Below are positions 1 through 64,000 of a stretch of 64,000 nt of DNA, one piece after another. The notes under the pieces are model-generated. The model made no database searches and was not told the DNA's origin. It was given only the letters and a program-made list of their open reading frames with translations. This DNA is from Phreatobacter aquaticus (GTDB lineage: Bacteria; Pseudomonadota; Alphaproteobacteria; Rhizobiales; Phreatobacteraceae): contig NZ_CP039865.1 of the NCBI RefSeq assembly GCF_005160265.1, forward strand, positions 4,240,828-4,304,827, in the 5' to 3' direction. Position 1 is the stretch's first letter; each line of letters begins with the position of its first letter. Both the position numbers and the translations under genes were made by a program.

Positions 1-830
1 CGCTCGGCACCCAGACCGGCGGATCGGTGATCCGTCCGGCGTCATTCTGCGGCATCTATGGCTTCAAGCCGACCTTCGGTCTGATCCCGCGGCCGGGCGT
101 ACTGACCCAGTCCCATTCGCTCGACACGGTGGGAGTCATGGCCCGCTCGCTGGAGGATCTGGCGCTCGCCGGCGAAGTTCTGCAGGGCCATGACGGCCGC
201 GACGCGTCCAGCCTGTCGGTCAGCGCGGGCCGGCTGGTGGAAACCGCCCGGATGGACTGGCCAGTCGAGCCGACCTTCGCTTTCGTCAAGTCGCCGGCCT
301 GGGCTGGCGCCGACCCGGCCATGCACGAGGCCTTCGGCGAGCTTGCCGAGGTCCTGGGTGCCCGCCTGGTCGAGGTCGACATCAATCTCGCCATCGAGAA
401 GGGAATCGCAGCGGCCCGCACGGTCCAGATGGTCGAGCTTGCCCATCATTTCGGCCCGCTGTTCGACCGCACCCCTGACCTTGTGTCCACGCAACTGATC
501 GAGATGATCGAGGAAGGCCGCAGCGCACGCGCCATCGACTATGCGGCGGCGCTGGACGCGCGCCAGGCGCTCTACAGCGTGGTCGAGGAGCTGTTCTATA
601 CCCATGGACCGATCCTGACGCCGGCCTCGCCAGGCCGCGCGCCGCTGGGGCTCACGACCACCGGCGATCCAGTTTTCAACGCCTTCTGGACCTATCTCGG
701 CGTCCCCTGCGTGACCCTGCCGCTGCTCGAGGCGGAAGGCCTGCCGATCGGCGTGCAGCTCGTCGGCGCCCGCCGCGACGATGGCCGGCTGTTGCGTACC
801 GCCCGGCTGCTGGTTGAAGAGCTTGCCTGA
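1..830 (+). CDS. Amidase signature family hydrolase, C-terminal part (cut by window edge)
   Basis: The frame is open from base 3 and the N-terminus lies off the window. The first residues read LGTQTGGSVIRPASFCG, which contains the amidase-signature nucleophile serine (GGSVIRP), followed by the GFKPTFG motif. The C-terminus (GLPIGVQLVGARRDDGRLL) is the usual end of the family. The catalytic Lys and the cis-Ser would be upstream and cannot be checked. Family members hydrolyse amide bonds in the cytoplasm; the substrate is not predictable here. It runs toward a Bug receptor and a GlcG-like gene on the other strand, a common setting for amidases of small-acid catabolism. Confidence 0.85.
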   Translation, partial: LGTQTGGSVIRPASFCGIYGFKPTFGLIPRPGVLTQSHSLDTVGVMARSLEDLALAGEVLQGHDGRDASSLSVSAGRLVETARMDWPVEPTFAFVKSPAWAGADPAMHEAFGELAEVLGARLVEVDINLAIEKGIAAARTVQMVELAHHFGPLFDRTPDLVSTQLIEMIEEGRSARAIDYAAALDARQALYSVVEELFYTHGPILTPASPGRAPLGLTTTGDPVFNAFWTYLGVPCVTLPLLEAEGLPIGVQLVGARRDDGRLLRTARLLVEELA

Positions 831-943
831 CGGTCACTGACCGGCGAACCGGAATGTTGCCGGCATTCGCCCATCCCCATCGTCACGAAACTCCGCGGCG
901 AGATGACATCGCCGGTGGCAACAGGACCGCAAGGACCGGTCGT

Positions 944-1366
944 TCAGGACACGGGAAGGATGCGGGGGAACGAGACGAGAAGGCCGATGAGAACCACGCA
1001 ATTGGCCGCCATCCCGGCCACGTGAAGCCGCCTCAAGCGCGCGACAGCAGCGGCTTCGCCTGCGTCCCGGCGCGCAATCGCTTCGTCAAATGCGGCGAGA
1101 AATCGTGGTTTCGCGAGCATTGCTGCCAAAGCCACAGCCGCCGGCACGCAGGCCATCGCGGGCCGGCCGGTCGCTAAGAAGGCCAGAGCCGACAGGCCAC
1201 CAGCCCAGGTCAGAAGCTTGCAATGGAGGCTGAACAGCACGCGCAGCAAGACCGTCACGCCAGGTATCGCCAGCGACACAAAGAGAAAGCTTGGCGACGC
1301 AAACAGAAAATAGGCCTGCGGAAGAAGCAGCACAACGATTGCAACGATGGCGACGGGATCTGGCAT
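944..1366 (-). CDS. Hypothetical multi-pass membrane protein
   Basis: This is a protein of 140 residues that I do not recognise. It has a hydrophobic N-terminal helix (about residues 4-24, IVAIVVLLLPQAYFLF), a second and third hydrophobic stretch to about residue 90, a charged segment around residues 92-112 (DEAIARRDAGEAAAVARLRR) and a last hydrophobic segment near the C-terminus, so three or four membrane passes are likely. I chose the internal ATG (MPDPVAIV) over an upstream one because the extra residues do not look like a membrane leader. It stands alone, convergent with the partial amidase. Confidence 0.55.
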   Translation of the reverse strand: MPDPVAIVAIVVLLLPQAYFLFASPSFLFVSLAIPGVTVLLRVLFSLHCKLLTWAGGLSALAFLATGRPAMACVPAAVALAAMLAKPRFLAAFDEAIARRDAGEAAAVARLRRLHVAGMAANCVVLIGLLVSFPRILPVS

Positions 1367-1611
1367 GGCAAGACCGAAGCTTGGCGGTGAAGACGTTAGC
1401 ACTCGACATCACGGGAACCGGGGCAATGTCAGACGAAACCCCTGAAGGCATTCTTCGCCGTCGTCCTTACGGTCAGACGGCAAGAGAGGCGCCTGATCTG
1501 AGGCAGACGTCCCTCATGAAGTGCCGAGGCGCAGGCAATCGGACGCACGATCTTCATGAACCGGTGGGGCGAATGGCAAGCGCATTCTTTCTCCGACAGA
1601 GCTATCGCCGT

Positions 1612-2598
1612 CTATTCAGCCACGATGCCTGCCTTTTCCATCACTGGCTTCCACCGGGCCTGTTCGGCGATAATGTAGTCGCGGGCTTGCGATGGACTGG
1701 CGGGACGCGCCGCTTCGACGCCGAGCTCCGACATTTTCGCAATGAAGGCGGGATCAGCGACGATCCTGAGCGTTGCGGCATTGAGCCGTTCAACGATCTC
1801 CGGCGGCGTGCCGGCGGGCACCGCGACAACGTTCCAGAGCGCTGCGGCAAACCCGGTCATGCCCATGGCCTCGTCGATCGTCGGGATTTCAGGTGCGAGT
1901 GGCGACCGCTGCTCCGACGCGATGGCGAGGATGCGCACGCTGCCGCTGCGATGCTGCGGCAGTGCTGTCGCAACCGTATCGACCATCAGCGCGATATGGC
2001 CGCCGAGCAGATCGTTCATGGCAGGGCCGCTGCCGCGATAGGGCACGTGTGTGATCATGGCACCGTCGGCGGCCTGCTTCAGCCGCTCGGCCGCAAGATG
2101 CATGAAGGTGCCCTGCCCCGGTGAGCCGTAACTCATCGTGCCCGGATTGGCCTTTGCCTGAGCAAGGATCGACCTGAGATCGCCGGGAAGCCTGGCATTG
2201 GCGACGAAGACCAGGGGCGCGGCCCCGATCAGCCCAATGGGCGTGAAGTCCTTGACCGCGTCGTAGAGCTGCACCTTGGCAACGACGTTGTGCAGCGCAT
2301 GGGTCGTCGCGGTACCGAAGATCAAGGAATAGCCATCCGGCCTGCTGCGGGCGACATCCGCCGTACCGATGGCCCCAGATGCACCAGCCTTGTTCTCGAC
2401 CACGACCTCGCGACCCAGTTGCAGCCCCAGTGCCTGGGCATATTGCCTTGCCACGACATCCGTGGCCCCCCCGGCCGGGAATGGCACCACAAGCCGCAGC
2501 GCCTTGTTCGGATAGTCGCTCTGAGCGCGAGACGCGTGCGGCAACAGCGCCGTCGTGGCCGTCATCGCGCCAAGCGTCAGTGCGCGTCGGTTCAGCAT
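1612..2598 (-). CDS. Bug-type (TctC family) periplasmic solute receptor
   Basis: The product has 328 residues, the normal length for tripartite tricarboxylate transporter receptors. It starts with a twin-arginine-like leader (NRRALTLGA, cleavage near SRAQ). The mature part opens with YPNKALRLVVPFPAGGATD, the family hallmark that forms the carboxylate-binding loop, and also has the family motif HVPYRGSGPA. It would bind an organic acid or amide in the periplasm. No TctA/TctB membrane partner is present in the window, so it is an orphan receptor here. The GlcG-like gene lies just upstream on the same strand (gap about 45 bases) and probably shares its transcript. Confidence 0.9.
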   Translation of the reverse strand: MLNRRALTLGAMTATTALLPHASRAQSDYPNKALRLVVPFPAGGATDVVARQYAQALGLQLGREVVVENKAGASGAIGTADVARSRPDGYSLIFGTATTHALHNVVAKVQLYDAVKDFTPIGLIGAAPLVFVANARLPGDLRSILAQAKANPGTMSYGSPGQGTFMHLAAERLKQAADGAMITHVPYRGSGPAMNDLLGGHIALMVDTVATALPQHRSGSVRILAIASEQRSPLAPEIPTIDEAMGMTGFAAALWNVVAVPAGTPPEIVERLNAATLRIVADPAFIAKMSELGVEAARPASPSQARDYIIAEQARWKPVMEKAGIVAE

Positions 2599-2643
2599 GT
2601 CATCCTCGCTTTGTCGACCAGGGCCCGAGCCAATTGATGAGGT

Positions 2644-3141
2644 TCAGAGGTGCGCATCGTTCCAGGTCGCGAGAGGCTCCGCGGGATCGGGATCGAGCCC
2701 AGCCTTCCGGACGGCCACAATGGCAGCATATTCATCACGATCCGAGGCGTCGCCGCTGACACCGACCGCACCGATCACGTCGCCCCCCGGGGCACGGATC
2801 AGCACGCCGCCCGGCACAGGCACGAACCGGCCTTGCGAAGCCGCTGCCAGCGCCGACTGGAAGGCAGGGCGGTCCTTCAGCCTGTCGCGGATCGTTCGGC
2901 TTGAAATGCCCATGCCAAGCGCACCCCAGGCCTTGCCGATGGCGATGTCCACCCGAAGAATGCCGCTGCCATCAGCGCGCTTCACCACGACAAGATTGCC
3001 CCCGACATCCAGGACGGCCGCGGTCAGCGGCAGCATCCCCTCGGCAATGCCCGCCGCCAGAACCCCGTCGGCGATACTGTCTGCGGCGGCCAGTGTGATG
3101 CTGGCCTCAAGGTGGCGGACATAATAGTCGCTATTGGTCAC
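2644..3141 (-). CDS. GlcG/HbpS-like (DUF336) protein
   Basis: A single GlcG/HbpS domain of about 165 residues: LTAAVLDVGGNLVVVKRADGS followed by the IAIGKAWGALGMG segment and the C-terminal GGVLIRAPGGDVIGAVGVSG motif. Members occur as secreted heme/cobalamin-binding proteins (HbpS) or beside glycolate and other catabolic genes; their enzymatic role is unclear. No signal peptide is visible from the GTG start chosen (VTNSDYYVRHLEAS). An ATG 90 bases upstream would add a low-complexity extension without a clear leader. It is first in a likely two-gene operon with the Bug receptor. Confidence 0.75.
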   Translation of the reverse strand: MTNSDYYVRHLEASITLAAADSIADGVLAAGIAEGMLPLTAAVLDVGGNLVVVKRADGSGILRVDIAIGKAWGALGMGISSRTIRDRLKDRPAFQSALAAASQGRFVPVPGGVLIRAPGGDVIGAVGVSGDASDRDEYAAIVAVRKAGLDPDPAEPLATWNDAHL

Positions 3142-3449
3142 TGCACAGGCCCCGTAAGCAACGCGAGATGACCCGTCAGAGCAATGGGACAGTGCGCCTG
3201 CTGCGGCCGCGCGCCGTTTCATCAACCGCATTTCGGGACAGCACGCGGATCAAAATAGTGATGGCTTGGTTTGGCGCGTGTCAAACTCAAAATGTGAAGG
3301 GGGTGCCGTCAGGAAAGACTTTGAAGGCACGCCTCGCTGTCCCCCTCGCTTAGATGAGACAAGCGGCATTCCCCCCTTTGAGGCTACGATCCCTTCGGAC
3401 ACGGCGAAACACGGGCAGTCGGCATCCAGCCGGTGCAGCGAACGAAAAG
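3142..3449. other. Non-coding stretch between GlcG-like gene and IS6 relic
   Basis: No convincing gene is visible. Base composition drifts from the local high GC toward more mixed sequence as it nears the insertion-sequence relic. Short open frames here match nothing I know. Confidence 0.5.
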
Positions 3450-3652
3450 CGCAGTCTTGCCTGATAATGTCCAGCGGCGAATATCACCGAGAGACGGTTC
3501 CACCAGAGCCGTACCGCTTCCTGTGTGATATCGATCCCGCGTTTGTGTAGCAGGTACTCGACGTTGCGCAGCTACAGCAGATATCGGACATACATCATCA
3601 CCGCCAAGAGGATGGTGACACGCGATGTCTTGAAGTAGCGAAAAAGTATGGG
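3450..3652 (-). pseudogene. IS6-family transposase remnant, N-terminal part
   Basis: Read on the minus strand, the sequence gives PILFRYFKTSR, then VMMYVRYLL, an in-frame stop, LRNVEYLLHKRGIDIT, and EAVRLWWNRLSVIFAA. These match the conserved N-terminal pattern of IS6-family transposases (FRYFKTSP..IRLAVMMYVRY.LSLR.VE.LL.ERGID...ETVRFWWNRFGP.FAA). The stop codon within the helix-turn-helix region and the loss of the downstream DDE catalytic part show it is dead. It lies in the same orientation as the second relic at 4738-4905, on the opposite side of the AT-rich gene. Confidence 0.75.
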
Positions 3653-3918
3653 CGTGTGGCATGAGCGGAGCTAGCCGCTCGACTCCCATGCCGGCAACCT
3701 GATTTTCCTCTGACAGCACCCGCCCAAACGTAGCAATGCCAAGCCCGCGTCATCGACTTGGGGCGACAAGCTAAATTTCCGATACTAGGTTGTGGAACTT
3801 AGAGAGGCGCTGCAAACTCATTCAGCAGCGCCGGAATGCGGACCGTTTCAATGAATTTTGATCCCATATTGAAGTACGTACAGCAGAAACTTGGAGGGTA
3901 TCTCCCCCCCCCGTAGCC

Positions 3919-4539
3919 ATGTTTATATTTGGAATTGGATGTAGTTTTGGATTCGTATTCCTAGATGATAAAATTGAGAAACTCATATTCTCATTTTTTA
4001 ATTATTTTAGTAGGACACCAAATGATATTGGATGGATTATATCCACGGCATCTGTATTTTGGATATTGGTGAAATTTTTCTACGAATCTACGAATATAAA
4101 CGAAAAAACATTCTCTGGTGTTTATCACTCCACAATACAAACAGATTCACATGGGATTGAACGTAATTTTGCGAAAAATTACAATTTCGACAATATTTTT
4201 TGCGACCTTCACGATACTGCACAGTGGCGCCGATTGATCAGCGCAAGCTTGATAGACCTTGATGATGTCGTAAAAGAAGCACTGAGACATCACCCACGAC
4301 GCAAGGATTTTTACAGAAACCTTGATGAATTAACTACACATATGGAATTTTACATCAGAACATCTACGCTAAAAGGTAGAAAGAATTGCTATAATATAAC
4401 TGGATTTGGATATATTGTAGATGAGAACGCCGCCAAAGGCCTTTCCGGATTCTTCGGCGTGCACGTTGTTAAGTCTGCGAAAAATTCTGAGTTCAATATT
4501 CTATCAGTTAATAATTTAAAAGAAAGGGTTTTTTTCTAA
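3919..4539 (+). CDS. AT-rich two-TM protein of unknown function, likely truncated by frameshift
   Basis: The frame encodes 206 residues with codon use completely unlike its neighbours (one sampled 60-base line at 4081 is about 32% G+C in an otherwise roughly two-thirds GC region). Two hydrophobic segments come first (about residues 1-15 and 37-54, the latter WIISTASVFWILVKFF). A soluble part follows with a helical middle (residues 85-125) and a beta-looking end (ITGFGYIVDEN, GLSGFFGVHVVK). The frame stops just after a run of seven T; shifting by one base there continues the protein to 4751. I do not recognise the family. Flanking IS6 relics and composition point to horizontal transfer. Confidence 0.6.
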   Translation: MFIFGIGCSFGFVFLDDKIEKLIFSFFNYFSRTPNDIGWIISTASVFWILVKFFYESTNINEKTFSGVYHSTIQTDSHGIERNFAKNYNFDNIFCDLHDTAQWRRLISASLIDLDDVVKEALRHHPRRKDFYRNLDELTTHMEFYIRTSTLKGRKNCYNITGFGYIVDENAAKGLSGFFGVHVVKSAKNSEFNILSVNNLKERVFF

Positions 4540-4751
4540 TATATGGCAAAGTAATAGCCATTGAAATGCAGCAAATTATTGATCCATTTTCTCAAAATCA
4601 ATCATCTAGATTTGTATTATTATTTGTAATAAAAAGAGACATACTGCAAAGAGAGCGGGTGTTTAGTTCTGGAATATTCTGCACGTATAACAAGGAGACC
4701 AATAAATTTATTCCGTCCTGTTACACTAGCAATATGTCACTCGTCCGATAG
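4530..4751 (+). pseudogene. Out-of-frame C-terminal continuation of the AT-rich gene
   Basis: Directly after the T7 run, the neighbouring frame reads FFLIYGKVIAIEMQQIIDPF and then an alternating hydrophobic segment (RFVLLFVIKRDILQ, FSSGIFCTYNKET) up to TSNMSLVR and a stop. Composition and style are the same as the preceding frame, so it is best seen as the true C-terminus of one protein of about 277 residues, separated by a single-base change in a homopolymer. Whether this is a real mutation, a sequencing slip or transcriptional slippage cannot be decided from the sequence. Confidence 0.55.
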
Positions 4752-4905
4752 ATGATGCGTTGCCGCTCGTCGATCCTGGATTGACTGTCTGGCGGTGAGT
4801 GAGCGACCCTGGTTGAAGTGATTTTCTATCGAACCGTACGCTCTAGCGAATTTCTGCAAATTTCGCATGCGAAGGAACCCCGCATGGTTCTTGCACGTCA
4901 CCGGA
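4738..4905 (-). pseudogene. IS6-family transposase remnant, C-terminal part
   Basis: On the minus strand this reads LRMRNLQKFARAYGSIENHFNQ, then GRSLTARQSIQDRRAA, matching the IS6-family C-terminus (RFRRMR.LQKFA..H.S.HNHFN.ER.L..RQ.FK..R.AALAEW). Just upstream the neighbouring frame gives PRQPFR, resembling the conserved SHLPFRRRERAM segment, so at least one frameshift is present. With the relic at 3450-3652 it brackets the AT-rich gene, both pieces in the same orientation. Confidence 0.7.
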
Positions 4906-5020
4906 ACGGTTGGCGGGGAATTCCCCGCACGGTTGCTGTCGAAAGCGCGGGAAGCTGCCAGATGGAGTGTGCCGGACGCTTGTCAAAGCCGATTGCCGCA
5001 ATGATGGCCGGCCGACGGCG

Positions 5021-6184
5021 TCATTCGACATCCTTCAGGCCATTGAGCGAGTGCGCGAGCCCGGATTTCATCCGCTTGTCGAGCCACCAGCCGTAGTGAG
5101 GCGGCATGAGGTCGAATGCGGCATCGTCCATCAGATCCAGGGCCGCGGAAATCGGCCATTGCGGATTGAGCAGCATTTCGCGGCCCACCGCGACAAGATC
5201 AGCCGATCCTTCTCGAAGAATCCGCTCGGCCTGACGCCCGGACACGATCAAGCCCACTGCCATGGTGGCAATCTCGGCCTCGCGCCGCACCGCCTCGGCG
5301 TAACCGACCTGATAGCCGAGCTTCAATCCATGCGGACTGGAGGTAGGAGATCCGGTACCGAGCCCACCGGACGAACAGTCGACGACATCGACGCCCCGAC
5401 CCTTCAGCTCCCTCGCCAGCTTGACGGTATCCTCCAGCGACCAGCCAAGCGAATCCACCGCCGAAACGCGGAAGAACAGCGGCTTGTCCTGGGGCCATAC
5501 GGCGCGCACCGCCTCGGCGATCTCAAGCGCGAACCGCATCCGGTTTGCCAGGTGACCGCCATACCTGTCGATGCGCTTGTTCGCTGCCTCGGACAGGAAC
5601 TGGTGCACGAGATATCCATGAGCGCCGTGGATCTCGAGCACGTCAAAACCCGCGGCCAATGCGCGACGGGCCGCAGAGGCCCAGGCTTCAATGACCTCCG
5701 CGATCTCCGATGTGCCCAGTTCCCGTGGAACGGGCCAGCCTTCCAGATGCGGGATGGCACTTGGCCCGATGACTTCCCAATGATCCTGACCGCATAGAGG
5801 CTGTGTCCGATCGAGCGGCCCGAAGCCTTCCCAAGGCCGGAAGGTCCCCGCCTTGCGCCCGGCATGGTTGAGCTGGATGCCGGCCTTGGCCCCCTGCGCG
5901 CTGACGAAGGCTGCGATCCTGGCGAGCGGCGCGATATGGGCATCGCTCCACAGCCCCATGTCGCCGATCGTTCCAAGGCCGCGGCGCTCGACCTTCACGG
6001 CTTCGGTGAAGACGAGGCCAGCCCCGCCGACGGCAAATTTGGCGAAATGGGTGAAGTGCCAATCGGTCGCCATGCCGCCGTCCGCGGAATACTGGGCCAT
6101 CGGCGACAAGACGATGCGATTGCGCAGGCGGACATTCCCGATGTCCATCGGTCGAAAGAGAAGCGGAGCGGAGGTCCCGGCCAC
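5021..6184 (-). CDS. NADH:flavin oxidoreductase, old yellow enzyme family (YqjM-like)
   Basis: An FMN-dependent TIM-barrel oxidoreductase of 387 residues. It opens with LLFRPMDIGNVRLRNRIVLSPMAQY, has the GIQLNHAGRKA motif of the YqjM/thermophilic-like OYE class, the substrate-binding HGAHGYLVHQFLS helix and the RYGGHLANRMRF phosphate-loop segment. Such enzymes reduce activated C=C bonds of enones or enoyl substrates with NAD(P)H. It is the last gene of a five-gene minus-strand operon (gap of 5 bases to the IclR gene), so it probably reduces an unsaturated intermediate or substrate of the acyl-CoA pathway encoded upstream. Confidence 0.88.
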   Translation of the reverse strand: MAGTSAPLLFRPMDIGNVRLRNRIVLSPMAQYSADGGMATDWHFTHFAKFAVGGAGLVFTEAVKVERRGLGTIGDMGLWSDAHIAPLARIAAFVSAQGAKAGIQLNHAGRKAGTFRPWEGFGPLDRTQPLCGQDHWEVIGPSAIPHLEGWPVPRELGTSEIAEVIEAWASAARRALAAGFDVLEIHGAHGYLVHQFLSEAANKRIDRYGGHLANRMRFALEIAEAVRAVWPQDKPLFFRVSAVDSLGWSLEDTVKLARELKGRGVDVVDCSSGGLGTGSPTSSPHGLKLGYQVGYAEAVRREAEIATMAVGLIVSGRQAERILREGSADLVAVGREMLLNPQWPISAALDLMDDAAFDLMPPHYGWWLDKRMKSGLAHSLNGLKDVE

Positions 6185-6189
6185 GTGCC

Positions 6190-6975
6190 TCAGGCCTTCC
6201 GCCGCACGGTCGGCTTATGGCCGAGCAAGGACGACGCATCGTCCGCCGCCGCGACGAGTGCGGGGACATAATCCTTCATGCGCAGCGTCATCCGGTCCTC
6301 GGGGCCGCCGACCATCAGCGCGGCTTTCAACGTGCCATCACGGTCGAAGATGGGGGCCGCAATTCCAGCCGCGCCGGGTACGGCCTCACCAAAACTGGTC
6401 GCCAGCCCCTCATAGCGGATGCGCTTGAGCTCCTGCCGCAGTTCGCGCACCGAAACGAGGGTCTTGGCGGTGATCGGCCGGAGCTTTGTCGTCTCGAGAT
6501 AGCCGTCTATCCAGGCCTTCGACTGATATGCGAGGAGCAGTCGGCCCGCCGATGAGCAATAGAGAGGCCGGCTCGTTCCTGCCTGCACCGAATAACGAAT
6601 CGGCTGTGGACTCTCGAGCACGTCGAGATATTTGGCCGCTTTCTCGTCAGTATCGAGAACCGCGACATAGATCGTCTCCTGGGTCATCTCTTGCAGGCGT
6701 TGCATGCAGGGGCGGATGAGCGTCGGGAATTCCCGAACCGCCATCAGCCCCGCTGCAAAGCGGAAGATCGCCGGCCCCAGCGTGTAGCGCGGAGGGGCAT
6801 GGATCAGATACTCCGCCTGCGTGAGCACCCGCAGCAGCCGGAGCGTGCTGCTCTTGGGGGTTCCCAACTCGGCGCTGACTTCGGCCAGCGTCATGCCGTC
6901 TGGCGTGCTGCGAAGCGTTTCGAACATTCGGAACATTCGCTCAATGGAGCGCGGCGCGTTGTCGGGAGTGGCCAC
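6190..6975 (-). CDS. IclR-family transcriptional regulator
   Basis: The protein has 261 residues. Its N-terminal winged helix (about residues 10-75, SIERMFRMFETLRSTPDGMTL and ELGTPKSSTLRLLRVL) is followed by the effector-binding GAF-like domain (TIYVAVLDTDEKAAKYL; FGEAVPGAAGIAAPIFDRDG). It sits inside the operon between the CoA-transferase and the OYE gene with 5-base gaps, so it is co-transcribed and probably controls the operon itself. A palindrome pair resembling IclR boxes lies at the operon start (9829-9852). Confidence 0.92.
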   Translation of the reverse strand: MATPDNAPRSIERMFRMFETLRSTPDGMTLAEVSAELGTPKSSTLRLLRVLTQAEYLIHAPPRYTLGPAIFRFAAGLMAVREFPTLIRPCMQRLQEMTQETIYVAVLDTDEKAAKYLDVLESPQPIRYSVQAGTSRPLYCSSAGRLLLAYQSKAWIDGYLETTKLRPITAKTLVSVRELRQELKRIRYEGLATSFGEAVPGAAGIAAPIFDRDGTLKAALMVGGPEDRMTLRMKDYVPALVAAADDASSLLGHKPTVRRKA

Positions 6976-6980
6976 GCGCG

Positions 6981-8165
6981 TCAGGCCGCCCCTGGGACGG
7001 TCGAGCCTTCCAGAGCATCAACCTCCGCCTGGGAATAGCCGAGCTCTGCGAGGATCTCGCCAGTGTGCTCGCCGAGCCTCGGCGCCGGACGCCGGATGCT
7101 CCCCGGCGAATCGGTGAAGCGGACGGGAATCGAAGTCGTCACCAGCTGCCCCTCGCTTGGATGATCGATCTTCTGAAAATAACCGGTCTCGCGCAAATAG
7201 GGATCATCGGGCAGGTCCTCAAGCGCGGCGACCGGCCCGTTCGGGATTCCTGCCCGATCCAGTCGCGCCTGGCATTCGCTGGTTGTGTGTTCGGCGAGCA
7301 GGCCGGCGAGTGTCTCGAGCAGCGCGGAAATGTTCTCCGTCCGCTTCTGCAGCGAACTGAACCGCGCATCGTCTGCCAGTTCTGGACGATCGAAAGCAGC
7401 AAACAGCTTGCGCCACTGGTCGTCGCGCGTGGACAAGAGGCAGACATAACCATCCGTCGTCCGGTAGGGATGCCGGTGCGGCGAAAGAACCCGCGGGTAA
7501 CCGAGCTTGTCGCCGAACGAGCCGACCCAGAGATGCTCCAACAGGTTGAAGGTCAGCACAGTCTCGAACATCGGAACATGGACTTCCTCGCCGAGCCCCG
7601 TTCTGCTGCTGCGGAACAGCGCCATGCCAATCGCCGAGGCCAGCACGACGCCGCTGTATTTGTCGGCGAAGTTCATGGGGATGAAGCTCGGCTGGCCCGT
7701 CACCTGCTCATAGAGCGAGGGGATGCACGTCATGCCCTGGATGACGTCGTCATAGGCAGGTCGGTCGCGCCATTTCCCGTCCTTCTTGAACCCCGACGCC
7801 GCCGCATAGACGATCTTGGGGTTGCGGCCGCGGATCGCCTCGGGCCCGATCTTCAGCCGGTCCGCTGCATCGAGGCGCATGTTGTGGATGAAGACATCCG
7901 CCGTGTCGACAAGGCGCAGAAGCGCTTCATAGGCCGCCGGGTCCTTCAGATTGAGGACCATGCTGCGCTTGTTGCGGTTGATGTTGAGAAAGAACGCCGC
8001 CATGCCTGGGTTCCGCGCAGGGCCCATCTCGCGCATGGTATCGCCCTCGGGCGTCTCGATCTTGATGACGTCCGCGCCCATGTCGCCCAGGATCTGGCCC
8101 GCGACCGGTCCGAGGACATTGGTTGTGACGTCGATGACGCGAACGCCTTCCAGGGGTCCTGACAT
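6981..8165 (-). CDS. Class III (CaiB/BaiF) CoA-transferase
   Basis: A 394-residue enzyme starting MSGPLEGVRVIDVTTNVLGP, the standard family opening, with GADVIKIETPEGD, NRNKRSMVLNLK and the catalytic-aspartate segment PAYDDVIQGM. These enzymes move CoA from an acyl-CoA donor to a carboxylic acid in the cytoplasm. The open frame extends upstream, but this ATG fits the family start and lies 11 bases after the MaoC stop. Within the operon it likely activates the imported acid before dehydrogenation and hydration. Confidence 0.92.
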   Translation of the reverse strand: MSGPLEGVRVIDVTTNVLGPVAGQILGDMGADVIKIETPEGDTMREMGPARNPGMAAFFLNINRNKRSMVLNLKDPAAYEALLRLVDTADVFIHNMRLDAADRLKIGPEAIRGRNPKIVYAAASGFKKDGKWRDRPAYDDVIQGMTCIPSLYEQVTGQPSFIPMNFADKYSGVVLASAIGMALFRSSRTGLGEEVHVPMFETVLTFNLLEHLWVGSFGDKLGYPRVLSPHRHPYRTTDGYVCLLSTRDDQWRKLFAAFDRPELADDARFSSLQKRTENISALLETLAGLLAEHTTSECQARLDRAGIPNGPVAALEDLPDDPYLRETGYFQKIDHPSEGQLVTTSIPVRFTDSPGSIRRPAPRLGEHTGEILAELGYSQAEVDALEGSTVPGAA

Positions 8166-8176
8166 TGCGTTTTCCC

Positions 8177-8653
8177 TCAGGCCGCGGCCGCGTCGCTGCG
8201 GCACTTGACCATGCGCAGCGGCTTGTAGGTGATGACGACCTCGCCCTTCTGGTTGAGGATGTTGCATACGGTCCTGACGAGCCCGCGTTTTGGACGGCTC
8301 TTGCTGCGACGGGCCTCGATCACCTCGCACTCGACGTGAACCGTGTCGCCGACGAAGACCGGCTTCTTGATGTCGAATTCCATGTTGAGGAACGCGAGAG
8401 CCGTATGCTGCATCATGGCCTGGATGAGCAGCCCCTCGGCGAAGCAATAGCTGAGGATGGCCGGCGCGATCCGTCCCTTGATGTCCGATTCCTCGTTCAG
8501 GAATTCCGTGTTCGTGAACAGGACCTCGACCATCCCCGTACAGCCGACGAAATTGATCACGTCCGTTTCGGTCACGGTCCGGCCGATCGTGCGAAACTTG
8601 CGGCCGATCGGCAGGTCTTCGTAATGCAGTCCGAGTCCAAGGACTTCCGTCAT
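8177..8653 (-). CDS. MaoC-like acyl-CoA dehydratase/hydratase
   Basis: A single hot-dog-fold domain of 158 residues (GLHYEDLPIGRKFRTIGRTVTETDVINFVG; IAPAILSYCFAEGLL; NMEFDIKKPVFVGDTVHVECEV). MaoC proteins hydrate enoyl-CoAs or dehydrate hydroxyacyl-CoAs. The start ATG lies 29 bases after the acyl-CoA dehydrogenase stop. It fits the step after dehydrogenation in a short beta-oxidation-like sequence run by this operon; the exact acyl chain cannot be told. Confidence 0.9.
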   Translation of the reverse strand: MTEVLGLGLHYEDLPIGRKFRTIGRTVTETDVINFVGCTGMVEVLFTNTEFLNEESDIKGRIAPAILSYCFAEGLLIQAMMQHTALAFLNMEFDIKKPVFVGDTVHVECEVIEARRSKSRPKRGLVRTVCNILNQKGEVVITYKPLRMVKCRSDAAAA

Positions 8654-8682
8654 GAGACCTCTCCTCCTCTCGCGCTTGGCTC

Positions 8683-9822
8683 TCAGCGCGCCTTGCCCAT
8701 CAGCGAGCGCGCGATAATGTTGCGTTGGATCTGGTTGGTGCCCTCGACGATCTGCAGGACTTTGGCGTCGCGGAAGTACCGGTTGATCGGGTAGTCGTCG
8801 GAGATGCCGGCCGCGCCGAACATCTGCATCGCGTCGGTCGCGACCCGCATCGCCGTATCGGTTGCGTGGCACTTGGCGATGGCGGCGAGGCGCGCCATTT
8901 CGTGGCCGGACACCCCCTGGTCGACCGCCTCTGCGGCACGGTAGACCAGCGCACGCGCCGCCTCGATTTGGATCGCCATGTCGGCCGCCATCCAGCGGAT
9001 ACCTTGAAAATCCGAAACCGACTGGCCGAAGGCCCGGCGCGTCTTGATGAAGTCGAGCGCATGGTCAAGCGCGCCCTGCGCAAGGCCCACGCCACGCGCG
9101 CCGATCACCGGGCGAGCGTGATTGAGCGCTTCCATGACGATCCGGAAGCCGTCGCGCTCGGTGCCAAGACGGTTGGCTTCGGGAACACGGACATTGTCCA
9201 GGAACAGGGGGCATGACGGCACGCCGCGCGCGCCCATCTTCGGCTCCTTGCGCCCAATCTCCAGCCCCTTCCGGTCCTTCTCGACGATGAACAGGTTGAT
9301 CGTCCCGTCGGCATCGTCCCCGGTCTTGGCTGCGACCAGGATGAAATCCGCATAGGGCGCGTTGGTGCACCAGATCTTGGAGCCGGACAGGAGATAATCC
9401 CCGCCCTCGCGCCGGGCTCGGGTCTTGATGCCGGAGACATCGGAGCCGCTTTGTGACTCGGTCAACGAGATGGCCGCGCGCAGCTCTCCGGTCGCAAGGC
9501 CCGGCAGCAGACGCTGCTTCTGCTCGTCCGAGCCTCCACCGAGAATAGCGGCGAACGGCGTCCACTGGACGACCAGGAGATAGGCCGTGTTGTAGCAGAC
9601 GCGGCAAAGCTCCTCGACGACGAGGCACGCCGAGACGACGCTGCCCGTGCCGCCGTACTCGGTCGGAAACGGAATGGTGAACAAGCCGAGATCGCGCAAC
9701 AGCTGGAACATGTCCTGCGGGTACTCGGCGGTTCTGTCGATCATGTCAGCGCGCGGTGCCAGTCTTTCCCGTGCGACCCGCCTGACCAGATCTCTTAGCT
9801 GACGCTGCTCATCGTTGAACAT
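8683..9822 (-). CDS. Acyl-CoA dehydrogenase
   Basis: An FAD enzyme of 379 residues with the full three-domain layout. Recognisable motifs are LTESQSGSDVSGIKTRA (substrate/FAD loop), RRAFGQSVSDFQGIRWMAADM and the C-terminal catalytic region YFRDAKVLQIVEGTNQIQR with the usual glutamate in VEGTNQ. I chose the ATG giving MFNDEQRQLRD because it fits family length and has a GGAA Shine-Dalgarno element; the longer frame begins at a TTG. It is the first gene of the minus-strand operon, immediately downstream of the palindromic operator candidate. Confidence 0.93.
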   Translation of the reverse strand: MFNDEQRQLRDLVRRVARERLAPRADMIDRTAEYPQDMFQLLRDLGLFTIPFPTEYGGTGSVVSACLVVEELCRVCYNTAYLLVVQWTPFAAILGGGSDEQKQRLLPGLATGELRAAISLTESQSGSDVSGIKTRARREGGDYLLSGSKIWCTNAPYADFILVAAKTGDDADGTINLFIVEKDRKGLEIGRKEPKMGARGVPSCPLFLDNVRVPEANRLGTERDGFRIVMEALNHARPVIGARGVGLAQGALDHALDFIKTRRAFGQSVSDFQGIRWMAADMAIQIEAARALVYRAAEAVDQGVSGHEMARLAAIAKCHATDTAMRVATDAMQMFGAAGISDDYPINRYFRDAKVLQIVEGTNQIQRNIIARSLMGKAR

Positions 9823-9828
9823 AAATCG

Positions 9829-9852
9829 TTCCAATATTGGAATGGCATTTCA
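9829..9852. promoter_or_regulatory. Candidate IclR operator at head of acyl-CoA operon
   Basis: A perfect 14-base palindrome TTCCAATATTGGAA (9829-9842) overlaps a second inverted repeat TGGAAT-ggc-ATTTCA (9838-9852). The second resembles the E. coli IclR box (TGGAAAT..ATTTCCA). The site lies 7-30 bases upstream of the acyl-CoA dehydrogenase ATG and overlaps its ribosome binding site. The operon's own IclR regulator is the obvious candidate ligand. This is inference; no footprint is available. Confidence 0.5.
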
Positions 9853-9917
9853 ATTTTGCTGCTCCCTTCCACACACTGTCAATGGCTTGTGAATCTTTTT
9901 GTCTTGATCAGGAGATT

Positions 9918-9943
9918 TGATTGAGCGAATGTTCATTCAATCA
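9918..9943. promoter_or_regulatory. Palindromic operator candidate (TetR-like) in divergent promoter region
   Basis: The core GAATG-TT-CATTC (9927-9938) is a perfect inverted repeat, and the outer arms TGATTGA (9918-9924) and TCAATCA (9937-9943) pair as well. It lies between the minus-strand acyl-CoA operon and the plus-strand racemase-like gene. The pattern resembles TetR-family sites near fatty-acid genes, but no TetR gene is in the window. Confidence 0.4.
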
Positions 9944-10133
9944 CCTGCCATCCGGGGTTGTCGCGCATGCACGCCGAACGGCCTGAGAAGCCCTCTCACG
10001 CACCGCACTGTCGGTTCTGGCCAGGCACCAGTGGCACGCGGAATCTGCGCCCGGCGCGGGGGCCGGATCCCGCGCGATCAATGGCGGTCGTAACCGACCG
10101 TCCGCATCGTCCTTGCTGGGTTGGGGCGGCGGC

Positions 10134-11315
10134 ATGACAGACCGACGCGCTGACGCACCTGCTCTTCCGCCGCGCAAGGGCCCTCTGGCGGGCATCCGCA
10201 TCGTGGAGATCGGGGCGCTCGGCCCGGCCCCCATGTGCGCGATGCTGCTGGCTGACCTCGGCGCGACAGTGCTGCGGATCGATCGCAAGGGGGACGCAGA
10301 CCTGGGCCTCAAGCGTCCTCGGCATCTCGACCTCCTGTTGCGCAGCCGAGGCGCGATTGCGCTCGATCTCAAGTCGCCGGCAGACCGAGACCTGACCCTC
10401 AGGCTCATCGGGCAGGCGGATGCCCTGATCGAAGGCTTCCGTCCCCGCGTCATGGAGCGGCTCGGCCTCGGACCGGAGGCCTGCCTGAAACTCAATCCAC
10501 GCCTCGCCTATGGCCGCATGACCGGCTGGGGACAGGATGGTCCGCTGGCCCAGGCAGCGGGGCACGACGTCAACTACATCGCTCTGACCGGCGCATTGGC
10601 GGCCATCGGGCCGACCGGCGGCGCGCCGGCCATTCCGCTCAACCTCGTCGGCGATTTCGGTGGCGGCGCGCTCTATCTCGCCATGGGACTGCTTGCGGCA
10701 ATCATCCACGCACGCGGTACCGGACAGGGGCAGGTCGTCGACGCCGCCATGGTCGATGGCGCCGCGTCCCTCCAGACCATGTTTTTCGGCTTCATGGCGG
10801 CCGGCATGTGGAAGCCAGAGCGCGGAGCCAATTCGGTCGATTCAGGCTCGCATTTCTATCAGGTTTACCAGTGCTCGGATGGCAAGTGGGTCTCTGTCGG
10901 AGCGATCGAGAAGCGCTTCTACGAGGAACTGCTCCAACGCCTGGAGATCGACCCGGCAACGGTTGGCCCGCAGATGGATTCCGCCAACTGGCCGAAGGCA
11001 CGCGCTATCCTCGCCGCCCGGTTCGCCTCTCGCACCAGAGACGAATGGTGCGCCCTGCTGGAAGGATCGGACGCCTGCTTCGCGCCGATCCTGTCGTGGG
11101 ACGAGGCCGTCGACCACCCGCACATGAAGGCGCGTGGCACGTTCGTCGACGTCGCCGGCGTGCATCAACCAGCCCCCGCTCCGCGCTTCAGCCACAGTCA
11201 GCCAGGCAGCCCCACGGCGCCGGCAGACCTCGGCTCCGCATCGGCCGAAGCAGCCCTCCAGGGGTGGCTGCCGGCCAAGGACATAGAGGAACTCGCAAGC
11301 GCCAACATCATCTGA
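10134..11315 (+). CDS. Alpha-methylacyl-CoA racemase-like class III CoA-transferase family protein
   Basis: About 393 residues. The N-terminus (GPLAGIRIVEIGALGPAPMCAMLLADLGA) and especially AAGHDVNYIALTGAL match the racemase branch, where the His in GHDxNY and a nearby Asp are catalytic. Racemases interconvert (R)- and (S)-2-methylacyl-CoAs. The ATG giving MTDRRADAP was preferred; an upstream TTG at 10113 is possible. Divergent from the acyl-CoA operon and followed by two Bug receptors (gaps about 60 bases), it suggests use of a branched or methyl-substituted acid. A plain CoA-transferase role cannot be excluded. Confidence 0.85.
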   Translation: MTDRRADAPALPPRKGPLAGIRIVEIGALGPAPMCAMLLADLGATVLRIDRKGDADLGLKRPRHLDLLLRSRGAIALDLKSPADRDLTLRLIGQADALIEGFRPRVMERLGLGPEACLKLNPRLAYGRMTGWGQDGPLAQAAGHDVNYIALTGALAAIGPTGGAPAIPLNLVGDFGGGALYLAMGLLAAIIHARGTGQGQVVDAAMVDGAASLQTMFFGFMAAGMWKPERGANSVDSGSHFYQVYQCSDGKWVSVGAIEKRFYEELLQRLEIDPATVGPQMDSANWPKARAILAARFASRTRDEWCALLEGSDACFAPILSWDEAVDHPHMKARGTFVDVAGVHQPAPAPRFSHSQPGSPTAPADLGSASAEAALQGWLPAKDIEELASANII

Positions 11316-11375
11316 GAAGGCGCGGCCATGCAACGAGCCGCCCCCTCAAACCAATTCCGATGGGAGGAAGCAGAC

Positions 11376-12383
11376 ATGACACAGCAATCACGGTTTGCCA
11401 CGACGCGTCGGCGGCTCCTCCAATGGGGGACCGTCCTGGGTGTCACTGGCGGGGCGCGGACGGTGTCCGGCCAGACGCAGTATCCGAACCGGCCGATCCG
11501 GCTCATTGTGCCCTTTGCCGCCGGAGGGTCGACAGATGTCGTCGGCCGGCTCGTCGCCCAGCATCTCGGTGCCCATTTCGGCTCGTCCGTCTTTGTCGAG
11601 AACAAGGGCGGTGCCGCGGGAGTGCTTGGCTGCGTGGAAGCCGCGCGCTCGCCCGCGGACGGTTACACCCTTCTCATGGGCACAACCGGCACGCATGCGA
11701 TCAACCCGACTTCCATGGGCAGGCCGGCCTACGACGCGGTCAAGGATTTCACGCCGATCGCCTCTGTCGGCACCCAGCCCATGTCGATCTGCGTCCACCC
11801 AAGCGTTCGGGTCGAGACCTTGAAAGACCTGATCGCGATGCTCAAGGCCGACCCCGGCAAGTATTCCTATGCTTCGGCAGGAAATGGCGGCATCGCCCAC
11901 CTCACCTTCGAACTCTTCAAGGACCTCGCCGGCAAGCTCGAGTCGGTCCATATTCCCTATCGGGGCGGTGCGCCCGCATTGCAGGATGTGATCTCGGGCC
12001 ACGTCCCCATTCTGGCTGATACTTTCAGCAGCACCCTGCCCTATCACCAACAGAAGCTGCTCAGGGTCATCGTCATGACCGGCGAGAAGCGGTCGCCGCT
12101 GGCGCCGGATATCCCGACCGGCGTCGAAGCCGGCTTGCCCGGCCTCGTGGCCAGCACATCGGGCCTTCTTCTCGGGCCTGCCGGCCTGCCCGACAGCGTG
12201 ATGAGACCCCTTCGAGGGGCTTTCGACGTGCTGATGAAGGCCCCCGAGTTCCAGAAGAAGCTCGTCGAGCTCAACTTCGAGCCGGCCACCGACTGGTCGC
12301 CGGAAGCCACCGGCAGGTTCATCTCGAGCGAAATCGCCAAATGGGCGCCGGTCGTTCGCAGCACCGGAACCGTCATGAACTGA
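11376..12383 (+). CDS. Bug-type (TctC family) periplasmic solute receptor
   Basis: A 335-residue receptor with a Tat-like leader (TTRRRLLQWG, then hydrophobic VLGVTGG, cleavage near VSGQ). The mature protein starts YPNRPIRLIVPFAAGGSTD, the family ligand-loop signature, and contains HIPYRGGAPALQDVISG. The ATG chosen has a GGGAGGAA Shine-Dalgarno. It likely captures the acid processed by the neighbouring CoA-dependent enzymes. No TctA/TctB genes are present. Confidence 0.9.
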   Translation: MTQQSRFATTRRRLLQWGTVLGVTGGARTVSGQTQYPNRPIRLIVPFAAGGSTDVVGRLVAQHLGAHFGSSVFVENKGGAAGVLGCVEAARSPADGYTLLMGTTGTHAINPTSMGRPAYDAVKDFTPIASVGTQPMSICVHPSVRVETLKDLIAMLKADPGKYSYASAGNGGIAHLTFELFKDLAGKLESVHIPYRGGAPALQDVISGHVPILADTFSSTLPYHQQKLLRVIVMTGEKRSPLAPDIPTGVEAGLPGLVASTSGLLLGPAGLPDSVMRPLRGAFDVLMKAPEFQKKLVELNFEPATDWSPEATGRFISSEIAKWAPVVRSTGTVMN

Positions 12384-12449
12384 CGGTCCTGCGGCGCCAA
12401 CTCCGGCGTCGATGCGCACCTGGCCCACCTTTGCCCCAGAGGATCACCG

Positions 12450-13412
12450 ATGATCAAACATGTGCTTGCCAGCCTGTGCGCCGCGGCAGTCCTCATCGCC
12501 ACGCCCGCGAGCGCGCAATATCCAGATCGCCCCATCAAGCTTGTCCTGCCGCTTCCTGCGGGATCGGCGACCGATTCCGTCGCTCGGGTCCTTGCGCGCA
12601 GCATGGAGCGTTCACTGAGGCAGCCGATCGTGATCGAGAACAGGGCGGGCGCCGATGGCGCCATCGCCGCACAGGCGGTCGCTCGCGCCGAACCTGACGG
12701 CTACACCCTGTTCTTCGCAACCAACAGCCCGATGTCCGCCGTCCCGGCGATGAAGCGAGAGCCGGGATATGATCCGACGACAGACTTCACGCCGATTTCG
12801 CTGGTCGGGCGCTATTCGTCGTTTCTTTGGGTGAATGCGGATGTTCCCATCCGATCACTACAGGAGCTCATCATTTTCGCTCGGGCCAACCCTGGCAAGC
12901 TCACCTATGCCACAGGCAATACCGGTGGCCAGGTTGCGATGCTCCAGCTCCTGACACTCGCTGGCCGGCTCTCGCTCACCCACGTGCCCTATCGGGGCGA
13001 ACCGGCAGCCATCATCGACGTCGTGTCAGGCCGCATCCCGCTGATGTTCGCCACCCCGACCACAGCCGGCTCCTTCGCCAAGGAAGGCAAGCTACGCGCG
13101 CTTGTCACGACTCTCGCCCAGCGCAGCACCGCCTTCCCGGACGTGCCGACCGTGCATGAGGCCGGCTTGCCGGGCTTTTCGATCACTCTCTGGGCCGGGA
13201 TCGTCGGTCCAGCAGGGATGCCGGCCGACATCGTCCGCCGGCTCAACGAAGTCGTCCAGGCCGCGATACGCGACCCAGAAGTCGTACAATCGCTCCAGGC
13301 GCAGCAGTTCTTCGGCGAAGCATCGACCGCCGCGGACCTACGACGCATGATAACGGAACAATTGGAAGCCTATCGGGTGGCCCTTCGCGGCGCTGGTGTG
13401 GAACCGAACTGA
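12450..13412 (+). CDS. Bug-type (TctC family) periplasmic solute receptor
   Basis: 320 residues with a Sec signal peptide (VLASLCAAAVLIATPASA) and the mature start QYPDRPIKLVLPLPAGSATD. It contains HVPYRGEPAAIIDVVSG, as in the preceding paralogue, but the two are clearly diverged, so they may bind different acids. It lies 66 bases after the first receptor and is probably in the same transcript. Confidence 0.9.
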   Translation: MIKHVLASLCAAAVLIATPASAQYPDRPIKLVLPLPAGSATDSVARVLARSMERSLRQPIVIENRAGADGAIAAQAVARAEPDGYTLFFATNSPMSAVPAMKREPGYDPTTDFTPISLVGRYSSFLWVNADVPIRSLQELIIFARANPGKLTYATGNTGGQVAMLQLLTLAGRLSLTHVPYRGEPAAIIDVVSGRIPLMFATPTTAGSFAKEGKLRALVTTLAQRSTAFPDVPTVHEAGLPGFSITLWAGIVGPAGMPADIVRRLNEVVQAAIRDPEVVQSLQAQQFFGEASTAADLRRMITEQLEAYRVALRGAGVEPN

Positions 13413-13633
13413 AGCGTACCGCAACGGCCAGTGTCACCCCTCCTGCGGAGCGACTTGAACCCCGGTTGCCCCAAGGTTGCGCGTGGACAACTGGGGCGGA
13501 CATGCATCATCACCGCCGGCAGATGGCCTGTGGCGACGGCTTGCGAGAGCGGACAATGCGGGTGATACCCATCCGGTCCGGCTGGCCACCTTTGCCATCA
13601 GCAGCAAGCTGATTTGCCATATGACAGAGCCAA
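13413..13633. other. Non-coding remnant DNA
   Basis: No gene can be supported between the Bug receptor and the MarR fragment. Frames are short and unlike known proteins. It belongs to a decay zone that continues to about 14.5 kb. Confidence 0.5.
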
Positions 13634-13855
13634 CTAAGCAATAGTCTCGGCAAGACTCGCGAGAAGTCCCCGCAATGCGCGTTGTTCGGTGCTCGAAAGC
13701 CCCGACAACCACGTGCCGATCGCGGCGAAGTCGCCGGCGTCGCGGGTTTTCCAGGCCTTGATACCCGCATCCGTGATTGTGAGACGGCGCGCGCGGGCGT
13801 CGCTGGCATCCGTGACGATGCGCAGCATGCCTTTGCGTTCTAATGCGGAGGCGAT
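13634..13855 (-). pseudogene. MarR-family regulator fragment, C-terminal part
   Basis: The minus strand reads IASALERKGMLRIVTDASDA, then RARRLTITDAGIKAW, and ends in an acidic/leucine-rich helix LSSTEQRALRGLLASLAETIA. This is the wing and dimerisation helix of MarR regulators (LERxGLxxR.xD..D.RxxxLxLTxxG). An in-frame TAG stands directly before the ALERKG segment, and the upstream winged-helix portion is missing. It is a broken gene whose former target is unknown. Confidence 0.6.
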
Positions 13856-14054
13856 CTACGCTCGCTACGACGGTCCATCACTGTGTGCAGCGGAGATCAT
13901 CGATCATCTGGACCGCACCCACGCAGATCGAGCCGCCCATCGATCCATGCAACTCAGTGCCTGGCGAGCGATTCCATCGCACCAATCCGACCATCCGCGA
14001 CTGTGCTGTTCGACAGACCAAAATGGTCGCAGAAAAGGCCCCTGCCCAGGCACG

Positions 14055-14345
14055 GCTCCGGCAGCGCCGAATTGACGCCACTCGGCAAGAGCAGCGATGC
14101 GTCCGTCCTTGAATGTCTGTCTCCTAGTGTATGCGTTCCTGGTTGAAGTGGTTGTGGATCGAGCCGTGATGAGCGGCGAATTTCTGCAAAACGCGCATTC
14201 GCCGGAACCTCAGCATGGCTCATTCACTTCGTCGGACGGTTGGTGAGGCTTCTTCGCGCGGTGGATGGGCCAGCGCCCAACTCGCTTGTCGATCGCGGCG
14301 AAGATCACTGAAAAACAGTTCCGCCAGAACCGCTTCCCATCGCTC
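14055..14345 (-). pseudogene. IS6-family transposase remnant with internal deletion and frameshifts
   Basis: Minus-strand reading gives KRFWRNCFSVIFAAIDKR joined directly to GRWPIHRAKKPHQP. Then, in another frame, come AMLRFRRMRVLQKFAAHHGS and IHNHFNQER, followed after a further shift by RQTFKDGRIAALAEWRQFG. The first block is the IS6 segment before the catalytic core and the rest is the C-terminus. The DDE core is deleted, and there are at least two frameshifts plus a stop. It is the same family as the relics near 3.5 and 4.8 kb. Confidence 0.75.
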
Positions 14346-14530
14346 TTGTGCATTTGAACCCGCATCGCGGTCGGGCAGAAACAGCTGCCCCCTTTTCGCC
14401 TTCGCCATGTGAACTGCCCTGCCCTCTGAACAGGACCGAGCATTCGACTGACGCTCCCCGGAGCTCAACCCTCTTGATTTGTCGCGGATGGGCATTGCGG
14501 GCGGATACCGTACAATGTCAGTTTCATCGG

Positions 14531-15214
14531 ATGAATACGCTCGTTGCCGCACCAAGCCTGGTCAAACCATCAGTCGGAGAATCGACCTATCGTCGGATCA
14601 GGTCCGCGATCGTGTTCGGCGCCCTCGCCCCCGGTCAGAAGCTCAAGCTCGATCACCTGCGGGGCGAGTTTGGCACCAGCATCTCGACGCTGCGGGAGCT
14701 TCTCAGCCGCTTGGCGTCGGAAGGTCTGGTCTCGGCGGAAGGCCAGAAAGGCTTCGAGGTTGCGCAGGTCTCGATCTCCAACCTGGCGGAGATCGCGGAG
14801 ATGCGGCTGTTCCTCGAACAGCACGCGATCGAGCTGTCATTCGCGCATGGCGATCTCGAGTGGGAGGGGCGCGTTGTTGCCGCCCATCACAAGCTCTCCC
14901 GCATCGAGCGAGCGCTGATCGGCGGCACCACAGTCGATCCATCCGAATGGAAGCACTATGACTATGAATTCCACCACAGCCTGATCTCGGCCTGCGGCTC
15001 GACCGAGCTCATGGAAATCCATAGCGACATCTACGACAAATATCTGCGATATCAGATGGTTGTCGGAATTTTCCGTGGCAAGCCGGCAGCACTCGAACAT
15101 GCGGAGCTGCTGGCCTGTGCGATGGATCGCAAGACCGACCGCGCCCGCCAGATCCTGGCGACCCATATCCGGGATTGCGTCGAGGCGATCATCGCCCGCC
15201 GCGCCCTGTCCTGA
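14531..15214 (+). CDS. GntR-family (FCD/FadR type) regulator, first of tandem pair
   Basis: 227 residues: winged helix at about 15-80 (ESTYRRIRSAIVFGALAPGQ; STLRELLSRLASEGLVSAEG) and an all-helical FCD effector domain (EIAEMRLFLEQHAIE; metal-site type histidines in EFHHSLISACGS). The ATG giving MNTLVAAPS fits the family; the frame is open much farther upstream. It is closely similar to the next gene, which begins 12 bases downstream. The position at the head of the quinate cluster suggests control by quinate/shikimate pathway intermediates. Confidence 0.9.
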   Translation: MNTLVAAPSLVKPSVGESTYRRIRSAIVFGALAPGQKLKLDHLRGEFGTSISTLRELLSRLASEGLVSAEGQKGFEVAQVSISNLAEIAEMRLFLEQHAIELSFAHGDLEWEGRVVAAHHKLSRIERALIGGTTVDPSEWKHYDYEFHHSLISACGSTELMEIHSDIYDKYLRYQMVVGIFRGKPAALEHAELLACAMDRKTDRARQILATHIRDCVEAIIARRALS

Positions 15215-15226
15215 GCGGCTGCCGCC

Positions 15227-15898
15227 ATGAGCCAGGACATTTTCGAAACCGCCGGCGAGAATGCCTATCGGCGCATCCGCGTCGACATCATCACCGGCCA
15301 CCTTCCTCCCGGCCAGAAGCTCAAGCTGGACAATCTCCGACGAGATTATGCGGCAAGCGTCAGCACCTTGCGGGAGATCCTCAACCGTCTGGTCTCCGAG
15401 AAGCTGGTCCTGGCCGAAGGCCAGCGCGGTTTCGAGGTCATGCCAATCTCGGCAGCGAACCTCCGCGAAATCGCGGCGTTGCGCCAATTGCTCGAATGCC
15501 ACGCGCTGCGCCAGTCCTTCGCCCATGGCGATGTCGAATGGGAGGCGCGCGTCATCGGCGCCCATCACAAGCTCTCCCAGATGGAAGCGCGGATGGCCGC
15601 AGGCGACCGGACCAATACCGATCTGTGGAAGCGCTTTGACTGGCAGTTCCATCAGGCGCTGGTCTCCGCCTGCGGATCGCAGGTGCTGCTTCACGCCCAT
15701 GCCGCCGTGTTTGAGCGCTACCTGCGCTACCAGATGATCGCACTGAGCTATCGTGGAGCCATCGCGGCAGCCGAACATCTCGCCATGAAGGAGGCCGCCC
15801 TGGCCCGCGATGCCGATGCCGGTTGCGCGCTGCTCGAGCGCCATATTGCCGGCGGTGTCGACCATGCCCTGGCCACAGGCGCCATCGGCGGCGCCTAG
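15227..15898 (+). CDS. GntR-family (FCD/FadR type) regulator, second of tandem pair
   Basis: 223 residues, colinear with the preceding regulator: ENAYRRIRVDIITGHLPPGQ, STLREILNRLVSEKLVLAEG, SFAHGDVEWEARVIGAHHKL and QFHQALVSACGS all have direct counterparts there. The pair therefore arose by tandem duplication. Only 77 bases separate it from the quinate/shikimate dehydrogenase gene, and a palindromic element sits in that gap. The two may form hetero-oligomers or have split effectors. Confidence 0.9.
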   Translation: MSQDIFETAGENAYRRIRVDIITGHLPPGQKLKLDNLRRDYAASVSTLREILNRLVSEKLVLAEGQRGFEVMPISAANLREIAALRQLLECHALRQSFAHGDVEWEARVIGAHHKLSQMEARMAAGDRTNTDLWKRFDWQFHQALVSACGSQVLLHAHAAVFERYLRYQMIALSYRGAIAAAEHLAMKEAALARDADAGCALLERHIAGGVDHALATGAIGGA

Positions 15899-15911
15899 GT
15901 TGTTTTCTTGA

Positions 15912-15921
15912 ATATCCGATA
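15912..15921. promoter_or_regulatory. Candidate GntR operator upstream of quinate dehydrogenase gene
   Basis: ATATCCGATA, followed by the related CCGATATAACGGAT (15926-15939), lies in the 77-base gap before the dehydrogenase start. The same core occurs as the perfect palindrome-like ATATCGGATAT upstream of the TRAP receptor gene at 23212-23222. Sharing between the two ends of the quinate cluster supports a common regulator. Confidence 0.45.
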
Positions 15922-15975
15922 AAAGCCGATATAACGGATGCTTGTGGCGCCGCACGCGGCGTATGGAGCACGCCC

Positions 15976-16836
15976 ATGCGGGATGTCCGTCTCGGTCTGA
16001 TCGGCGACAAGATTGCCCGCTCCCGGTCGCCCGACCTGCACCGGCTCGCGGGCCAGCTCTGCGGCCTGAACGTGACCTATGACCGCCTGATCCCACCCGA
16101 ACGCGGCCAGAGCTTCGACCAGGTCTTCGACCACTGCCGCGACACCGGCTATCGCGGCGTGAATGTCACCTATCCCTACAAGGAAACCGTCGTGCGGCGC
16201 CTGGGCACGTTGCCGCCGGCTCTCCAGCAGCTCGGCGCCTGCAACACCGTCGTCTTCGGCGAGGGGCTGCCTACCGGCGCCAATACCGATTCCACCGGCT
16301 TTGCGCGGGGGTTCCGCACGCGCTTCCCCGGGGCCCAGCCTGGCATCGTGGCCATGGCCGGCACCGGCGGCGTCGGCAAGGCCATCGCCTTTGCGCTGGC
16401 CTCGCTTGGCGCCAGTGAATTGCGCCTCTGCGATCCCGACAGCGACAAGGCGCAGGGACTGGCGCAGGCGCTAAAACCCCTTTCCGACACGATGCGGATC
16501 GTGATCGCACCCGACATGCAGTCGGCATCCGAAGGCGCTGACGGCCTCGTCAACGCCACCCCTCTGGGCATGGACGGGGTCGGCGGCAACGCGGTGCCGA
16601 CATCGGCGCTTGCCGGACGCCACTGGGCCTTCGACGCTGTCTATACGCCAGAGGAAACGGCCTTTCTCATCGAGGCCCGCGCCTCTGGCCTCGCCATCAT
16701 GAGCGGCTTCGAGCTGTTCCTGTTCCAGGGCATCGATGCCTTCGCGATCTTCACCGGCGAACAGATCGATGCCGAGGCACTGCGTGCCGAACTCGCCCGG
16801 GCAGCCGACACCGCCGAACTCTCGCAGGCCTCGTGA
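15976..16836 (+). CDS. Quinate/shikimate dehydrogenase (AroE family, probably catabolic and NAD-dependent)
   Basis: 286 residues. It shows the substrate serines (SRSPDLHRL), the catalytic lysine motif NVTYPYKETV and NTDSTGF with the catalytic aspartate. The Rossmann loop AGTGGVGKAIAFAL ends in RLCDPDSDKA; an acidic residue after the second strand, rather than the NRT-type basic motif, favours NAD over NADP. It would oxidise quinate to 3-dehydroquinate and/or shikimate to 3-dehydroshikimate. Its stop overlaps the next start by one base (TGATG), indicating coupling to the dehydroshikimate dehydratase. Confidence 0.88.
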   Translation: MRDVRLGLIGDKIARSRSPDLHRLAGQLCGLNVTYDRLIPPERGQSFDQVFDHCRDTGYRGVNVTYPYKETVVRRLGTLPPALQQLGACNTVVFGEGLPTGANTDSTGFARGFRTRFPGAQPGIVAMAGTGGVGKAIAFALASLGASELRLCDPDSDKAQGLAQALKPLSDTMRIVIAPDMQSASEGADGLVNATPLGMDGVGGNAVPTSALAGRHWAFDAVYTPEETAFLIEARASGLAIMSGFELFLFQGIDAFAIFTGEQIDAEALRAELARAADTAELSQAS

Positions 16837-18737
16837 TGAAGACCTCGATTGCAACCGTCTCCATCAGCGGAACCCTGCCGGAAAAGATCGCCGCCATTGC
16901 CGCGGCCGGCTTCGACGGACTGGAATTGTTCGAACAGGACTTCCTGACCTTTGATGGCGATGCAGCCACCGTGCGCCGCATGATCGCCGATCACGGTCTG
17001 AGGCTGACGGTGTTCCAGCCGTTCCGCGATTTCGAGACGCTCCCCGAGCCCCAGCGCCAGGCCGCCTTCGACCGGGCGGAGCGCAAGTTCGACCTGATGC
17101 AGGAACTCGACACCGATCTGATGCTGGTCTGTTCGAGCATCTCGCCCCTGGCCCTTGGCGGCATTGACCGGGCCGCAGCGGATTTCCATGAACTCGGCGA
17201 GCGCGCCGCCAGGCGGGGCCTGAAGGTCGGCTATGAGGCGCTCTGCTGGGGGCGCCACGTCAGCGACCATCGCGACGCCTGGGAGATCGTGCGGCGCGCC
17301 GATCACCCCTCCATCGGACTGGTGCTGGACAGTTTCCACACGCTCGCCAAGGGCATCGATCCCCAGACGATCCGGGCGATCCCGAAGGACAAGATCTTCA
17401 TTATCCAGCTGGCCGATGCGCCGCTGATCCATATGGATCTGCTGCACTGGAGCCGCCATCTGCGCAACATGCCCGGCGAAGGCGACCTGCAGGTCGGCGC
17501 CTTCGTGCAGGCGGTCTGCGCCACGGGCTATGACGGCTATTTCTCGCTGGAGATCTTCAACGACCAGTTCCGTGGCGGCTCGGCCCAGGTGGTGGCCCAT
17601 GATGGCAAGCGCTCCCTGGTCCAGCTGATGGATCAGGTCCGGCGCGATCTGCCCGGTGTCGCGGTTCCAGCCGCCCCCATGCCCGACCGCGCCCTGGTCC
17701 ATGGCGTGGAATTTGTCGAGTTCGCGGCCGACGAGACGCGCGCCGCGGCGCTGGGCGAAGCGCTGCATGCGCTCGGCTTCCGCAAGTCCGGTCGCCATCG
17801 CTCGAAATCGGTCGATCTCTACCGCCAGGGCCAGATCAACATCGTGGTCAATACCGAGCGCCAGGGCATGGCGCATTCCTCCTTCGTCGCGCGCGGCGCC
17901 TCGGCCTATGCGATCGGTCTGCAGGTCGATGACGCCAAGGCGACGTTGGAGCGCGCGGTCGCGCTGGGCGCGACGCCGTTCGACCAGGAGCCCAATCCTG
18001 GCGACATCCGCATGCCCGCCATTCGCGGCATTGGCGGCAGCGTGATCTATTTCGTCGACCGCTCAGCCGATCTGGTGCAGCTCTGGGAGCATGAATTCGT
18101 CAATGTCGAGGATAGCGACAGGCGTGCGGATGGCGGTCTGGAGCGGATCGACCACGTCGCCCAGACCATGTTCATCGACGAATTGCTGACCTCGCTCCTG
18201 TTCTACACGTCGCTCTTCGCGGTGAAGAAACTGCCCATGGTCGACGTGGTCGATCCCGGCGGCCTGGTGCGCAGCCAGGTGATCGAGAACGAGCGCGGCG
18301 GTTTGCGGCTCACCCTGAACGGCGCAGAGAACCGCCGCACGCTTGCCGGGCACTTCCTGACCGAATTGTTCGGCGCGGGCATCCAGCACATTGCCCTGTC
18401 GTCGAGCGACATTTTCCGGACAGCCTCAGCGCTGGCCGCCAACGGTTTCAAGCCGCTGGCCGTCTCGCCGAACTATTACGACGATCTCGCGGCCCGCTTC
18501 GCGCTGCCGCCCGATCTGGTCCGCCGGCTGGCCGAGGCCTCCCTGCTCTATGACCGCGACGACTCCGGCGAGTTCTTCCAGCTCTACAGCCGGGCCGGCG
18601 ATGACGGCTTCTTCTTCGAGATCGTCGAGCGCCGTGGTTACAAGGGCTATGGCGCCGCCAATGCGCCCTTCCGCATCGCCGCCCAGAAGCGCAGTCTGCC
18701 GCCGGTCACCCTGCCCCGGGCGCTGACGCAGCCCTAA
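16836..18737 (+). CDS. quiC: 3-Dehydroshikimate dehydratase, two-domain QuiC type
   Basis: 633 residues, as in Pseudomonas QuiC1. The N-terminal sugar-isomerase-like TIM barrel (1 to about 285) carries E134 (GYEALCWG), D165 (LVLDSFHT), Q191 (IIQLADAP) and E239 (FSLEIF), the expected metal-ligand set for converting 3-dehydroshikimate to protocatechuate. The C-terminal part (about 285-620) is a vicinal-oxygen-chelate region like 4-hydroxyphenylpyruvate dioxygenase, with an H440, H518, E595 metal triad still present. A preceding GTG is also possible as start. The protein links the quinate pathway to aromatic ring cleavage; pca genes are not in the window. Confidence 0.93.
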   Translation: MKTSIATVSISGTLPEKIAAIAAAGFDGLELFEQDFLTFDGDAATVRRMIADHGLRLTVFQPFRDFETLPEPQRQAAFDRAERKFDLMQELDTDLMLVCSSISPLALGGIDRAAADFHELGERAARRGLKVGYEALCWGRHVSDHRDAWEIVRRADHPSIGLVLDSFHTLAKGIDPQTIRAIPKDKIFIIQLADAPLIHMDLLHWSRHLRNMPGEGDLQVGAFVQAVCATGYDGYFSLEIFNDQFRGGSAQVVAHDGKRSLVQLMDQVRRDLPGVAVPAAPMPDRALVHGVEFVEFAADETRAAALGEALHALGFRKSGRHRSKSVDLYRQGQINIVVNTERQGMAHSSFVARGASAYAIGLQVDDAKATLERAVALGATPFDQEPNPGDIRMPAIRGIGGSVIYFVDRSADLVQLWEHEFVNVEDSDRRADGGLERIDHVAQTMFIDELLTSLLFYTSLFAVKKLPMVDVVDPGGLVRSQVIENERGGLRLTLNGAENRRTLAGHFLTELFGAGIQHIALSSSDIFRTASALAANGFKPLAVSPNYYDDLAARFALPPDLVRRLAEASLLYDRDDSGEFFQLYSRAGDDGFFFEIVERRGYKGYGAANAPFRIAAQKRSLPPVTLPRALTQP

Positions 18738-19606
18738 CCGGCGAACATCGGCTCCGGCAGCCCACGCACGCCCGGCTCGATGGCCAGAAGCGCGCCGGCG
18801 AGCGGTTCCGCCGCGAGTTGCTCGGCGCTGAGGAACTTGCGCGCCGTCGAGATGTAGAGCGTTGCGAGATCGTCGCCGCCGAAGCACAGGCAGGTGGGAT
18901 TGGTGACCGGCAGGCAGATCACCTGGTCGAGCGTCCCGTCTGGGCGATAGCGCGCGATACGGCTGCCGGAGAACATGGCGATCCAGACATGGCCCTCGGC
19001 ATCGATACAGGCGCCGTCCGGCCGGTCGCGCGTCGCCGAAAAGTCGACGAAGACCCGCCGCCGGGACAGCGTGCCCGAGGCGGAATCCAGATCGTAGGCC
19101 CAGGTGACGAACCGGCGCGTATCCGAGACATAGAGCGTGCGCTGATCGGGGGAGACCGCGATCGTGTTGGAGACAATGATATCCTGGGCGTGCCGCCTCA
19201 CGCTGTGGTCGGCGGCCACGCTGTAGAGCGCGCCGCGCGGTTCGCTGAGGCCGACATCCATGGTTCCGACCCAGAACCGGCCCTGCGCGTCGCAGCGGCC
19301 GTCGTTCAGCCGGTTTTGTGCACCGGTTTCGACATCGCACAGATGATCCAGCCTGCCGGTCTCGGGATCGAAGGCATGGAGCGCCAGATTCAGCGCCAGG
19401 ATGAGGCCGCCCGACTGGCGCAGCGCCAGCGAGCCGAGGAAATCGGTCTCGAACGGGAAAACGCGATAGTCCCCGGTTTCGGGATGAAAGGCCTGGAGCT
19501 TCGGCTGTTCGATGTCGAGCCACCAGACGGAGCGTGTCCGCGGACACCAGAGCGGCGTTTCACCCAGCAGATTCTGTGCGTCGACGACGCACCGCACGTC
19601 GGTCAT
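18734..19606 (-). CDS. SMP-30/gluconolactonase-family lactonase
   Basis: 290 residues forming a six-bladed propeller: LGETPLWCPRTRSVWWLDIE (metal-binding glutamate), QNRLNDGRCDAQGRFWVGTM (substrate/metal Asn-Asp), VSNTIAVSPDQRTLYVSDT and RPDGACIDAEGHVWIAM. Family members hydrolyse sugar-acid or related lactones. It ends tail-to-tail with the dehydratase gene (4-base overlap) and is the last gene of the minus-strand half of the quinate cluster. A role on a lactone form of quinate or shikimate is only a guess. Confidence 0.88.
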   Translation of the reverse strand: MTDVRCVVDAQNLLGETPLWCPRTRSVWWLDIEQPKLQAFHPETGDYRVFPFETDFLGSLALRQSGGLILALNLALHAFDPETGRLDHLCDVETGAQNRLNDGRCDAQGRFWVGTMDVGLSEPRGALYSVAADHSVRRHAQDIIVSNTIAVSPDQRTLYVSDTRRFVTWAYDLDSASGTLSRRRVFVDFSATRDRPDGACIDAEGHVWIAMFSGSRIARYRPDGTLDQVICLPVTNPTCLCFGGDDLATLYISTARKFLSAEQLAAEPLAGALLAIEPGVRGLPEPMFAG

Positions 19607-19643
19607 GCCACCGTCTCCCTCGCCGCGGCCCACCAGAGAGCTC

Positions 19644-20084
19644 TCAGGGCTTGCGCCCGAGGGCGTGGGCTGCCGCCTGCATGGCCAGGATATAGCCATA
19701 GGGACCGGCGCCGCAGATGACCGTCGTCATCGCGGCCGACAGCTTGGAATGGCGATGCATCTCGTCGCGGGCATGGATGTTCGAGATATGGACCTCGATG
19801 ATCGGCCCCTTGAACACTTTCAGGGCGTCGAACATCGCAACCGACGTGAAGGAATAGCCGGCAGGATTGATGATCAGCGCGTCGGCATTCTTGCGCGCGG
19901 CCTGGATCATGTCGACGAGCACGCCCTCGTGGTTCGACTGCTCGAACACCAGGCTGGCGCCCAGGCGGGTGGCACAGGCCCGGCAATCCGCCTCGACATC
20001 GGCAAGCGTCGTCGTGCCATAGATGTGGGGCTCGCGCTCGCCGAGCAGGTTGAGGTTCGGCCCGTTGAGAATGGTCAGTCGCAT
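19644..20084 (-). CDS. aroQ: Type II 3-dehydroquinate dehydratase
   Basis: 146 residues, full length for the dodecameric type II enzyme. It starts MRLTILNGPNLNLLGEREP, with the catalytic tyrosine in HIYG and the flexible-loop arginine just before it. QSNHEGVLVD, NPAGYSFTSVA and EVHISNIHARDEM carry the active-site Asn, Ser/Thr and His positions. It converts 3-dehydroquinate to 3-dehydroshikimate. Placement between a TRAP transporter and the lactonase, facing QuiC, indicates a catabolic paralogue rather than the biosynthetic copy. Confidence 0.94.
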   Translation of the reverse strand: MRLTILNGPNLNLLGEREPHIYGTTTLADVEADCRACATRLGASLVFEQSNHEGVLVDMIQAARKNADALIINPAGYSFTSVAMFDALKVFKGPIIEVHISNIHARDEMHRHSKLSAAMTTVICGAGPYGYILAMQAAAHALGRKP

Positions 20085-20144
20085 GCCCTGCTCCCGTGAA
20101 ATGGCGCGGTGATCGTGTCGGCGGTCAGCCGACTGCGGAAAGGG

Positions 20145-21425
20145 TCAGACCCCGAACCAGCGGGCCGGCACCATGACCAGCGCGGGAAACAGCACCATCA
20201 GGGCGAGCACGATCAGCTCGGCCACCATGAAGGGCCAGGAGGCGCGAATGAGGGCCCCCATGGGAATGCGCGCAACGCCCGCCACCACGTTCAGCACCAC
20301 GCCGACCGGCGGCGTGATGAGGCCGATGGAATTGTTGATGATGAACAGGACGCCGAAATAGACGGGATCGATGCCGGCCGCCTTGACGATCGGCATCAGG
20401 ATGGGGGTGAGGATCAGAATGGTCGGCGTCATGTCGAGCGCGGTCCCGACGATCACGACCAGCACCATGATCGCCGCCATGAGCAGGATCTTGTTGCCCA
20501 TGAAGGGCTGCAGGAAGTCGACAACCTGGTTGGCGATCTCCGACACGGTGATGAGCCAGGACGAGACCAGAGCCGCCGCCACCAGGAACATGACCACACT
20601 GGTGGTCAGCGCCGCGCTGACCAGAACCCCATAGAGCTCGGACAGTTTCAGCTCGCGGTAGATGCAGGTGGCAACAAACAGCGAATAGACGGCGGCGACC
20701 ACCGCGGCCTCGGTCGGCGTGAACACGCCGAATTTCAAGCCGAAGATGATGATCAGCGGAAGAACGAGCGCCCACGCGCCGTCGACAACTGCCCTCCAGG
20801 CTGCGGCCCAGCTCTGCTTCGGCGGCGGCACGATGTCCTCGCCGCGCGCCACCCACCACCAGGCAATGGCGAGCGCCATGCCGATCATCAGTCCCGGCAC
20901 GATGCCAGCGAGGAACAGTTTGGTGATCGAGACGCCGCCGACCACGCCGAAGATGACGAAGCCGATGCTCGGCGGGATCACCGGCCCGATGACGCCGGCC
21001 GCCGCGATCAGGCCGCCGGAGCGCGCCTTGTCGTGGCCGGCCTTCGTCATCATCGGGATCAGCAGGGCCGACAATGCCGCGGCATCCGCCACCGCCGAGC
21101 CCGACAGCGCCGAGAGGATGCAGGCGGCCAGGATCGCGACATAGCCGAGCCCGCCTCGGACATGGCCGATGAAGACGAGTGCCACATTGACGATGCGCCG
21201 TGACAGGCCGCCGGTGTTCATCACCTCGCCGGCGAGGATGAAGAACGGCACCGCCATCAAAGGAAAGCTGTCGGCGCCATTCAGGATGTTCTGCGCAATG
21301 ATCTGCGAATCCGAGATGCCCATCTGGTGCATCAGGGCAACGCCGCAGATGATCAGCGCGAAGGCGACGGGCATGCCGATCGCCATGGCACCGATGAGCG
21401 AGAAGGTGAAGACCGCGATCGTCAT
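20145..21425 (-). CDS. dctM: TRAP transporter large permease (DctM)
   Basis: 426 residues and about twelve hydrophobic segments. Typical family stretches include MTIAVFTFSLIGAMAIGMPVAF, LMAVPFFILAGEVMNTGGLS, PPSIGFVIFGVVGGVSI and LITPPVGVVLNVV. It is the sodium-coupled transport subunit in the inner membrane. With DctQ (gap 40 bases) and DctP it forms a complete TRAP system, here presumably for quinate, shikimate or a related hydroxy acid. Confidence 0.94.
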   Translation of the reverse strand: MTIAVFTFSLIGAMAIGMPVAFALIICGVALMHQMGISDSQIIAQNILNGADSFPLMAVPFFILAGEVMNTGGLSRRIVNVALVFIGHVRGGLGYVAILAACILSALSGSAVADAAALSALLIPMMTKAGHDKARSGGLIAAAGVIGPVIPPSIGFVIFGVVGGVSITKLFLAGIVPGLMIGMALAIAWWWVARGEDIVPPPKQSWAAAWRAVVDGAWALVLPLIIIFGLKFGVFTPTEAAVVAAVYSLFVATCIYRELKLSELYGVLVSAALTTSVVMFLVAAALVSSWLITVSEIANQVVDFLQPFMGNKILLMAAIMVLVVIVGTALDMTPTILILTPILMPIVKAAGIDPVYFGVLFIINNSIGLITPPVGVVLNVVAGVARIPMGALIRASWPFMVAELIVLALMVLFPALVMVPARWFGV

Positions 21426-21465
21426 GCGAGCCTGCCGGAGGCGCTGTAGAGGATGCTCGCCATGA

Positions 21466-22002
21466 TCACTTCCGCACCGAGGTGACGTCGCCGAGCAATT
21501 CCTCGGATTCCGCCACCGCCACCATCTCGTCCTCGCTGGCCCGGCCGGTGATTACGCGCCAGAGATCATAGAGGAGCACGACGCCTGCCGAGAGGCCGAA
21601 GACGACGCCGGCGAGATAGAACAGACCGACCGAGAGATTCGTCGCTGGCGCCCGGTCGCCCGCGGTGATCAGCATCTGCTTCCAGCTGCCGAGAAACAGC
21701 AGGCTGTCGGCATAGAGCATGAGCCCATAGCTCGTCACGAAGCACGCGCGCTTGCCCCAGGCCGGCAACGCCCTGACCAGCGTGTCGACGCCGAGATGGG
21801 CGTGCTGGCGCAGCGCCACCACGGCGCCGAGGAAGATCATCCAGACAAACAGCCAGCGCGACAGTTCCTCCGAGATGGTGATCCCGGAATTGAACCCATA
21901 GCGCAGCACGACATTGCCGAAGACGAGCACCACCATCACGACGAGGAAGAGCGCGATCAGGGCCTTGAGGCCCTCGCAATAGAGATCGATGATCCGTCCC
22001 AT
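21466..22002 (-). CDS. dctQ: TRAP transporter small permease (DctQ)
   Basis: 178 residues with four hydrophobic segments (ALIALFLVVMVVLVFGNVVLR; SRWLFVWMIFLGAVVAL; LLFLGSWKQM; AGVVFGLSAGVVLLYDLWR) and the conserved SEELSRWLFVWMIFLG motif. It is the accessory membrane subunit of the TRAP system, encoded between DctP and DctM. Confidence 0.92.
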   Translation of the reverse strand: MGRIIDLYCEGLKALIALFLVVMVVLVFGNVVLRYGFNSGITISEELSRWLFVWMIFLGAVVALRQHAHLGVDTLVRALPAWGKRACFVTSYGLMLYADSLLFLGSWKQMLITAGDRAPATNLSVGLFYLAGVVFGLSAGVVLLYDLWRVITGRASEDEMVAVAESEELLGDVTSVRK

Positions 22003-22086
22003 CGGTCGGTCCTGCCTTCGGGGGGCGCGCGGCGGTAACAGTCCGCCGGCCGGCGCCCGGAAACCGGGCGACCGGCCAGGTCGGAT

Positions 22087-23112
22087 TCAGAGCTTCTGGA
22101 CGCGCTCGAGCTCGGCGTTGAACAGGCGCACCTTGGCCTGATCGAGGTCAGCGGAGAACTTGGCCGCCACCGGCCGGGTGGCCGTGCGGATGCGGGCCAT
22201 TTCGGCAGGTGCGATCTCGTTGAACTGCATCCCCTTGGCCTTCAGCTCGCCCAGGGACTCGGTATCGGCCTTCAGCGTCACCTCGCGCTGATAGTCGCGG
22301 CTCTCGTTGACCGAGTCCTGGATCAGCTTGCGCTCGTCCGCCGACAGCTGGTCCCAGAATTTCTTGCCGATGGTGATGATATTCTGGGTGTAGGTGTGAT
22401 TGGTCGCCGACAGGAACTTCTGCACCTCGAAGAACTTGTTCGACAGGATCACCGAATAGGGGTTCTCCTGCCCGTCGATCGTCTTGGTCTCGAGCGCGGT
22501 ATAGACCTCACCGAAATTCATCGGAACGGGATTGGCGCCGAGTGCCCGGAACGTGTCGAGATAGACCGGATTGGGAATGACGCGCAGCTTCAGGCCAGCA
22601 AACTCTTCCAGCTTGGTGATGGCCGTGCGGCTGTTGGTGACATTGCGGAAGCCAAGTCCCCAATAGCCAAGGCCGATCAGGTCCTTCTCCGGCAGGGTCT
22701 CCAGCATGGCCTTGCCGAACGGGCCCGTGATCAGGGCTTCGGCTTGGGCCGAGGATCCGACAATGAACGGGAAATCGAGCAGGCCGAAATCCTTGACGAC
22801 CGTCGCCAGCGACGTGGTGGAGGCCGAGAACATTTCCTGCGTGCCACCGCGCAGCGCCGATTGCTGCTGCATCTCGTTGCCGAGCTGGGAGGCTGGGAAT
22901 TCGCGGATCCGGAGCTTGCCGCCGCTCTTGGCCAGCAGCACCTCGGCGACCTTGCGCACGCCAAGGCTGGTCGGATGGCCCGGATTGTTCAGGTGGCCCC
23001 AGCGGATGGTCCGTTCCTGAATGCCCTGGGCTGGGGCGCGAACGGTTGCGGCAACGGTCAGGGTCGAGACTGCGCCGGCCAGAACGGCGCGGCGGCTGAG
23101 GCGGCTCTTCAT
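22087..23112 (-). CDS. dctP: TRAP transporter periplasmic solute-binding protein (DctP)
   Basis: 341 residues with a Tat-type leader (LSRRAVLAGAVST). The mature DctP fold includes RWGHLNNPGHPTSLGVRKVA and the substrate-anchor region FAGLKLRVIPNPVYLDTFRALGANPVPMNFGEVYTAL, with the conserved arginine in KLRVI that pairs with ligand carboxylates. It is the first gene of the minus-strand TRAP/aroQ/lactonase operon and has an operator-like palindrome about 100 bases upstream. Confidence 0.93.
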   Translation of the reverse strand: MKSRLSRRAVLAGAVSTLTVAATVRAPAQGIQERTIRWGHLNNPGHPTSLGVRKVAEVLLAKSGGKLRIREFPASQLGNEMQQQSALRGGTQEMFSASTTSLATVVKDFGLLDFPFIVGSSAQAEALITGPFGKAMLETLPEKDLIGLGYWGLGFRNVTNSRTAITKLEEFAGLKLRVIPNPVYLDTFRALGANPVPMNFGEVYTALETKTIDGQENPYSVILSNKFFEVQKFLSATNHTYTQNIITIGKKFWDQLSADERKLIQDSVNESRDYQREVTLKADTESLGELKAKGMQFNEIAPAEMARIRTATRPVAAKFSADLDQAKVRLFNAELERVQKL

Positions 23113-23211
23113 GTGTTTGCTCCCCGGATTATGTCGTTATTGGCCTTGAGTATCCACTCGGAGCCTTCGCGTTTCAATAGGCAATTGCGACTTCAGCATA
23201 CGAATTCAAAA

Positions 23212-23222
23212 ATATCGGATAT
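23212..23222. promoter_or_regulatory. Candidate GntR operator upstream of dctP
   Basis: ATATCGGATAT, about 100 bases upstream of the DctP start, is the reverse complement of the ATATCCGATA core found before the quinate dehydrogenase gene. It probably binds one or both of the tandem GntR regulators. Confidence 0.45.
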
Positions 23223-23390
23223 TACGGCCATCCCTCAAACCGGATTCAGGGGTGCCAACGGCAATCCGAGGGGTGCGGATTGCCTGTTCCGCACCGAGAC
23301 AGGCAGGCGCGGCAAACATCCTTCAACTTATTGACAAAACTAATCAATTCGAACCGCTCGCGAACTGGAACAGGCCCAACCCCTGAAAGC

Positions 23391-23447
23391 GGGCGCAGGT
23401 CGGACTGGCCGAAACCAGGCTCTGAGTTCCTGCAAATTGGGGAACAG
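23391..23447. repeat. Diverged direct repeat, left copy
   Basis: This segment shares GCGCAGGTCGG exactly, plus TGGCC, GTTCC, TTGGGG and other blocks in the same order and orientation, with 28757-28812. By eye about four of five bases agree over roughly 58 positions. The two copies bracket the amidase/ABC transporter/deacetylase module. Confidence 0.5.
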
Positions 23448-23719
23448 CCAGATGCGCAGGTGGCTTGAAGGGGGATGGGGCCCTGTCAGACAAAGGCCCT
23501 CAGACAAACCCCAATCGTCTCGGAAAGCGCCCTGTCGGACCCGCGACGGGACAGGTCCAGAATCACCGTAGGACCTGATTGCCAAAACGGATTGCGGGTG
23601 TGACATTCGTCGATAGCTGGAGGCGGTAACCGCGAGAAGCGGTCCATCGCTGACGCCCTCGGCCGCTTGAGTTTGTCTCTCGCCACCAAGGTTCGGCCTG
23701 AGCTCTGGAACCTGGTTTT

Positions 23720-24967
23720 TTGCGCCCATTGCCCGCCTATCAATCCCACCCCGTCCCCGCCGATCCCTGTGGCGCGTTCGTCGCGTTCAATGAGCACATC
23801 CAGCCAGCCGCTAATGGCCCGCTCGCTGGAACGCGGTTCGCGCTGAAGGATCTGGCCGACACCATCGGCCGCCCGCCCAGTTGCGGGCTCACACGGCTGC
23901 CCTCTCCGCCCCCGGTATCGAATGCGCCGGTGGTCACGCGGCTTCTCGACGCAGGCGCAAGCCTGACCGGCTTCGCGACCATGACACCGCTCGCCTATGA
24001 GCCCTCGGGCGGCAATCCCGTGCAGGGGCGCCCACGCAACCCGTGGAGCGGCAGCCACATCTGCGGCGGCTCGTCGTCGGGCTCAGCGGTCGCTGTTGCC
24101 GGCCGGATGGTCGATTTCGCTATTGGCTCGGACACGGGCGGATCGCTGCGGATCCCCGCGCAATGCTGCGGCGTCGCAGCCTGGAAGCCCACCCATGGGC
24201 TCGTGCCTGTGGGTGGGACCATGGCGCTTGCGCCCTCGCTCGATACGCTCGGGTTTCTTGCCAACGATTGCGCTCTGCTCCTGGGTATCGCCCAGGTGTT
24301 CGACGCGGGTCCGCTTGCGCAGATTTCATCCGTCTGTGTGGCCCAGGACGTGGCCGCTTCGTGCGCGCCGGACATTGCGGCTGCGCTGGAGCGGGCGGTA
24401 TCGGCCCTTCGTTCGATCGGGCTGGATGTCCGCGAGGCAGCCCTTGCGCCGTTGATCAGCGCCTGCGATCGCCCCGTCATGACGGTGATGCAGGCGGAAG
24501 CGGCCAGGGTCAATCTGCCGCTGATCGAGGCAGGCAGCCTTGATCCGGTTCTCGCCACGCGGCTGCGGAAGGGTCTTTCGATTGATGACGAGACCCTGCA
24601 AGCGGCAACGACTGACCTGCAAACCCTCGCCGATGACCAGTGGCCGGCATTGCTCGGCGATGCCGACGCCGTTCTGCTGCCGGTCATGCGGATCAGCACA
24701 CCCAGGGTCGAGGTCTGCGAGCCGGCCTCGGCGTCGTTTTCCGCGCGCACCCTCTACGAACTCTCGGCGCTCACACGGTGGGTCAACGGTCTCGGCCTGC
24801 CCGCGGTCGCCATTCCCGTGGGTCTGGACGACGAGGGAATGCCCATCGCTATGCAGATTGTTGGACGCCGGGCCAGCGACCTCCCTCTGCTCAAGCTGGC
24901 CTGTTTGTTGCATCATGTATTACCACCCATGCCTTCGCCTCCAGGCCTCCCCGGAATGCCCAGATGA
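23720..24967 (+). CDS. Amidase signature family hydrolase
   Basis: 415 residues with the complete catalytic triad: K43 (FALKDLADT), S118 (CGGSSSGSA) and S142 (DTGGSLRIP), spaced as in the family. The C-terminus LPAVAIPVGLDDEGMPIAMQIV is canonical. It hydrolyses a carboxamide or similar bond in the cytoplasm. The start is uncertain because the frame opens with TTG. It precedes an ABC transporter of the NitT/TauT type, so the substrate is probably an imported N-containing compound. Confidence 0.88.
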   Translation: MRPLPAYQSHPVPADPCGAFVAFNEHIQPAANGPLAGTRFALKDLADTIGRPPSCGLTRLPSPPPVSNAPVVTRLLDAGASLTGFATMTPLAYEPSGGNPVQGRPRNPWSGSHICGGSSSGSAVAVAGRMVDFAIGSDTGGSLRIPAQCCGVAAWKPTHGLVPVGGTMALAPSLDTLGFLANDCALLLGIAQVFDAGPLAQISSVCVAQDVAASCAPDIAAALERAVSALRSIGLDVREAALAPLISACDRPVMTVMQAEAARVNLPLIEAGSLDPVLATRLRKGLSIDDETLQAATTDLQTLADDQWPALLGDADAVLLPVMRISTPRVEVCEPASASFSARTLYELSALTRWVNGLGLPAVAIPVGLDDEGMPIAMQIVGRRASDLPLLKLACLLHHVLPPMPSPPGLPGMPR

Positions 24968-25179
24968 ACCGCTCCGTCGCCTCCACAGCCCTGTCGCGGT
25001 TGCGCGGGCCTGATCTCGTCCGTCATCCGGAGGCTTCATGCGACATTGGCGCAGTGGACACCTTGGTGACCGCCTGTTTCGCTCGCGAGAATGACCGGGA
25101 AGGGCAGGCTTCCTTTCGCGAGAAGCATGCCCCCGGGCCACGATCCTGTTTGTTGATCAACGAAGGAGAGGGACTATGA
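24964..25179 (+). CDS. Possible small bridging ORF (71 residues)
   Basis: The ORF starts at an ATG that overlaps the amidase stop (ATGA at 24964-24967) and ends at a TGA that overlaps the next gene's ATG (ATGA at 25176-25179), filling the whole gap between two genes. The product (MNRSVASTALSRLRG... to NEGEGL) matches nothing I know and has no membrane segment. The double overlap is what coupled operon genes show, but a chance open frame in high-GC DNA is quite possible. Confidence 0.25.
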   Translation: MNRSVASTALSRLRGPDLVRHPEASCDIGAVDTLVTACFARENDREGQASFREKHAPGPRSCLLINEGEGL

Positions 25180-26141
25180 AACGCCGCACATTTCTTGCCG
25201 GAATCCCCGCGCTTGGCCTCGCCGCCACGATGGCGCGCCCGGGCCGCGCCCAAGCCACAACCTTGACGATCGGCTACCAAAAGGTCGGGCATCTCGCCCC
25301 GATCCTGGCCGCCGCCGATGAGTTGAAAAAGACCGGCATGGACGTGAAACTCGTCGAGTTCGTCCGCTATGCCGACGCGCGCACGGCGCTGCTGGCGGGT
25401 TCGCTCGATGTCGCGTCCGTCGGCCCCGCCGATCTCGCCATTTCGCTCGCCAACGGTTCGAACAGCATGATTGGCATCATGGGCGTCGGCGCCTCGCCCA
25501 AATATGTCATTGGCCGCACCGGCACCAAGTTCGACTCCTGGGACGACATCAAGGGCAAGAAGATCGCTATCGCTCCGGGCTCGGCCGTGTGGTTCCAGTT
25601 CGCAGCCACGCTGATCGAGAGGGGCATTCCCTACAGCTCGTTCACCGCCATCAACATTCAGGGCGCGGGCGCCAATCTCAACACCGCTCTTGAAAAGGGC
25701 GAGGTCGATGCGATCGTCACCTGGGAGCCGTTCGAAACGATCCCGGTGATGAAGGGCTATGGCTTCTTCGCCAAGAACCTCGACTATTCGATCTCCAAGG
25801 CGGTCGGCGCCGAACTCGGCATGCTCGTCGCGAACAAGGATGCCGTTGCGACCAAGCGTGCCGCCGTGCAGGCCTGCGTGACGGCCTATGTCGCCAAGAT
25901 GAAGGAACTCAGCGCCTCGCCCGCGAAATTCGGCCAAGCCATTGCCAGCATGACGGGCATTGAATTGCCGGTTTCGATGAAGATCGCCGAGATCATCAAG
26001 CTCGGGCCTGTCATCACGATCGAGCAGATCAAGGCGCAGGCGAAGGCGTTCAACGATCTCGGTGTCATCCCGAAGGATGTCTCGGGTGACATCGACAAAT
26101 ACTGGGATGGCTCGTTCCTCGCCGCGGCGATGAAGGCCTGA
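25176..26141 (+). CDS. ABC transporter substrate-binding protein, NitT/TauT type
   Basis: 321 residues with a twin-arginine leader (KRRTFLAGIPALGLAAT, cleavage near GRAQA). The body has the SsuA/TauA pattern: LTIGYQKVGHLAPILAA, FVRYADARTALLAGSLDVASVGPADL, KGKKIAIAPGS and GEVDAIVTWEPFE. It binds a small sulfonate-, nitrate-, urea- or pyrimidine-like solute in the periplasm. GAAGGAGAGGG supplies a strong ribosome binding site. Its stop overlaps the permease start. Confidence 0.92.
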   Translation: MKRRTFLAGIPALGLAATMARPGRAQATTLTIGYQKVGHLAPILAAADELKKTGMDVKLVEFVRYADARTALLAGSLDVASVGPADLAISLANGSNSMIGIMGVGASPKYVIGRTGTKFDSWDDIKGKKIAIAPGSAVWFQFAATLIERGIPYSSFTAINIQGAGANLNTALEKGEVDAIVTWEPFETIPVMKGYGFFAKNLDYSISKAVGAELGMLVANKDAVATKRAAVQACVTAYVAKMKELSASPAKFGQAIASMTGIELPVSMKIAEIIKLGPVITIEQIKAQAKAFNDLGVIPKDVSGDIDKYWDGSFLAAAMKA

Positions 26142-26950
26142 TGACCCTCTCGCATATGCGTCGCTGGCTGCTTGCCATCGTGCTGCCGGTCGTTGCGGTG
26201 GCGCTGTGGCAGGCGGCTGGCACCAATGGTTCGCTGGCCGGCGGTGCGCTGCCGACGCCGGACAGGGTGTGGAGCGCGTGGATCACCTGGGCTTTCGGCA
26301 AGCCCGGGCCGATGACGCTCTCGCCCTATGTCGGCTCATGGGCGGCGGCGGTCGGGTATTCGGCGGAGCGGGTGGCGAAGGGTTTTGCCGTCGCCATCCT
26401 GCTCGGCGTGCCGCTCGGCATTTTGATCGGCTGGTCGCGGATCGTGTCGGAGATGGTCGATCCGACCATCCAATGGCTGCGCCCGGTCCCGATCACCGCC
26501 TGGCTGCCAATTTCACTGGCGATTTTCGGCATCCGCGATTTTGGCGCGATCTTCCTCATCACCATCGGCGCGTTCTATCCGATCGTGATCAACACGACCC
26601 AGGGCGCCCGGGACGTGGACAAGAACTGGATCCGCGCCGCACAGATGATGGGCGCCAAACCGCTCGACATCCTGGTCCGCGTGGTCCTGCCCGCCGCCCT
26701 GCCATCGATCTTTACCGGCTTGCGCATCGGGCTTGGCATCGGCTGGACCGCCGTGATTGTCGCCGAGATGATCGCGGTGAAGTCTGGCCTCGGTTACGTG
26801 CTGTGGGATGCCTATTATGTCGGGCGCATGGACATCGTGATCGCCGACATGGTCTCCATCGGCTTGTTCGGGTTCCTGTCGGATTGGGCGATCGTGCGCC
26901 TCGAACTCTGGGCGCTGAAGTGGCGCCGCCTGCAATCGTTCAACCAATAG
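26141..26950 (+). CDS. ABC transporter permease, NitT/TauT type
   Basis: 269 residues and about six membrane segments, with the cytoplasmic EAA-loop motif GAKPLDILVRVVLPAALPS that docks to the ATPase. The start ATG overlaps the stop of the binding-protein gene (TGATG), so translation is coupled. It forms the inner-membrane channel with the following ATPase. Confidence 0.93.
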   Translation: MTLSHMRRWLLAIVLPVVAVALWQAAGTNGSLAGGALPTPDRVWSAWITWAFGKPGPMTLSPYVGSWAAAVGYSAERVAKGFAVAILLGVPLGILIGWSRIVSEMVDPTIQWLRPVPITAWLPISLAIFGIRDFGAIFLITIGAFYPIVINTTQGARDVDKNWIRAAQMMGAKPLDILVRVVLPAALPSIFTGLRIGLGIGWTAVIVAEMIAVKSGLGYVLWDAYYVGRMDIVIADMVSIGLFGFLSDWAIVRLELWALKWRRLQSFNQ

Positions 26951-26957
26951 GGCGCAC

Positions 26958-27716
26958 ATGGGCACGATCCAATTCTCCTTGGCATCGAAGACCTATCCGG
27001 GTGGCGTTCTGGCGCTCGAGAATGTCGACTTTACCGTTGGCGAGGGCGAATTTGTCGCCCTGCTCGGCCCATCCGGTTGCGGGAAATCGACCTTGCTCAA
27101 CCTGATCGCCGGGTTCGAGAAGCTGAGCGGCGGCCAGATGTCGTTCAACGGCGATGCCGTCGCCAAACCCGGCCCGGATCGTGGCGTCGTGTTTCAGGAA
27201 GCCTCGCTGCTGCCCTGGCTGAATGTCTGGGAGAACGTGGTCTTCGGCCCGAAGGTGCAGAAAACGCCGCGCGACATCTACGAGCCGCGGGCGCGCGAGA
27301 TTCTCCGCATCATGGGGCTGGAGGCGTTCCACGAGGCGCTGCCTGTCCAGCTGTCCGGCGGCATGCGCCAGCGGGTCGGCATCGCCAGGGCCCTGGTGAT
27401 GCAGCCGAAAGCGCTGCTGATGGACGAGCCGTTCGGCGCGCTCGACGCCCAGACACGGCTCTCCATGCAGGAATTGCTCCTCGACATCTGGCAATCGCTG
27501 AAGACCACCGTGCTGTTCGTCACCCATGACATTGACGAAGCGATCCTGCTCGCCGACCGGGTCTGCGTGATGACGGCAAGGCCGGGCCGGATCACCCGCG
27601 AAATCCCCATCGACATCCCCCGTCCGCGCAGCATCAACACGCTGACATCGGGAGATTTCACCACCTACAAGGCCATGATCATGGCCGAGATGCGCGGCCT
27701 TCACGCGCAGCATTGA
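26958..27716 (+). CDS. ABC transporter ATP-binding protein, NitT/TauT type
   Basis: 252 residues with Walker A GPSGCGKST, Q-loop FQEASLLPW, signature LSGGMRQR, Walker B ALLMDEPFGALD and switch His in FVTHDIDEA. Gap to the permease is 7 bases. It drives import of the module's substrate. Confidence 0.95.
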   Translation: MGTIQFSLASKTYPGGVLALENVDFTVGEGEFVALLGPSGCGKSTLLNLIAGFEKLSGGQMSFNGDAVAKPGPDRGVVFQEASLLPWLNVWENVVFGPKVQKTPRDIYEPRAREILRIMGLEAFHEALPVQLSGGMRQRVGIARALVMQPKALLMDEPFGALDAQTRLSMQELLLDIWQSLKTTVLFVTHDIDEAILLADRVCVMTARPGRITREIPIDIPRPRSINTLTSGDFTTYKAMIMAEMRGLHAQH

Positions 27717-27730
27717 GGAGGCATGGCGTC

Positions 27731-28603
27731 ATGGCCAATCCGCGCATCCCCTACCGGTTCAGCACGTCGAACCCCAAGCTTCCGCCGCTCGATGGCAAGA
27801 CCATTCTCGTGCATCTGGTGGTCAATGTGGAGCATTGGGTGTTCGAAAACCCCATGCCGCGCACCATCATCACCCCGCCGCATGGCAAGGAGACGGTGCC
27901 GGACGTGCCGAATTTCTCCTGGGCGGATTATGGCATGCGCGCGGGCATGCCCCGCATTCTCGAGCTGTTTGAGGGTCTTCCCGCCTCGGCCAGCCTCAAT
28001 GCCGGCGTGATCGACGCCTACCCCCAGGCGGCCGATGCGATGCTGAAGGCCGGCTGGGAGTTCATTGGCCACGGCATGCACCAGAAGGCCACCAATCACG
28101 TTGAAGGCGGCGAGGCCGGGCTGATCGCGGCATGTCTCGACAAGATCGAAGGCTTCACCGGCGCCCGTCCGCGCGGCTGGCTGTCGCCCGGGCTGCGCGA
28201 GACAGTCGACACACCGGATCTGCTCAAGGCGGCCGGCCTCGACTATGTCTGCGACTGGGTGGTGGACGATGTGCCATCCTACATGACCACCAAGCACGGG
28301 CCGCTGGTGGCCATGCCCTACAATCTCGACGTCAACGATTCCATCATCTACGCCGTCGAACGCCACGCCACCGGCGAAATGCTCAACCGGGTCCGCCACA
28401 CCCTGGAGTGCTTTGAGGAGGAGGCCGGGCACAATGTCCGGATCTTCGCCATCGGCCTCCATCCGCATCTGATCGGCGTGCCGCATCGCATCCACGAATT
28501 GCGCGGCATGCTCGACCTTCTCCGCGCGAGTTCGAATGTCGCCTTCGTCAATGGGTCGACGATTTGCGACTGGTTCACCGCGCACCAGAATCCTGGGGCC
28601 TAA
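27731..28603 (+). CDS. Polysaccharide deacetylase family protein (NodB-like fold, PuuE/allantoinase-like branch)
   Basis: About 290 residues. LVHLVVNVEHW and EFIGHGMHQKATNHVE carry the metal-binding acidic and histidine positions of the NodB-like branch seen in cytosolic amidohydrolase-type members such as PuuE. RPRGWLSPGLRETVDTPDLL and the late histidines (GLHPHLIGVPHR) are typical too. No signal peptide is present, so it likely acts on the imported small molecule rather than on cell-wall glycans. A GAGGAGG ribosome binding site decides the ATG, 14 bases after the ATPase stop. Together with the amidase it may strip nitrogen from a cyclic or acylated compound. Confidence 0.82.
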   Translation: MANPRIPYRFSTSNPKLPPLDGKTILVHLVVNVEHWVFENPMPRTIITPPHGKETVPDVPNFSWADYGMRAGMPRILELFEGLPASASLNAGVIDAYPQAADAMLKAGWEFIGHGMHQKATNHVEGGEAGLIAACLDKIEGFTGARPRGWLSPGLRETVDTPDLLKAAGLDYVCDWVVDDVPSYMTTKHGPLVAMPYNLDVNDSIIYAVERHATGEMLNRVRHTLECFEEEAGHNVRIFAIGLHPHLIGVPHRIHELRGMLDLLRASSNVAFVNGSTICDWFTAHQNPGA

Positions 28604-28756
28604 TCTTGGTTCTCTGACGTCAGGGGCGACGCTTGCTGATCACCGGCGCCTCTGCCGGCATGAGCCTTAGCTATCCGCCGGGGACATTTCCCACAGCCGG
28701 AGACCGGCGCTGAAAGCCGGCCGGAAACGGCGCGGAAATGTCGGACGAACAGGCGC

Positions 28757-28812
28757 GCAGGTCGGGATTGGCCGGAATTAGCCCCGCAGTTCCCGCAGGT
28801 TGGGGTACGGCC
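28757..28812. repeat. Diverged direct repeat, right copy
   Basis: Counterpart of 23391-23447 in the same orientation; it ends about 30 bases from the 3' end of the tRNA-Ser gene. Both copies read PNLxELR on the minus strand, so they may descend from a small coding or mobile sequence. Confidence 0.5.
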
Positions 28813-28842
28813 CTGAAAACGCAGACAGTTCGAGGGGGTGGC

Positions 28843-28935
28843 TGGCGGAGACGGAGGGATTCGAACCCTCGGTACGCCTTTTGAGCGTACACCCGTTTAG
28901 CAAACGGGCGCCTTCAGCCTCTCGGCCACATCTCC
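28843..28935 (-). tRNA. tRNA-Ser(GCU)
   Basis: A class II tRNA of 93 bases with encoded CCA. The acceptor GGAGATG pairs with CGTCTCC (one T-G pair), followed by discriminator G. The D-arm is TGGCCGAGAGGCTGAAGG. The anticodon arm CCCGTTTGCTAAACGGG contains GCT, then a long variable arm and the T-arm GGTTCGAATCC. It marks the change from accessory to core-type gene content. Confidence 0.97.
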
Positions 28936-29070
28936 GCAACGCCGCCTCTATGCCCGCGAACTCTGGCTTTGGCAAGGTGATCCATGCGGGCTTGTGACAA
29001 ACCCGGCATCAGGTGGGTGCACACCTTGGTTTGCATCCGCATGGCCACCACGCGGCCGCCTGCGTTCCGA

Positions 29071-29355
29071 TCAGGTTGGAACCGGAGCCTGCGAATCGAG
29101 CCAGGCTCTGGCCCAGTGCAGCGCCTGGGCGATCTCGTCCTTGGTCATTTCGGCCGAGACTTCCTGGCGCTGGCGCGCGGCGTCGCGATCCCCGCGCAGC
29201 GCCGCGATGTTGAACCACATATGGGCGGCGACCAGATCGCGCTGTACCACCCGTCCGGCCGCATAGAGCGTGCCGAGTTCGCGGGCCGGCCGGTCGGCCA
29301 GTTCGACCGGCACGATGGACGGTGCGTCGCCTTCGGCGAGAAACATCAAGGACAT
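29071..29355 (-). CDS. Small Sel1-repeat protein
   Basis: 94 residues with one Sel1-like helix pair: ELGTLYAAGRVVQRDLVAAHMWFNIAALRGD. The residues after it (AARQRQEVSAEMTKDEIAQAL) form a second helix. Sel1 proteins are scaffolds in signalling complexes; with a single repeat its partner is unknown. I chose the internal ATG giving MSLMFLAEGD. Confidence 0.7.
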   Translation of the reverse strand: MSLMFLAEGDAPSIVPVELADRPARELGTLYAAGRVVQRDLVAAHMWFNIAALRGDRDAARQRQEVSAEMTKDEIAQALHWARAWLDSQAPVPT

Positions 29356-29553
29356 TGTCCCCTCTCCGCATGCTTCGCGGCGGCCGAGTAGCCGCCATGC
29401 CACATTGCCGGCGATAGTGCTTCCCATAGGTCAACGATCCATTAACGCTACGCTGGCGTTAACTCCGCGGCGCAATCTGGACATTGCCGGCACCCTGCAG
29501 CGATAATTCGGCCCGAAGCGCGGCATCCAAGACCGTCGCTCACGGAGGATCCC

Positions 29554-29961
29554 ATGAAGCGCCTGATCCCCTCGGCCCTGGCATTCGGCCTGATGGCCAC
29601 GGCCGCCCTGCCCGCCCTCGCCGCCGACCCACGCGGCACATGGCTCAGCCAGTCCGGCGAGACGCGCATCCGTTTCGCCGATTGCGGCGGCCAGCTCTGC
29701 GGCACGATCGTCCAGAGTGCTCAGGCCCGGGACGACAAGAACGAGAATGCCGCCTTGCGCAGCCGCGCACTCGTCGGCGTCCGGATGATCACCATGCGCG
29801 CCAACGGCACCGACAGCTGGCAGGGTTCGCTCTACAATTTCCAGGACGGCAAGACCTATAACGGCCGCATGACCATGCCGTCCGCCAATGCGATGAGCCT
29901 GTCCGGCTGCGTACTGGGCGGCCTGATCTGCCGCAGCCAGACCTGGAGCCGGGTCAACTGA
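29554..29961 (+). CDS. Secreted DUF2147 protein
   Basis: 135 residues with a clear signal peptide (LIPSALAFGLMATAALPALA, cut before ADPRG). The mature part starts DPRGTWLSQSGETRIRFADC and holds paired cysteines (DCGGQLCGTI; SGCVLGGLICRSQTW), matching DUF2147. Such proteins are exported small beta-barrels of unknown function. GGAGGATC is its ribosome binding site. Confidence 0.88.
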   Translation: MKRLIPSALAFGLMATAALPALAADPRGTWLSQSGETRIRFADCGGQLCGTIVQSAQARDDKNENAALRSRALVGVRMITMRANGTDSWQGSLYNFQDGKTYNGRMTMPSANAMSLSGCVLGGLICRSQTWSRVN

Positions 29962-30013
29962 GGACTTCGGGACGGCGGCGGCCCCGATCGTACGGAGCCG
30001 CCCTGTCCACGTC

Positions 30014-30715
30014 TCAGCGCGCCTTCTGGCCGAACAGCACGGCCTGGATCGCCGGATCGTCGCGCAGCGCCGTCGGGTTGCGGTCGTCCTTGTTGACGTG
30101 AAGCCCGCGCTGCACGGCGGGACGGGCCAGCATGCGCTCCAGCCATTCCTTCACATTCGGGAACTGGTTGATGTCCTGGCCCTGCCGCTCCCAGGCCTTG
30201 GCCCAGCCGATGCAGGCAATGTCGGCAATGGAAAACTCGTCGCAGATATAGTCGCGGCCCTCGAGACGGCGGTTCAGCACGCCGTACAGGCGGTTCGCCT
30301 CGTTGGTGTAGCGGTTGATGGCATATTCGATCTTTTCCGGCGCATAGATGCGGAAATGATGGGTCTGGCCGAGCATCGGGCCGAAGCCGGCCATCTGCCA
30401 CATCAGCCATTCCTCGATAGCGACGCGCTTGCGCTCGTCCTGCGGATAGAACTTGCCGAACTTGCGGCCGAGATACATCAGGATCGCGCCGGATTCGAAC
30501 ACCGAGATCGGCCGACCATCCGGCCCGTCGGGATCGACGATCGCCGGCATGCGGTTGTTCGGCGAGATCGCCAGGAATTCCGGCTTGAACTGGTCCCCCT
30601 TGCCGATATTTACGGTGTGCACATTATAGGGCACGCCGAGTTCCTCGAGCATGATCGTGATCTTCCAGCCATTGGGGGTCGGCCAGTAGTAGAGATCGAT
30701 GGGCTTGTCAGACAT
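30014..30715 (-). CDS. Glutathione S-transferase, Ure2p/YfcG-like (nu class)
   Basis: 233 residues. The thioredoxin-like N-domain reads YYWPTPNGWKITIMLEELG with the nu-class TPNG motif. The glutathione-binding loop NNRMPAIVDPDGPDG and the cis-Pro plus FESGAILMYL follow, and then the helical C-domain. Members show disulfide-reductase or peroxidase-type activity rather than classical conjugation. It is convergent with the DUF2147 gene. Confidence 0.9.
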   Translation of the reverse strand: MSDKPIDLYYWPTPNGWKITIMLEELGVPYNVHTVNIGKGDQFKPEFLAISPNNRMPAIVDPDGPDGRPISVFESGAILMYLGRKFGKFYPQDERKRVAIEEWLMWQMAGFGPMLGQTHHFRIYAPEKIEYAINRYTNEANRLYGVLNRRLEGRDYICDEFSIADIACIGWAKAWERQGQDINQFPNVKEWLERMLARPAVQRGLHVNKDDRNPTALRDDPAIQAVLFGQKAR

Positions 30716-30939
30716 GGGACCTGGTCTCACGCGGCGGTTATGGGCTTCGTCGTCCTTGGGCATGCCGCAGGCTCGCGAAGCTAGGCCGATTGCCCGCCCT
30801 CGCCAAGGCCCGCGGCCTCACATCCGTGCGATGCCTCATTTGCGCCCGGCCCGGATGCGACTACCATTTCGGTCCGCGGCCTCGTGTCCAAGGGCTGAGA
30901 CAGGTCCGTCACGAAACCTGCCGATCTAAGGAGGATCGC

Positions 30940-31242
30940 ATGCGCCTTCGCATCATCATCGCCGCCGCCGCAGGGCTGTTCGCCTTTGCCGATCTCGCCG
31001 CAGCCCAGACCGCGCCGGCCGCGTCGACCCGGTCCCGCTCGACCACGGCCGCGCCCGCCACCGGCACGCCGGCTGCCACCACCACGACCCGGCGCGCGCG
31101 CTCGCCCGCCCAGCTCCGCAACGACCAGATCATGCGCGCTTGCGGCGCCGAATGGCGCGCCGGCAAGACGGCCCTTCAGGCAGCCGGCAAGACCTGGCGC
31201 ACCTTCCTGCCCGAGTGCCGGGCCCGCCGCGTCCGCACCTGA
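30940..31242 (+). CDS. Small secreted protein with conserved C-terminal Cys pair
   Basis: 100 residues: signal peptide (IIIAAAAGLFAFADLAAAQ), a Thr/Ala/Arg-rich linker (about residues 24-60) and a C-terminal module MRACGAEWRAGKTALQAAGKTWRTFLPECRAR. The C...EWRAxK...G.TWRxFLxxCR pattern recurs in short Hyphomicrobiales envelope proteins, but no function is known. AAGGAGG lies directly before the ATG. Confidence 0.75.
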   Translation: MRLRIIIAAAAGLFAFADLAAAQTAPAASTRSRSTTAAPATGTPAATTTTRRARSPAQLRNDQIMRACGAEWRAGKTALQAAGKTWRTFLPECRARRVRT

Positions 31243-31254
31243 CCCTCCTCAGGC

Positions 31255-31278
31255 ACCGGCAGCGACAAGGCTGCCGGT
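31255..31278. terminator. Hairpin between convergent genes
   Basis: ACCGGCAG (31255-31262) and CTGCCGGT (31271-31278) form a perfect 8-bp stem between the secreted protein gene and the convergent GNAT gene. There is no T run on either side, so a termination role is tentative. Confidence 0.35.
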
Positions 31279-31292
31279 CCGCCTGGCCGGTC

Positions 31293-31778
31293 TCAGTCCA
31301 GCACCATCTTGAAGCCCTCGTGGCTCCGCGCGAAGCCCAGCCGCTCGTAGAAGCGGTGGGCAGCGGTGCGCCGCTTGTCGGATGACAGTTCCAGCAATCC
31401 GACGCCGAGCGCCTTCGCGGTTTCGACCGCATGCGCCATCATGACCGCGCCGACGCCGCTCGAGCGGATGGCGGGATCGACATGGACGCTCTCGATCTTG
31501 CCGCGGATGCGGCCCCGCTGCGCGATGCCGGGCAGCGTGGAGAGCTGGTATGTCCCGACCACCTGGCCGTCGCGCTCGGCGACGAACAGGTGATTGGTCG
31601 GAGACGCATCCACCACCGCGAAAGCCGCCGCATAGGCGGGATGACGGCCCTCGACGAGGGCCGCCTCGCGGTCGGGACCGCCCGCTGGCGCGCCCATGGC
31701 GATCAGCGCGGCAATCAGCGGAACGTCACCGGCATCGGCCTTGCGGACCGAGACCGGCGATGGCGAGCCCTGGCTCAC
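31293..31778 (-). CDS. GNAT-family N-acetyltransferase
   Basis: 161 residues. VRKADAGDVPLIAAL opens the fold. IESVHVDPAIRSSGVGAVMMAHAVETAKA is the acetyl-CoA pyrophosphate loop (R-x-x-G-x-G/A type). ELSSDKRRTAAHRFYERLGFARS closes it. The GTG start overlaps the stop of the upstream GST by GTGA, so the two are coupled. The substrate is unknown. Confidence 0.85.
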   Translation of the reverse strand: MSQGSPSPVSVRKADAGDVPLIAALIAMGAPAGGPDREAALVEGRHPAYAAAFAVVDASPTNHLFVAERDGQVVGTYQLSTLPGIAQRGRIRGKIESVHVDPAIRSSGVGAVMMAHAVETAKALGVGLLELSSDKRRTAAHRFYERLGFARSHEGFKMVLD

Positions 31779-32410
31779 GCCACATGCTCCAGCGGCACCG
31801 TGCCCTTCGGCTGTCCGAAGCCCGGCAGCGCCTCGAAGCGCTTCATCCAGGCCGCGACATTGGGATAGGCCGCCATGTCGAAGCCGGCGGCCGGCGCGTA
31901 ATGCGCGACCCCGTAGACATCGATATCGGCGATCGTCGGCTTGGAGCCGACCAGCCATTGCTTGCCGGCCAGCGCATCGTCCAGCACCTTCAGCGCGGCA
32001 CTGCCGTCAGCGAAATACATCTCGACGATCGGCTGGTTGTAGGAGCGGATGCCGAGCCGCTGCGCACGCAGGCGATAGATCGGCGGCGCCAGACGGTCGA
32101 AGTCCCAGAACATCCACTCGCGCGCGTGGATCATGTCGGCCGGGCCGTCGCCCTGGAACTTGCCGAGCTCGAAGGCCAGATGTTCGAGGATCGAGGCGGA
32201 CTGGCAGAGCGACAGGCCAAGCTTGCCATCCTCCAGGGCCGGAACCTGGCCGAAGCGGTTGATCTTCAGGAATTCCGGCGACTTGTGCTCGCCAGCGCGC
32301 AGATTGAGCTGCCGATAGGCGAAGGGTTCGCCCGCCATCGACAGCATGAGGGCCACCTTGTAGGTCGGTCCCGACAGCCAGAACCCGTGCAGCGTGAATC
32401 GTTTCGACAT
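31775..32410 (-). CDS. Glutathione S-transferase
   Basis: 211 residues with a thioredoxin-like N-domain (LHGFWLSGPTYKVALMLSMAG, NRFGQVPALEDGKLGLSLCQSASILEHL) and an alpha-helical C-domain (KQWLVGSKPTIADIDVYGVAHY). It is a general family member; substrate not predictable. It is co-transcribed with the GNAT gene downstream. Confidence 0.9.
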   Translation of the reverse strand: MSKRFTLHGFWLSGPTYKVALMLSMAGEPFAYRQLNLRAGEHKSPEFLKINRFGQVPALEDGKLGLSLCQSASILEHLAFELGKFQGDGPADMIHAREWMFWDFDRLAPPIYRLRAQRLGIRSYNQPIVEMYFADGSAALKVLDDALAGKQWLVGSKPTIADIDVYGVAHYAPAAGFDMAAYPNVAAWMKRFEALPGFGQPKGTVPLEHVA

Positions 32411-32511
32411 GTTTGTCCTCCCTGGAGGCGCGCATGGAAAACGATGGTCTCCCGTTCCGCAAGCGGGATAGCGGCAGGGCTGACGAGTGTGCGTAGGAGT
32501 GCGGACGCCGA

Positions 32512-32823
32512 TCAGCGCCTGTGCTGCCGGCCCTTGCCTGACTTTCCGTGCGAACCCGCAGCCGGAAACGGCGCGTGCAAGAGCTCGTCGATCCTTGAAC
32601 AGGTCGAGGCAGGCAGGCCGCAATAGTAGCGTGAGGCCGAGAGCGCCCGCCGCAGGCGGTTGTCGCTGCGCGCACGCTTCAGCACGGTCTCGAGGATCGC
32701 CGGCGCGTGATGGAACAGGAGCGATGCCAGCTGGTCGCGGCCGATGGCCTCCTGCTCGTCGTGATCGTCGGCGGTCCGAAGGTCGAGAAGAATGATATCG
32801 AGCTTGAGCTTGGCGTCGCGCAT
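32512..32823 (-). CDS. Hypothetical protein
   Basis: 103 residues beginning MRDAKLKLDIILLDLRTADDHDEQ; AGGGA upstream favours this ATG over one 30 bases earlier. It has an acidic N-terminal third, a helical centre (ETVLKRARSDNRLRRALSAS) and a basic C-terminus (GSHGKSGKGRQHRR). I do not recognise it. It may be the start of a transcript leading to the GST. Confidence 0.5.
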   Translation of the reverse strand: MRDAKLKLDIILLDLRTADDHDEQEAIGRDQLASLLFHHAPAILETVLKRARSDNRLRRALSASRYYCGLPASTCSRIDELLHAPFPAAGSHGKSGKGRQHRR

Positions 32824-32889
32824 GGCGGGGTCCCTGAGGTCCCCATGGGTCACAGGCCGCCGCCGGAAGGTTCACACCCCGTCCCGCAC

Positions 32890-33471
32890 CTATTTCCGCC
32901 CTGCCCGCTCGATCGCCTCGATCTCCGCCCAGATCGTCTTGAAGACTTCCGCGCGCACCAGCCGCTCGATGCCGTCGGCGCGCACATTGTCGGGATGGAA
33001 TTCGCGCGCGATGAACTTCTTCAGCGCACGGTATTTCTCGCCCGTGTCGGAGGGATCAGCTGGGGCGACCGCCTCGCGCGCCTGCGCCTTGACCTTCCAG
33101 GCATCGCGCTCGATGGCGAGCGCCTGGCAGAGCGCCTTGAGCTTGGCGACATCCAGGTCTGGCACGGGTTCGGCGGACCGGGGTTCGGGATCATGCGAGG
33201 CCGGTCGCGGCGCCCGCGCACCGAAGCCCGGACCATTGCGGATCTTGGCGCCGCGCTTGACCAGGGGCGGCGGCTCGCCGGAGGCCAGCGACGTCGCGAA
33301 GGCCAGGAATTCCTTGCGGTCGCGGAAGCGATGGCTCTCGCCGGCTTCCTCGCTGACGATCTCGATCGCATCACCACCGATGGCAATCTCGAAGCCATGG
33401 GCGGTGATGATCTCGGCGGCCCCCCGATAGCGGGGATCGCGCTCGATATTGGATGTCCAGGGGCCTGCCAT
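32890..33471 (-). CDS. Protein with C-terminal J-domain-like segment
   Basis: 193 residues. The N-terminal half (RGAAEIITAHGFEIAIGG; RFRDRKEFLAFATSLASG) is a small alpha/beta region of unknown type. After a Pro/Ala linker the C-terminus reads YRALKKFIAREFHPDNVRADG, with the HPD tripeptide of J-domains, then LVRAEVFKTIWAEIEAIER. The J-domain stimulates DnaK-type ATPases; here it sits at the end instead of the start. The start at the second Met was preferred. Confidence 0.65.
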   Translation of the reverse strand: MAGPWTSNIERDPRYRGAAEIITAHGFEIAIGGDAIEIVSEEAGESHRFRDRKEFLAFATSLASGEPPPLVKRGAKIRNGPGFGARAPRPASHDPEPRSAEPVPDLDVAKLKALCQALAIERDAWKVKAQAREAVAPADPSDTGEKYRALKKFIAREFHPDNVRADGIERLVRAEVFKTIWAEIEAIERAGRK

Positions 33472-33520
33472 CACTTGGTCCTGTCGCCGGGACGCATGGC
33501 CGGGCGCAAGCGCCTCAGCC

Positions 33521-34990
33521 TCAGATCCCGAGCTTTGCCTTCAGCATCGCATTCACGGCTTCCGGATTGGCCTTGCCGCCGGAGGCCTTCATCACCTGGC
33601 CAACGAACCAGCCGAGCATGGTCGGCTTGGCGATCGCCTGCTGCACCTTGTCCGGATTGGCCGCAATCACCTCGTCGATCACCTTCTCGATGGCGCCGGT
33701 ATCGGTCACCTGCTTCATGCCGCGGGCTTCGACGACCGCGGCCGGGTCACCGCCCTCGGTATAGATGATCTCGAACAGATCCTTGGCGATCTTGCCGGAA
33801 ATGACGCCCGACGCGATCAGGTCGACAATGCCGCCGACCTGGGCGGGGGTCACCGGCGAGGTCGTGACATCCTTGCCGTCCTTGTTCAGGCGGCCGAACA
33901 GCTCGTTGATCACCCAATTGGCCGAGGCCTTGGCGTCGCGGCCCTTGGCCACCTGTTCAAAATAGTCGGCGCTCTCGCGCTCCAGCACGAGGATCGAGGC
34001 GTCGTAGGGGGTGAGCCCATACTGGCTGATGAAGCGCGCCTTCTTCTCGTCCGGCAGCTCGGGGAGATGCTGGGCGAGATCGTCGACATAGGCCTGGTCG
34101 AATTCGAGCGGCAGCAGATCGGGATCGGGGAAATAGCGGTAATCATGCGCTTCTTCCTTGGAGCGCATGGAGCGGGTCTCGCCCTTGGCCGCGTCGTAGA
34201 GGCGGGTCTCCTGGTCGATCGTGCCGCCATCCTCGATGATGCCGATCTGGCGGCGCGCCTCATAGTCGACGGCCTGGCCGATGAAGCGGATCGAATTGAC
34301 GTTCTTGATCTCGCAGCGCGTGCCGAAGGGATCGCCGGGCTTGCGCACCGATACATTGACGTCGGCGCGCAGATTGCCCTTTTCCATGTCGCCGTCGCAG
34401 GTGCCGAGATAGCGCAGGATGGTGCGCAGCTTCGTCACATAGGCCTTGGCCTCGTCGGCTGAGCGCATGTCGGGCTTGGAGACGATCTCCATCAGCGCCA
34501 CGCCCGAGCGGTTGAGATCGACATAGGACAGGGTTGGATGCTGGTCGTGGATCGACTTGCCGGCATCCTGTTCGAGATGCAGCCGCTCGATGCCGACCTC
34601 GAAGCTCTCGGTCGGCGAGAGGTCGACCGTCACAACGCCCTCGCCCACGACCGGGCTCTTGTACTGGCTGATCTGGTAGCCCTGCGGCAGGTCCGGATAG
34701 AAATAGTTCTTCCGGTCGAACACGCTGCGGTGGTTGATCTGCGCCTTCAGACCAAGGCCGGTGCGGATCGCCTGGCGCACGCATTCCTCGTTGATCACCG
34801 GCAGCATGCCCGGCATGGCCGCGTCGACCAGGCTGACATGGCTGTTGGGCTCGGCGCCGAAGCCCGTGGACGCGCCCGAGAACAGCTTGGCGTTGCTGGC
34901 CACCTGGGCGTGGATTTCCAGACCGATCACGATTTCCCAGTCGCCGGTGGCGCCGGGGATCAGGTTCTTCGGGTTGGCATGGGCTGTCAT
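33521..34990 (-). CDS. gatB: Aspartyl/glutamyl-tRNA(Asn/Gln) amidotransferase subunit B
   Basis: 489 residues, standard length. The kinase domain starts [78 protein letters not shown] and the [17 protein letters not shown] motif are all canonical. The YqeY-like tRNA-binding tail ([26 protein letters not shown]) is complete. It phosphorylates mischarged Glu/Asp-tRNA before amidation by GatA. The open frame runs 46 codons further upstream, but MTAHANPKN is the family-like start. Confidence 0.97.
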
Positions 34991-35120
34991 GGGCGAAACG
35001 GTCTCGAACGATGGAAGGGCTCGTTCGGGAGTAGCCAATGAGGCGGCGGGGGGCAAGGGATTTGGGGCGTGGGCGGCGCCGCGCAGGCACTGAATGGCGG
35101 CTGGGTGGCTGGGCAAGAGG

Positions 35121-35276
35121 CCCCTCACCCTAACCCTCTCCCCGTGAACGGGGAGAGGGAACGTCTCCGCTGACCCGAGGAGATACAGACACGTGAAAGA
35201 CCTGGCAGTGCGCAGGTCGAGAATGCGCGCTGGAATTCCCTCTCCCCGCCTGCGGGGAGAGGGCTAGGGTGAGGGG
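35121..35276. repeat. Nested inverted-repeat element (MITE/REP-like)
   Basis: The outer arms at 35121-35143 and 35254-35276 are complementary at 22 of 23 bases (GGGTGAGGGG-type ends). Each arm also closes an inner hairpin of its own (CCTCTCCCC-gtgaac/a-GGGGAGAGG and the equivalent on the right). The interior is non-coding. Similar CCTCTCCC palindromes occur at 46810-46838 and near 63.7 kb, so it is a dispersed family. Confidence 0.7.
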
Positions 35277-35324
35277 CAATCTCCAATCGTCGCCACTCAC
35301 CAGGCGCTAAGCGAAGCCTGATCC

Positions 35325-36035
35325 CTAAAGCGGCACCGATCCCCGTCCGACGAACAGGATCGGCCCTGTCGGCCGCCCCGTCGGCGAACCGCCTGCCGGC
35401 TCCAGCGTGATCTCGTACAATTGCTGGTCCACCGGGCGCGGCATGCCGGTCGTCACATAATCCTGCTGGCGGGCTTCCCCCATCAGGCCAACCGAGCGCG
35501 GTCCGACAGAGCGGTCCCACAAGGTCCAGACCTGCAGGGTCCGCCCCGCCGGCACCGGAATGGCCTTCAGCGGCACCACGCGGATGCGCCCGTCGGCATA
35601 GGCTTCCACAATGGCTCCGGCCTCGTTGGTGTTCGGCGCGTTGAGCACGGCGACGACGCTTGGCCCCACCGGCCCGCGACCCGGCTGCGCCACCATGACG
35701 ATGGCCAGCACCAGCGCGGCCAGCGCACCAGCAACGGAGGCCGCTCGAAGCGCCGCAACATTGGCCCAGAGGCCGGCAAACCAGCCCGGCGAGCCGCTTG
35801 CGGCAACAGGCGCCGCACCCTGCCCGATCGCCTTCTCGATGGCCGGCCAGAGGGCCGCCGAGGGCTCGAAGGACGGCGCGCTCTCGTCCAGCGGCATGAG
35901 ACGCGCGCGCCAGTCGGCGACCGCCTGGCGGGTCTCCGCATCGGTGGCGATCTGCCGCTCGAAGACTTCTCTCTCGCTGTCGGTCATCAGCCCGGCCACA
36001 TATTCGCCTGCGGTTGCAATGAGGTCGTTGGTCAT
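35325..36035 (-). CDS. RskA-type anti-sigma factor
   Basis: About 236 residues. The N-terminal sigma-binding region reads LIATAGEYVAGLMTDSEREVFE, followed by one membrane segment (about residues 96-116, VAGALAALVLAIVMVAQ) and the periplasmic RskA domain (VVAVLNAPNTNEAGAIVEAY; GRTLQVWTLWDRSVGPRSVGL; YEITLEPAGGSPTGRPTGPIL). There is no ZAS-type HxxxCxxC. It overlaps the sigma gene by ATGA and would hold that sigma factor at the membrane until an envelope signal releases it. Confidence 0.9.
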   Translation of the reverse strand: MTNDLIATAGEYVAGLMTDSEREVFERQIATDAETRQAVADWRARLMPLDESAPSFEPSAALWPAIEKAIGQGAAPVAASGSPGWFAGLWANVAALRAASVAGALAALVLAIVMVAQPGRGPVGPSVVAVLNAPNTNEAGAIVEAYADGRIRVVPLKAIPVPAGRTLQVWTLWDRSVGPRSVGLMGEARQQDYVTTGMPRPVDQQLYEITLEPAGGSPTGRPTGPILFVGRGSVPL

Positions 36036-36574
36036 CCCATGCACTCCTTCAGGGACACCAGCGACCGGCGGATCCACGCTTTCACGGTTCCGAGCGGCAC
36101 CGCGAGGCGCCCGGCGATCTCGCCATGCGAGAACCCGTCGACATAGGCCATGAGCAGGCTGGTGCGGCGCTTGGTGTCGAGACCTTCCAGGCAGCGGCGC
36201 AGCGCGTGGGTTTCCGGCAAGCGCTGCGTGGCGTTGTAGGCCTCGATGCTCGCCTCCGAGGTCGCATCCTCCGGCACCTCGTCGACCAGGTCCTCTCGCC
36301 GCCCGTCACGCAGCACATTGAGTGCCTGGTTGCGGACGATCTGATAGAGCCAGGCCTTGGGGGGCCCCAGGGCTGCATCGTAGCGATGGGCATTGCGCCA
36401 GATCTTGACGAAGGCCTCCTGCACGACCTCCTCTGCCAGCTCGCGCCGCTTCACGATGCGCATGGCAACCCCGATCATCGGCGGGCATTCGGATTCATAG
36501 ATGATGCGGAGCGCGGCGCGATCACCCGTCGCGCAGCGCGCCAGCGCATCCTTCAGGTCGGCGGCAGACGCCAT
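36032..36574 (-). CDS. ECF-type RNA polymerase sigma factor
   Basis: 180 residues. Region 2 is EEVVQEAFVKIWRNAHRYDAA preceded by MRIVKRRELA. Region 4 is HALRRCLEGLDTKRRTSLLMAY and GFSHGEIAGRLAVPLGTVKAWIRRSL. It directs polymerase to stress-type promoters under control of the overlapping anti-sigma gene. Subgroup is not assigned. Upstream on its strand a TGCATCC / TGTATC pair with 16-base spacing may be an autoregulated promoter. Confidence 0.92.
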   Translation of the reverse strand: MASAADLKDALARCATGDRAALRIIYESECPPMIGVAMRIVKRRELAEEVVQEAFVKIWRNAHRYDAALGPPKAWLYQIVRNQALNVLRDGRREDLVDEVPEDATSEASIEAYNATQRLPETHALRRCLEGLDTKRRTSLLMAYVDGFSHGEIAGRLAVPLGTVKAWIRRSLVSLKECMG

Positions 36575-36604
36575 GACGGTCCTCCGGGGGAACTCATGGA
36601 CACT

Positions 36605-36633
36605 GATACACGCTGGCGATGTCAGCGGATGCA
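36605..36633 (-). promoter_or_regulatory. Possible ECF-dependent promoter of the sigma operon
   Basis: On the minus strand TGCATCC (36633-36627) and TGTATC (36610-36605) are 16 bases apart, about 30 bases before the sigma ATG. The TGATCC/TGCATCC-like upstream element resembles -35 boxes used by some alphaproteobacterial ECF factors. Based on position and pattern only. Confidence 0.25.
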
Positions 36634-36772
36634 GCCACCGCGGATCGCGCGAGAAAATTCTTGGGGGCCGCCGTGCATCCAAAGGGGTGGCTGAGGAGTA
36701 ACGACATTGCGGCGCCCCCCGCCGAAAGGGCTTGGCCCGAGGCGCTCCCGTCGTCCAAAGGCCTTGCCCGGC

Positions 36773-36794
36773 GGCCCCGCGCGAATGCGGGGCC
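36773..36794 (-). terminator. GC-rich hairpin after small membrane protein gene
   Basis: GGCCCCGC (36773-36780) and GCGGGGCC (36787-36794) form an 8-bp stem with a 6-base loop just after the stop of the gatA-linked membrane protein gene. No T tract follows. Confidence 0.35.
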
Positions 36795-36802
36795 GAGCGC
36801 CT

Positions 36803-37015
36803 CTAGCTGCGCTCGATCCGGCGGGCGACATGGCGACTGACGAACCCCGCCACCATCGTGGAAAGCGCGCCTATCCCCAGATAAACCAGCTTGAAGGTCG
36901 GGTCGCTCGCCCGCCAGGCCATGAACAGATAGAGCAGCAGAAGCAGCGTCAGCGCCCAGAGAAGCCACGCGAAGACTGACAGGCAGGCAATCGCGACGGC
37001 CCGGGCGATGAGCAT
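36803..37015 (-). CDS. Small membrane protein downstream of gatA
   Basis: 70 residues with two hydrophobic helices (about 5-35, VAIACLSVFAWLLWALTLLLLLYLFMAW, and 43-60, KLVYLGIGALSTMVAGFV) and a basic tail (SRHVARRIERS). The start follows the gatA stop by one base, so it is co-transcribed with gatCA. I do not recognise a family. Confidence 0.65.
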   Translation of the reverse strand: MLIARAVAIACLSVFAWLLWALTLLLLLYLFMAWRASDPTFKLVYLGIGALSTMVAGFVSRHVARRIERS

Positions 37016-37016
37016 G

Positions 37017-38498
37017 TCAGGCCCACCAGCGGTCGGTGACCGGGAATGTGCCCTTGGCCTTCTCGATGACACTGGCGACCGAGAACAGGGTCTCCTCGTC
37101 GAAGGCGCGACCGATCAGCTGCAGGCCGATCGGCAGGCCCTGCGGGTCAAGACCCGCAGGCACCGCGATGCCCGGCAGGCCCGCCATGTTCACCGTCACC
37201 GTGAACACGTCGAGGAGATACATTTCCACCGGGTCGGCGGTGCCCTTCTCGCCGAAACCGAAGGCCGATGACGGCGTGGAGGGCGTCAGGATCGCATCGA
37301 CGCCCGAGGCATAGGCCTGCTCGAAATCCTGCTTGATCAGGGTGCGCAGCTTCTGCGCCTTGACGTAATAGGCGTCGTAATAGCCGGCCGAGAGCACATA
37401 GGTGCCGATCATGATGCGCCGCTTGACCTCCTTGCCGAAGCCCTTGGCGCGGGTCTTCTCGTAGAGGTCGGCAATGTTCTCGCCCGGAACGCGCAGGCCG
37501 TAGCGCACGCCGTCATAGCGGGCGAGGTTCGACGAGGCCTCCGCCGGCGCGACGATATAATAGGCCGGCAGCGCATATTTGGTGTGGGGAAGCGAGATCT
37601 CGACGATATTCGCGCCGGCTTCCTTCAGGACGGCGGCGCCGTCCATCCAGAGCTTCTCGATCTCCGGCGGCATACCCTCGACGCGATATTCCTTCGGAAT
37701 GCCGATGGTCATGCCCTTCACCGACTTGCCGACAGCCTTGGTGTAATCGGGCACGGGCAGGTCGACGCAGGTCGTGTCCTTGGCGTCGGGACCGGCAAAG
37801 GATCGCAGCAGCATCGCCGTGTCCATCACGGTGCGGGCGATGGGCCCGGCCTGGTCGAGCGAGGACGCAAAAGCCACCACGCCCCAGCGCGACACGCGAC
37901 CATAGGTCGGCTTGATGCCGACTGTGCCCGTGAAGGCGGCGGGCTGGCGGATCGAACCGCCGGTATCGGTGGCGGTGGCGCCTGCGCAGAGATAGGAGGC
38001 AACCGCCGTCGAAGAGCCACCGGACGAGCCGCCGGGCACCAGCGGCGCGGTGTCGCCGTTGCGCCGCCACGGATTGACCGCGCCGGGAAAGCAGCTGGTC
38101 TCGTTCGACGAGCCCATGGCGAATTCGTCGTTGTTCAGCTTGCCGAGCATCACGGCGCCGTCGCGCCACAGGTTCGACGTCACCGTCGACTCATAGGTCG
38201 GCACGAAATTGCCGAGAATGTTCGAACAGGCCGTGGTCCGGGTACCCTTGGTGCAGAACAGGTCCTTGACGCCAAGCGGAATGCCTTCCAGGGGGCCGAC
38301 CTCGCCCTTGGCGATGCGGGCGTCGGAGGCCTTCGCCATCTCGAGCGCCTTGTCCGGCGTCTCCAGCACATAGGCATTGAGCTTGCGCCCGGCTTCCATG
38401 GCCGTGAGATAGGCCTGGCTCAGCTCGACAGCCGAGAACTTCTTGGTGGCGAGGCCGTCATGGGCCTCGGCGATCGACAGGTGGGTGAGATCGGTCAT
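37017..38498 (-). CDS. gatA: Aspartyl/glutamyl-tRNA(Asn/Gln) amidotransferase subunit A
   Basis: 493 residues. Amidase-signature triad K78 (GVKDLFCT), S158 (GGSSGGSS) and S182 (DTGGSIRQP), plus the GatA-typical [16 protein letters not shown] and [21 protein letters not shown]. It releases ammonia from glutamine and passes it to the GatB site. Gap to gatC is 5 bases. Confidence 0.97.
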
Positions 38499-38503
38499 CG
38501 GGC

Positions 38504-38791
38504 TTACTCCACCACCTTCGGCACGGCAAAGAACGTGCCCTCGCGCTCGGGCGCGTTGGCGACGATCTGATCGGCGATCTCGCCATCGGTCACGACGTCC
38601 TGGCGCTTCTTCATGACCATCGGGGTCACCGAGGTCATCGGCTCGACATTCGAGACGTCGACCTCGTTGAGCTGCTCGACAAAGGCGAGGATGGCGTTGA
38701 TCTCGCCCTGGAGGTGGGGAACCTCCTCATCGGTGACGGCGATGCGCGCGAGATGCGCGATACGACGGACGGTCGCCTGGTCGACGGACAT
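38504..38791 (-). CDS. gatC: Aspartyl/glutamyl-tRNA(Asn/Gln) amidotransferase subunit C
   Basis: 95 residues, normal for Gat[29 protein letters not shown] and [15 protein letters not shown]. It wraps around and stabilises the GatA-GatB pair. First gene of the gatCA transcript. Confidence 0.96.
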
Positions 38792-38876
38792 TGTTCGGAT
38801 ACACCCGATCGCGTGGGAAAAACTGATCCGGCCTCATAGCACCCGGCCGTTTCGCGCCGCAACCGCGCTTGTGGGT

Positions 38877-39134
38877 TCAGTGTCGCCTGGATGGATCGTC
38901 GAAACGTCCGGTGGCATCGACCACGACGGCGCGCGCCTCGGCCAGGAACCGCTCGCGCATCATGCGGGCGACATCCGCCCCGCCCTGCTGGATCGGGGCC
39001 ACCGGCAGGGATTCGCCTGGCGCAATCGATCCATCGACGGCCCACGCCGCCGCATAGAGCGCCTGATACGCCTCAAGACGCATCAGGGCGCCGGCCCGGT
39101 TCAGGCGGCCGAATGGCCGCGCAGTCGCAATCAT
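38877..39134 (-). CDS. Hypothetical protein
   Basis: 85 residues: [28 protein letters not shown], then [26 protein letters not shown]. It looks like a small, mainly helical soluble protein; no family recognised. It lies just upstream of gatC on the same strand. Confidence 0.5.
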
Positions 39135-39290
39135 GGTCCCACCCCTGGTGACCTTGCGATCCTAATGCGGGCCGATCCGGGGCGCGACGGAAACCATTGG
39201 TTAACCTTGATGGGCGCGCGGCCGCTTTGGATTTCCACCCACACCGCGCTAGAAAGCAGCCAACCACGCCCCCTCGCCCGGATCTCAGCC

Positions 39291-39743
39291 ATGTGCGCCA
39301 GTTGCGACGACACCTTCGCCAGCCCCGGCCCGAAATCCGAGCTTGAGGAAGGCATGGCGCTCACCCCGCGCTTCGGCGCCGACGGGTTGATCACCGCCAT
39401 CGCCACCGATGCCGCGACCGGCGACCTCCTGATGGTCGCCCACATGAATGCCGAGGCGCTCAAGAAGACCATCGAGACCGGCGAGGCCTGGTACTGGTCG
39501 CGCTCGCGCGCCGCCCTCTGGCACAAGGGCGACACGTCCGGGCAGATTCAGACCATCGTCGAGATGCGCATCGACTGCGACCAGGATGCGGTCTGGATGA
39601 AGGTCAAGGTCGGCGGCGATGGCGGCTCCTGCCATACGGGCCGGCGCACCTGCTTCTATCGCGCCATCCCGACCGGGCGTCCGGTGGAGGGCCTGACCCT
39701 CGAACCGCGCGACGCCGGCAAACTGCGCCCGGCCTTCGGTTGA
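39291..39743 (+). CDS. hisI: Phosphoribosyl-AMP cyclohydrolase
   Basis: 150 residues. [28 protein letters not shown] is the family hallmark. [11 protein letters not shown] carries the metal aspartates, and [11 protein letters not shown] the zinc cysteines. It opens the adenine ring of PR-AMP in histidine synthesis. As in many alphaproteobacteria it is a single-function protein without the HisE domain. The ATG giving MCASCDDTF was chosen. Confidence 0.95.
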
Positions 39744-39748
39744 GCCCC

Positions 39749-40774
39749 ATGTTGAGACTGAGGCGACCGCGCGACACGATCGTGGAGACCGAGGGCGTCG
39801 CTCCGCGCCCGGCCATCGGGCTGGCGCTTGGCGGCGGCGCGGCCCGCGGCCTCGCCCATATCGGCGTGATCCGCACCCTCGTGAAGGCCGGCTACCCGCC
39901 GGACGTGATCGCAGGCACCTCCATTGGCGGGGTCGTTGGCGGCCTCTACGCCGCCGGCAAGCTCGACGTCTTCGCCGACTGGGCGCTATCGCTGACCCGG
40001 CGCGAGGTGATCCGCCTGGTCGATATCGCGATTTCCGGCGGCGGGCTGATGGGCGGATCGAGGCTTGCCCAGTTGCTGGAACGCGAGCTCGGCGAGACCC
40101 GCATCGAGGATCTGCCCATAGGCTTTGCCGCGGTCGCGACCGAAATCGGCACCGGCCACGAGATCTGGCTGACACGTGGCCGGCTTCTGACGGCGCTACG
40201 CGCCTCCTATGCCCTGCCAGGCATCCTGCCGCCGGTGCGCGTCGGCGGCCGCTGGCTGATGGATGGTGCGCTGTCGAACCCGGTCCCGGTCTCGGTGACC
40301 CGCGCTCTCGGCGCGCGGCTGGTGATCGCGGTCAGCCTGAACGCCGATGCGCTGGGCCGGGCAACCGTCATCCAGGATCACGGCACCGATGCCGAGGACG
40401 AGGCGCGCCCGCTGGTGGAGAAGCGGCCGCGGGTCCGCGCCGTGGTCAATCTCGGCAAGGGCCTGGGGCGTGGCCTTGGCCGGGCCCTTGTCCGTCCATT
40501 GCGCGGCCGCGACGAAGCAGCGGTCGACCCCCGTATCGCGATCGCGCGCTCCCCTGGTTTCACGACCGTGATGGCCAAGGCCTTCAACGCCACCCAGGAG
40601 CGCATTGCCCGCACCCGGCTCGCCGGCGATCCGCCGAACGTGCTGATCGGCCCGCGTCTGTCGAAACTCGGCTTGTTCGATTTCCACCGGGCGGCCGATG
40701 CCATCGCGTTCGGCGAGGAAGCCACCGAACGCCTGCTGCCGGATATCGCCGAAGCCCTGAAGGCGGTGTCCTGA
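39749..40774 (+). CDS. Patatin-like phospholipase (RssA/NTE-type)
   Basis: 341 residues with the oxyanion glycine motif GLALGGGAARGLAHIGVI, nucleophile elbow GTSIGG and the catalytic dyad aspartate in MDGALSNPVPV. It hydrolyses acyl esters of lipids, probably at the inner face of the membrane; no signal peptide. A TTG three codons upstream overlaps the hisI stop, so the genes are probably coupled. Confidence 0.9.
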   Translation: MLRLRRPRDTIVETEGVAPRPAIGLALGGGAARGLAHIGVIRTLVKAGYPPDVIAGTSIGGVVGGLYAAGKLDVFADWALSLTRREVIRLVDIAISGGGLMGGSRLAQLLERELGETRIEDLPIGFAAVATEIGTGHEIWLTRGRLLTALRASYALPGILPPVRVGGRWLMDGALSNPVPVSVTRALGARLVIAVSLNADALGRATVIQDHGTDAEDEARPLVEKRPRVRAVVNLGKGLGRGLGRALVRPLRGRDEAAVDPRIAIARSPGFTTVMAKAFNATQERIARTRLAGDPPNVLIGPRLSKLGLFDFHRAADAIAFGEEATERLLPDIAEALKAVS

Positions 40775-40801
40775 GGCCTGAAGCCCAGTGTTCCACCAGG
40801 C

Positions 40802-41233
40802 TCAGGAATTCATGATGTAGTCCTTGAGCGCCGAGGTCTCGCTCTCCATCTCGGCAAGCCGCCATTTGACCACGTCGCCGATCGACATGATGCCGACGAG
40901 CCGGCCCGTCTCGACGACCGGCAGATGGCGGAACTTGCCGGCGGTCATCGTCTCCATCAATTGCCCGAGCGTGTCAGCCTCGGAACAGGTGATGACATTG
41001 CGGGTCATCGTGTCGCCAACCGTCCGGTCGAGCGCCGCCGCGCCCCGTTCCGAGATGGCGCGCACGATGTCGCGCTCCGACAGAATGCCGGCCACGCTCA
41101 TGCCGGTTGCGGTGACGACGATGGCGCCGATCTTCTTCTGCGCGAGCATGTGGGATGCGTCTGCCAGTGTCGCGTCCGGCGAGATGGTCGCGACCGATCT
41201 CCCCTTGGCCTCGAGGATGCTGCGCACATTCAT
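40802..41233 (-). CDS. CBS-domain pair protein
   Basis: 143 residues made of two CBS domains: ATISPDATLADASHMLAQKKIGAIVV / GILSERDIVRAISERG and VITCSEADTLGQLMETMTAGKFRHLPVV / GIMSIGDVVKWRL. Such stand-alone pairs bind adenine nucleotides and sense energy state; the partner is unknown. It is convergent with the patatin gene. Confidence 0.92.
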   Translation of the reverse strand: MNVRSILEAKGRSVATISPDATLADASHMLAQKKIGAIVVTATGMSVAGILSERDIVRAISERGAAALDRTVGDTMTRNVITCSEADTLGQLMETMTAGKFRHLPVVETGRLVGIMSIGDVVKWRLAEMESETSALKDYIMNS

Positions 41234-41364
41234 GGCGTTCCTCCGGTCTGCAGGGCTGTCACAGGGTAACAACCCCTTGCGCCTTGTCCGGTTTCCCGGA
41301 GGCCAGAGGATCGGGGGAGATGCAACAGAGCGCAAGACACTTGTCGTGCGGTGCAACACCGCAG

Positions 41365-42111
41365 TCAGCGGCGGACCGGATCGAAGAACGGGAACAGGAG
41401 CAATCCCGCGAGAAAGCCGCCGAGATGGGCCTGCCACGCGATCTGCTGGCCTTCTGCGCCGGGAATCGGCAGGCTGACCGCGCCAAACAGCACATTGAGC
41501 ACGATCCACACCACGATCATCGCCATGATGGTCGGGTGGCGCAGCATGCCGGCAAGGCCGAGCGAGGGGACTTCATAGGCCATCCGTCCGGGCAGGCGCA
41601 TCGGCCCAAGCGGCCCGCCAGGCTGGAAGATGAAGCGCAGCGCCGCCGCCGTGAAACCGGAGACCGCCGCCGAGGCTCCGACCACCGGGACGAACTGCGT
41701 CCCGAAAGCGGCCAGATGAGCCAGCGCGCCGGCCGCCGCCGTGACCGCGAACAGGAGCAGCGTCCGGATCACACCGAAGCGCCAGGCAACCGCCGACCCG
41801 AACACCACGAACCACACGGCATTGACGCCGAGATGGGTCCAGTCGGCATGCAGGAAGGCATAGGTGACGAAGGTCCAGACATCGCCCGCAGTCCCGCCCG
41901 GATAGATGCCCCAGGATGCGGCCGGCGAGCCGTCGAACCGCGCCGGGATGAACGCGAAGGCGAGCTGCACCTGCTCGTCGGTCTCGGGGCTGAGGATATA
42001 TTCGCGGACCGCGTGGATCGCGATCATCAGGCCCGCCAGCACGCCGACCACGCCGGGAATGTTGAAGATCGGTTCGCGTTCGGCCAAGGAAATCAGCGCT
42101 TTCACCGGCAT
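41365..42111 (-). CDS. Rhomboid-family intramembrane serine protease
   Basis: 248 residues with six or so hydrophobic helices. The oxyanion-type HLGVNAVWFVVFGSAVAWRFG (Asn), the catalytic serine in VGASAAVSGF and the catalytic histidine in WQAHLGGFLAGLLL are in the family order. It cleaves single-pass membrane proteins within the bilayer; targets not predictable. Confidence 0.88.
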   Translation of the reverse strand: MPVKALISLAEREPIFNIPGVVGVLAGLMIAIHAVREYILSPETDEQVQLAFAFIPARFDGSPAASWGIYPGGTAGDVWTFVTYAFLHADWTHLGVNAVWFVVFGSAVAWRFGVIRTLLLFAVTAAAGALAHLAAFGTQFVPVVGASAAVSGFTAAALRFIFQPGGPLGPMRLPGRMAYEVPSLGLAGMLRHPTIMAMIVVWIVLNVLFGAVSLPIPGAEGQQIAWQAHLGGFLAGLLLFPFFDPVRR

Positions 42112-42562
42112 GGCGCCGGGCGATGGGACGCCTCACTAGAGCCATTCGGCCTTCGGAGTCGAGAGGCGGCGAGGCCTCTGGCCAACCGGTCGCGCCAAAA
42201 AAAGAAGGGGAGGTCTTGCGACCTCCCCTGGCTGGAGCGCTGGACGCCACCGAAACGGCATCCGTTCGTCACGTCTCCATCTCCCCGTTGTCCCCAGGAA
42301 GAAGCCGTTTGAGTTGAGCGTGCGACCGGAGGAGTCAAAGCCCCGAGCGCCCGAAATCGTGGACAGGATCGAGAGACCACGACCAGCCTGGGGCGGCAAT
42401 CGAAACGCTTCGTTTACCTTAACGCGGAAACCGGTCGTTAACCGTCCGGCCTCCCCTGCCCCACGTCCTCCGCTGGCATGGCGCCTGCAAATCATCCCTC
42501 GAACGCCGCCCCGGACGCCCAATCTGTCCCCGAACGGCACGCTATTGACGAGGATGACAGCC
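42112..42562. other. Intergenic region with minus-strand terminator; possible small RNA
   Basis: No protein gene is supported between the rhomboid and PAS genes, which diverge here. A strong intrinsic terminator points leftward at 42197-42228, yet no minus-strand gene lies to its right. An unannotated transcript starting somewhere in 42.25-42.5 kb would explain it. Confidence 0.5.
42197..42228 (-). terminator. Intrinsic terminator (minus strand)
   Basis: Stem GGGGAGGTC / GACCTCCCC (42207-42215 with 42220-42228) with loop TTGC. On the minus strand it is followed by TTCTTTTTTT (A-rich on plus, 42197-42206). A perfect 9-bp stem plus T tract is a textbook Rho-independent terminator and also the usual 3' end of Hfq-binding small RNAs. 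Confidence 0.8.
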
Positions 42563-43162
42563 ATGACCAGCCACGCGACCGATACCCTGTTCGCCTATTG
42601 GGACAGCCTGCGGGGCCAGCGCATCGCCCCGGACCGCACGGAGATCGAGCCGAGGGCCATCGCATCGATCCTCGGCGACACCTTCGTTCTGGAGACCGAC
42701 CCGACAGGTTCCATCCGCTACCGGCTCGCCGGTTCGCGCATCTGCTCGGCCTTCGGCCAGGAAATGAAGGGCCAGCCCTTCATGACCGCATTTTCCGACG
42801 CCGACCGTGCGAGCCTCATCAAGGGGCTGGCCGATGCCCATGCCGCCTGCACGGGATTGCGCGTCACGCTGACCGGCACAAGCGCTGCAGGCCGCAAGGC
42901 CGAATTCGACACGGTGATCCTGCCGCTCGCCCATCGCGGGCGCATCGGACAGCGCATGATCGGCGCCCTCACCGGCCGCCAGGACCATTTCTGGACCAGC
43001 CACGATGCCATCCAGGCACTGGCCGTGAGCGATCTCCGCCTCACCTGGCCGACCTGGCAGGCCGCCGCCGTCGGTCAGAACCAGCCCGCCATGGCGCAAG
43101 GCCCCGCTGTCAACGCCGGCCGGCCCCAGCTGCGGCTGATTCAAGGCGGCAATGCCGCATGA
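42563..43162 (+). CDS. PAS-domain protein (PAS_5 family)
   Basis: 199 residues. The Hyphomicrobiales PAS_5 pattern is clear: LFAYWDSLRGQRIAPDRTEIEPRAIASILGDTFVLE, then YRLAGSRICSAFGQEMKGQPF. No output domain is attached; the C-terminus (GRPQLRLIQGG) is short. It may be a sensory partner of another protein. An ATG three codons earlier is equally possible; GAGG precedes both. Confidence 0.85.
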   Translation: MTSHATDTLFAYWDSLRGQRIAPDRTEIEPRAIASILGDTFVLETDPTGSIRYRLAGSRICSAFGQEMKGQPFMTAFSDADRASLIKGLADAHAACTGLRVTLTGTSAAGRKAEFDTVILPLAHRGRIGQRMIGALTGRQDHFWTSHDAIQALAVSDLRLTWPTWQAAAVGQNQPAMAQGPAVNAGRPQLRLIQGGNAA

Positions 43163-43246
43163 AACCGGTTCTTCGGAATAAGTGAAACGACGTGTTAACG
43201 CGGGCTGCTTAATCTTCCTGACATCAGTCTCGTACCATTGAGATCC

Positions 43247-43885
43247 ATGTCAGTTCTCGCCAAGGTCCTTTCGGCCCCCAGTTCCGAAGAGAGCCGCCGC
43301 TTCCAGCGCGTGCGGGTGGACGTGCTTGGCCGCTTCATGCTGAGCGATCGCCGCGAGTATCCCTGCCAGGTCGTCGAAATGTCGCCGGGCGGTGCCCTGG
43401 TGATCGCGCCGGTTGTCGGCAAGCTCGGCGAGCGCGTCGTCGCCTATCTCGACCATATCGGCCGCATCGAGGGCATGGTGGTCCGCGTCATCGAGACCGG
43501 CTTTGCCATGACCATCGACGCCTCGCCCCGCAAGCGCGACAAGCTGGCCGACCAGCTGACCTGGCTTGCCAATCGCCAGATCCTCGGCCTGCCGGAAGAT
43601 CGCCGCCACGAGCGCATCACGCCGGTCAATCCGTTCACCACCATCACCTTGCCGACCGGCGAGAAAGTGCCGGTGCGCGTGCTCGACGTGTCCATGTCGG
43701 GCGCCGCCGTCTCCGGCGCACCGGGCATCAAGGTTGGCGATATCGTGCAGATCTCGCGCACCATGGCGCGCGTGGTGCGCATTCTCGAGAAGGGCTTCGC
43801 GATCGAGTTCTCGCGCCAGCAGCAGGTCGAGACGATTGTCCAGCTGGGCGTCGAACTCGGCGTGAAGCTCGATCCCAACGCCTGA
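43247..43885 (+). CDS. Tandem PilZ-domain protein
   Basis: About 212 residues with two PilZ-like units. The first has RRFQRVRVDVLGRFM and EMSPGGALV, the second DRRHERITPVNPF and DVSMSGAAVSG. The RxxxR and D/NxSxxG motifs that bind cyclic-di-GMP are recognisable in both. A c-di-GMP effector role in motility or surface polysaccharide control is likely. Confidence 0.85.
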   Translation: MSVLAKVLSAPSSEESRRFQRVRVDVLGRFMLSDRREYPCQVVEMSPGGALVIAPVVGKLGERVVAYLDHIGRIEGMVVRVIETGFAMTIDASPRKRDKLADQLTWLANRQILGLPEDRRHERITPVNPFTTITLPTGEKVPVRVLDVSMSGAAVSGAPGIKVGDIVQISRTMARVVRILEKGFAIEFSRQQQVETIVQLGVELGVKLDPNA

Positions 43886-44220
43886 CCCGGACGGGTCATC
43901 CAAACCTCAGATGCGATCAGGCTGAACAGCGCGTAAAGCGCCGCCGGGCGCGTGGTGCAACCCTCTTCACGGTTTGACACGGTGCGCTTGGCCATCGCAA
44001 CGGATCGGTCATCATACCGGCGGCACAAATTGATCTTTTTCTCCATGATATCAAGATCTTGTCGCTAAATACTGACATTGCGCGGCGAACCGCGCTTGGT
44101 AAATCCACGCCCCGTTAAACTGAACAAAAGCTCACGAAAACCCGTCGGCTTTCACCAATCCGTTTCAGTGCGCCGCAAATCCGGCCTGCCATCGTCCTCC
44201 CATCGACGGAGGGACACGTC
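43886..44220. other. Intergenic region, promoter of the transglutaminase-like peptidase
   Basis: No gene seen. The stretch around 44020-44110 is locally AT-richer (TTGATCTTTTTCTCC; TCTTGTCGCTAAATACTGACATTG), as expected for promoter DNA before the next gene. Confidence 0.5.
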
Positions 44221-44847
44221 ATGGACTTTGGGACGGGATGGACGAAGTGGGCGGCAGGCGCCCTGAGCGCAGGCATGATCCTGCTCTCGCCGCTGGACAT
44301 GGTGGAAGCCAGCCAGCGCCAGGCAAGCCTGAGCGAAATGGGCGCGACCACCGCGCCGATCGGCTGGGTGCAGTTCTGTCGCGACAACCCGGCCGATTGC
44401 GCCGCACGTCCGCAGCGCACCGAGGCCGTGACCCTGAACCGTGCGGCCTGGGCGCAACTCGTACAGATCAACACGCACGTCAATTCGATCATCGAGCCGA
44501 TGACCGATATGGAACAATACGGCGTCGAGGAGCGCTGGACCTATCCGACCTCCGGCCGCGGCGATTGCGAAGATTACGTGCTCCTGAAGAAGCAGCTCCT
44601 GATCCGCGCCGGTCTGCCGGCCGGTGCGCTTCATGTGACGGTCGTGCGTGACCGCAAGGGCGACGGCCATGCGATCCTGACCGTGCGCACCGACCGCGGC
44701 GACTACGTTCTCGACAACGAGAACGACGAAATCCGCCTCTGGCACGCGACGGGCTACCGCTTCGTCAAGCGCCAGACGGCCCAGGACCCGAACCGTTGGG
44801 TCACCATCGGCCCGGCGAGCGACCCCGCCGCCGTCGCCTCCCGCTGA
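44221..44847 (+). CDS. Bacterial transglutaminase-like cysteine peptidase (BTLCP, DUF920)
   Basis: 208 residues. Signal or anchor helix at about 10-25 (WAAGALSAGMILLSPL). The catalytic triad is C116 (GRGDCEDYVLLKK), H150 (GDGHAILTV) and D165 (YVLDNEND), in the order of the family. Related LapG proteins cleave surface adhesins under c-di-GMP control, and a tandem PilZ gene lies just upstream, which fits that theme without proving it. A strong hairpin terminator follows. Confidence 0.9.
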   Translation: MDFGTGWTKWAAGALSAGMILLSPLDMVEASQRQASLSEMGATTAPIGWVQFCRDNPADCAARPQRTEAVTLNRAAWAQLVQINTHVNSIIEPMTDMEQYGVEERWTYPTSGRGDCEDYVLLKKQLLIRAGLPAGALHVTVVRDRKGDGHAILTVRTDRGDYVLDNENDEIRLWHATGYRFVKRQTAQDPNRWVTIGPASDPAAVASR

Positions 44848-44915
44848 ACTTTCAGGAATTCGCGCTCTCGGTCACGTCCCACCCCTCCCCGTCCCCAGAC
44901 CGGGTTCGCGAACAG

Positions 44916-44956
44916 ACGGCCGGCTCCTCGTCCCAGGAGCCGGCCGTCGCCGTTTT
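44916..44956 (+). terminator. Intrinsic terminator
   Basis: A perfect 13-bp inverted repeat, ACGGCCGGCTCCT (44916-44928) with AGGAGCCGGCCGT (44935-44947), 6-base loop, then CGCCGTTTT. It ends the BTLCP transcript. Confidence 0.7.
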
Positions 44957-45029
44957 GGGGGCAAGAGTTGCGTTCAGACTGCCTGCTTGCCTCTCGCTTG
45001 AAGGGCGAGCCTTGCCCGGCCGCTCAATA

Positions 45030-45148
45030 CGTCATCCCCGGCGAGGCGCAACGCGCCGAAGGAAGGGGATCCAGACTTCTGCTTAAGCGCCCGGCCAATC
45101 CATTCCTGGCCCCCCTTCCCTCGCCCTTCGGGCTCGCCGGGGGTGACA
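45030..45148. repeat. Intergenic palindromic repeat (GTCATCCCCGGCGAG type)
   Basis: The outer arms TCATCCCCGGCGAG (45032-45045) and CTCGCCGGGGGTGA (45133-45146) pair at 13 of 14 bases and enclose further small hairpins (CGCAACGCG; CGCCCTTCGGGC). This is a common dispersed element of Hyphomicrobiales genomes; no coding content. Confidence 0.65.
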
Positions 45149-45212
45149 TCGGGTTCATTCGGTTTGGCCGATCACGCTTTCTGCATTTTCAGCACTATTT
45201 GCCGCCGAGCGC

Positions 45213-45608
45213 TCACTCGCGCTTGTCCGCCGACACCAGTCCGCCCGGCTTCTGTGCGGCCCAGTCCAGGAAGGAATCGAGCACCGGGCACATCTCCTGG
45301 CCCCAGGCGGTCAGCCGGTATTCCACCTTGGGCGGCACCTGCGGATAGACCACGCGCTGGACAATGCTGTCGCGTTCGAGATCGCGCAGCTGCTGGATCA
45401 GCATCTTCTGGGATATGCCGGGAATGGCCCGCTCCAGCTCCGAGAACCGGAGGACCTCCTTGTCGAACAGATGGAAGACGATGACCATCTTCCAGCGCCC
45501 TTCGAGCATGCGGAACGCCGCCTCGATCCCCGAGGCCGCCATGGACGGCGTCACGTCCTCTAACTTACCTGAAGGTGAGTACCTTACTATTTTGTCGGTT
45601 CTTGCCAT
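45213..45608 (-). CDS. HxlR-family transcriptional regulator
   Basis: 131 residues from the first ATG. The winged helix is GIEAAFRMLEGRWKMVIVFHL, LRFSELERAIPGISQKMLIQQLRDLERD and the wing YPQVPPKVEYRLTAWG. An alternative ATG at 45542 (MAASGIEAAF) gives a shorter, still typical protein and would leave a palindrome at 45566-45584 in front of the gene. It diverges from the SDR gene and very likely controls it in response to an electrophile or quinone-like signal. Confidence 0.9.
   Translation of the reverse strand: MARTDKIVRYSPSGKLEDVTPSMAASGIEAAFRMLEGRWKMVIVFHLFDKEVLRFSELERAIPGISQKMLIQQLRDLERDSIVQRVVYPQVPPKVEYRLTAWGQEMCPVLDSFLDWAAQKPGGLVSADKRE
45566..45584. promoter_or_regulatory. Candidate HxlR operator
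   Basis: Two overlapping inverted repeats, ACCT-ga-AGGT (45566-45575) and AAGGT-gagt-ACCTT (45571-45584), lie at the divergent HxlR/SDR promoter. The symmetry suggests a dimer site. Confidence 0.4.
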
Positions 45609-45655
45609 GCGGGCAGTATAGCTCCAGATCGACAGCTCATCCAGTCAGGAGCCCG

Positions 45656-46771
45656 ATGTCGATGAGTGTGAAGCTGCCGCCCCCGATCAGCCGCTATTTC
45701 CAGTCCGCGAACGCCCGGAGTGCCGACGCGATCGCTGACGTCTTTGCCGCCGACGCCCATGTCCGGGACGAGGGGCGCGATCACCATGGTCGGGAGGCGG
45801 TCCGCGCCTGGGCTGACGACGCTCAAAACCGATATCGCGTGCATGCCGAGCCACTGAGCCTGCTGCCGGAACCCGAGGGCTGCCTCGTGACCGCCCATGT
45901 CACCGGCGATTTCCCTGGCTCCCCCGCCGACCTTCACTATCGATTCCGGCTTTCCGGCGAGCAGATCGCCGATCTTGCGATCACGCTCAGGCCTGCCCAT
46001 GCCGAATTCGCCGATCGTCGCGTGCTGGTCACCGGCGGCACGCAGGGGATCGGCGCGGCCATCGCAAGGCGCCTGGCGAAGGCTGGCGCAAACGTCCTGA
46101 CAACCGCCCGCAAGGCTCCCGACGATCTGGAGGACCCCGGCACCTTCATCGCGGCCGATCTGGCAACACCGGAGGGGGCGGCGCAGGCCGCCGAGACCAC
46201 CTTGCGCAGGCTCGGCGGGATCGATCTCGTCGTCCACAATGTCGGCGGATCCTCGGCGCCCGGCGGGGGCTCCGCTGCGCTGACCGACGACCATTGGGCG
46301 CAGGCGCTGAACATCAACCTCATGTCGGCCGTGCGTCTGGACCGGGCCCTGCTGCCCGCCATGATCGACCAGGGCTATGGCGTCATCGTCCATGTCTCGT
46401 CGATCCAGCGGCTTCTGCCGCTCTATGAATCAACGATCGCCTACGCGTCCGCCAAGGCGGCGCTGAGCACCTACAGCAAGGCGCTGTCCAACGAGGTCGG
46501 GCCGAAGGGTGTGCGCGTGGTCCGCGTCTCGCCCGGCTTCACCGAGACCGACGCGGCAAGCCGGTTGATCGAGCGGCTGGCAGAAGCGGACGGCTCCGGG
46601 ACCGATGGCGCACGTCAGGCGCTGATGCGGTCGCTTGGCGGCATACCCATTGGCCGCCCGAACCGGCCTGAAGAGGTCGCCGATCTGGTTGCCTTCCTCG
46701 CCAGCGACCGAGCGGGATCCCTGCATGGCGCGGAATACCTCATCGATGGCGGGACAGTGCCGACGGTGTGA
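45656..46771 (+). CDS. Short-chain dehydrogenase with N-terminal SnoaL/NTF2-like domain
   Basis: 371 residues. Residues 1 to about 115 form an NTF2-like fold (ISRYFQSANARSADAIADVFA; HVRDEGRDHHGREAVRAWADD; YRFRLSGEQIADLAITL). The rest is a complete SDR: TGGTQGIGAAIARRL cofactor loop, HNVGGSS, catalytic Ser in HVSSIQ and YASAK. The two domains are fused without a stop. AGGAG six bases before the ATG supports the start. It is probably induced through the divergent HxlR regulator; the substrate is unknown. Confidence 0.85.
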   Translation: MSMSVKLPPPISRYFQSANARSADAIADVFAADAHVRDEGRDHHGREAVRAWADDAQNRYRVHAEPLSLLPEPEGCLVTAHVTGDFPGSPADLHYRFRLSGEQIADLAITLRPAHAEFADRRVLVTGGTQGIGAAIARRLAKAGANVLTTARKAPDDLEDPGTFIAADLATPEGAAQAAETTLRRLGGIDLVVHNVGGSSAPGGGSAALTDDHWAQALNINLMSAVRLDRALLPAMIDQGYGVIVHVSSIQRLLPLYESTIAYASAKAALSTYSKALSNEVGPKGVRVVRVSPGFTETDAASRLIERLAEADGSGTDGARQALMRSLGGIPIGRPNRPEEVADLVAFLASDRAGSLHGAEYLIDGGTVPTV

Positions 46772-46809
46772 TGGGATAAGGTTGGGCGACAGTCGCCGCT
46801 GGTGCGACC

Positions 46810-46838
46810 TTCACCTCTCCCCGTGGGAGAGAGGTGAA
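46810..46838. repeat. Short palindrome between convergent genes
   Basis: TTCACCTCTC (46810-46819) and GAGAGGTGAA (46829-46838) form a 10-bp stem between the SDR gene and the convergent isomerase gene. It belongs to the same CCTCTCCC palindrome family as 35121-35276 and may terminate both transcripts. Confidence 0.45.
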
Positions 46839-46875
46839 GCGGCGCGCTATCGGGCGAGATCGGGCCAGGAAGCCC

Positions 46876-47478
46876 TCAGCCGATCCTTGCCGCCCACGCT
46901 ATCGCCGCGTCGAGCCGGTCATTGCCCCAGAACAGCTCGCCATCCGACGTCACCACGTTCGGCGCACCGAACATACCGTGTGCCTTGGCCTCGTCGACCG
47001 CAGCCCTCAGCGCCTGCTTGACGCTGTCGGAGCCTGCCTGGACGATCAGCGGCGCGGCCGGAATGCCGAGCTTTTCCAGGATCCTGCCCAGCGTCTCGGG
47101 CACCGCAATATCCGCGCCCTCGCCGAATTCGGCCACATAGACCGCGCGCGAGAAAGCCGCCCGCTTGCCATCATCCGGCAGAGCCTGCGCGATACGTGCT
47201 GCCAGCAGACTGTTCTGCGGGAACGGGTCGGGGCGCTTCAGCGCCAGACGATCGGCCTGGCAGATCCGCTCCAGGTCGCGCCACATGTAGCGCCCCTTGG
47301 CCGGCTGCGTGTTGAACGGCGAGGTGGTCATGCCCGCAGCGGCAAAGATCGGCCCGAGCAGGAACGGCCGCCAGTTGACCGTGACTCCGGCGGCTTCCGC
47401 AACACGGTCGATCCGCATCGCGGCGGGATAGGAATAGGTCGAGGCGAACTCGTAGAAGAAGTCGACTTTCGCGGTCAT
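46876..47478 (-). CDS. 2-Hydroxychromene-2-carboxylate isomerase/DsbA-like protein
   Basis: 200 residues with the kappa-GST/DsbA fold: VDFFYEFASTYSYPAAMRI places a serine where DsbA has cysteine, as in HCCA isomerases. RPFLLGPIFAAAGM and HGMFGAPNVVTSDGELFWGNDRLD are family signatures. In naphthalene degradation HCCA isomerase uses glutathione; many homologues without that pathway have unknown substrates. Confidence 0.87.
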   Translation of the reverse strand: MTAKVDFFYEFASTYSYPAAMRIDRVAEAAGVTVNWRPFLLGPIFAAAGMTTSPFNTQPAKGRYMWRDLERICQADRLALKRPDPFPQNSLLAARIAQALPDDGKRAAFSRAVYVAEFGEGADIAVPETLGRILEKLGIPAAPLIVQAGSDSVKQALRAAVDEAKAHGMFGAPNVVTSDGELFWGNDRLDAAIAWAARIG

Positions 47479-47489
47479 GGGACCTCCGT

Positions 47490-48020
47490 TCAGCCGACGA
47501 CCTTCAGGCCCGTCATGAAGCGCCGGGAATTGGCGACGTAATGCTGGGCCGAGAGCCTGAGCCGCTCGATCGCCTGGTCGTCCAGCGTGCGCACGGCGCG
47601 CGCCGGCGATCCAACGATCAGCGAATTGTCGGGAAATTCCTTGCCCTCGGTGACCAGCGAATTGGCGCCGACCAGCGAATTCTTGCCGATCTTCGCGTGG
47701 TTCAGGATGGTCGTACCCATGCCGATCAGCGTGTTCTCGCCGATCGTGCAGCCGTGCAGGATCACCTTGTGGCCGATCGTGCAGCCTTTTCCAATCGTCA
47801 TCGGCGCACCCATGTCGGTGTGCAGCACGCAGACTTCCTGGATATTGGTGCCCTCGCCGATCTCGATCCACTCATTGTCGCCGCGGATCACCGCGCCGAA
47901 CCAGATGCCGACATCGATGCCGATGCGGACGCGCCCGATCACATGGGCGTCGGGGGCGACGAAATAGCGGCCATCGGCGGGAACGGCGGGCTGATCGCCA
48001 TCAAGGGCATAGAGAGGCAT
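47490..48020 (-). CDS. Gamma-carbonic anhydrase-like hexapeptide-repeat protein
   Basis: 176 residues of left-handed beta-helix: APDAHVIGRVRIGIDVGIWFGAVIRGD, NIQEVCVLHTD, GCTIGHKVILHGCTIGENTLIGMG. The three metal histidine positions of the YrdA/CaiE/PaaY group (VLHTD, GHKV, LHGC) are present. The C-terminus (NSLIVGSPARAVRTL) is normal. A start six codons earlier is possible. It lies 11 bases before the isomerase gene, same strand. Confidence 0.9.
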   Translation of the reverse strand: MPLYALDGDQPAVPADGRYFVAPDAHVIGRVRIGIDVGIWFGAVIRGDNEWIEIGEGTNIQEVCVLHTDMGAPMTIGKGCTIGHKVILHGCTIGENTLIGMGTTILNHAKIGKNSLVGANSLVTEGKEFPDNSLIVGSPARAVRTLDDQAIERLRLSAQHYVANSRRFMTGLKVVG

Positions 48021-48112
48021 GGGCTGACGCTCCGGCAATGGGTTGCACGGAGCTATGGCATGGCGGCGGGAGGCTGAGAAGACCGGCTGTTAGAGCGATG
48101 AGCCGGCAGCGG

Positions 48113-48433
48113 TCAGGAGACGATGGAACCGATCACCATCGACACGACACGGCCCGACATCAGGCTCCACATGCCGGCCAGCAGGGTCGCCAGGAACACG
48201 AATTCCATCCGGCGGTTCTCGATGCGGCGGCCACGGATCGTGTTGCGGATGATGATGGCGGGCGCGGCAAAGGCCAGGAACGGCACCGCGAGAAGCGCCA
48301 TGGCGCCTCCGCCCTGCAGCAGCCGGAAGCTCGCGGGCTGGGCTGTCATCGCCCGGAACAGCGACACGAGCAGGCCCGAAATGGCGAAGCCGAGGGCGAG
48401 CGAATGGAAAAGCTGCAGACTCTGGGACGACAT
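48113..48433 (-). CDS. Small membrane protein (DUF6949-like)
   Basis: 106 residues with hydrophobic segments at about 8-25 (FHSLALGFAISGLLVSLF), 42-62 (GGAMALLAVPFLAFAAPAIII) and 78-98. The pattern of a membrane protein with RNTIRGRRIENRRMEFVF between helices recurs in Hyphomicrobiales next to DUF3126 genes. Function unknown. Confidence 0.75.
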   Translation of the reverse strand: MSSQSLQLFHSLALGFAISGLLVSLFRAMTAQPASFRLLQGGGAMALLAVPFLAFAAPAIIIRNTIRGRRIENRRMEFVFLATLLAGMWSLMSGRVVSMVIGSIVS

Positions 48434-48564
48434 GACGCGGAACTCGACAGAACCAACACCGGGGTTATCCCCGTGAACGTCCCAATCGGTACCGCGTCGT
48501 TAGCGTCTTGTTAAGGTCCGGCGCCGCAATCTTTAAGAAAGAGTTAATTGGCGGCCGGCGGCCC

Positions 48565-48786
48565 TCACTCTTCCTCGAGGTCGATGTCGAGGATCGAGAT
48601 GGTCACCGTGTAGGAGGTCTCGCCCTCGTCCACGTCCTTGTAGAGCGTGCCGATCTGCTCGTCGCCGATCATCACCTCGATCATCTCCTTGCGGCGCGGA
48701 TTCGGCTGCAGCTTGATGGTCTGGTTGCCGAACTTGCGGCGCAGATAGTCCTGAAGCTTGATGATTTCGGTCTTGTCCACGGCCAT
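48565..48786 (-). CDS. DUF3126 family protein
   Basis: 73 residues: KTEIIKLQDYLRRKFGNQTIKL, RKEMIEVMIGDEQIGTLYKDVDEGETSYTV and an acidic end. This matches the short conserved DUF3126 proteins of alphaproteobacteria, which have no known role. The ATG giving MAVDKTEI was preferred over one 33 bases upstream. Confidence 0.88.
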   Translation of the reverse strand: MAVDKTEIIKLQDYLRRKFGNQTIKLQPNPRRKEMIEVMIGDEQIGTLYKDVDEGETSYTVTISILDIDLEEE

Positions 48787-48852
48787 TCCACTCCGAGTTT
48801 CAAGCGCGCCGTGTGCCATGCCCCGGCCGTGCAGTCAAAGGCTGAGGGCGGC

Positions 48853-49686
48853 TCACCCGCACTCGGTCACCATCTGATCCATGGTCCGGGACGGCTCGGG
48901 GCACCCGGCCTCGCCGACGATCTTGGCGGGAACGCCGGCGACCGTCGTGCACGGCGGCACGTCCGCCAGCACCACCGAGCCCGACGCCACGCGCGAATGG
49001 TGGCCGATCTGGATATTGCCGAGCACCTTGGCGCCCGCCCCCAGCATCACGCCACGGCCAACCTTGGGATGCCGGTCGCCGCTCTCCTTGCCGGTGCCGC
49101 CGAGCGTCACGTCCTGCAGCATCGAGACGTCGTCATCGACGACGGCGGTCGCGCCGACCACCAGGCCCGTCGCGTGGTCGAGGAAGATCCCGCGGCCGAT
49201 CCGCGCCGCCGGGTGGATATCGGTCTGGAACGCCACCGACGAGCGGCTCTGCAGATAGAGCGCGAAATCCCGCCTCCCCCGCATCCACAGCCAATGCGCC
49301 AGTCGGTGGCACTGGATGGCGTGGAAGCCCTTGAAATAGAGCAGCGGATCGAGCGCCCGCTCGGTCGCGGGGTCGCGGTCGACCACCGCCATGATGTCGG
49401 CGCGCATCGAGACGCCGATCTCGGGCTCGGCCTCCAGCGCGTCGTGGAAGGCCTGCCTGATGATCGCCATCGGCACATCCGCATGGTCGAGGCGAGCGGC
49501 CACGCGGGCCGCCACCGCCTCCTCCAGCGAATGCTGGGAGGTGACCGAACCGAACAGGAAGGTTGCGAGCGCCGGCTCGCGCTCGGCGGCATGCGCCGCC
49601 TCGTCACGGATGCGCCGCCAGACGGGATCGACGGTATCGAGGCCCTGGGTGCGAAGACGGCCTTCGGAGCGCGGGTTCGGGGGCAT
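48853..49686 (-). CDS. cysE: Serine O-acetyltransferase
   Basis: 277 residues. The N-terminal helical domain (DPVWRRIRDEAAHAAEREPAL) and the hexapeptide beta-helix (FQTDIHPAARIGRGIFLDHATGLVVG; VSMLQDVTLGGTGKESGDRHPKVG) carry the catalytic His/Asp of the family. The C-terminus MDQMVTECG is the usual flexible tail of CysE that binds cysteine synthase, although it does not end in the classic isoleucine. First step of cysteine synthesis from serine. Confidence 0.95.
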   Translation of the reverse strand: MPPNPRSEGRLRTQGLDTVDPVWRRIRDEAAHAAEREPALATFLFGSVTSQHSLEEAVAARVAARLDHADVPMAIIRQAFHDALEAEPEIGVSMRADIMAVVDRDPATERALDPLLYFKGFHAIQCHRLAHWLWMRGRRDFALYLQSRSSVAFQTDIHPAARIGRGIFLDHATGLVVGATAVVDDDVSMLQDVTLGGTGKESGDRHPKVGRGVMLGAGAKVLGNIQIGHHSRVASGSVVLADVPPCTTVAGVPAKIVGEAGCPEPSRTMDQMVTECG

Positions 49687-49915
49687 CGGCTTCTCCTCGA
49701 AGGGCTGCGGACAGGGAAGCATTCTAGCCCGATTTGGTGTGACGCGAAATCGCCGGGCCCAAGGCTTGTCGCAACCGGTTGAATCGGAATCAGAACCTGA
49801 AGAGCGCGAGGTCACCTGGAATCAGATTGCGAGCAGCCGCGCCCAAGCCGTTGAAACGACTCAGGCATCGCACCGTCAGTTGAATCAGAAGGTGAATCTC
49901 GGAAGGCCGCAGGCC

Positions 49916-50773
49916 TCAGGCCAGGAACGCCAGGATCGCGTCGGCGAAGGCGTCGTTCTTGTCGCCCGCCACCATGTGGCCAGCGCCGCGCACATCGGCG
50001 AATTGTGCGGTTGGCACGAGCGCCCGGAACTTTGCCACCGCCTCGAGCGTGACCACGTCCGACGAGCCGCCGCGCACCAGCAGGGTCGGAACAACAAGCG
50101 AGCGGGCATCCGCCTCGAGCAGCGCCGTCAAGGTGTCATAGTCCGTGTTGACCGTCCGCGGCCCATCGAGAAAGCGCGGGTCCCAGTGCCAGTACCAGCG
50201 GCCGTCGGGCTTCAGGCGCAGGTTCTTGCGCAGACCCTCGACGCTGGGTGGACGGGTCCGGTTCGGCAGATAGGCGGCCACGCAATCCGCGGCTTCCTCG
50301 ATCGAGGCGAAACCCTGTTTGGAACGCGCCGCCATGAAGCCCTGGATATGGTCGATGCCCGCCTGTTCCATATGGGGGGTGATATCGACCAGAACCAATC
50401 CGGCGAGCGCCTGCGCATCGATCCCGAGCGCTCGCAGCGACGACACGCCCCCCAGTGACGCGCCGATCGCCACCGGCCTCGCGCCGAAGCGCTCCTCGAT
50501 CTGGCGGGCCAGCGCCAGCACGTCGCGGGCATAATCCTGAAAGGCATAGGCGCCGCTGTCGATCCAGACGCTGTCGCCATGGCCGCGCTGATCGACCGAT
50601 ACCGCCGTGAAGCCGCGTTCGGCAAGCCGGCGCGCCGTGGCCCGCCAGGCGTGCCGGGTCTGGCCGCCACCGTGCAGCAGCAACGCCACGCGCCCGCCAT
50701 GACCATAGACATCGGCTTCGAGGCGATTGCCCTCGAAGCCCGTGAAGACGGCATGGCGCGGATGAAGCGGCAT
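49916..50773 (-). CDS. Alpha/beta hydrolase
   Basis: 285 residues: oxyanion segment LLLHGGGQTRHAW, DQRGHGDS, nucleophile elbow IGASLGG, and the late VRGAGHMVAGDKND with catalytic His. Acid in VRGGSSDVV. It lies 4 bases after the next hydrolase gene on the same strand; the pair is co-transcribed. Substrate unknown. Confidence 0.9.
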   Translation of the reverse strand: MPLHPRHAVFTGFEGNRLEADVYGHGGRVALLLHGGGQTRHAWRATARRLAERGFTAVSVDQRGHGDSVWIDSGAYAFQDYARDVLALARQIEERFGARPVAIGASLGGVSSLRALGIDAQALAGLVLVDITPHMEQAGIDHIQGFMAARSKQGFASIEEAADCVAAYLPNRTRPPSVEGLRKNLRLKPDGRWYWHWDPRFLDGPRTVNTDYDTLTALLEADARSLVVPTLLVRGGSSDVVTLEAVAKFRALVPTAQFADVRGAGHMVAGDKNDAFADAILAFLA

Positions 50774-50777
50774 CGTC

Positions 50778-51557
50778 TCAGAGCCTGCGCGACAGGAAGT
50801 CGAGAACGCCGGCCTTGTAGACCTTGTCGCCGACCGCGGTCATGTGGTCGCGGTTGGGAATATCCAGCGCCTCGCCGTCGCGCAGGAGATCGACCAGCGG
50901 ATGCGGCTCGCCTGCAATGTCGTCCTTGGTGCCGATGGCCACCAGCACCGGACAGCCGATCTGGCGGACTTCATCGCGGCTCATCAGGTTGCGCGAGCCG
51001 CGGATGCAAGCGGCGAGCGCCCGCCGGTCCGAGCGCGTCTGCTGGGCAAAGGCGCGGAACACCCGGCCCTGCGGATCGGTAATGTCGTCGAGCGACGGCG
51101 CTTCCAGCGCCTCCGCGATCGTCTCTGGCAGGCCGACGCCGTCGATCAGCTTGATGCCGAGGCCGCCCAGCACGGCCGAGCGAACGCGCGCCGGATGGGC
51201 GAGCGACAGGAAGGCGGTGATCCTGGCGCCCATCGAATAGCCCATGACATCGGCCGTCTCGATGGCGAGATGGTCGAGCAGCGCGCGGGCATCCTCGGCC
51301 ATGACCGTCGTGTGATAGGCCTCGGGCTCGTAGAGCTTGGCGGAGGCGCCATGGCCGCGATTGTCAAGGGCGATGACACGCCGGCCGGCAGCCGTCAGCG
51401 TCTCGACCCAGCCGGGATAGGCCCAGTTGACGTGGGCTGTGGAGGCAAAGCCGTGGATCAGCAGGGTCGGTTCGCCCTCGCCCACGTCGAAATAGGCGAT
51501 CTCGACGCCGTTTGAGGAGAAGGTCTGCATCGGAAGGGATGTGGGGAGACGGGACAT
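50778..51557 (-). CDS. Alpha/beta hydrolase
   Basis: 259 residues with LLIHGFASTAHVNW, DNRGHGAS, nucleophile elbow MGYSMGARI, acid in IGTKDDIAG and His in IPNRDHMTAVGD. It is similar in layout to the following hydrolase but not a close duplicate. The ATG giving MSRLPTSL was taken; MQTFSSNGV nine codons later is possible. Confidence 0.9.
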   Translation of the reverse strand: MSRLPTSLPMQTFSSNGVEIAYFDVGEGEPTLLIHGFASTAHVNWAYPGWVETLTAAGRRVIALDNRGHGASAKLYEPEAYHTTVMAEDARALLDHLAIETADVMGYSMGARITAFLSLAHPARVRSAVLGGLGIKLIDGVGLPETIAEALEAPSLDDITDPQGRVFRAFAQQTRSDRRALAACIRGSRNLMSRDEVRQIGCPVLVAIGTKDDIAGEPHPLVDLLRDGEALDIPNRDHMTAVGDKVYKAGVLDFLSRRL

Positions 51558-51750
51558 GGGCCTCTCATAATGAAGGCGTCCAAGCTGCGAAAGCCTTGTC
51601 GCCGGTCGCCGGCCATGCTTTTCAGCGCCTCGGCGCGCCGGCCGTCCCCTTGCGCCGCCCCGAACGGGCTGGCAACACTCCGCCGCCGATCTCTCCATCT
51701 CTGAACGTCAGCGCCTCGCGCGGCGTCATCACCGAGCAGCAGACCGTCTC

Positions 51751-53979
51751 ATGCGCCTTGTCCTCTCCCGAGCCGCCCTGCCCATCCTCATGGTCCTCGG
51801 GCTGGCCCTGCCGGCCCTTGCCCAGGGCGAAGCGACGCGCGCGCCGCTGTCGGTCGCCTGGAAGACCGGCGCCGAGGCAGAGGCGATCGAGCAGCGCATC
51901 GAGGCCCTGCTCGCCCAGATGACGCTCGCCGAAAAGGTCGGCCAGCTGCATCTCACCGGGCGCGGTGATAGTTTCAAACCGGAATGGGTCGCCGAGGGTC
52001 GCACCGGCGTCCTGATGAATTTCACCCAGCCGCGCGAAGTCCGCGCCGTGCAGGCTCAGCTGGCGCGCTCGCGCCTGCGCATTCCCCTGCTGTTCGGCCT
52101 CGATGCCATCAACGGCTTCGCCACCTATTTCCCCCAGCCGCTCGGCCAGGCCGCGACCTTCAACGCGCGCCTGATGGAAGTGTCCGCCTATTGGGCGGCC
52201 CGCGAGGCCCGCGCCGTTGGCGTCAACTGGACCTTCGCGCCCATGGTCGACATCACCCGCGATGCCCGCTGGGGCCGCGTGATGGAAGGCGCCGGCGAGG
52301 ACGTGCATCTCGGCGTGATCTCGGCCGCAGCCCGCGTCGCCGGCTACCACCGCGGCGGTCTCGCCACCTCCGCCAAGCACTTCATCGGTTATGGCGAAGC
52401 CGAGGCCGGGCGCGACTACAACAGCGTCTGGATCCCCCTTTCCAAGCTCTGGGACATCCACATTCCACCGTTCCGGGCGGCGATCGAGGCTGGCGCCTTC
52501 ACCGTCATGACCTCACTTTCGGCGATGAACGGCATCCCCTCCTCGGCCGATCGCGCCATGATGACCGACACGCTGAAGGTCAAGCTCGGCCTGCGCGGGT
52601 TCATCGTCTCCGACTTCGAATCGATCAAGGAGATGCTCGCCCACGGCGTCGGCGCCGACGGACCGGAAGTGGTGCGCAAGGCCATGCTGGCCGGCGTCGA
52701 CGTCGACATGATGGCCGGCCTCTATGACCGCCACCTCGCCGATGAGGTGCGCGCCGGCCGCGTGCCGCAATCCGCCGTCGACGATGCGGTCCGCCGGGTT
52801 CTGCGCGTGAAGTTCCACATGGGCCTGTTCGAGGCCGAGCCAGACCACCCGGCAATGGCGGTTGCACAGCTGGCGCTGCCCGAGGCGCGCGCGGCGGCGC
52901 TCGAGGTCGCCCGCGAGGCGATCATCCTGCTCAAGAACGACCAGATCCTGCCCCTGGGCCGCCAGACGCGGTCGGTGGCGGTTATCGGGGGCCTCGCGAC
53001 CCACCAGGAGGACTGGCAATATAGCGACAATGCCGGCCTGCCGCGGATCCGGCCGGCAACGCTGCCAGCGGAACTCACGCGCTTCCTCGCCCCCAATGTC
53101 CGCGTCACGGCGGAACGCGGCCTTGCCACCCATTGCAGCCTCGCGCCCGGCAATACCGCGGCGGCGCTCCGCGCGGCCCACGCCGCCGACGTGGTCGTCG
53201 TCATGCTGGGTGAGGATTGCGAACAATATGGCGAGGGCACGTCCCGCGCCCATCTCGAACTGCCGGCGCCGCAGAAGGCGCTGCTCGACGAGCTGATCGC
53301 CACCCGCAAGCCGGTCATCGTCATCATGCACACGGCCCGGCCCTTCGTGCTGACAGGCTTCGTCGACCGGGTGAAGGCTGTGCTCCAGACTTTCCACCTC
53401 GGCACGGAGGGGCGCACGGCGCTGGCAGAGGTCATGACGGGTCGGGTCAACCCCTCGGGCAAGCTGCCGATGACCTTCCCGCGCGCCACGGGCCAGGTGC
53501 CGATCTATTACGACCAGTTGCCGACCGGCCGTCCCAGGCTGACCAATGCCCGCTACGAGAGCGGCTATCTCGACGAGAAGATCGAGCCGCTCTTCCCCTT
53601 CGGCTTCGGGCTGACCTATTCGCGCTTCACGCTGGACCGCCTGGCGCTCGACGCTACCAGCCTGCCGCTGACCGGCACCATCGCCGGCACCGTGCGGCTG
53701 GCCAACGGCGCGGGCCCCGCCGGCCAGGAGGTCGTCCAGGTCTATGTCCGCCAGCGGGTCGGCTCGCGCTCCAGGCCGGTCCGGCAGCTCAAGTTCTTCG
53801 AAAAGGTGGCGGTTGCCGCCGGCGGCGAGGCGTCAGTCGCCTTCCGCATTCCCGTCCAGGCGCTCGGCTTCCACGACGACCAGGGCCGCTACTCAGTGGA
53901 GCCGGGCCTTTACGACGTGTTCGTCGGCACGGATTCGCGGGCAAGCCTGACCGCCACGGTGACGGTCACGGCGCCCTGA
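51751..53979 (+). CDS. bglX: Glycoside hydrolase family 3 beta-glucosidase (BglX-like)
   Basis: 742 residues with an N-terminal signal peptide (SRAALPILMVLGLALPALAQ), so periplasmic. GH3 N-domain: MTLAEKVGQLHL, PLLFGLDAINGFATYFPQPLG, KHFIGYGEAEAGRDYN and the nucleophile aspartate in GFIVSDFESI. C-domain with VVVMLGEDCEQYGEGTSRAHLELP, then a fibronectin-III-like tail (GTVRLANGAGPAGQEVVQVYV). It trims beta-glucosides or oligosaccharides. Confidence 0.94.
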   Translation: MRLVLSRAALPILMVLGLALPALAQGEATRAPLSVAWKTGAEAEAIEQRIEALLAQMTLAEKVGQLHLTGRGDSFKPEWVAEGRTGVLMNFTQPREVRAVQAQLARSRLRIPLLFGLDAINGFATYFPQPLGQAATFNARLMEVSAYWAAREARAVGVNWTFAPMVDITRDARWGRVMEGAGEDVHLGVISAAARVAGYHRGGLATSAKHFIGYGEAEAGRDYNSVWIPLSKLWDIHIPPFRAAIEAGAFTVMTSLSAMNGIPSSADRAMMTDTLKVKLGLRGFIVSDFESIKEMLAHGVGADGPEVVRKAMLAGVDVDMMAGLYDRHLADEVRAGRVPQSAVDDAVRRVLRVKFHMGLFEAEPDHPAMAVAQLALPEARAAALEVAREAIILLKNDQILPLGRQTRSVAVIGGLATHQEDWQYSDNAGLPRIRPATLPAELTRFLAPNVRVTAERGLATHCSLAPGNTAAALRAAHAADVVVVMLGEDCEQYGEGTSRAHLELPAPQKALLDELIATRKPVIVIMHTARPFVLTGFVDRVKAVLQTFHLGTEGRTALAEVMTGRVNPSGKLPMTFPRATGQVPIYYDQLPTGRPRLTNARYESGYLDEKIEPLFPFGFGLTYSRFTLDRLALDATSLPLTGTIAGTVRLANGAGPAGQEVVQVYVRQRVGSRSRPVRQLKFFEKVAVAAGGEASVAFRIPVQALGFHDDQGRYSVEPGLYDVFVGTDSRASLTATVTVTAP

Positions 53980-54016
53980 GAGCACCTTCGAGGGGTCACC
54001 GGGAAACACAACAGCT

Positions 54017-54109
54017 CGTCATGACCGGGCTTGTCCCGGTCATCCACGCCTTTCGGTGCCACTCGCCGAAAGGAAGACGTGGATGCCCGCCACGAGGGCG
54101 GGCATGACG
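54017..54109. repeat. Intergenic palindromic repeat (CGTCATGACCGGG type)
   Basis: Nested inverted repeats: CGTCATG/CATGACG at the ends, ATCCACG (54042-54048) with CGTGGAT (54078-54084), and CCTTTCG (54049-54055) with CGAAAGG (54066-54072). Two local hairpins GACCGGGC-ttg-TCCCGGTC and GCCCGCC-acga-GGGCGGGC flank the centre. It is a dispersed REP-like element between the convergent bglX and Anbu genes. Confidence 0.75.
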
Positions 54110-54161
54110 AAGGGAGATGTTCAGCCCAGCCGCTGGCGGGGCAACGTCTCGCCCTGTCCTC

Positions 54162-54917
54162 TCACTTCGCGACGTTGGAGCCGGCATAGGGCGGCGGCGG
54201 AATGTCCATGTGCGCCTTGCGCAGCGCCGCCGACCAGCGCTCGCGCAGGTCGTGGAAATAGGGCTCGCCCGGCTCGATCCGGTAATTGGTCTCCACCCGT
54301 GCCTCGCCGCGCGGCATCACCGCGATGTCGATCGGCATGCCGACGCCGAGATTCGACCGCATGGTCGAATCTATCGAGACGAGCCCGATCTTCAGGGCGT
54401 CGTTCAGGCGGGTGTCGAACTTGATCGCGCGGTCGAGGATCGGCTTGCCATATTTGTGCTCGCCGATCTGCAGATAGGGCGTGTCGACCGTGCATTCGAT
54501 GCAATTGCCGGCGGCATAGATCATGAACAGCCGCAGCCGCCGCCCGGCGATCTCGCCGCCGAACAGGAACGAGGCCTCGAACTTGATGCCGTCCTGTTCC
54601 AGGCCCGGCCCGTCCAGTTCCCGCACCTTGCGGATGGCACGGCCGATCCGCTGCGCCGCCTGGAACATGGTCGGCGCGTTCATGATGGTCTCGACCTCGC
54701 CGGTCTCCTCGTTCGGCAGGCCCTCCTGGAGGAAGCCCAGCACCGACTGGGTGATCGACAGGTTGCCGGCGGATGCCAGCGCCATGGCGCGTTCGCCGGG
54801 CTTTTCGAACACCTGCAGCTTGCGGAAGGTCGATACGTTGTCGAGCCCGGCATTGGTCCGGGTATCGGCAATCATCACGAGGCCGTCGCGCACGAGGATG
54901 CCGCAACAATAGGTCAT
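54162..54917 (-). CDS. Anbu-type proteasome-related protease
   Basis: 251 residues with an Ntn-hydrolase N-terminus MTYCCGILVRDGLVMIADTR: after Met removal T2 would be the nucleophile, as in Anbu (ancestral beta-subunit). TNAGLDNVSTFRKLQVFEKPGERAM and KIGLVSIDSTMRSNLGVGMPIDI are characteristic. Anbu forms ring or lock-washer assemblies; its substrates are unknown. It is encoded back-to-back with a circularly permuted ATP-grasp / alpha-E / transglutaminase operon about 1.1 kb away, the classic association. Confidence 0.92.
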   Translation of the reverse strand: MTYCCGILVRDGLVMIADTRTNAGLDNVSTFRKLQVFEKPGERAMALASAGNLSITQSVLGFLQEGLPNEETGEVETIMNAPTMFQAAQRIGRAIRKVRELDGPGLEQDGIKFEASFLFGGEIAGRRLRLFMIYAAGNCIECTVDTPYLQIGEHKYGKPILDRAIKFDTRLNDALKIGLVSIDSTMRSNLGVGMPIDIAVMPRGEARVETNYRIEPGEPYFHDLRERWSAALRKAHMDIPPPPYAGSNVAK

Positions 54918-54986
54918 CGGGAATCTCCTGGGGGCAAGGGCATAGCCGTCACGGCCGCGATGGGCAATGACGGCGCGCCTGAGCCC

Positions 54987-55202
54987 TCAATAATGCGGCG
55001 GCGGCGGTTCCGGCTGGTTCGTGCTGCCGGCGGCCGCGATGCTCTCGTTGACCTGGTCCTCCAGCCGGCCGAGCTGGCGCTGCAGCCGCTCGATCTCGCG
55101 CCATTGGGCGGTGATCGTCTGGTTCAGGTCCTCGATCACCTGGTCCTGATAGGCGGCGCGCACCTCCAGCGCCTCGAGCCGTTCGGCATCCGTGCCCGCC
55201 AT
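54987..55202 (-). CDS. slyX: SlyX family protein
   Basis: 71 residues, a single coiled coil: ERLEALEVRAAYQDQVIEDLNQTITAQWREIERLQRQLGRLEDQV, ending in PEPPPPHY, the typical SlyX tail. Function is uncertain. Its start overlaps the trhO stop by one base. Confidence 0.93.
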   Translation of the reverse strand: MAGTDAERLEALEVRAAYQDQVIEDLNQTITAQWREIERLQRQLGRLEDQVNESIAAAGSTNQPEPPPPHY

Positions 55203-55957
55203 CAGAATCGCACTCCCGCAGCCGTCTCCGGCACCTCGGCCAGACCATGGCCCAGCGCCACCCGGTCGTCGAACACGAAACAGCCGCCACGCCAGCGGCT
55301 CTGCTCGGCCGGCACCTGTTCGAGATAGGCGAGGATGCCGCCCTTCAGGTGATAGACCTCGGAAAAGCCCTGCGCGAGCATATAGGCGCTGGCCTTCTCG
55401 CAGCGGATGCCGCCGGTGCAGAACATCGCAACCTTGCGGTCGCGCTTTGGGTCCATGGCTTCGGCAACATAGTCCTTGAAAGCGCCGAAGGTGATGGTGC
55501 CGGGATCGCGCGCGCCCTCGAACGTGCCGATCTGGACCTCGAAACTGTTGCGCGTATCGACCAGCACCACGTCGTCCTGCGCGATCAGCGCGTTCCAGTC
55601 GGCGGGCTCCACATAGGTGCCGACGGCCTTGTTCGGGTCGGTCGCGCCGTTGTCGAAGGCGACGATCTCGCGCTTCACCTTCACCTTCAGCCGCTTGAAC
55701 GGCATCTCCGAGGCTTCCGAGAACTTCAGCTCCAGCCGATCAAGACGGCCGGCGAACAAGGGCCCGTGGCGCAGCTCGGCCACGATCATGTCGATCGCCT
55801 CCGGGCGGCCGGCAATCGTGCCGTTGATGCCTTCCGGAGCCAGCAGCAGCGTGCCCTTGATGCAGAGATCCGCGCACAGCGCGGCCAGCGCCGGCTGGAG
55901 GGCACGGGCGTCCGGCAGGGACACGAACTGATAGAGCGCTGCAACCTTGAACGACAT
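55202..55957 (-). CDS. trhO: tRNA uridine(34) hydroxylase, rhodanese-domain protein
   Basis: 251 residues. Acylphosphatase-like N-domain (GTLLLAPEGINGTIAG; EMPFKRLKVKVKREIVA) and a rhodanese domain with VLVDTRNSFEVQIGTFEGA and the active-site loop MFCTGGIRCEKAS (C180). TrhO (YceA) makes 5-hydroxyuridine at the wobble position of tRNAs in an oxygen-dependent way. It starts the trhO-slyX-Anbu minus-strand run. Confidence 0.93.
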   Translation of the reverse strand: MSFKVAALYQFVSLPDARALQPALAALCADLCIKGTLLLAPEGINGTIAGRPEAIDMIVAELRHGPLFAGRLDRLELKFSEASEMPFKRLKVKVKREIVAFDNGATDPNKAVGTYVEPADWNALIAQDDVVLVDTRNSFEVQIGTFEGARDPGTITFGAFKDYVAEAMDPKRDRKVAMFCTGGIRCEKASAYMLAQGFSEVYHLKGGILAYLEQVPAEQSRWRGGCFVFDDRVALGHGLAEVPETAAGVRF

Positions 55958-56108
55958 GGCGCTCCTCTAGCAGCGGGGCCGCCGCGACGAAACCCCGCAG
56001 CCTCTCGTCCGAGACTTTCGTTGCACCTGCGAAAGGCCCCTTCCCTCGCGACACGATTTGCCGTTAGCTTGGCAGCGAAGCAGGCGACTTCTCCGTAAGA
56101 GAGAGGCG

Positions 56109-57569
56109 ATGTTTCTCCTTCCAGAGGGGAACATACTGGCCATGCCAGGCGACAACGGCGTATTCGATGAAATGAGTCTTCCGGACGGGTCCGTCCGGTC
56201 CGCATATGAAACTCTGGCCCAGTGGCTGAAGACCGTGCCGGAAGGCATGCTCGCCACCCGCTCGCGTGAGGCCGAGGCGCTGTTCCGCCGGATCGGCATC
56301 ACCTTCGCCGTCTACGGCGATGCCGAGGCCACTGAACGGCTGATCCCCTTCGACGTCATCCCCCGCGTCATCACACGGCCCGAATGGACGACGCTGTCAG
56401 TCGGCCTGACCCAGCGCGTGCGCGCCATCAACGCCTTCCTCGCCGACATCTATTCCAAGCGCGAAATCCTGCGCGCAGGCGTCGTTCCCGAGGATCTGAT
56501 CTACCGCAATCCGGCGTTCCGGCCGGAAATGAACAACCAGAAGGTGCCCCACGACATCTATGTGATGATCGCCGGCATCGACATCGTGCGCATCGACGCC
56601 GACACGTTTTACGTGCTGGAGGACAATGCCCGCACGCCTTCCGGCGTCTCCTACATGCTGGAAAACCGCGAGGTGATGATCCGACTGTTCCCGGATCTGG
56701 TCGCGCAGCACCGCATCGCGCCTGTCGAGAACTACACAGACGACCTGCTGGCGACGTTGAAATCGGTGGCGCCGACCTCGTCATCCTCCGATCCGACCTG
56801 CGTGCTGCTGACGCCCGGCCTGTTCAACTCGGCCTATTACGAACACACGTTCCTCGCCGACAAGCTCGGCGTCGAGCTGGTCGAAGGCCGCGATCTCTTC
56901 GTCAAGGCCGACGTCGTCTACATGCGCACGACCCAGGGGCCGAAGCGCGTCGACGTCATCTATCGCCGCCTCGACGATGATTTCCTCGATCCCCTGGTCT
57001 TCCGGCCGGATTCGGCGCTCGGCGTGCCCGGCCTCATGTCGGCCTATCACGCAGGCAACGTGACGCTGGCCAATGCGGTCGGCACCGGCGTCGCCGACGA
57101 CAAGGCGGTCTACAGCTACATGCCAGAGATCGTGAAATTCTACCTCGGCGAGGAGCCGGTTCTGAAGAACGTGCCGACCTGGCGCTGCCGCGAGCAGGAG
57201 CACCTCACCTATGTGCTCGACAATCTGAAGGACCTGGTCGTCAAGGAGGTCCACGGTTCGGGCGGATACGGCATGCTGATCGGACCCAAGGCCTCGTCCG
57301 GCGAGATCGAGCTGTTCCGCGAGAAGCTGAAGGTCGACCCGGAGAATTTCATCGCCCAGCCGACGCTGGCGCTGTCCACCTGCCCGACCCTGGTCGAGGA
57401 AGGCATCGCGCCGCGCCATGTCGATCTGAGGCCCTTCGTGCTGACCGGCCGCGACAAGGTGCGCATCGTGCCGGGCGGCCTCACCCGCGTGGCGCTGAAG
57501 GAAGGCTCCCTGGTGGTCAATTCCAGCCAGGGCGGCGGCACCAAGGACACATGGGTGCTCGACCAATGA
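56109..57569 (+). CDS. Circularly permuted ATP-grasp type 2 protein
   Basis: About 486 residues. FDEMSLPDGSVRSAYETLAQWL opens the DUF404-type part. VLEDNARTPSGVSYMLENREVM, LLTPGLFNSAYYEHTFLAD and DLVVKEVHGSGGYGMLIG with GGLTRVALKEGSLVVNSSQGGGTKDTW form the permuted ATP-grasp core. These are predicted peptide-bond-forming ligases. GAGAGG precedes the ATG chosen; MPGDNGVF eleven codons on is possible. First of a three-gene operon with alpha-E and transglutaminase genes. Confidence 0.93.
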   Translation: MFLLPEGNILAMPGDNGVFDEMSLPDGSVRSAYETLAQWLKTVPEGMLATRSREAEALFRRIGITFAVYGDAEATERLIPFDVIPRVITRPEWTTLSVGLTQRVRAINAFLADIYSKREILRAGVVPEDLIYRNPAFRPEMNNQKVPHDIYVMIAGIDIVRIDADTFYVLEDNARTPSGVSYMLENREVMIRLFPDLVAQHRIAPVENYTDDLLATLKSVAPTSSSSDPTCVLLTPGLFNSAYYEHTFLADKLGVELVEGRDLFVKADVVYMRTTQGPKRVDVIYRRLDDDFLDPLVFRPDSALGVPGLMSAYHAGNVTLANAVGTGVADDKAVYSYMPEIVKFYLGEEPVLKNVPTWRCREQEHLTYVLDNLKDLVVKEVHGSGGYGMLIGPKASSGEIELFREKLKVDPENFIAQPTLALSTCPTLVEEGIAPRHVDLRPFVLTGRDKVRIVPGGLTRVALKEGSLVVNSSQGGGTKDTWVLDQ

Positions 57570-57601
57570 ATGCCGGCGCTGGATTTCTGAAGGTCTGATC
57601 G

Positions 57602-58543
57602 ATGCTTTCGCGCACCGCCGACAACCTGTTCTGGCTCGCTCGCTATGTCGAGCGCGCGGAATATCTCGCCAGGATCATCGAGGCCTCCATCCGCCTCGCG
57701 AACCTTCCCTCGGCCTATGCCGGATCCTCCAACGAATGGGAATCCGCGGTCGCCACTGCCGGCTGCGCCCAGCTGTTCTACCAGGTGCATGAGAAGGCGA
57801 CGCGCGAGAGCGTGATCGACTTTCTGGCCTTCTCGCCCGACAACCCCTCTTCCATCCGCTCCTGTTTCGAGGTGGCGCGCACCAATGCGCGCTCGGTGCG
57901 CACGGCGCTGACCACGGAAATGTGGGATGCGATCAACTCGGCCTGGCTGGAGCTCGGCAAGTATCGGGGACGGTCGCTGTCCTCCGACGAGCTCGGCGGG
58001 TTCCTGTCCTTCGTCAAGGAAACCGGCCTGCGCTTCGACGGCTCGGCCTACCGGACCATGCTGCGCTCGGACGGCTACTGGTTCTCGCGTCTCGGCGTGA
58101 TGATCGAGCGGGCCGACAACACCGCCCGCATCCTCGACGTGAAATACCATGTGCTGCTGCCGGACGCCGAGCATATCGGCGGCTCGCTCGACTATTTCCA
58201 ATGGTCGGCGATCCTGCGCGCGGTCTCGGCGCTGACCGCCTATCACTGGGTCTACAAGGAGAGCCTGAAGCCCTGGCTGGTGGCCGATCTCCTGATCCTC
58301 AACGACCAGATGCCGCGCTCGCTCGCCGCCTGCTACGAAAGCATCGTGCGCAATCTGGACTCGTTGTCGCTCGCCTATGGCCGCCAGGGCCCGGCGCAGC
58401 GCGCCGGCCGCTCGATCCGCGCCAAGCTCGAGAATGCCCGTATCGACGACATCTTCCAGTCGGGGCTGCACGAGTTCGTGTCCGACTTCATCTCTGAGAA
58501 CAATCAGCTCGGCGCCGCCATCACCCAGCAATATCTGACCTGA
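57602..58543 (+). CDS. Alpha-E domain protein
   Basis: 313 residues, all-helical: MLSRTADNLFWLARYVERAEYLARII (invariant N-terminus), SSNEWESAV, NARSVRTALTTEMWDAIN and GVMIERADNTARILDVKYH. Alpha-E proteins always travel with circularly permuted ATP-grasp genes, and their conserved E/R residues suggest an enzymatic or binding role in the same pathway. Gap to the ATP-grasp gene is 32 bases. Confidence 0.94.
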   Translation: MLSRTADNLFWLARYVERAEYLARIIEASIRLANLPSAYAGSSNEWESAVATAGCAQLFYQVHEKATRESVIDFLAFSPDNPSSIRSCFEVARTNARSVRTALTTEMWDAINSAWLELGKYRGRSLSSDELGGFLSFVKETGLRFDGSAYRTMLRSDGYWFSRLGVMIERADNTARILDVKYHVLLPDAEHIGGSLDYFQWSAILRAVSALTAYHWVYKESLKPWLVADLLILNDQMPRSLAACYESIVRNLDSLSLAYGRQGPAQRAGRSIRAKLENARIDDIFQSGLHEFVSDFISENNQLGAAITQQYLT

Positions 58544-58585
58544 GGACCGACCCAACAGTCCCAGGACGCGCCCAGAGGCCCGACC

Positions 58586-59419
58586 ATGCGTATCCGCGTC
58601 GCCCACCAGACCACCTACAGCTACCTGGTGCCGGCCACATCGGTGATCCAGACGCTGCGCCTGACGCCGCGCAATTTCGAGGGTCAGCACGTCAGTCACT
58701 GGCGGATCGACGTCGATCAGGACTGCCGGCTTGACGCCCATGAGGACGCCTTCGGCAACATCACCCACACCTTCACCGCGACCGGCCCGGTGAGCCAGCT
58801 GACCGTCAGCGTCGACGGCCTGGTCGAGACCACCGACACCGCCGGCATCGTGCGCGGCTCGGTCGAGCGTTTCCCGCCGGGCATGTTCCTGCGCGGCACC
58901 GACCTCACCCATGCCGATCCGGCGATCGCGGCCTATGCGGCGGCCAGGCGTGCCGAGGCCGGCGATGACCGGCTGGCGATCTGCCACGCGCTGATGGACG
59001 GGCTCGGCGAGGACGTGCTGTTCGACACCGATCCCACCCATGCCGCGACCACGGCGGCGGAAGCCTTCGCCCTGAAGCGCGGCGTCTGCCAGGACTTCGC
59101 CCACATCTTCATCGCGGCCGCGCGCCATCTCGGCATCCCCGCCCGCTATGTCGGCGGCTATTATTTCCGCGAGGACGGCACCGTCGACCAGGATGCCGGC
59201 CACGCCTGGGCCGAGGCCCATGTCGAGGGACTGGGCTGGGTCGGCTTCGACGCCGCCAACAAGACCTGCCCGACGGAGGCCCATGTGCGGATTGCCGCCG
59301 GCCTCGACTATCTGAGTGCGGCCCCCGTGCGCGGCACGCGCTATGGCGGCGACGGCGAGCATCTGACCGTCAAGGTCCGGGTGGACCAGCACCACCGGCA
59401 GGTGCAGACGCAGCAGTAG
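58586..59419 (+). CDS. Transglutaminase-like cysteine protease with N-terminal bacterial TG domain
   Basis: 277 residues. The N-terminal beta domain starts MRIRVAHQTTYSY and includes LRLTPRNFEGQHVSHWRIDVD. The catalytic domain has C168 (KRGVCQDFAHIF), H206 (DAGHAWAEAHV) and D222 (GFDAANKTCP). Third gene of the ATP-grasp/alpha-E operon; it could hydrolyse or transfer the peptide conjugate made by the ligase. Confidence 0.93.
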   Translation: MRIRVAHQTTYSYLVPATSVIQTLRLTPRNFEGQHVSHWRIDVDQDCRLDAHEDAFGNITHTFTATGPVSQLTVSVDGLVETTDTAGIVRGSVERFPPGMFLRGTDLTHADPAIAAYAAARRAEAGDDRLAICHALMDGLGEDVLFDTDPTHAATTAAEAFALKRGVCQDFAHIFIAAARHLGIPARYVGGYYFREDGTVDQDAGHAWAEAHVEGLGWVGFDAANKTCPTEAHVRIAAGLDYLSAAPVRGTRYGGDGEHLTVKVRVDQHHRQVQTQQ

Positions 59420-59532
59420 AGGGCGCGGCTCAGGCCGCCGTTCGAGCGCCCTCACCCACCTGTGCACGCCCTCCCCCTTGCCGGTTGCGCGCCCTGCCGC
59501 TAGGTCGGGTCGCGCGCACCCCGGAGAGAGCC

Positions 59533-60297
59533 ATGACCACCACCGTCACCGCCGCCATCCTCGTCATTGGCGACGAGATCCTCTCCGGCCGGACCAAGGA
59601 CAAGAACATCGGCTATATCGCCGAATATCTCACCGCCATCGGCATCGACACCAAGGAAGTCCGCGTCGTGCCCGACGAGGAGGACGAGATCGTCCCCGCG
59701 CTGAACACGCTGCGCGCCAAATACAACTATGTCTTCACCACCGGCGGCATCGGCCCGACCCATGACGACATCACCGCCGACTGCATCGCCAAGGCCTTCG
59801 GCGTGTCGATCGACGTCGATCCGCGCGCCCGCGCCCTGCTCTTGGAGCGCATCGCGGAAAAGGACCTGAACGAGGCGCGCCTGCGCATGGCCCGCATCCC
59901 GGCCGGCGCCGAACTGGTCGACAACCCGATCTCCAAGGCCCCGGGCTTCATGATCGGCAATGTCATCACCATGGCGGGCGTGCCCTCCATCATGCAGGCC
60001 ATGCTCGACGCGGTGACGCCGAAGCTCAAGACCGGCACGAAGATGATCCAGGTCACCATCGAGGCCGCCGGCATGAAGGAAGGCGATATCGGCACCGAAT
60101 ATGGCGCCATCGCCAAGGCCCATCCCGGCGTCATCATGGGTTCCTATCCCATGATGAACGAGACCGGCTTCTTCACCAGGCTGGTGCTGCGCGCCAAGGA
60201 CCCGGCCCTGCTCGGCCCCGCGGAAGCAGCCGTCGTCGCCATGGTGGAGCGCGCCAAGCCCGCAACATCCGAGATCAAGATCACGCGGGGAGCCTGA
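59533..60297 (+). CDS. Molybdopterin-binding domain protein (CinA N-terminal/MoaB-like)
   Basis: 254 residues. The MoCF-type fold shows ILVIGDEILSGRTKDKN, NYVFTTGGIGPTHDDITADCIAKAF and APGFMIGNVITMAGVPSIM. It corresponds to CinA without the C-terminal nicotinamide-mononucleotide deamidase domain, a common stand-alone form in Hyphomicrobiales. Possible roles are nucleotide pyrophosphatase or cofactor binding. A GGAGAGAG ribosome site precedes the ATG. Confidence 0.9.
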   Translation: MTTTVTAAILVIGDEILSGRTKDKNIGYIAEYLTAIGIDTKEVRVVPDEEDEIVPALNTLRAKYNYVFTTGGIGPTHDDITADCIAKAFGVSIDVDPRARALLLERIAEKDLNEARLRMARIPAGAELVDNPISKAPGFMIGNVITMAGVPSIMQAMLDAVTPKLKTGTKMIQVTIEAAGMKEGDIGTEYGAIAKAHPGVIMGSYPMMNETGFFTRLVLRAKDPALLGPAEAAVVAMVERAKPATSEIKITRGA

Positions 60298-60365
60298 TCA
60301 GCCGGCGCAACATGTTGCAACGCGGCAACAGGGCACCGCCAACACGCTTTGTATTACCATTTGTT

Positions 60366-60379
60366 TTGATGTAGATCAG
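60366..60379. promoter_or_regulatory. FNR/FixK-type box upstream of ompW
   Basis: TTGAT-GTAG-ATCAG matches the TTGATnnnnATCAA anaerobox at nine of ten defined positions. It lies 125 bases before the ompW ATG. In E. coli ompW is FNR-controlled, which makes oxygen control plausible here too. A 12-base palindrome GCAACATGTTGC sits further upstream at 60307-60318. Confidence 0.5.
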
Positions 60380-60503
60380 TCCGAATCCGCGTTACAAGGA
60401 TCACCTTCCCCCGGCCTGAACGACCCTGGTCAACATTGTCCCCCCGACGATGGCGCGCCCTGCGCATGACCTGATCCCGACCTTGAATCCCATTGGGGGC
60501 ACC

Positions 60504-61250
60504 ATGAAGACCATCATCCGTAGCGCAGCGCTTGGCGCCGCCCTGTCCGTGTCGGCATTCGCCGCTCAGGCTGCCGACCTCGGCGCACCGCGCATGCCCA
60601 TCGCCGAGACCATCTCGACCGATTTCAACCCGTGGCAGATCCGTCTGCGCGCGCTCGCCGTCATCCCGTCGGCCGGCGGCGCCGTCACCCAGCTGAACGG
60701 CGCGGCCATCGCCCCGCTCGGCGGCCTCGGCATTTCCAACTCGATCGTTCCCGAGCTGGACATCACCTATTACTTCACCAAGAACATCGCGGTTGAGCTG
60801 ATCCTCGGCGTCACCCCGCACAATGTCCGCCCGACCGGCGCTCTGGCTGGCGCTCTCGCCTCCACCGCCACCATCGGCAAGACCTGGCTGCTGCCGCCGA
60901 CCCTCATGCTGCAGTACCACTTCACCAATTTCGGCGCGTTCAAGCCCTATGTCGGTGCCGGTCTGAACTACACGATGTTCTTCTCGCAGTCCTCCGCAGG
61001 CGCCATGGCTCCGGGCGGTGGCGGCTTCGCCTACAACCGCTTCTCGGTGGCGCCCGCCGCCGGTCTCGCCCTCCAGGTCGGCTTCGACTACATGATCGAC
61101 CGTCATTGGGGCGTGAACCTCGACGTCAAGAAGATCTTCCTGCGGTCGAACTTCAAGTACACCGACACGACCGGCGTGCTCGCCACGACGTCTGGCCGGG
61201 TCACCATCGACCCCTGGCTGATCTCCACCGGCATCACCTACCGGTTCTGA
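60504..61250 (+). CDS. ompW: OmpW family outer membrane protein
   Basis: 248 residues. Signal peptide (IIRSAALGAALSVSAFAAQA). Eight-stranded barrel features include WQIRLRALAVIPSAGGAV, YYFTKNIAVELILGVTPHNV, LPPTLMLQYHFTNFGAFKPYVGAGLNYT and the terminal ISTGITYRF ending in aromatic Phe. OmpW forms a narrow hydrophobic channel for small apolar compounds. A strong terminator follows. Confidence 0.93.
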   Translation: MKTIIRSAALGAALSVSAFAAQAADLGAPRMPIAETISTDFNPWQIRLRALAVIPSAGGAVTQLNGAAIAPLGGLGISNSIVPELDITYYFTKNIAVELILGVTPHNVRPTGALAGALASTATIGKTWLLPPTLMLQYHFTNFGAFKPYVGAGLNYTMFFSQSSAGAMAPGGGGFAYNRFSVAPAAGLALQVGFDYMIDRHWGVNLDVKKIFLRSNFKYTDTTGVLATTSGRVTIDPWLISTGITYRF

Positions 61251-61276
61251 TTTCATCCGAACCGCCGATATCGATC

Positions 61277-61301
61277 AGAGGGCCCTCGCGGGCCCTCTTT
61301 T
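61277..61301 (+). terminator. Intrinsic terminator of ompW
   Basis: AGAGGGCCC (61277-61285), loop TCGC, GGGCCCTCT (61290-61298) and a TTTT run form a perfect 9-bp Rho-independent terminator 26 bases after the stop. Confidence 0.85.
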
Positions 61302-61401
61302 CATAGGTGCCATCCCCTGAAATTCCTGCGGAAAACCTCGCGCCGGCTTTGAGGCCAGGGCCCGGTGCGGCTAGTGTCGCCTCCCCGCCGGAGCAAGACC
61401 C

Positions 61402-61896
61402 ATGGCCACGCCGAACCCAGACAAAGCCTTTCCCGTTTCCTGGGACCAGTTCCACCGCGACGCCCGCGCGCTCGCCTGGCGGATCAGCGGCGCCGGCCCG
61501 TTCCGCGCCATCGTCTGCATCACCCGCGGCGGCCTGGTGCCGGCGGCCATCGTCACCCGCGAGCTCGGCATCCGGATGATCGAGACGGTGTGTATCGCCA
61601 GCTACCACGACTATCAGAGCCAGGGGCAGCTGAAGGTCATCAAGGAAGTGGCGCCCCACCTGCTGACCGAAGGCGGCGAAGGCATTCTGGTGGTCGACGA
61701 TCTCGTCGACACCGGCAAGACCGCGCGCGTGGTGCGCGACATGCTGCCCAAGGCCCATATCGCCACCGTCTATGCCAAGCCCCAGGGCCGCCCGATGGTC
61801 GACACCTTCGTTACCGAGGTGTCGCAGGACACCTGGATCTATTTCCCCTGGGACATGGGCTACACGTTCCAGCCGCCGATCCGCGACGCCGGCTGA
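61402..61896 (+). CDS. gpt: Xanthine phosphoribosyltransferase
   Basis: 164 residues. [19 protein letters not shown] is the Gpt start, [20 protein letters not shown] follows, the PRPP loop is [17 protein letters not shown] and the hood region [17 protein letters not shown]. It salvages xanthine and guanine to XMP/GMP, at the membrane in E. coli. Confidence 0.94.
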
Positions 61897-61905
61897 GGCC
61901 CAGGC

Positions 61906-62076
61906 CTAGCGCCGGCCGAACAGCGAGACCCTGAGCGTATCGGTGCCCAGGCCCTCCTCGATGATGTGACCCATCCGCTTGCCCTCGGTGCCGAGCAGGC
62001 CCAGCACCATGGGCGGATTGATCAGCACAACCAGCATCGTGAAGAACAGCACGATCTTGGACGCAGTGATTTGCAT
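61906..62076 (-). CDS. Small membrane protein
   Basis: 56 residues with one hydrophobic helix (about 6-30, SKIVLFFTMLVVLINPPMVLGLLG) and a charged C-terminus (EGKRMGHIIEEGLGTDTLRVSLFGRR). No family recognised. The internal ATG was chosen because the upstream frame does not resemble a leader. Confidence 0.45.
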   Translation of the reverse strand: MQITASKIVLFFTMLVVLINPPMVLGLLGTEGKRMGHIIEEGLGTDTLRVSLFGRR

Positions 62077-62281
62077 GGCGACCCCGCGCATTGTCGTCAG
62101 TGCCTCCCCTAAGGGGACGCTAGACGGGCGGCCGCTAAGGCGCGGTTGAGGCGGGTGGTGCATTTCGCCGGCGAAACGCCAGCAAATCTCGGTCAAACTG
62201 GCGGAAATGGGAGAGGCTTGTGGTCACATCCGGGGCCAAGCCTCGACTCGGCCTGAGTCGCCGCGCTAGACAGACACCCGC

Positions 62282-62366
62282 GCGCACGTGGTGGAACCGG
62301 TAGACACACGAGACTTAAAATCTTGCGCCTTCGGGCGTGCCGGTTCGAGTCCGGCCGTGCGCACCA
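62282..62366 (+). tRNA. tRNA-Leu(UAA)
   Basis: 85 bases with encoded CCA. Acceptor GCGCACG pairs with CGTGCGC, discriminator A. The D-arm is TGGTGGAACCGGTAGACAC. The anticodon loop CTTAAAA holds TAA. The variable arm TGCGCCTTCGGGCGT and T-arm GGTTCGAGTCC follow. Confidence 0.97.
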
Positions 62367-62610
62367 CCCCCGACGTCGCTCAGCCCTACCCCGCCATCTC
62401 CGGCGCGCGCGCGTAAAGTTCCGTGAACACGGCGAAGCCGGTGAGCCATATCAAGGCAAGCGTCATGCGGTCCCCCTGGCCCGGCGGCGGAATCAGTGCT
62501 CCCGCGTTGCCGTTCCCGAAGGCTGATGACGGCCCCCGCCCCTGTCAATCACCAATCCGTGATCGTGGTATTCCGCTAGGGGTGCTGTCCCCAGCGGCCT
62601 GCACCGCGCC

Positions 62611-62949
62611 TCAGGGCTGCTGACGCTTCAGGAAGGCGATGAGGTCGATCACGTCGCGATGCGAGGGCGAGAAATCGGGCATGGTCCGGTGCGGACGCGA
62701 CAGGAAGTTGAACAGCGCGTTTTCCTCCAGCCATTCGGGCTTGGCGGCGATGCGATCGAAGGGCGGCGCCACATCCGTGCCACGGCTCTGCCCGCCCGAG
62801 ATGACATGGCAGCTGGTGCACCAGCGATCGGCGAATCTCGCACCCTTCACGGGATCGGGGGCCTGCGCCGCGGCCGGTGCGGCCATCGCAAGCACGACGG
62901 CAAGCGCCAGTCCCGCGGCATCAATCGGCAACATGAATCTGGTCAGCAT
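62611..62949 (-). CDS. Periplasmic c-type cytochrome
   Basis: 112 residues. Signal peptide (AAGLALAVVLAMAAPAAAQ), heme attachment CTSCH after GARFADRW, and the distal Met likely in HRTMPDFSPSHRD. A single-heme class I protein for periplasmic electron transfer; partners not encoded nearby. ATG giving MLTRFMLPID was chosen. Confidence 0.9.
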   Translation of the reverse strand: MLTRFMLPIDAAGLALAVVLAMAAPAAAQAPDPVKGARFADRWCTSCHVISGGQSRGTDVAPPFDRIAAKPEWLEENALFNFLSRPHRTMPDFSPSHRDVIDLIAFLKRQQP

Positions 62950-63061
62950 GAGACGTCCTCCGAAGCCCCATAGTGCGGGCGACCTGCGGAGGCCGCCTTG
63001 CGCTCGCGCAAGCACATCCATCCGCCGGCCCCCGCCGGCTAAAGCCCTTCATGAGGTTGCC

Positions 63062-63610
63062 ATGCGCCTGTTCGCCCTTGCCGTTGCCGTTCTCGGCGCC
63101 ACCCCCGCTTTCGCCCAGGTCGAGCTGCCCCAGCGCCGGGCGGGACAGTGGGAGATCACCATGACCACCGGCGAAGGCTCCGCCGCAACCGAGTTCAAGA
63201 CCACTGCCTGCACCGATGCCGGAGCCGAGCGCGCCATGATGGCCATGGGCACCGGCATGATGGGCCAGATGTGCCAGCGCAACGATATCCGCCGCGACGG
63301 GCAAGGCTATCTGATGGAATCCGACTGCCAGATGGGCCCCATGCGCGTCGTCTCCACCACCCGCATCACCGGCGATTTCCAGTCCGCCTACCAGATGCGC
63401 ATCGAGGGCCAGGTCACCGGCACGCCGGGCGCCGCCCAGCAGAAGACGGTGACGATCCAGAGCGCGCGCTTCGTCTCGGCCACCTGCACCGGAGGCCTCG
63501 TGCCGGGTGACATGCTGCTGCCCGGCGGCCAGAAGATGAACGTGCTGAACATGCCGGGCCTTGGCGGCGCGGGCGCACCGGCCGGTGGCGCGAACCGCCG
63601 GCAGCCCTGA
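63062..63610 (+). CDS. Secreted DUF3617 family protein
   Basis: 182 residues. Signal peptide (LFALAVAVLGATPAFAQ). DUF3617 features: LPQRRAGQWEITMTTGEG, a TACTD cysteine, MCQRNDIRRDGQGYLMESDCQMG and MRIEGQVTGTPGAA. The tail is Gly/Ala-rich. Function unknown; exported. It diverges from the cytochrome gene. Confidence 0.87.
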   Translation: MRLFALAVAVLGATPAFAQVELPQRRAGQWEITMTTGEGSAATEFKTTACTDAGAERAMMAMGTGMMGQMCQRNDIRRDGQGYLMESDCQMGPMRVVSTTRITGDFQSAYQMRIEGQVTGTPGAAQQKTVTIQSARFVSATCTGGLVPGDMLLPGGQKMNVLNMPGLGGAGAPAGGANRRQP

Positions 63611-64000
63611 GGGCAGCGCGAAGGCGTCCTTCGAGGCACGGCTGCAATCCGCGACAGGACACGGTCGAAGGCGTCAGATGCAGGCGACAGAAACAACAGC
63701 GGGCCCGCCCCCTCCCACCACGCAGGTGGGGGGAGGGTTGGGGTGGGTGGAACAGGCGCGCTATCATCCGAGAGGCCCCCCACCCTATCCCTCCCCCGAA
63801 GACGGTGGGAGGGGATGTGATGGGCCCGGCCGTTAGATGCGGCTGTCGGTCGAGCGTGGCGATAGCCAGCCCTCCCCACCTCATCCTGGCAGTGTTTCTC
63901 CCCACCTCGTCCTGAGGCGCGAGGCGAAGCCGAGCCTCGAAGGACCTTTGCCTTCGCGCCAATGGGAAGACGTCCTTCGAGGCCCTTGTCGCTTCGCTCA
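63611..64000. repeat. Intergenic zone of dispersed palindromic repeats
   Basis: No gene is seen in the last 390 bases. CCCCTCCCACC-acgca-GGTGGGGGGAGGG around 63711 and CCTCCCCCGAAGACGGTGGGAGG around 63790 belong to one repeat family. The terminal GAGGCGCGAGGCGAAGCCGAG / CCTCGAAGGACC sequence (63914 on), partly repeated as GTCCTTCGAGGC at 63627 and 63972, belongs to another common in Hyphomicrobiales. Confidence 0.6.

Follow-up and report, generated by a model that had tools for sequence, protein, structure and literature searches.

Tandem 13-bp boxes in a 19-bp register as a probable GntR operator of a quinate cluster in Phreatobacter aquaticus

Results

A ten-base core shared by two operons of a quinate cluster in the Phreatobacter aquaticus genome likely marks the high-affinity box of a tandem operator, on which dimers of the FCD-type GntR proteins encoded next door would bind side by side and repress transcription until an acid of the pathway releases them. 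Sequence comparison within the analysed stretch of 64,000 nucleotides (hereafter the window) and in related genomes establishes the boxes themselves, their spacing in a 19-bp register, the recurrence of both and an association with one GntR clade.

The shared core at two converging operons

As noted in the preliminary description, ATATCCGATA is present at 15912–15921 on the plus strand and as its reverse complement at 23213–23222 on the minus strand, and the two operons converge, with the quiC-like ORF ending at 18737 and the minus-strand SMP-30 ORF at 18734. The first copy lies 13 bp past the gntR2 stop and 54 bp ahead of the aroE-like start (15976), the second 100–110 bp ahead of the dctP start (23112, minus strand) and inside the palindrome ATATCGGATAT (23212–23222). 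The window holds no further exact copy, a mean of 0.02 copies being expected, and none of 100 dinucleotide shuffles reached two. The shared core is more than chance.

Throughout the 4.97-Mb genome the pattern ATATCSGATA occurs at five distinct places, two of them in the window (4 forward and 4 reverse matches; 0 and 1 for the reversed-pattern control). The two window cores have boxes of 6.1 and 5.6 bits at 19 bp distance, the best such neighbour of the remaining three reaches −2.8 bits, and two of these three score just 2.6–2.9 bits as 13-mers. Allowing one mismatch yielded 37 places per strand compared to 6 in the control, a search too loose to name further targets. As a separate observation, a perfect ATATCGGATAT lies between ORFs at position 1501 of locus L002 (G000:C1:1703202), without good 19-bp partners and preceding an ORF that by eye resembles an ABC-transporter permease.

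Genes of the cluster

GntR1 (14531–15214, plus strand; Pfam GntR 3e-14, FCD 3e-14) and GntR2 (15227–15898, plus strand; GntR 1.1e-14, FCD 6.1e-16) both pass the Pfam cut-offs for both domains, assigning them to the FadR/FCD subfamily of the GntR family. The same strand encodes a shikimate/quinate dehydrogenase of the AroE family (15976–16836; NF009201 240.7 bits, cut-off 235) and a QuiC/QsuB-like 3-dehydroshikimate dehydratase with an HPPD-like part (16836–18737; AP_endonuc_2 and Glyoxalase_5), which carries the QuiC name by similarity because its 655 bits with NF042435 are under the cut-off of 1200. On the minus strand we located an SMP-30/gluconolactonase-like protein (18734–19606; Pfam SGL 1.4e-82), a type II 3-dehydroquinate dehydratase, AroQ (19644–20084; NF003806 198.8 bits, cut-off 171), and the TRAP transporter genes dctM (20145–21425), dctQ (21466–22002) and dctP (22087–23112), identified by the Pfam families DctM, DctQ and DctP. 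With an AroE-family dehydrogenase, a dehydroquinate dehydratase, a dehydroshikimate dehydratase and a carboxylate transporter found together, quinate cluster appears a fair name, given by similarity. Elsewhere in the genome, three genes belong to the Dioxygenase_C family (PF00775), which we take to contain the protocatechuate-opening enzymes.

In the alignment, the segments STLRELLSRL of GntR1 and STLREILNRL of GntR2, presumably the recognition helices, are almost identical, so that either protein may bind. The Asp and three His that we assume to form the metal/carboxylate site of the FCD domain are kept in GntR1, GntR2 and the other aligned rows, except for the Asp, which is replaced in E. 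coli GlaR and in the protein of locus L131; release by a ligand is suggested by membership of the FCD family. The GntR1 and GntR2 rows fall apart in a tree with 18 open inner branches out of 82 and with long branches for some rows; two identical rows from L061, probably an artefact of reading through to the next stop, were left unused.

Two features of the surroundings deserve mention. A terminator-like hairpin followed by a T-rich stretch lies at the gntR2 end (15877–15896), just ahead of the aroE operator, but is no commoner than in shuffles (1 found, mean 0.9). Past the dctP promoter, the opposite strand carries an amidase gene and an NMT1-type ABC transporter set (23720–27713), none of which is preceded by any of the best 12 window 13-mers.

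A degenerate box and its 19-bp partner recur in related clusters

Searching 397 genomes of the order with GntR2 gave matches of at least 220 bits, comprising orthologues and paralogues, with the next at 163 bits. AroQ, QsuB or AroE was present in 46 of the 47 distinct in-order stretches with a GntR2-clade protein and in 15 of 17 stretches outside the order, as opposed to none of eight stretches of more distant FCD GntRs, indicating that the clade goes with these genes.

Before dctP, aroE or gntR, beside quinate/shikimate genes, a degenerate 13-bp box of about AATATC-N-GATATT recurs, in most cases accompanied by another at a distance of exactly 19 bp (13+6+13). We applied palindromic expectation maximisation to 62 promoter regions, with related species represented, and obtained AATATCNGATATT with a log-likelihood of 225 (12 shuffles: mean 53, maximum 61), a motif whose AATATC-N-GATATT form matches the box of the window. 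The regions before SMP-30 genes in L083, L085, L086 and L088 yielded no motif and were dropped, so that the register and composite analyses use 58 of the 62 regions. On these, a 36-bp palindromic composite of two boxes and a 6-bp gap reached a log-likelihood of 707, compared to 85–96 in eight shuffles. Many relatives carry TCATATGA, and we considered the even palindrome AATATCATATGATATT as a separate motif (width 16, log-likelihood 234.5 versus 225.1 for width 13); this two-motif idea was dropped because the 13-bp box with its 19-bp partner covers the TCATATGA sites and the composite scores far higher. Contigs L039–L042, identical to L049–L052, were left out, L058 and L059 were kept from motif training as near copies of L054/L055, and L062, L063, L068, L074 and L080 yielded no region for want of a suitable close neighbour.

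We cross-validated the register by training on half of 18 relatedness groups, set by hand, and testing on the other half. In 34 of 58 regions the runner-up box was offset from the top one by exactly 19 bp, in the other 24 it lay elsewhere, and the mean score was +4.1 bits at 19 bp compared to −19.6 bits (sd 4.35) at other distances. Regions from outside the order, on which the profile was untrained, contained a box of at least 11 bits in 23 of 35 cases and no strong box in 12; a partner above 3 bits accompanied 12 of these 23 boxes at 19 bp, and none at 18 or 20 bp. In this set the gntR and dctP regions of L124 share their best boxes, as do those of L125, and each is counted twice, which adds nothing to the count of second-best boxes at 19 bp.

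Every one of the 47 in-order loci, the majority of which had served for training, carries a composite scoring at least 20 bits close to a cluster gene, as do 19 of 23 loci outside the order (exceptions L126, L129, L140 and L142). At the stricter threshold of at least 28 bits, counted over 71 loci of which many belong to the training set, there were 77 matches in 86.4 kb of cluster promoters versus 12 in 1154.6 kb elsewhere. In many families the composite is found with GntRs of this clade, and it often occupies the gap between gntR and the adjacent gene. Loci of the same genus as the window carry the boxes AATGTCGGATATT (L050), AATGTCAGATATT (L051) and AATATCTGAGATT (L052) before dctP, and AATCTCATATGAA (L048), AATCTCATACGAA (L049) and ATTATCATACGAA (L050 and L051) before aroE. 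At L070, the dehydroshikimate dehydratase match at 14170–14637 is split into two short, overlapping segments, which may point to a disrupted or truncated gene.

The preliminary description had seen in the core a strong hint for one operator read by the GntR pair and had proposed a motif search in related clusters. That search showed the degenerate box with its 19-bp partner to be conserved and the literal core ATATCSGATA to be rare: among the 47 distinct in-order loci it stands before aroE in four close relatives only (L054, L055, L058 and L059), and a non-exhaustive look outside the order revealed it before dctP in L120. By sequence, the core does behave as an operator, holding the first two ranks in the window under a profile trained without its genus and recurring at related promoters. 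The need for a pair did not hold, as L054 and L055 keep the core before aroE with a single clade GntR in the 20-kb stretch. Two adjacent GntR matches on one strand were found at 14 of 47 in-order loci. Given the rarity of the literal core and the retention of the operator where only one GntR is present, reading by the pair is only partly supported; the proposal appears right in kind, and is widened here to probably three sites built of degenerate boxes in a 19-bp register, without need for a pair.

Probable operator arrays within the window

For scoring the window we used a genus-free profile, from whose training the whole genus of the window had been dropped, leaving 46 regions. Over the 64 kb, the two core-bearing boxes rank first and second of all 13-mers; in 30 simulated 64-kb sequences the best 13-mer had a mean score of 13.8 bits (sd 1.8) and a maximum of 18.6 bits.

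The best 13-mer, at 19.3 bits, is the strong palindromic box AATATCCGATATT ahead of dctP (23211–23223, minus strand). A weaker partner, TTCGTATGCTGAA, is located 19 bp nearer dctP (23192–23204, minus strand; 5.6 bits, 0.07% of positions as good), and the dctP composite is the best 36-bp composite of the window with 31.1 bits under the genus-free profile. A possible third phased box (23173–23185, minus strand; 0.2 bits, 0.27% of positions as good) overlaps the −35 element TTGAAA (23177–23172) of the predicted promoter TTGAAA-17-GATACT. The array thereby extends down to the predicted −35, with the strong box 34 bp upstream of it.

Ahead of the aroE-like gene, the strong box AATATCCGATAAA (15911–15923, plus strand) is second-best with 18.6 bits. 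This value equals the maximum of the simulated sequences, so that its location counts as much as the score in making the box convincing; a box is found at the equivalent place in L048–L051, and also before aroE in L054/L055. Its weaker partner TATAACGGATGCT, 19 bp downstream (15930–15942, plus strand; 6.1 bits, a score reached by 0.06% of window positions), holds a putative −10 element, TATAAC. A possible degraded third box, CGCCTAGGTTGTT, lies 19 bp upstream over the gntR2 end (15892–15904, plus strand; −6.2 bits, 1.1% of positions as good), and L048–L051 score 9.5–12.5 bits at the matching place. By eye we read a putative promoter TTGAAT-16-TATAAC (15908–15935, plus strand), which is missing from the promoter prediction because the rule applied wants a T at the sixth place of the −10. 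The strong box would fall mostly within the spacer of this promoter and the partner over its −10, and L048, L050 and L051 show equal promoter spacing with the strong box between the putative −35 and −10, likewise by eye. As a pair, the aroE boxes are weak, ranking 54th of 58 regions with 16.5 bits in the full set, and with the genus left out the composite is sixth in the window at 17.2 bits, where the best of 30 simulations reached 17.7 bits.

Composite ranks two and three in the window are occupied by false hits of up to 20.5 bits in AT-rich DNA at 3.9–4.6 kb. This DNA belongs to an AT-rich island (3850–4700) with long A and T runs, unlike the GC-rich DNA of the cluster, and may be foreign.

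The third-best window 13-mer points to a likely third operator, absent from the preliminary description, the perfect palindrome TTCATCGGATGAA over the gntR1 start codon (14523–14535, plus strand; ATG 14531), whose 15.5 bits are within the simulated range given above. The exact TTCATCNGATGAA occurs once in the 4.97-Mb genome, at the gntR1 start (control 0). Located 19 bp upstream, the weak box GATACCGTACAAT (14504–14516, plus strand; 1.4 bits, a value equalled or exceeded at 0.21% of positions) shares bases with the putative −10 TACAAT of a weak promoter-like TGGGCA-16-TACAAT at 14489–14516, just before the gntR1 box (1 found, mean of 0.5 in shuffles). The gntR1 composite ranks fourth in the window with 18.7 bits under the genus-free profile (simulations reach at most 17.7). 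Five loci of the same genus show no strong box over or before gntR1 among their best, with one of 8.5 bits in L052. The box at the gntR1 start is probably an autoregulation site.

Proposed regulation and alternative explanations

In the model that we favour, each operator would be an array of 13-bp boxes with centres 19 bp apart, here one strong and one or two weak, with inner halves GATATT/AATATC and outer halves of about WTCATC. Such arrays stand ahead of dctPQM-aroQ-SMP30, ahead of aroE-quiC and, probably, over the start of gntR1-gntR2. GntR1 or GntR2 dimers would occupy adjacent boxes side by side, with probable cooperativity, and would thereby mask the promoters and repress the genes for uptake and breakdown. 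Release would follow once a pathway acid (quinate, shikimate, dehydroquinate or dehydroshikimate) is bound by the FCD domain. The position of the aroE box in the promoter spacer, the reach of the dctP array to the −35 and the gntR1 box over the start codon suit repression.

The main rival is activation, with the array upstream of the dctP −35 recruiting RNA polymerase once a pathway acid is bound. The strong dctP box, ending well upstream of the predicted TTGAAA, would be well placed for this, as would the aroE box of L053 and L057, which by eye also lies upstream of the likely promoter; evidence against an activator comes from the strong aroE box between the putative −35 and −10, as read by eye in the window, L048, L050 and L051, from the box covering the gntR1 start codon, and from the repressor role of both E. 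coli GlaR and P. putida CsiR. We regard activation as unlikely. Considerably less probable still is a reading of the boxes by another transcription factor encoded elsewhere, the GntR genes being mere neighbours: three more exact cores do exist elsewhere in the genome, but these lack good 19-bp partners, the composite tracks this GntR clade from family to family, often between gntR and its neighbour, and the more distant GntR set has a different box, ATTTTCGAAAAT.

A chance match of two AT-rich words has a negligible probability in our estimation. The motif is short, AT-rich promoters share words and single simulated sequences attain the score of the aroE box, yet the 0.02 copies expected in the window, the first and second ranks given to both boxes by independent training and the 19-bp register in the cross-validated set as well as in the untrained outside-order loci all argue against coincidence.

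Relation to known GntR systems

The best NCBIfam model for both window GntR proteins is CsiR/GlaR (NF008576), with 106.5 bits for GntR1 and 119.7 bits for GntR2, below the cut-off of 218. E. coli GlaR (CsiR) is reported as a repressor of the csiD/glaH operon that is released by glutarate, its footprint protecting TTGTN5TTTT and ATGTN5TTTT with six nucleotides between them (Knorr et al. 2018, PMC6265302); P. putida CsiR is likewise described as a repressor. The K-12 promoter reads TTGTGCGCATTTT TCAGAA ATGTAGATATTTT, the same 13-6-13 layout with other letters. Both systems thus share a GntR protein and 13-bp sites six apart, corresponding to the 19-bp register of the window clade, whereas they differ in the letters (WTGTN5TTTT versus ATC-N-GAT), in glutarate as opposed to quinate genes, and in the scores of the window proteins at about half the model cut-off. 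By analogy, the operator would work like a GlaR operator, and the proteins are not GlaR by the model cut-off.

For the FadR subfamily of GntR proteins, Suvorova et al. (2015; PMC4494728) report the operator consensus GT...AC, with exceptions that include BioR, and weaker half-sites 7–12 nt from GntR sites in 23 groups; the word quinate is absent from the main text of that article. The boxes described here resemble this subfamily in being A/T-rich palindromes with a centre of 0–1 base and in their additional weaker boxes, which are reported for 13 FadR-subfamily groups (PMC4494728). They differ in that the profiles have the core ATC-N-GAT instead of GT...AC, and a whole box at 19 bp instead of half-sites 7–12 nt from the centre. 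Several dimers of the E. coli GntR repressor NanR assemble cooperatively on repeated sites, but these are GGTATA repeats and NanR has a long N-terminal extension (PMC8012715). The window GntR proteins match the NanR model weakly (27.2 and 21.5 bits, cut-off 260). BioR, a regulator of biotin genes, differs by a ten-base motif without a central base. Its site TTATMKATAA also lacks GT/AC and is near TTATC-N-GATAA in its letters (PMC4494728).

Within the literature searched, by title and start of abstract, we found no earlier GntR account for quinate, TRAP transporters or quinate catabolism. What we describe is a well-supported new case of an already known type of switch, with the products of the regulator genes next door probably reading the boxes. 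For many Alphaproteobacteria it predicts both the regulator and the operator that would control quinate/shikimate uptake and breakdown. It also widens a layout known from a footprint at a single E. coli promoter to a register recurring across many families of a class. This recurrence makes the side-by-side assembly of FCD dimers directly testable, and a defined promoter/regulator pair is on offer for sensing quinate-type acids. A further extension, that GntR1 and GntR2 form a mixed assembly on one array sensing two acids and that the 19-bp register is general in the GlaR-like FCD branch with the letters changing, is speculative and, though it has some chance of being right, we consider it doubtful.

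Boxes of more distant FCD GntRs

The more distant GntR loci comprised eight stretches taken by hand and then 32 shorter stretches including those eight. In a sister group of FCD GntRs, comprising 20 loci of which one belongs to this genome, the box is different, the even palindrome ATTTTCGAAAAT. Partner offsets of 19 and 18 bp give the best means for this box, but the runner-up is placed at 18 bp in 7 of the 20 loci and at 19 bp in one. At 12 further distant loci with a AATTTCGAGATT-like box the best offset is 9 rather than 19, without a clear 19-bp partner. These data are only suggestive of a 19-bp register common to more distant GntRs, and the differing boxes indicate that operator letters vary by clade. 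The sister-group gene of the same genome (G000:C1:4818962-4819582; L095, L185) is preceded by ATTTTCGAAAAT and ATTTTCGAAATT, 129 bp apart, and adjoins genes for a malate/lactate dehydrogenase, an alpha/beta hydrolase and a glyoxalase-family protein.
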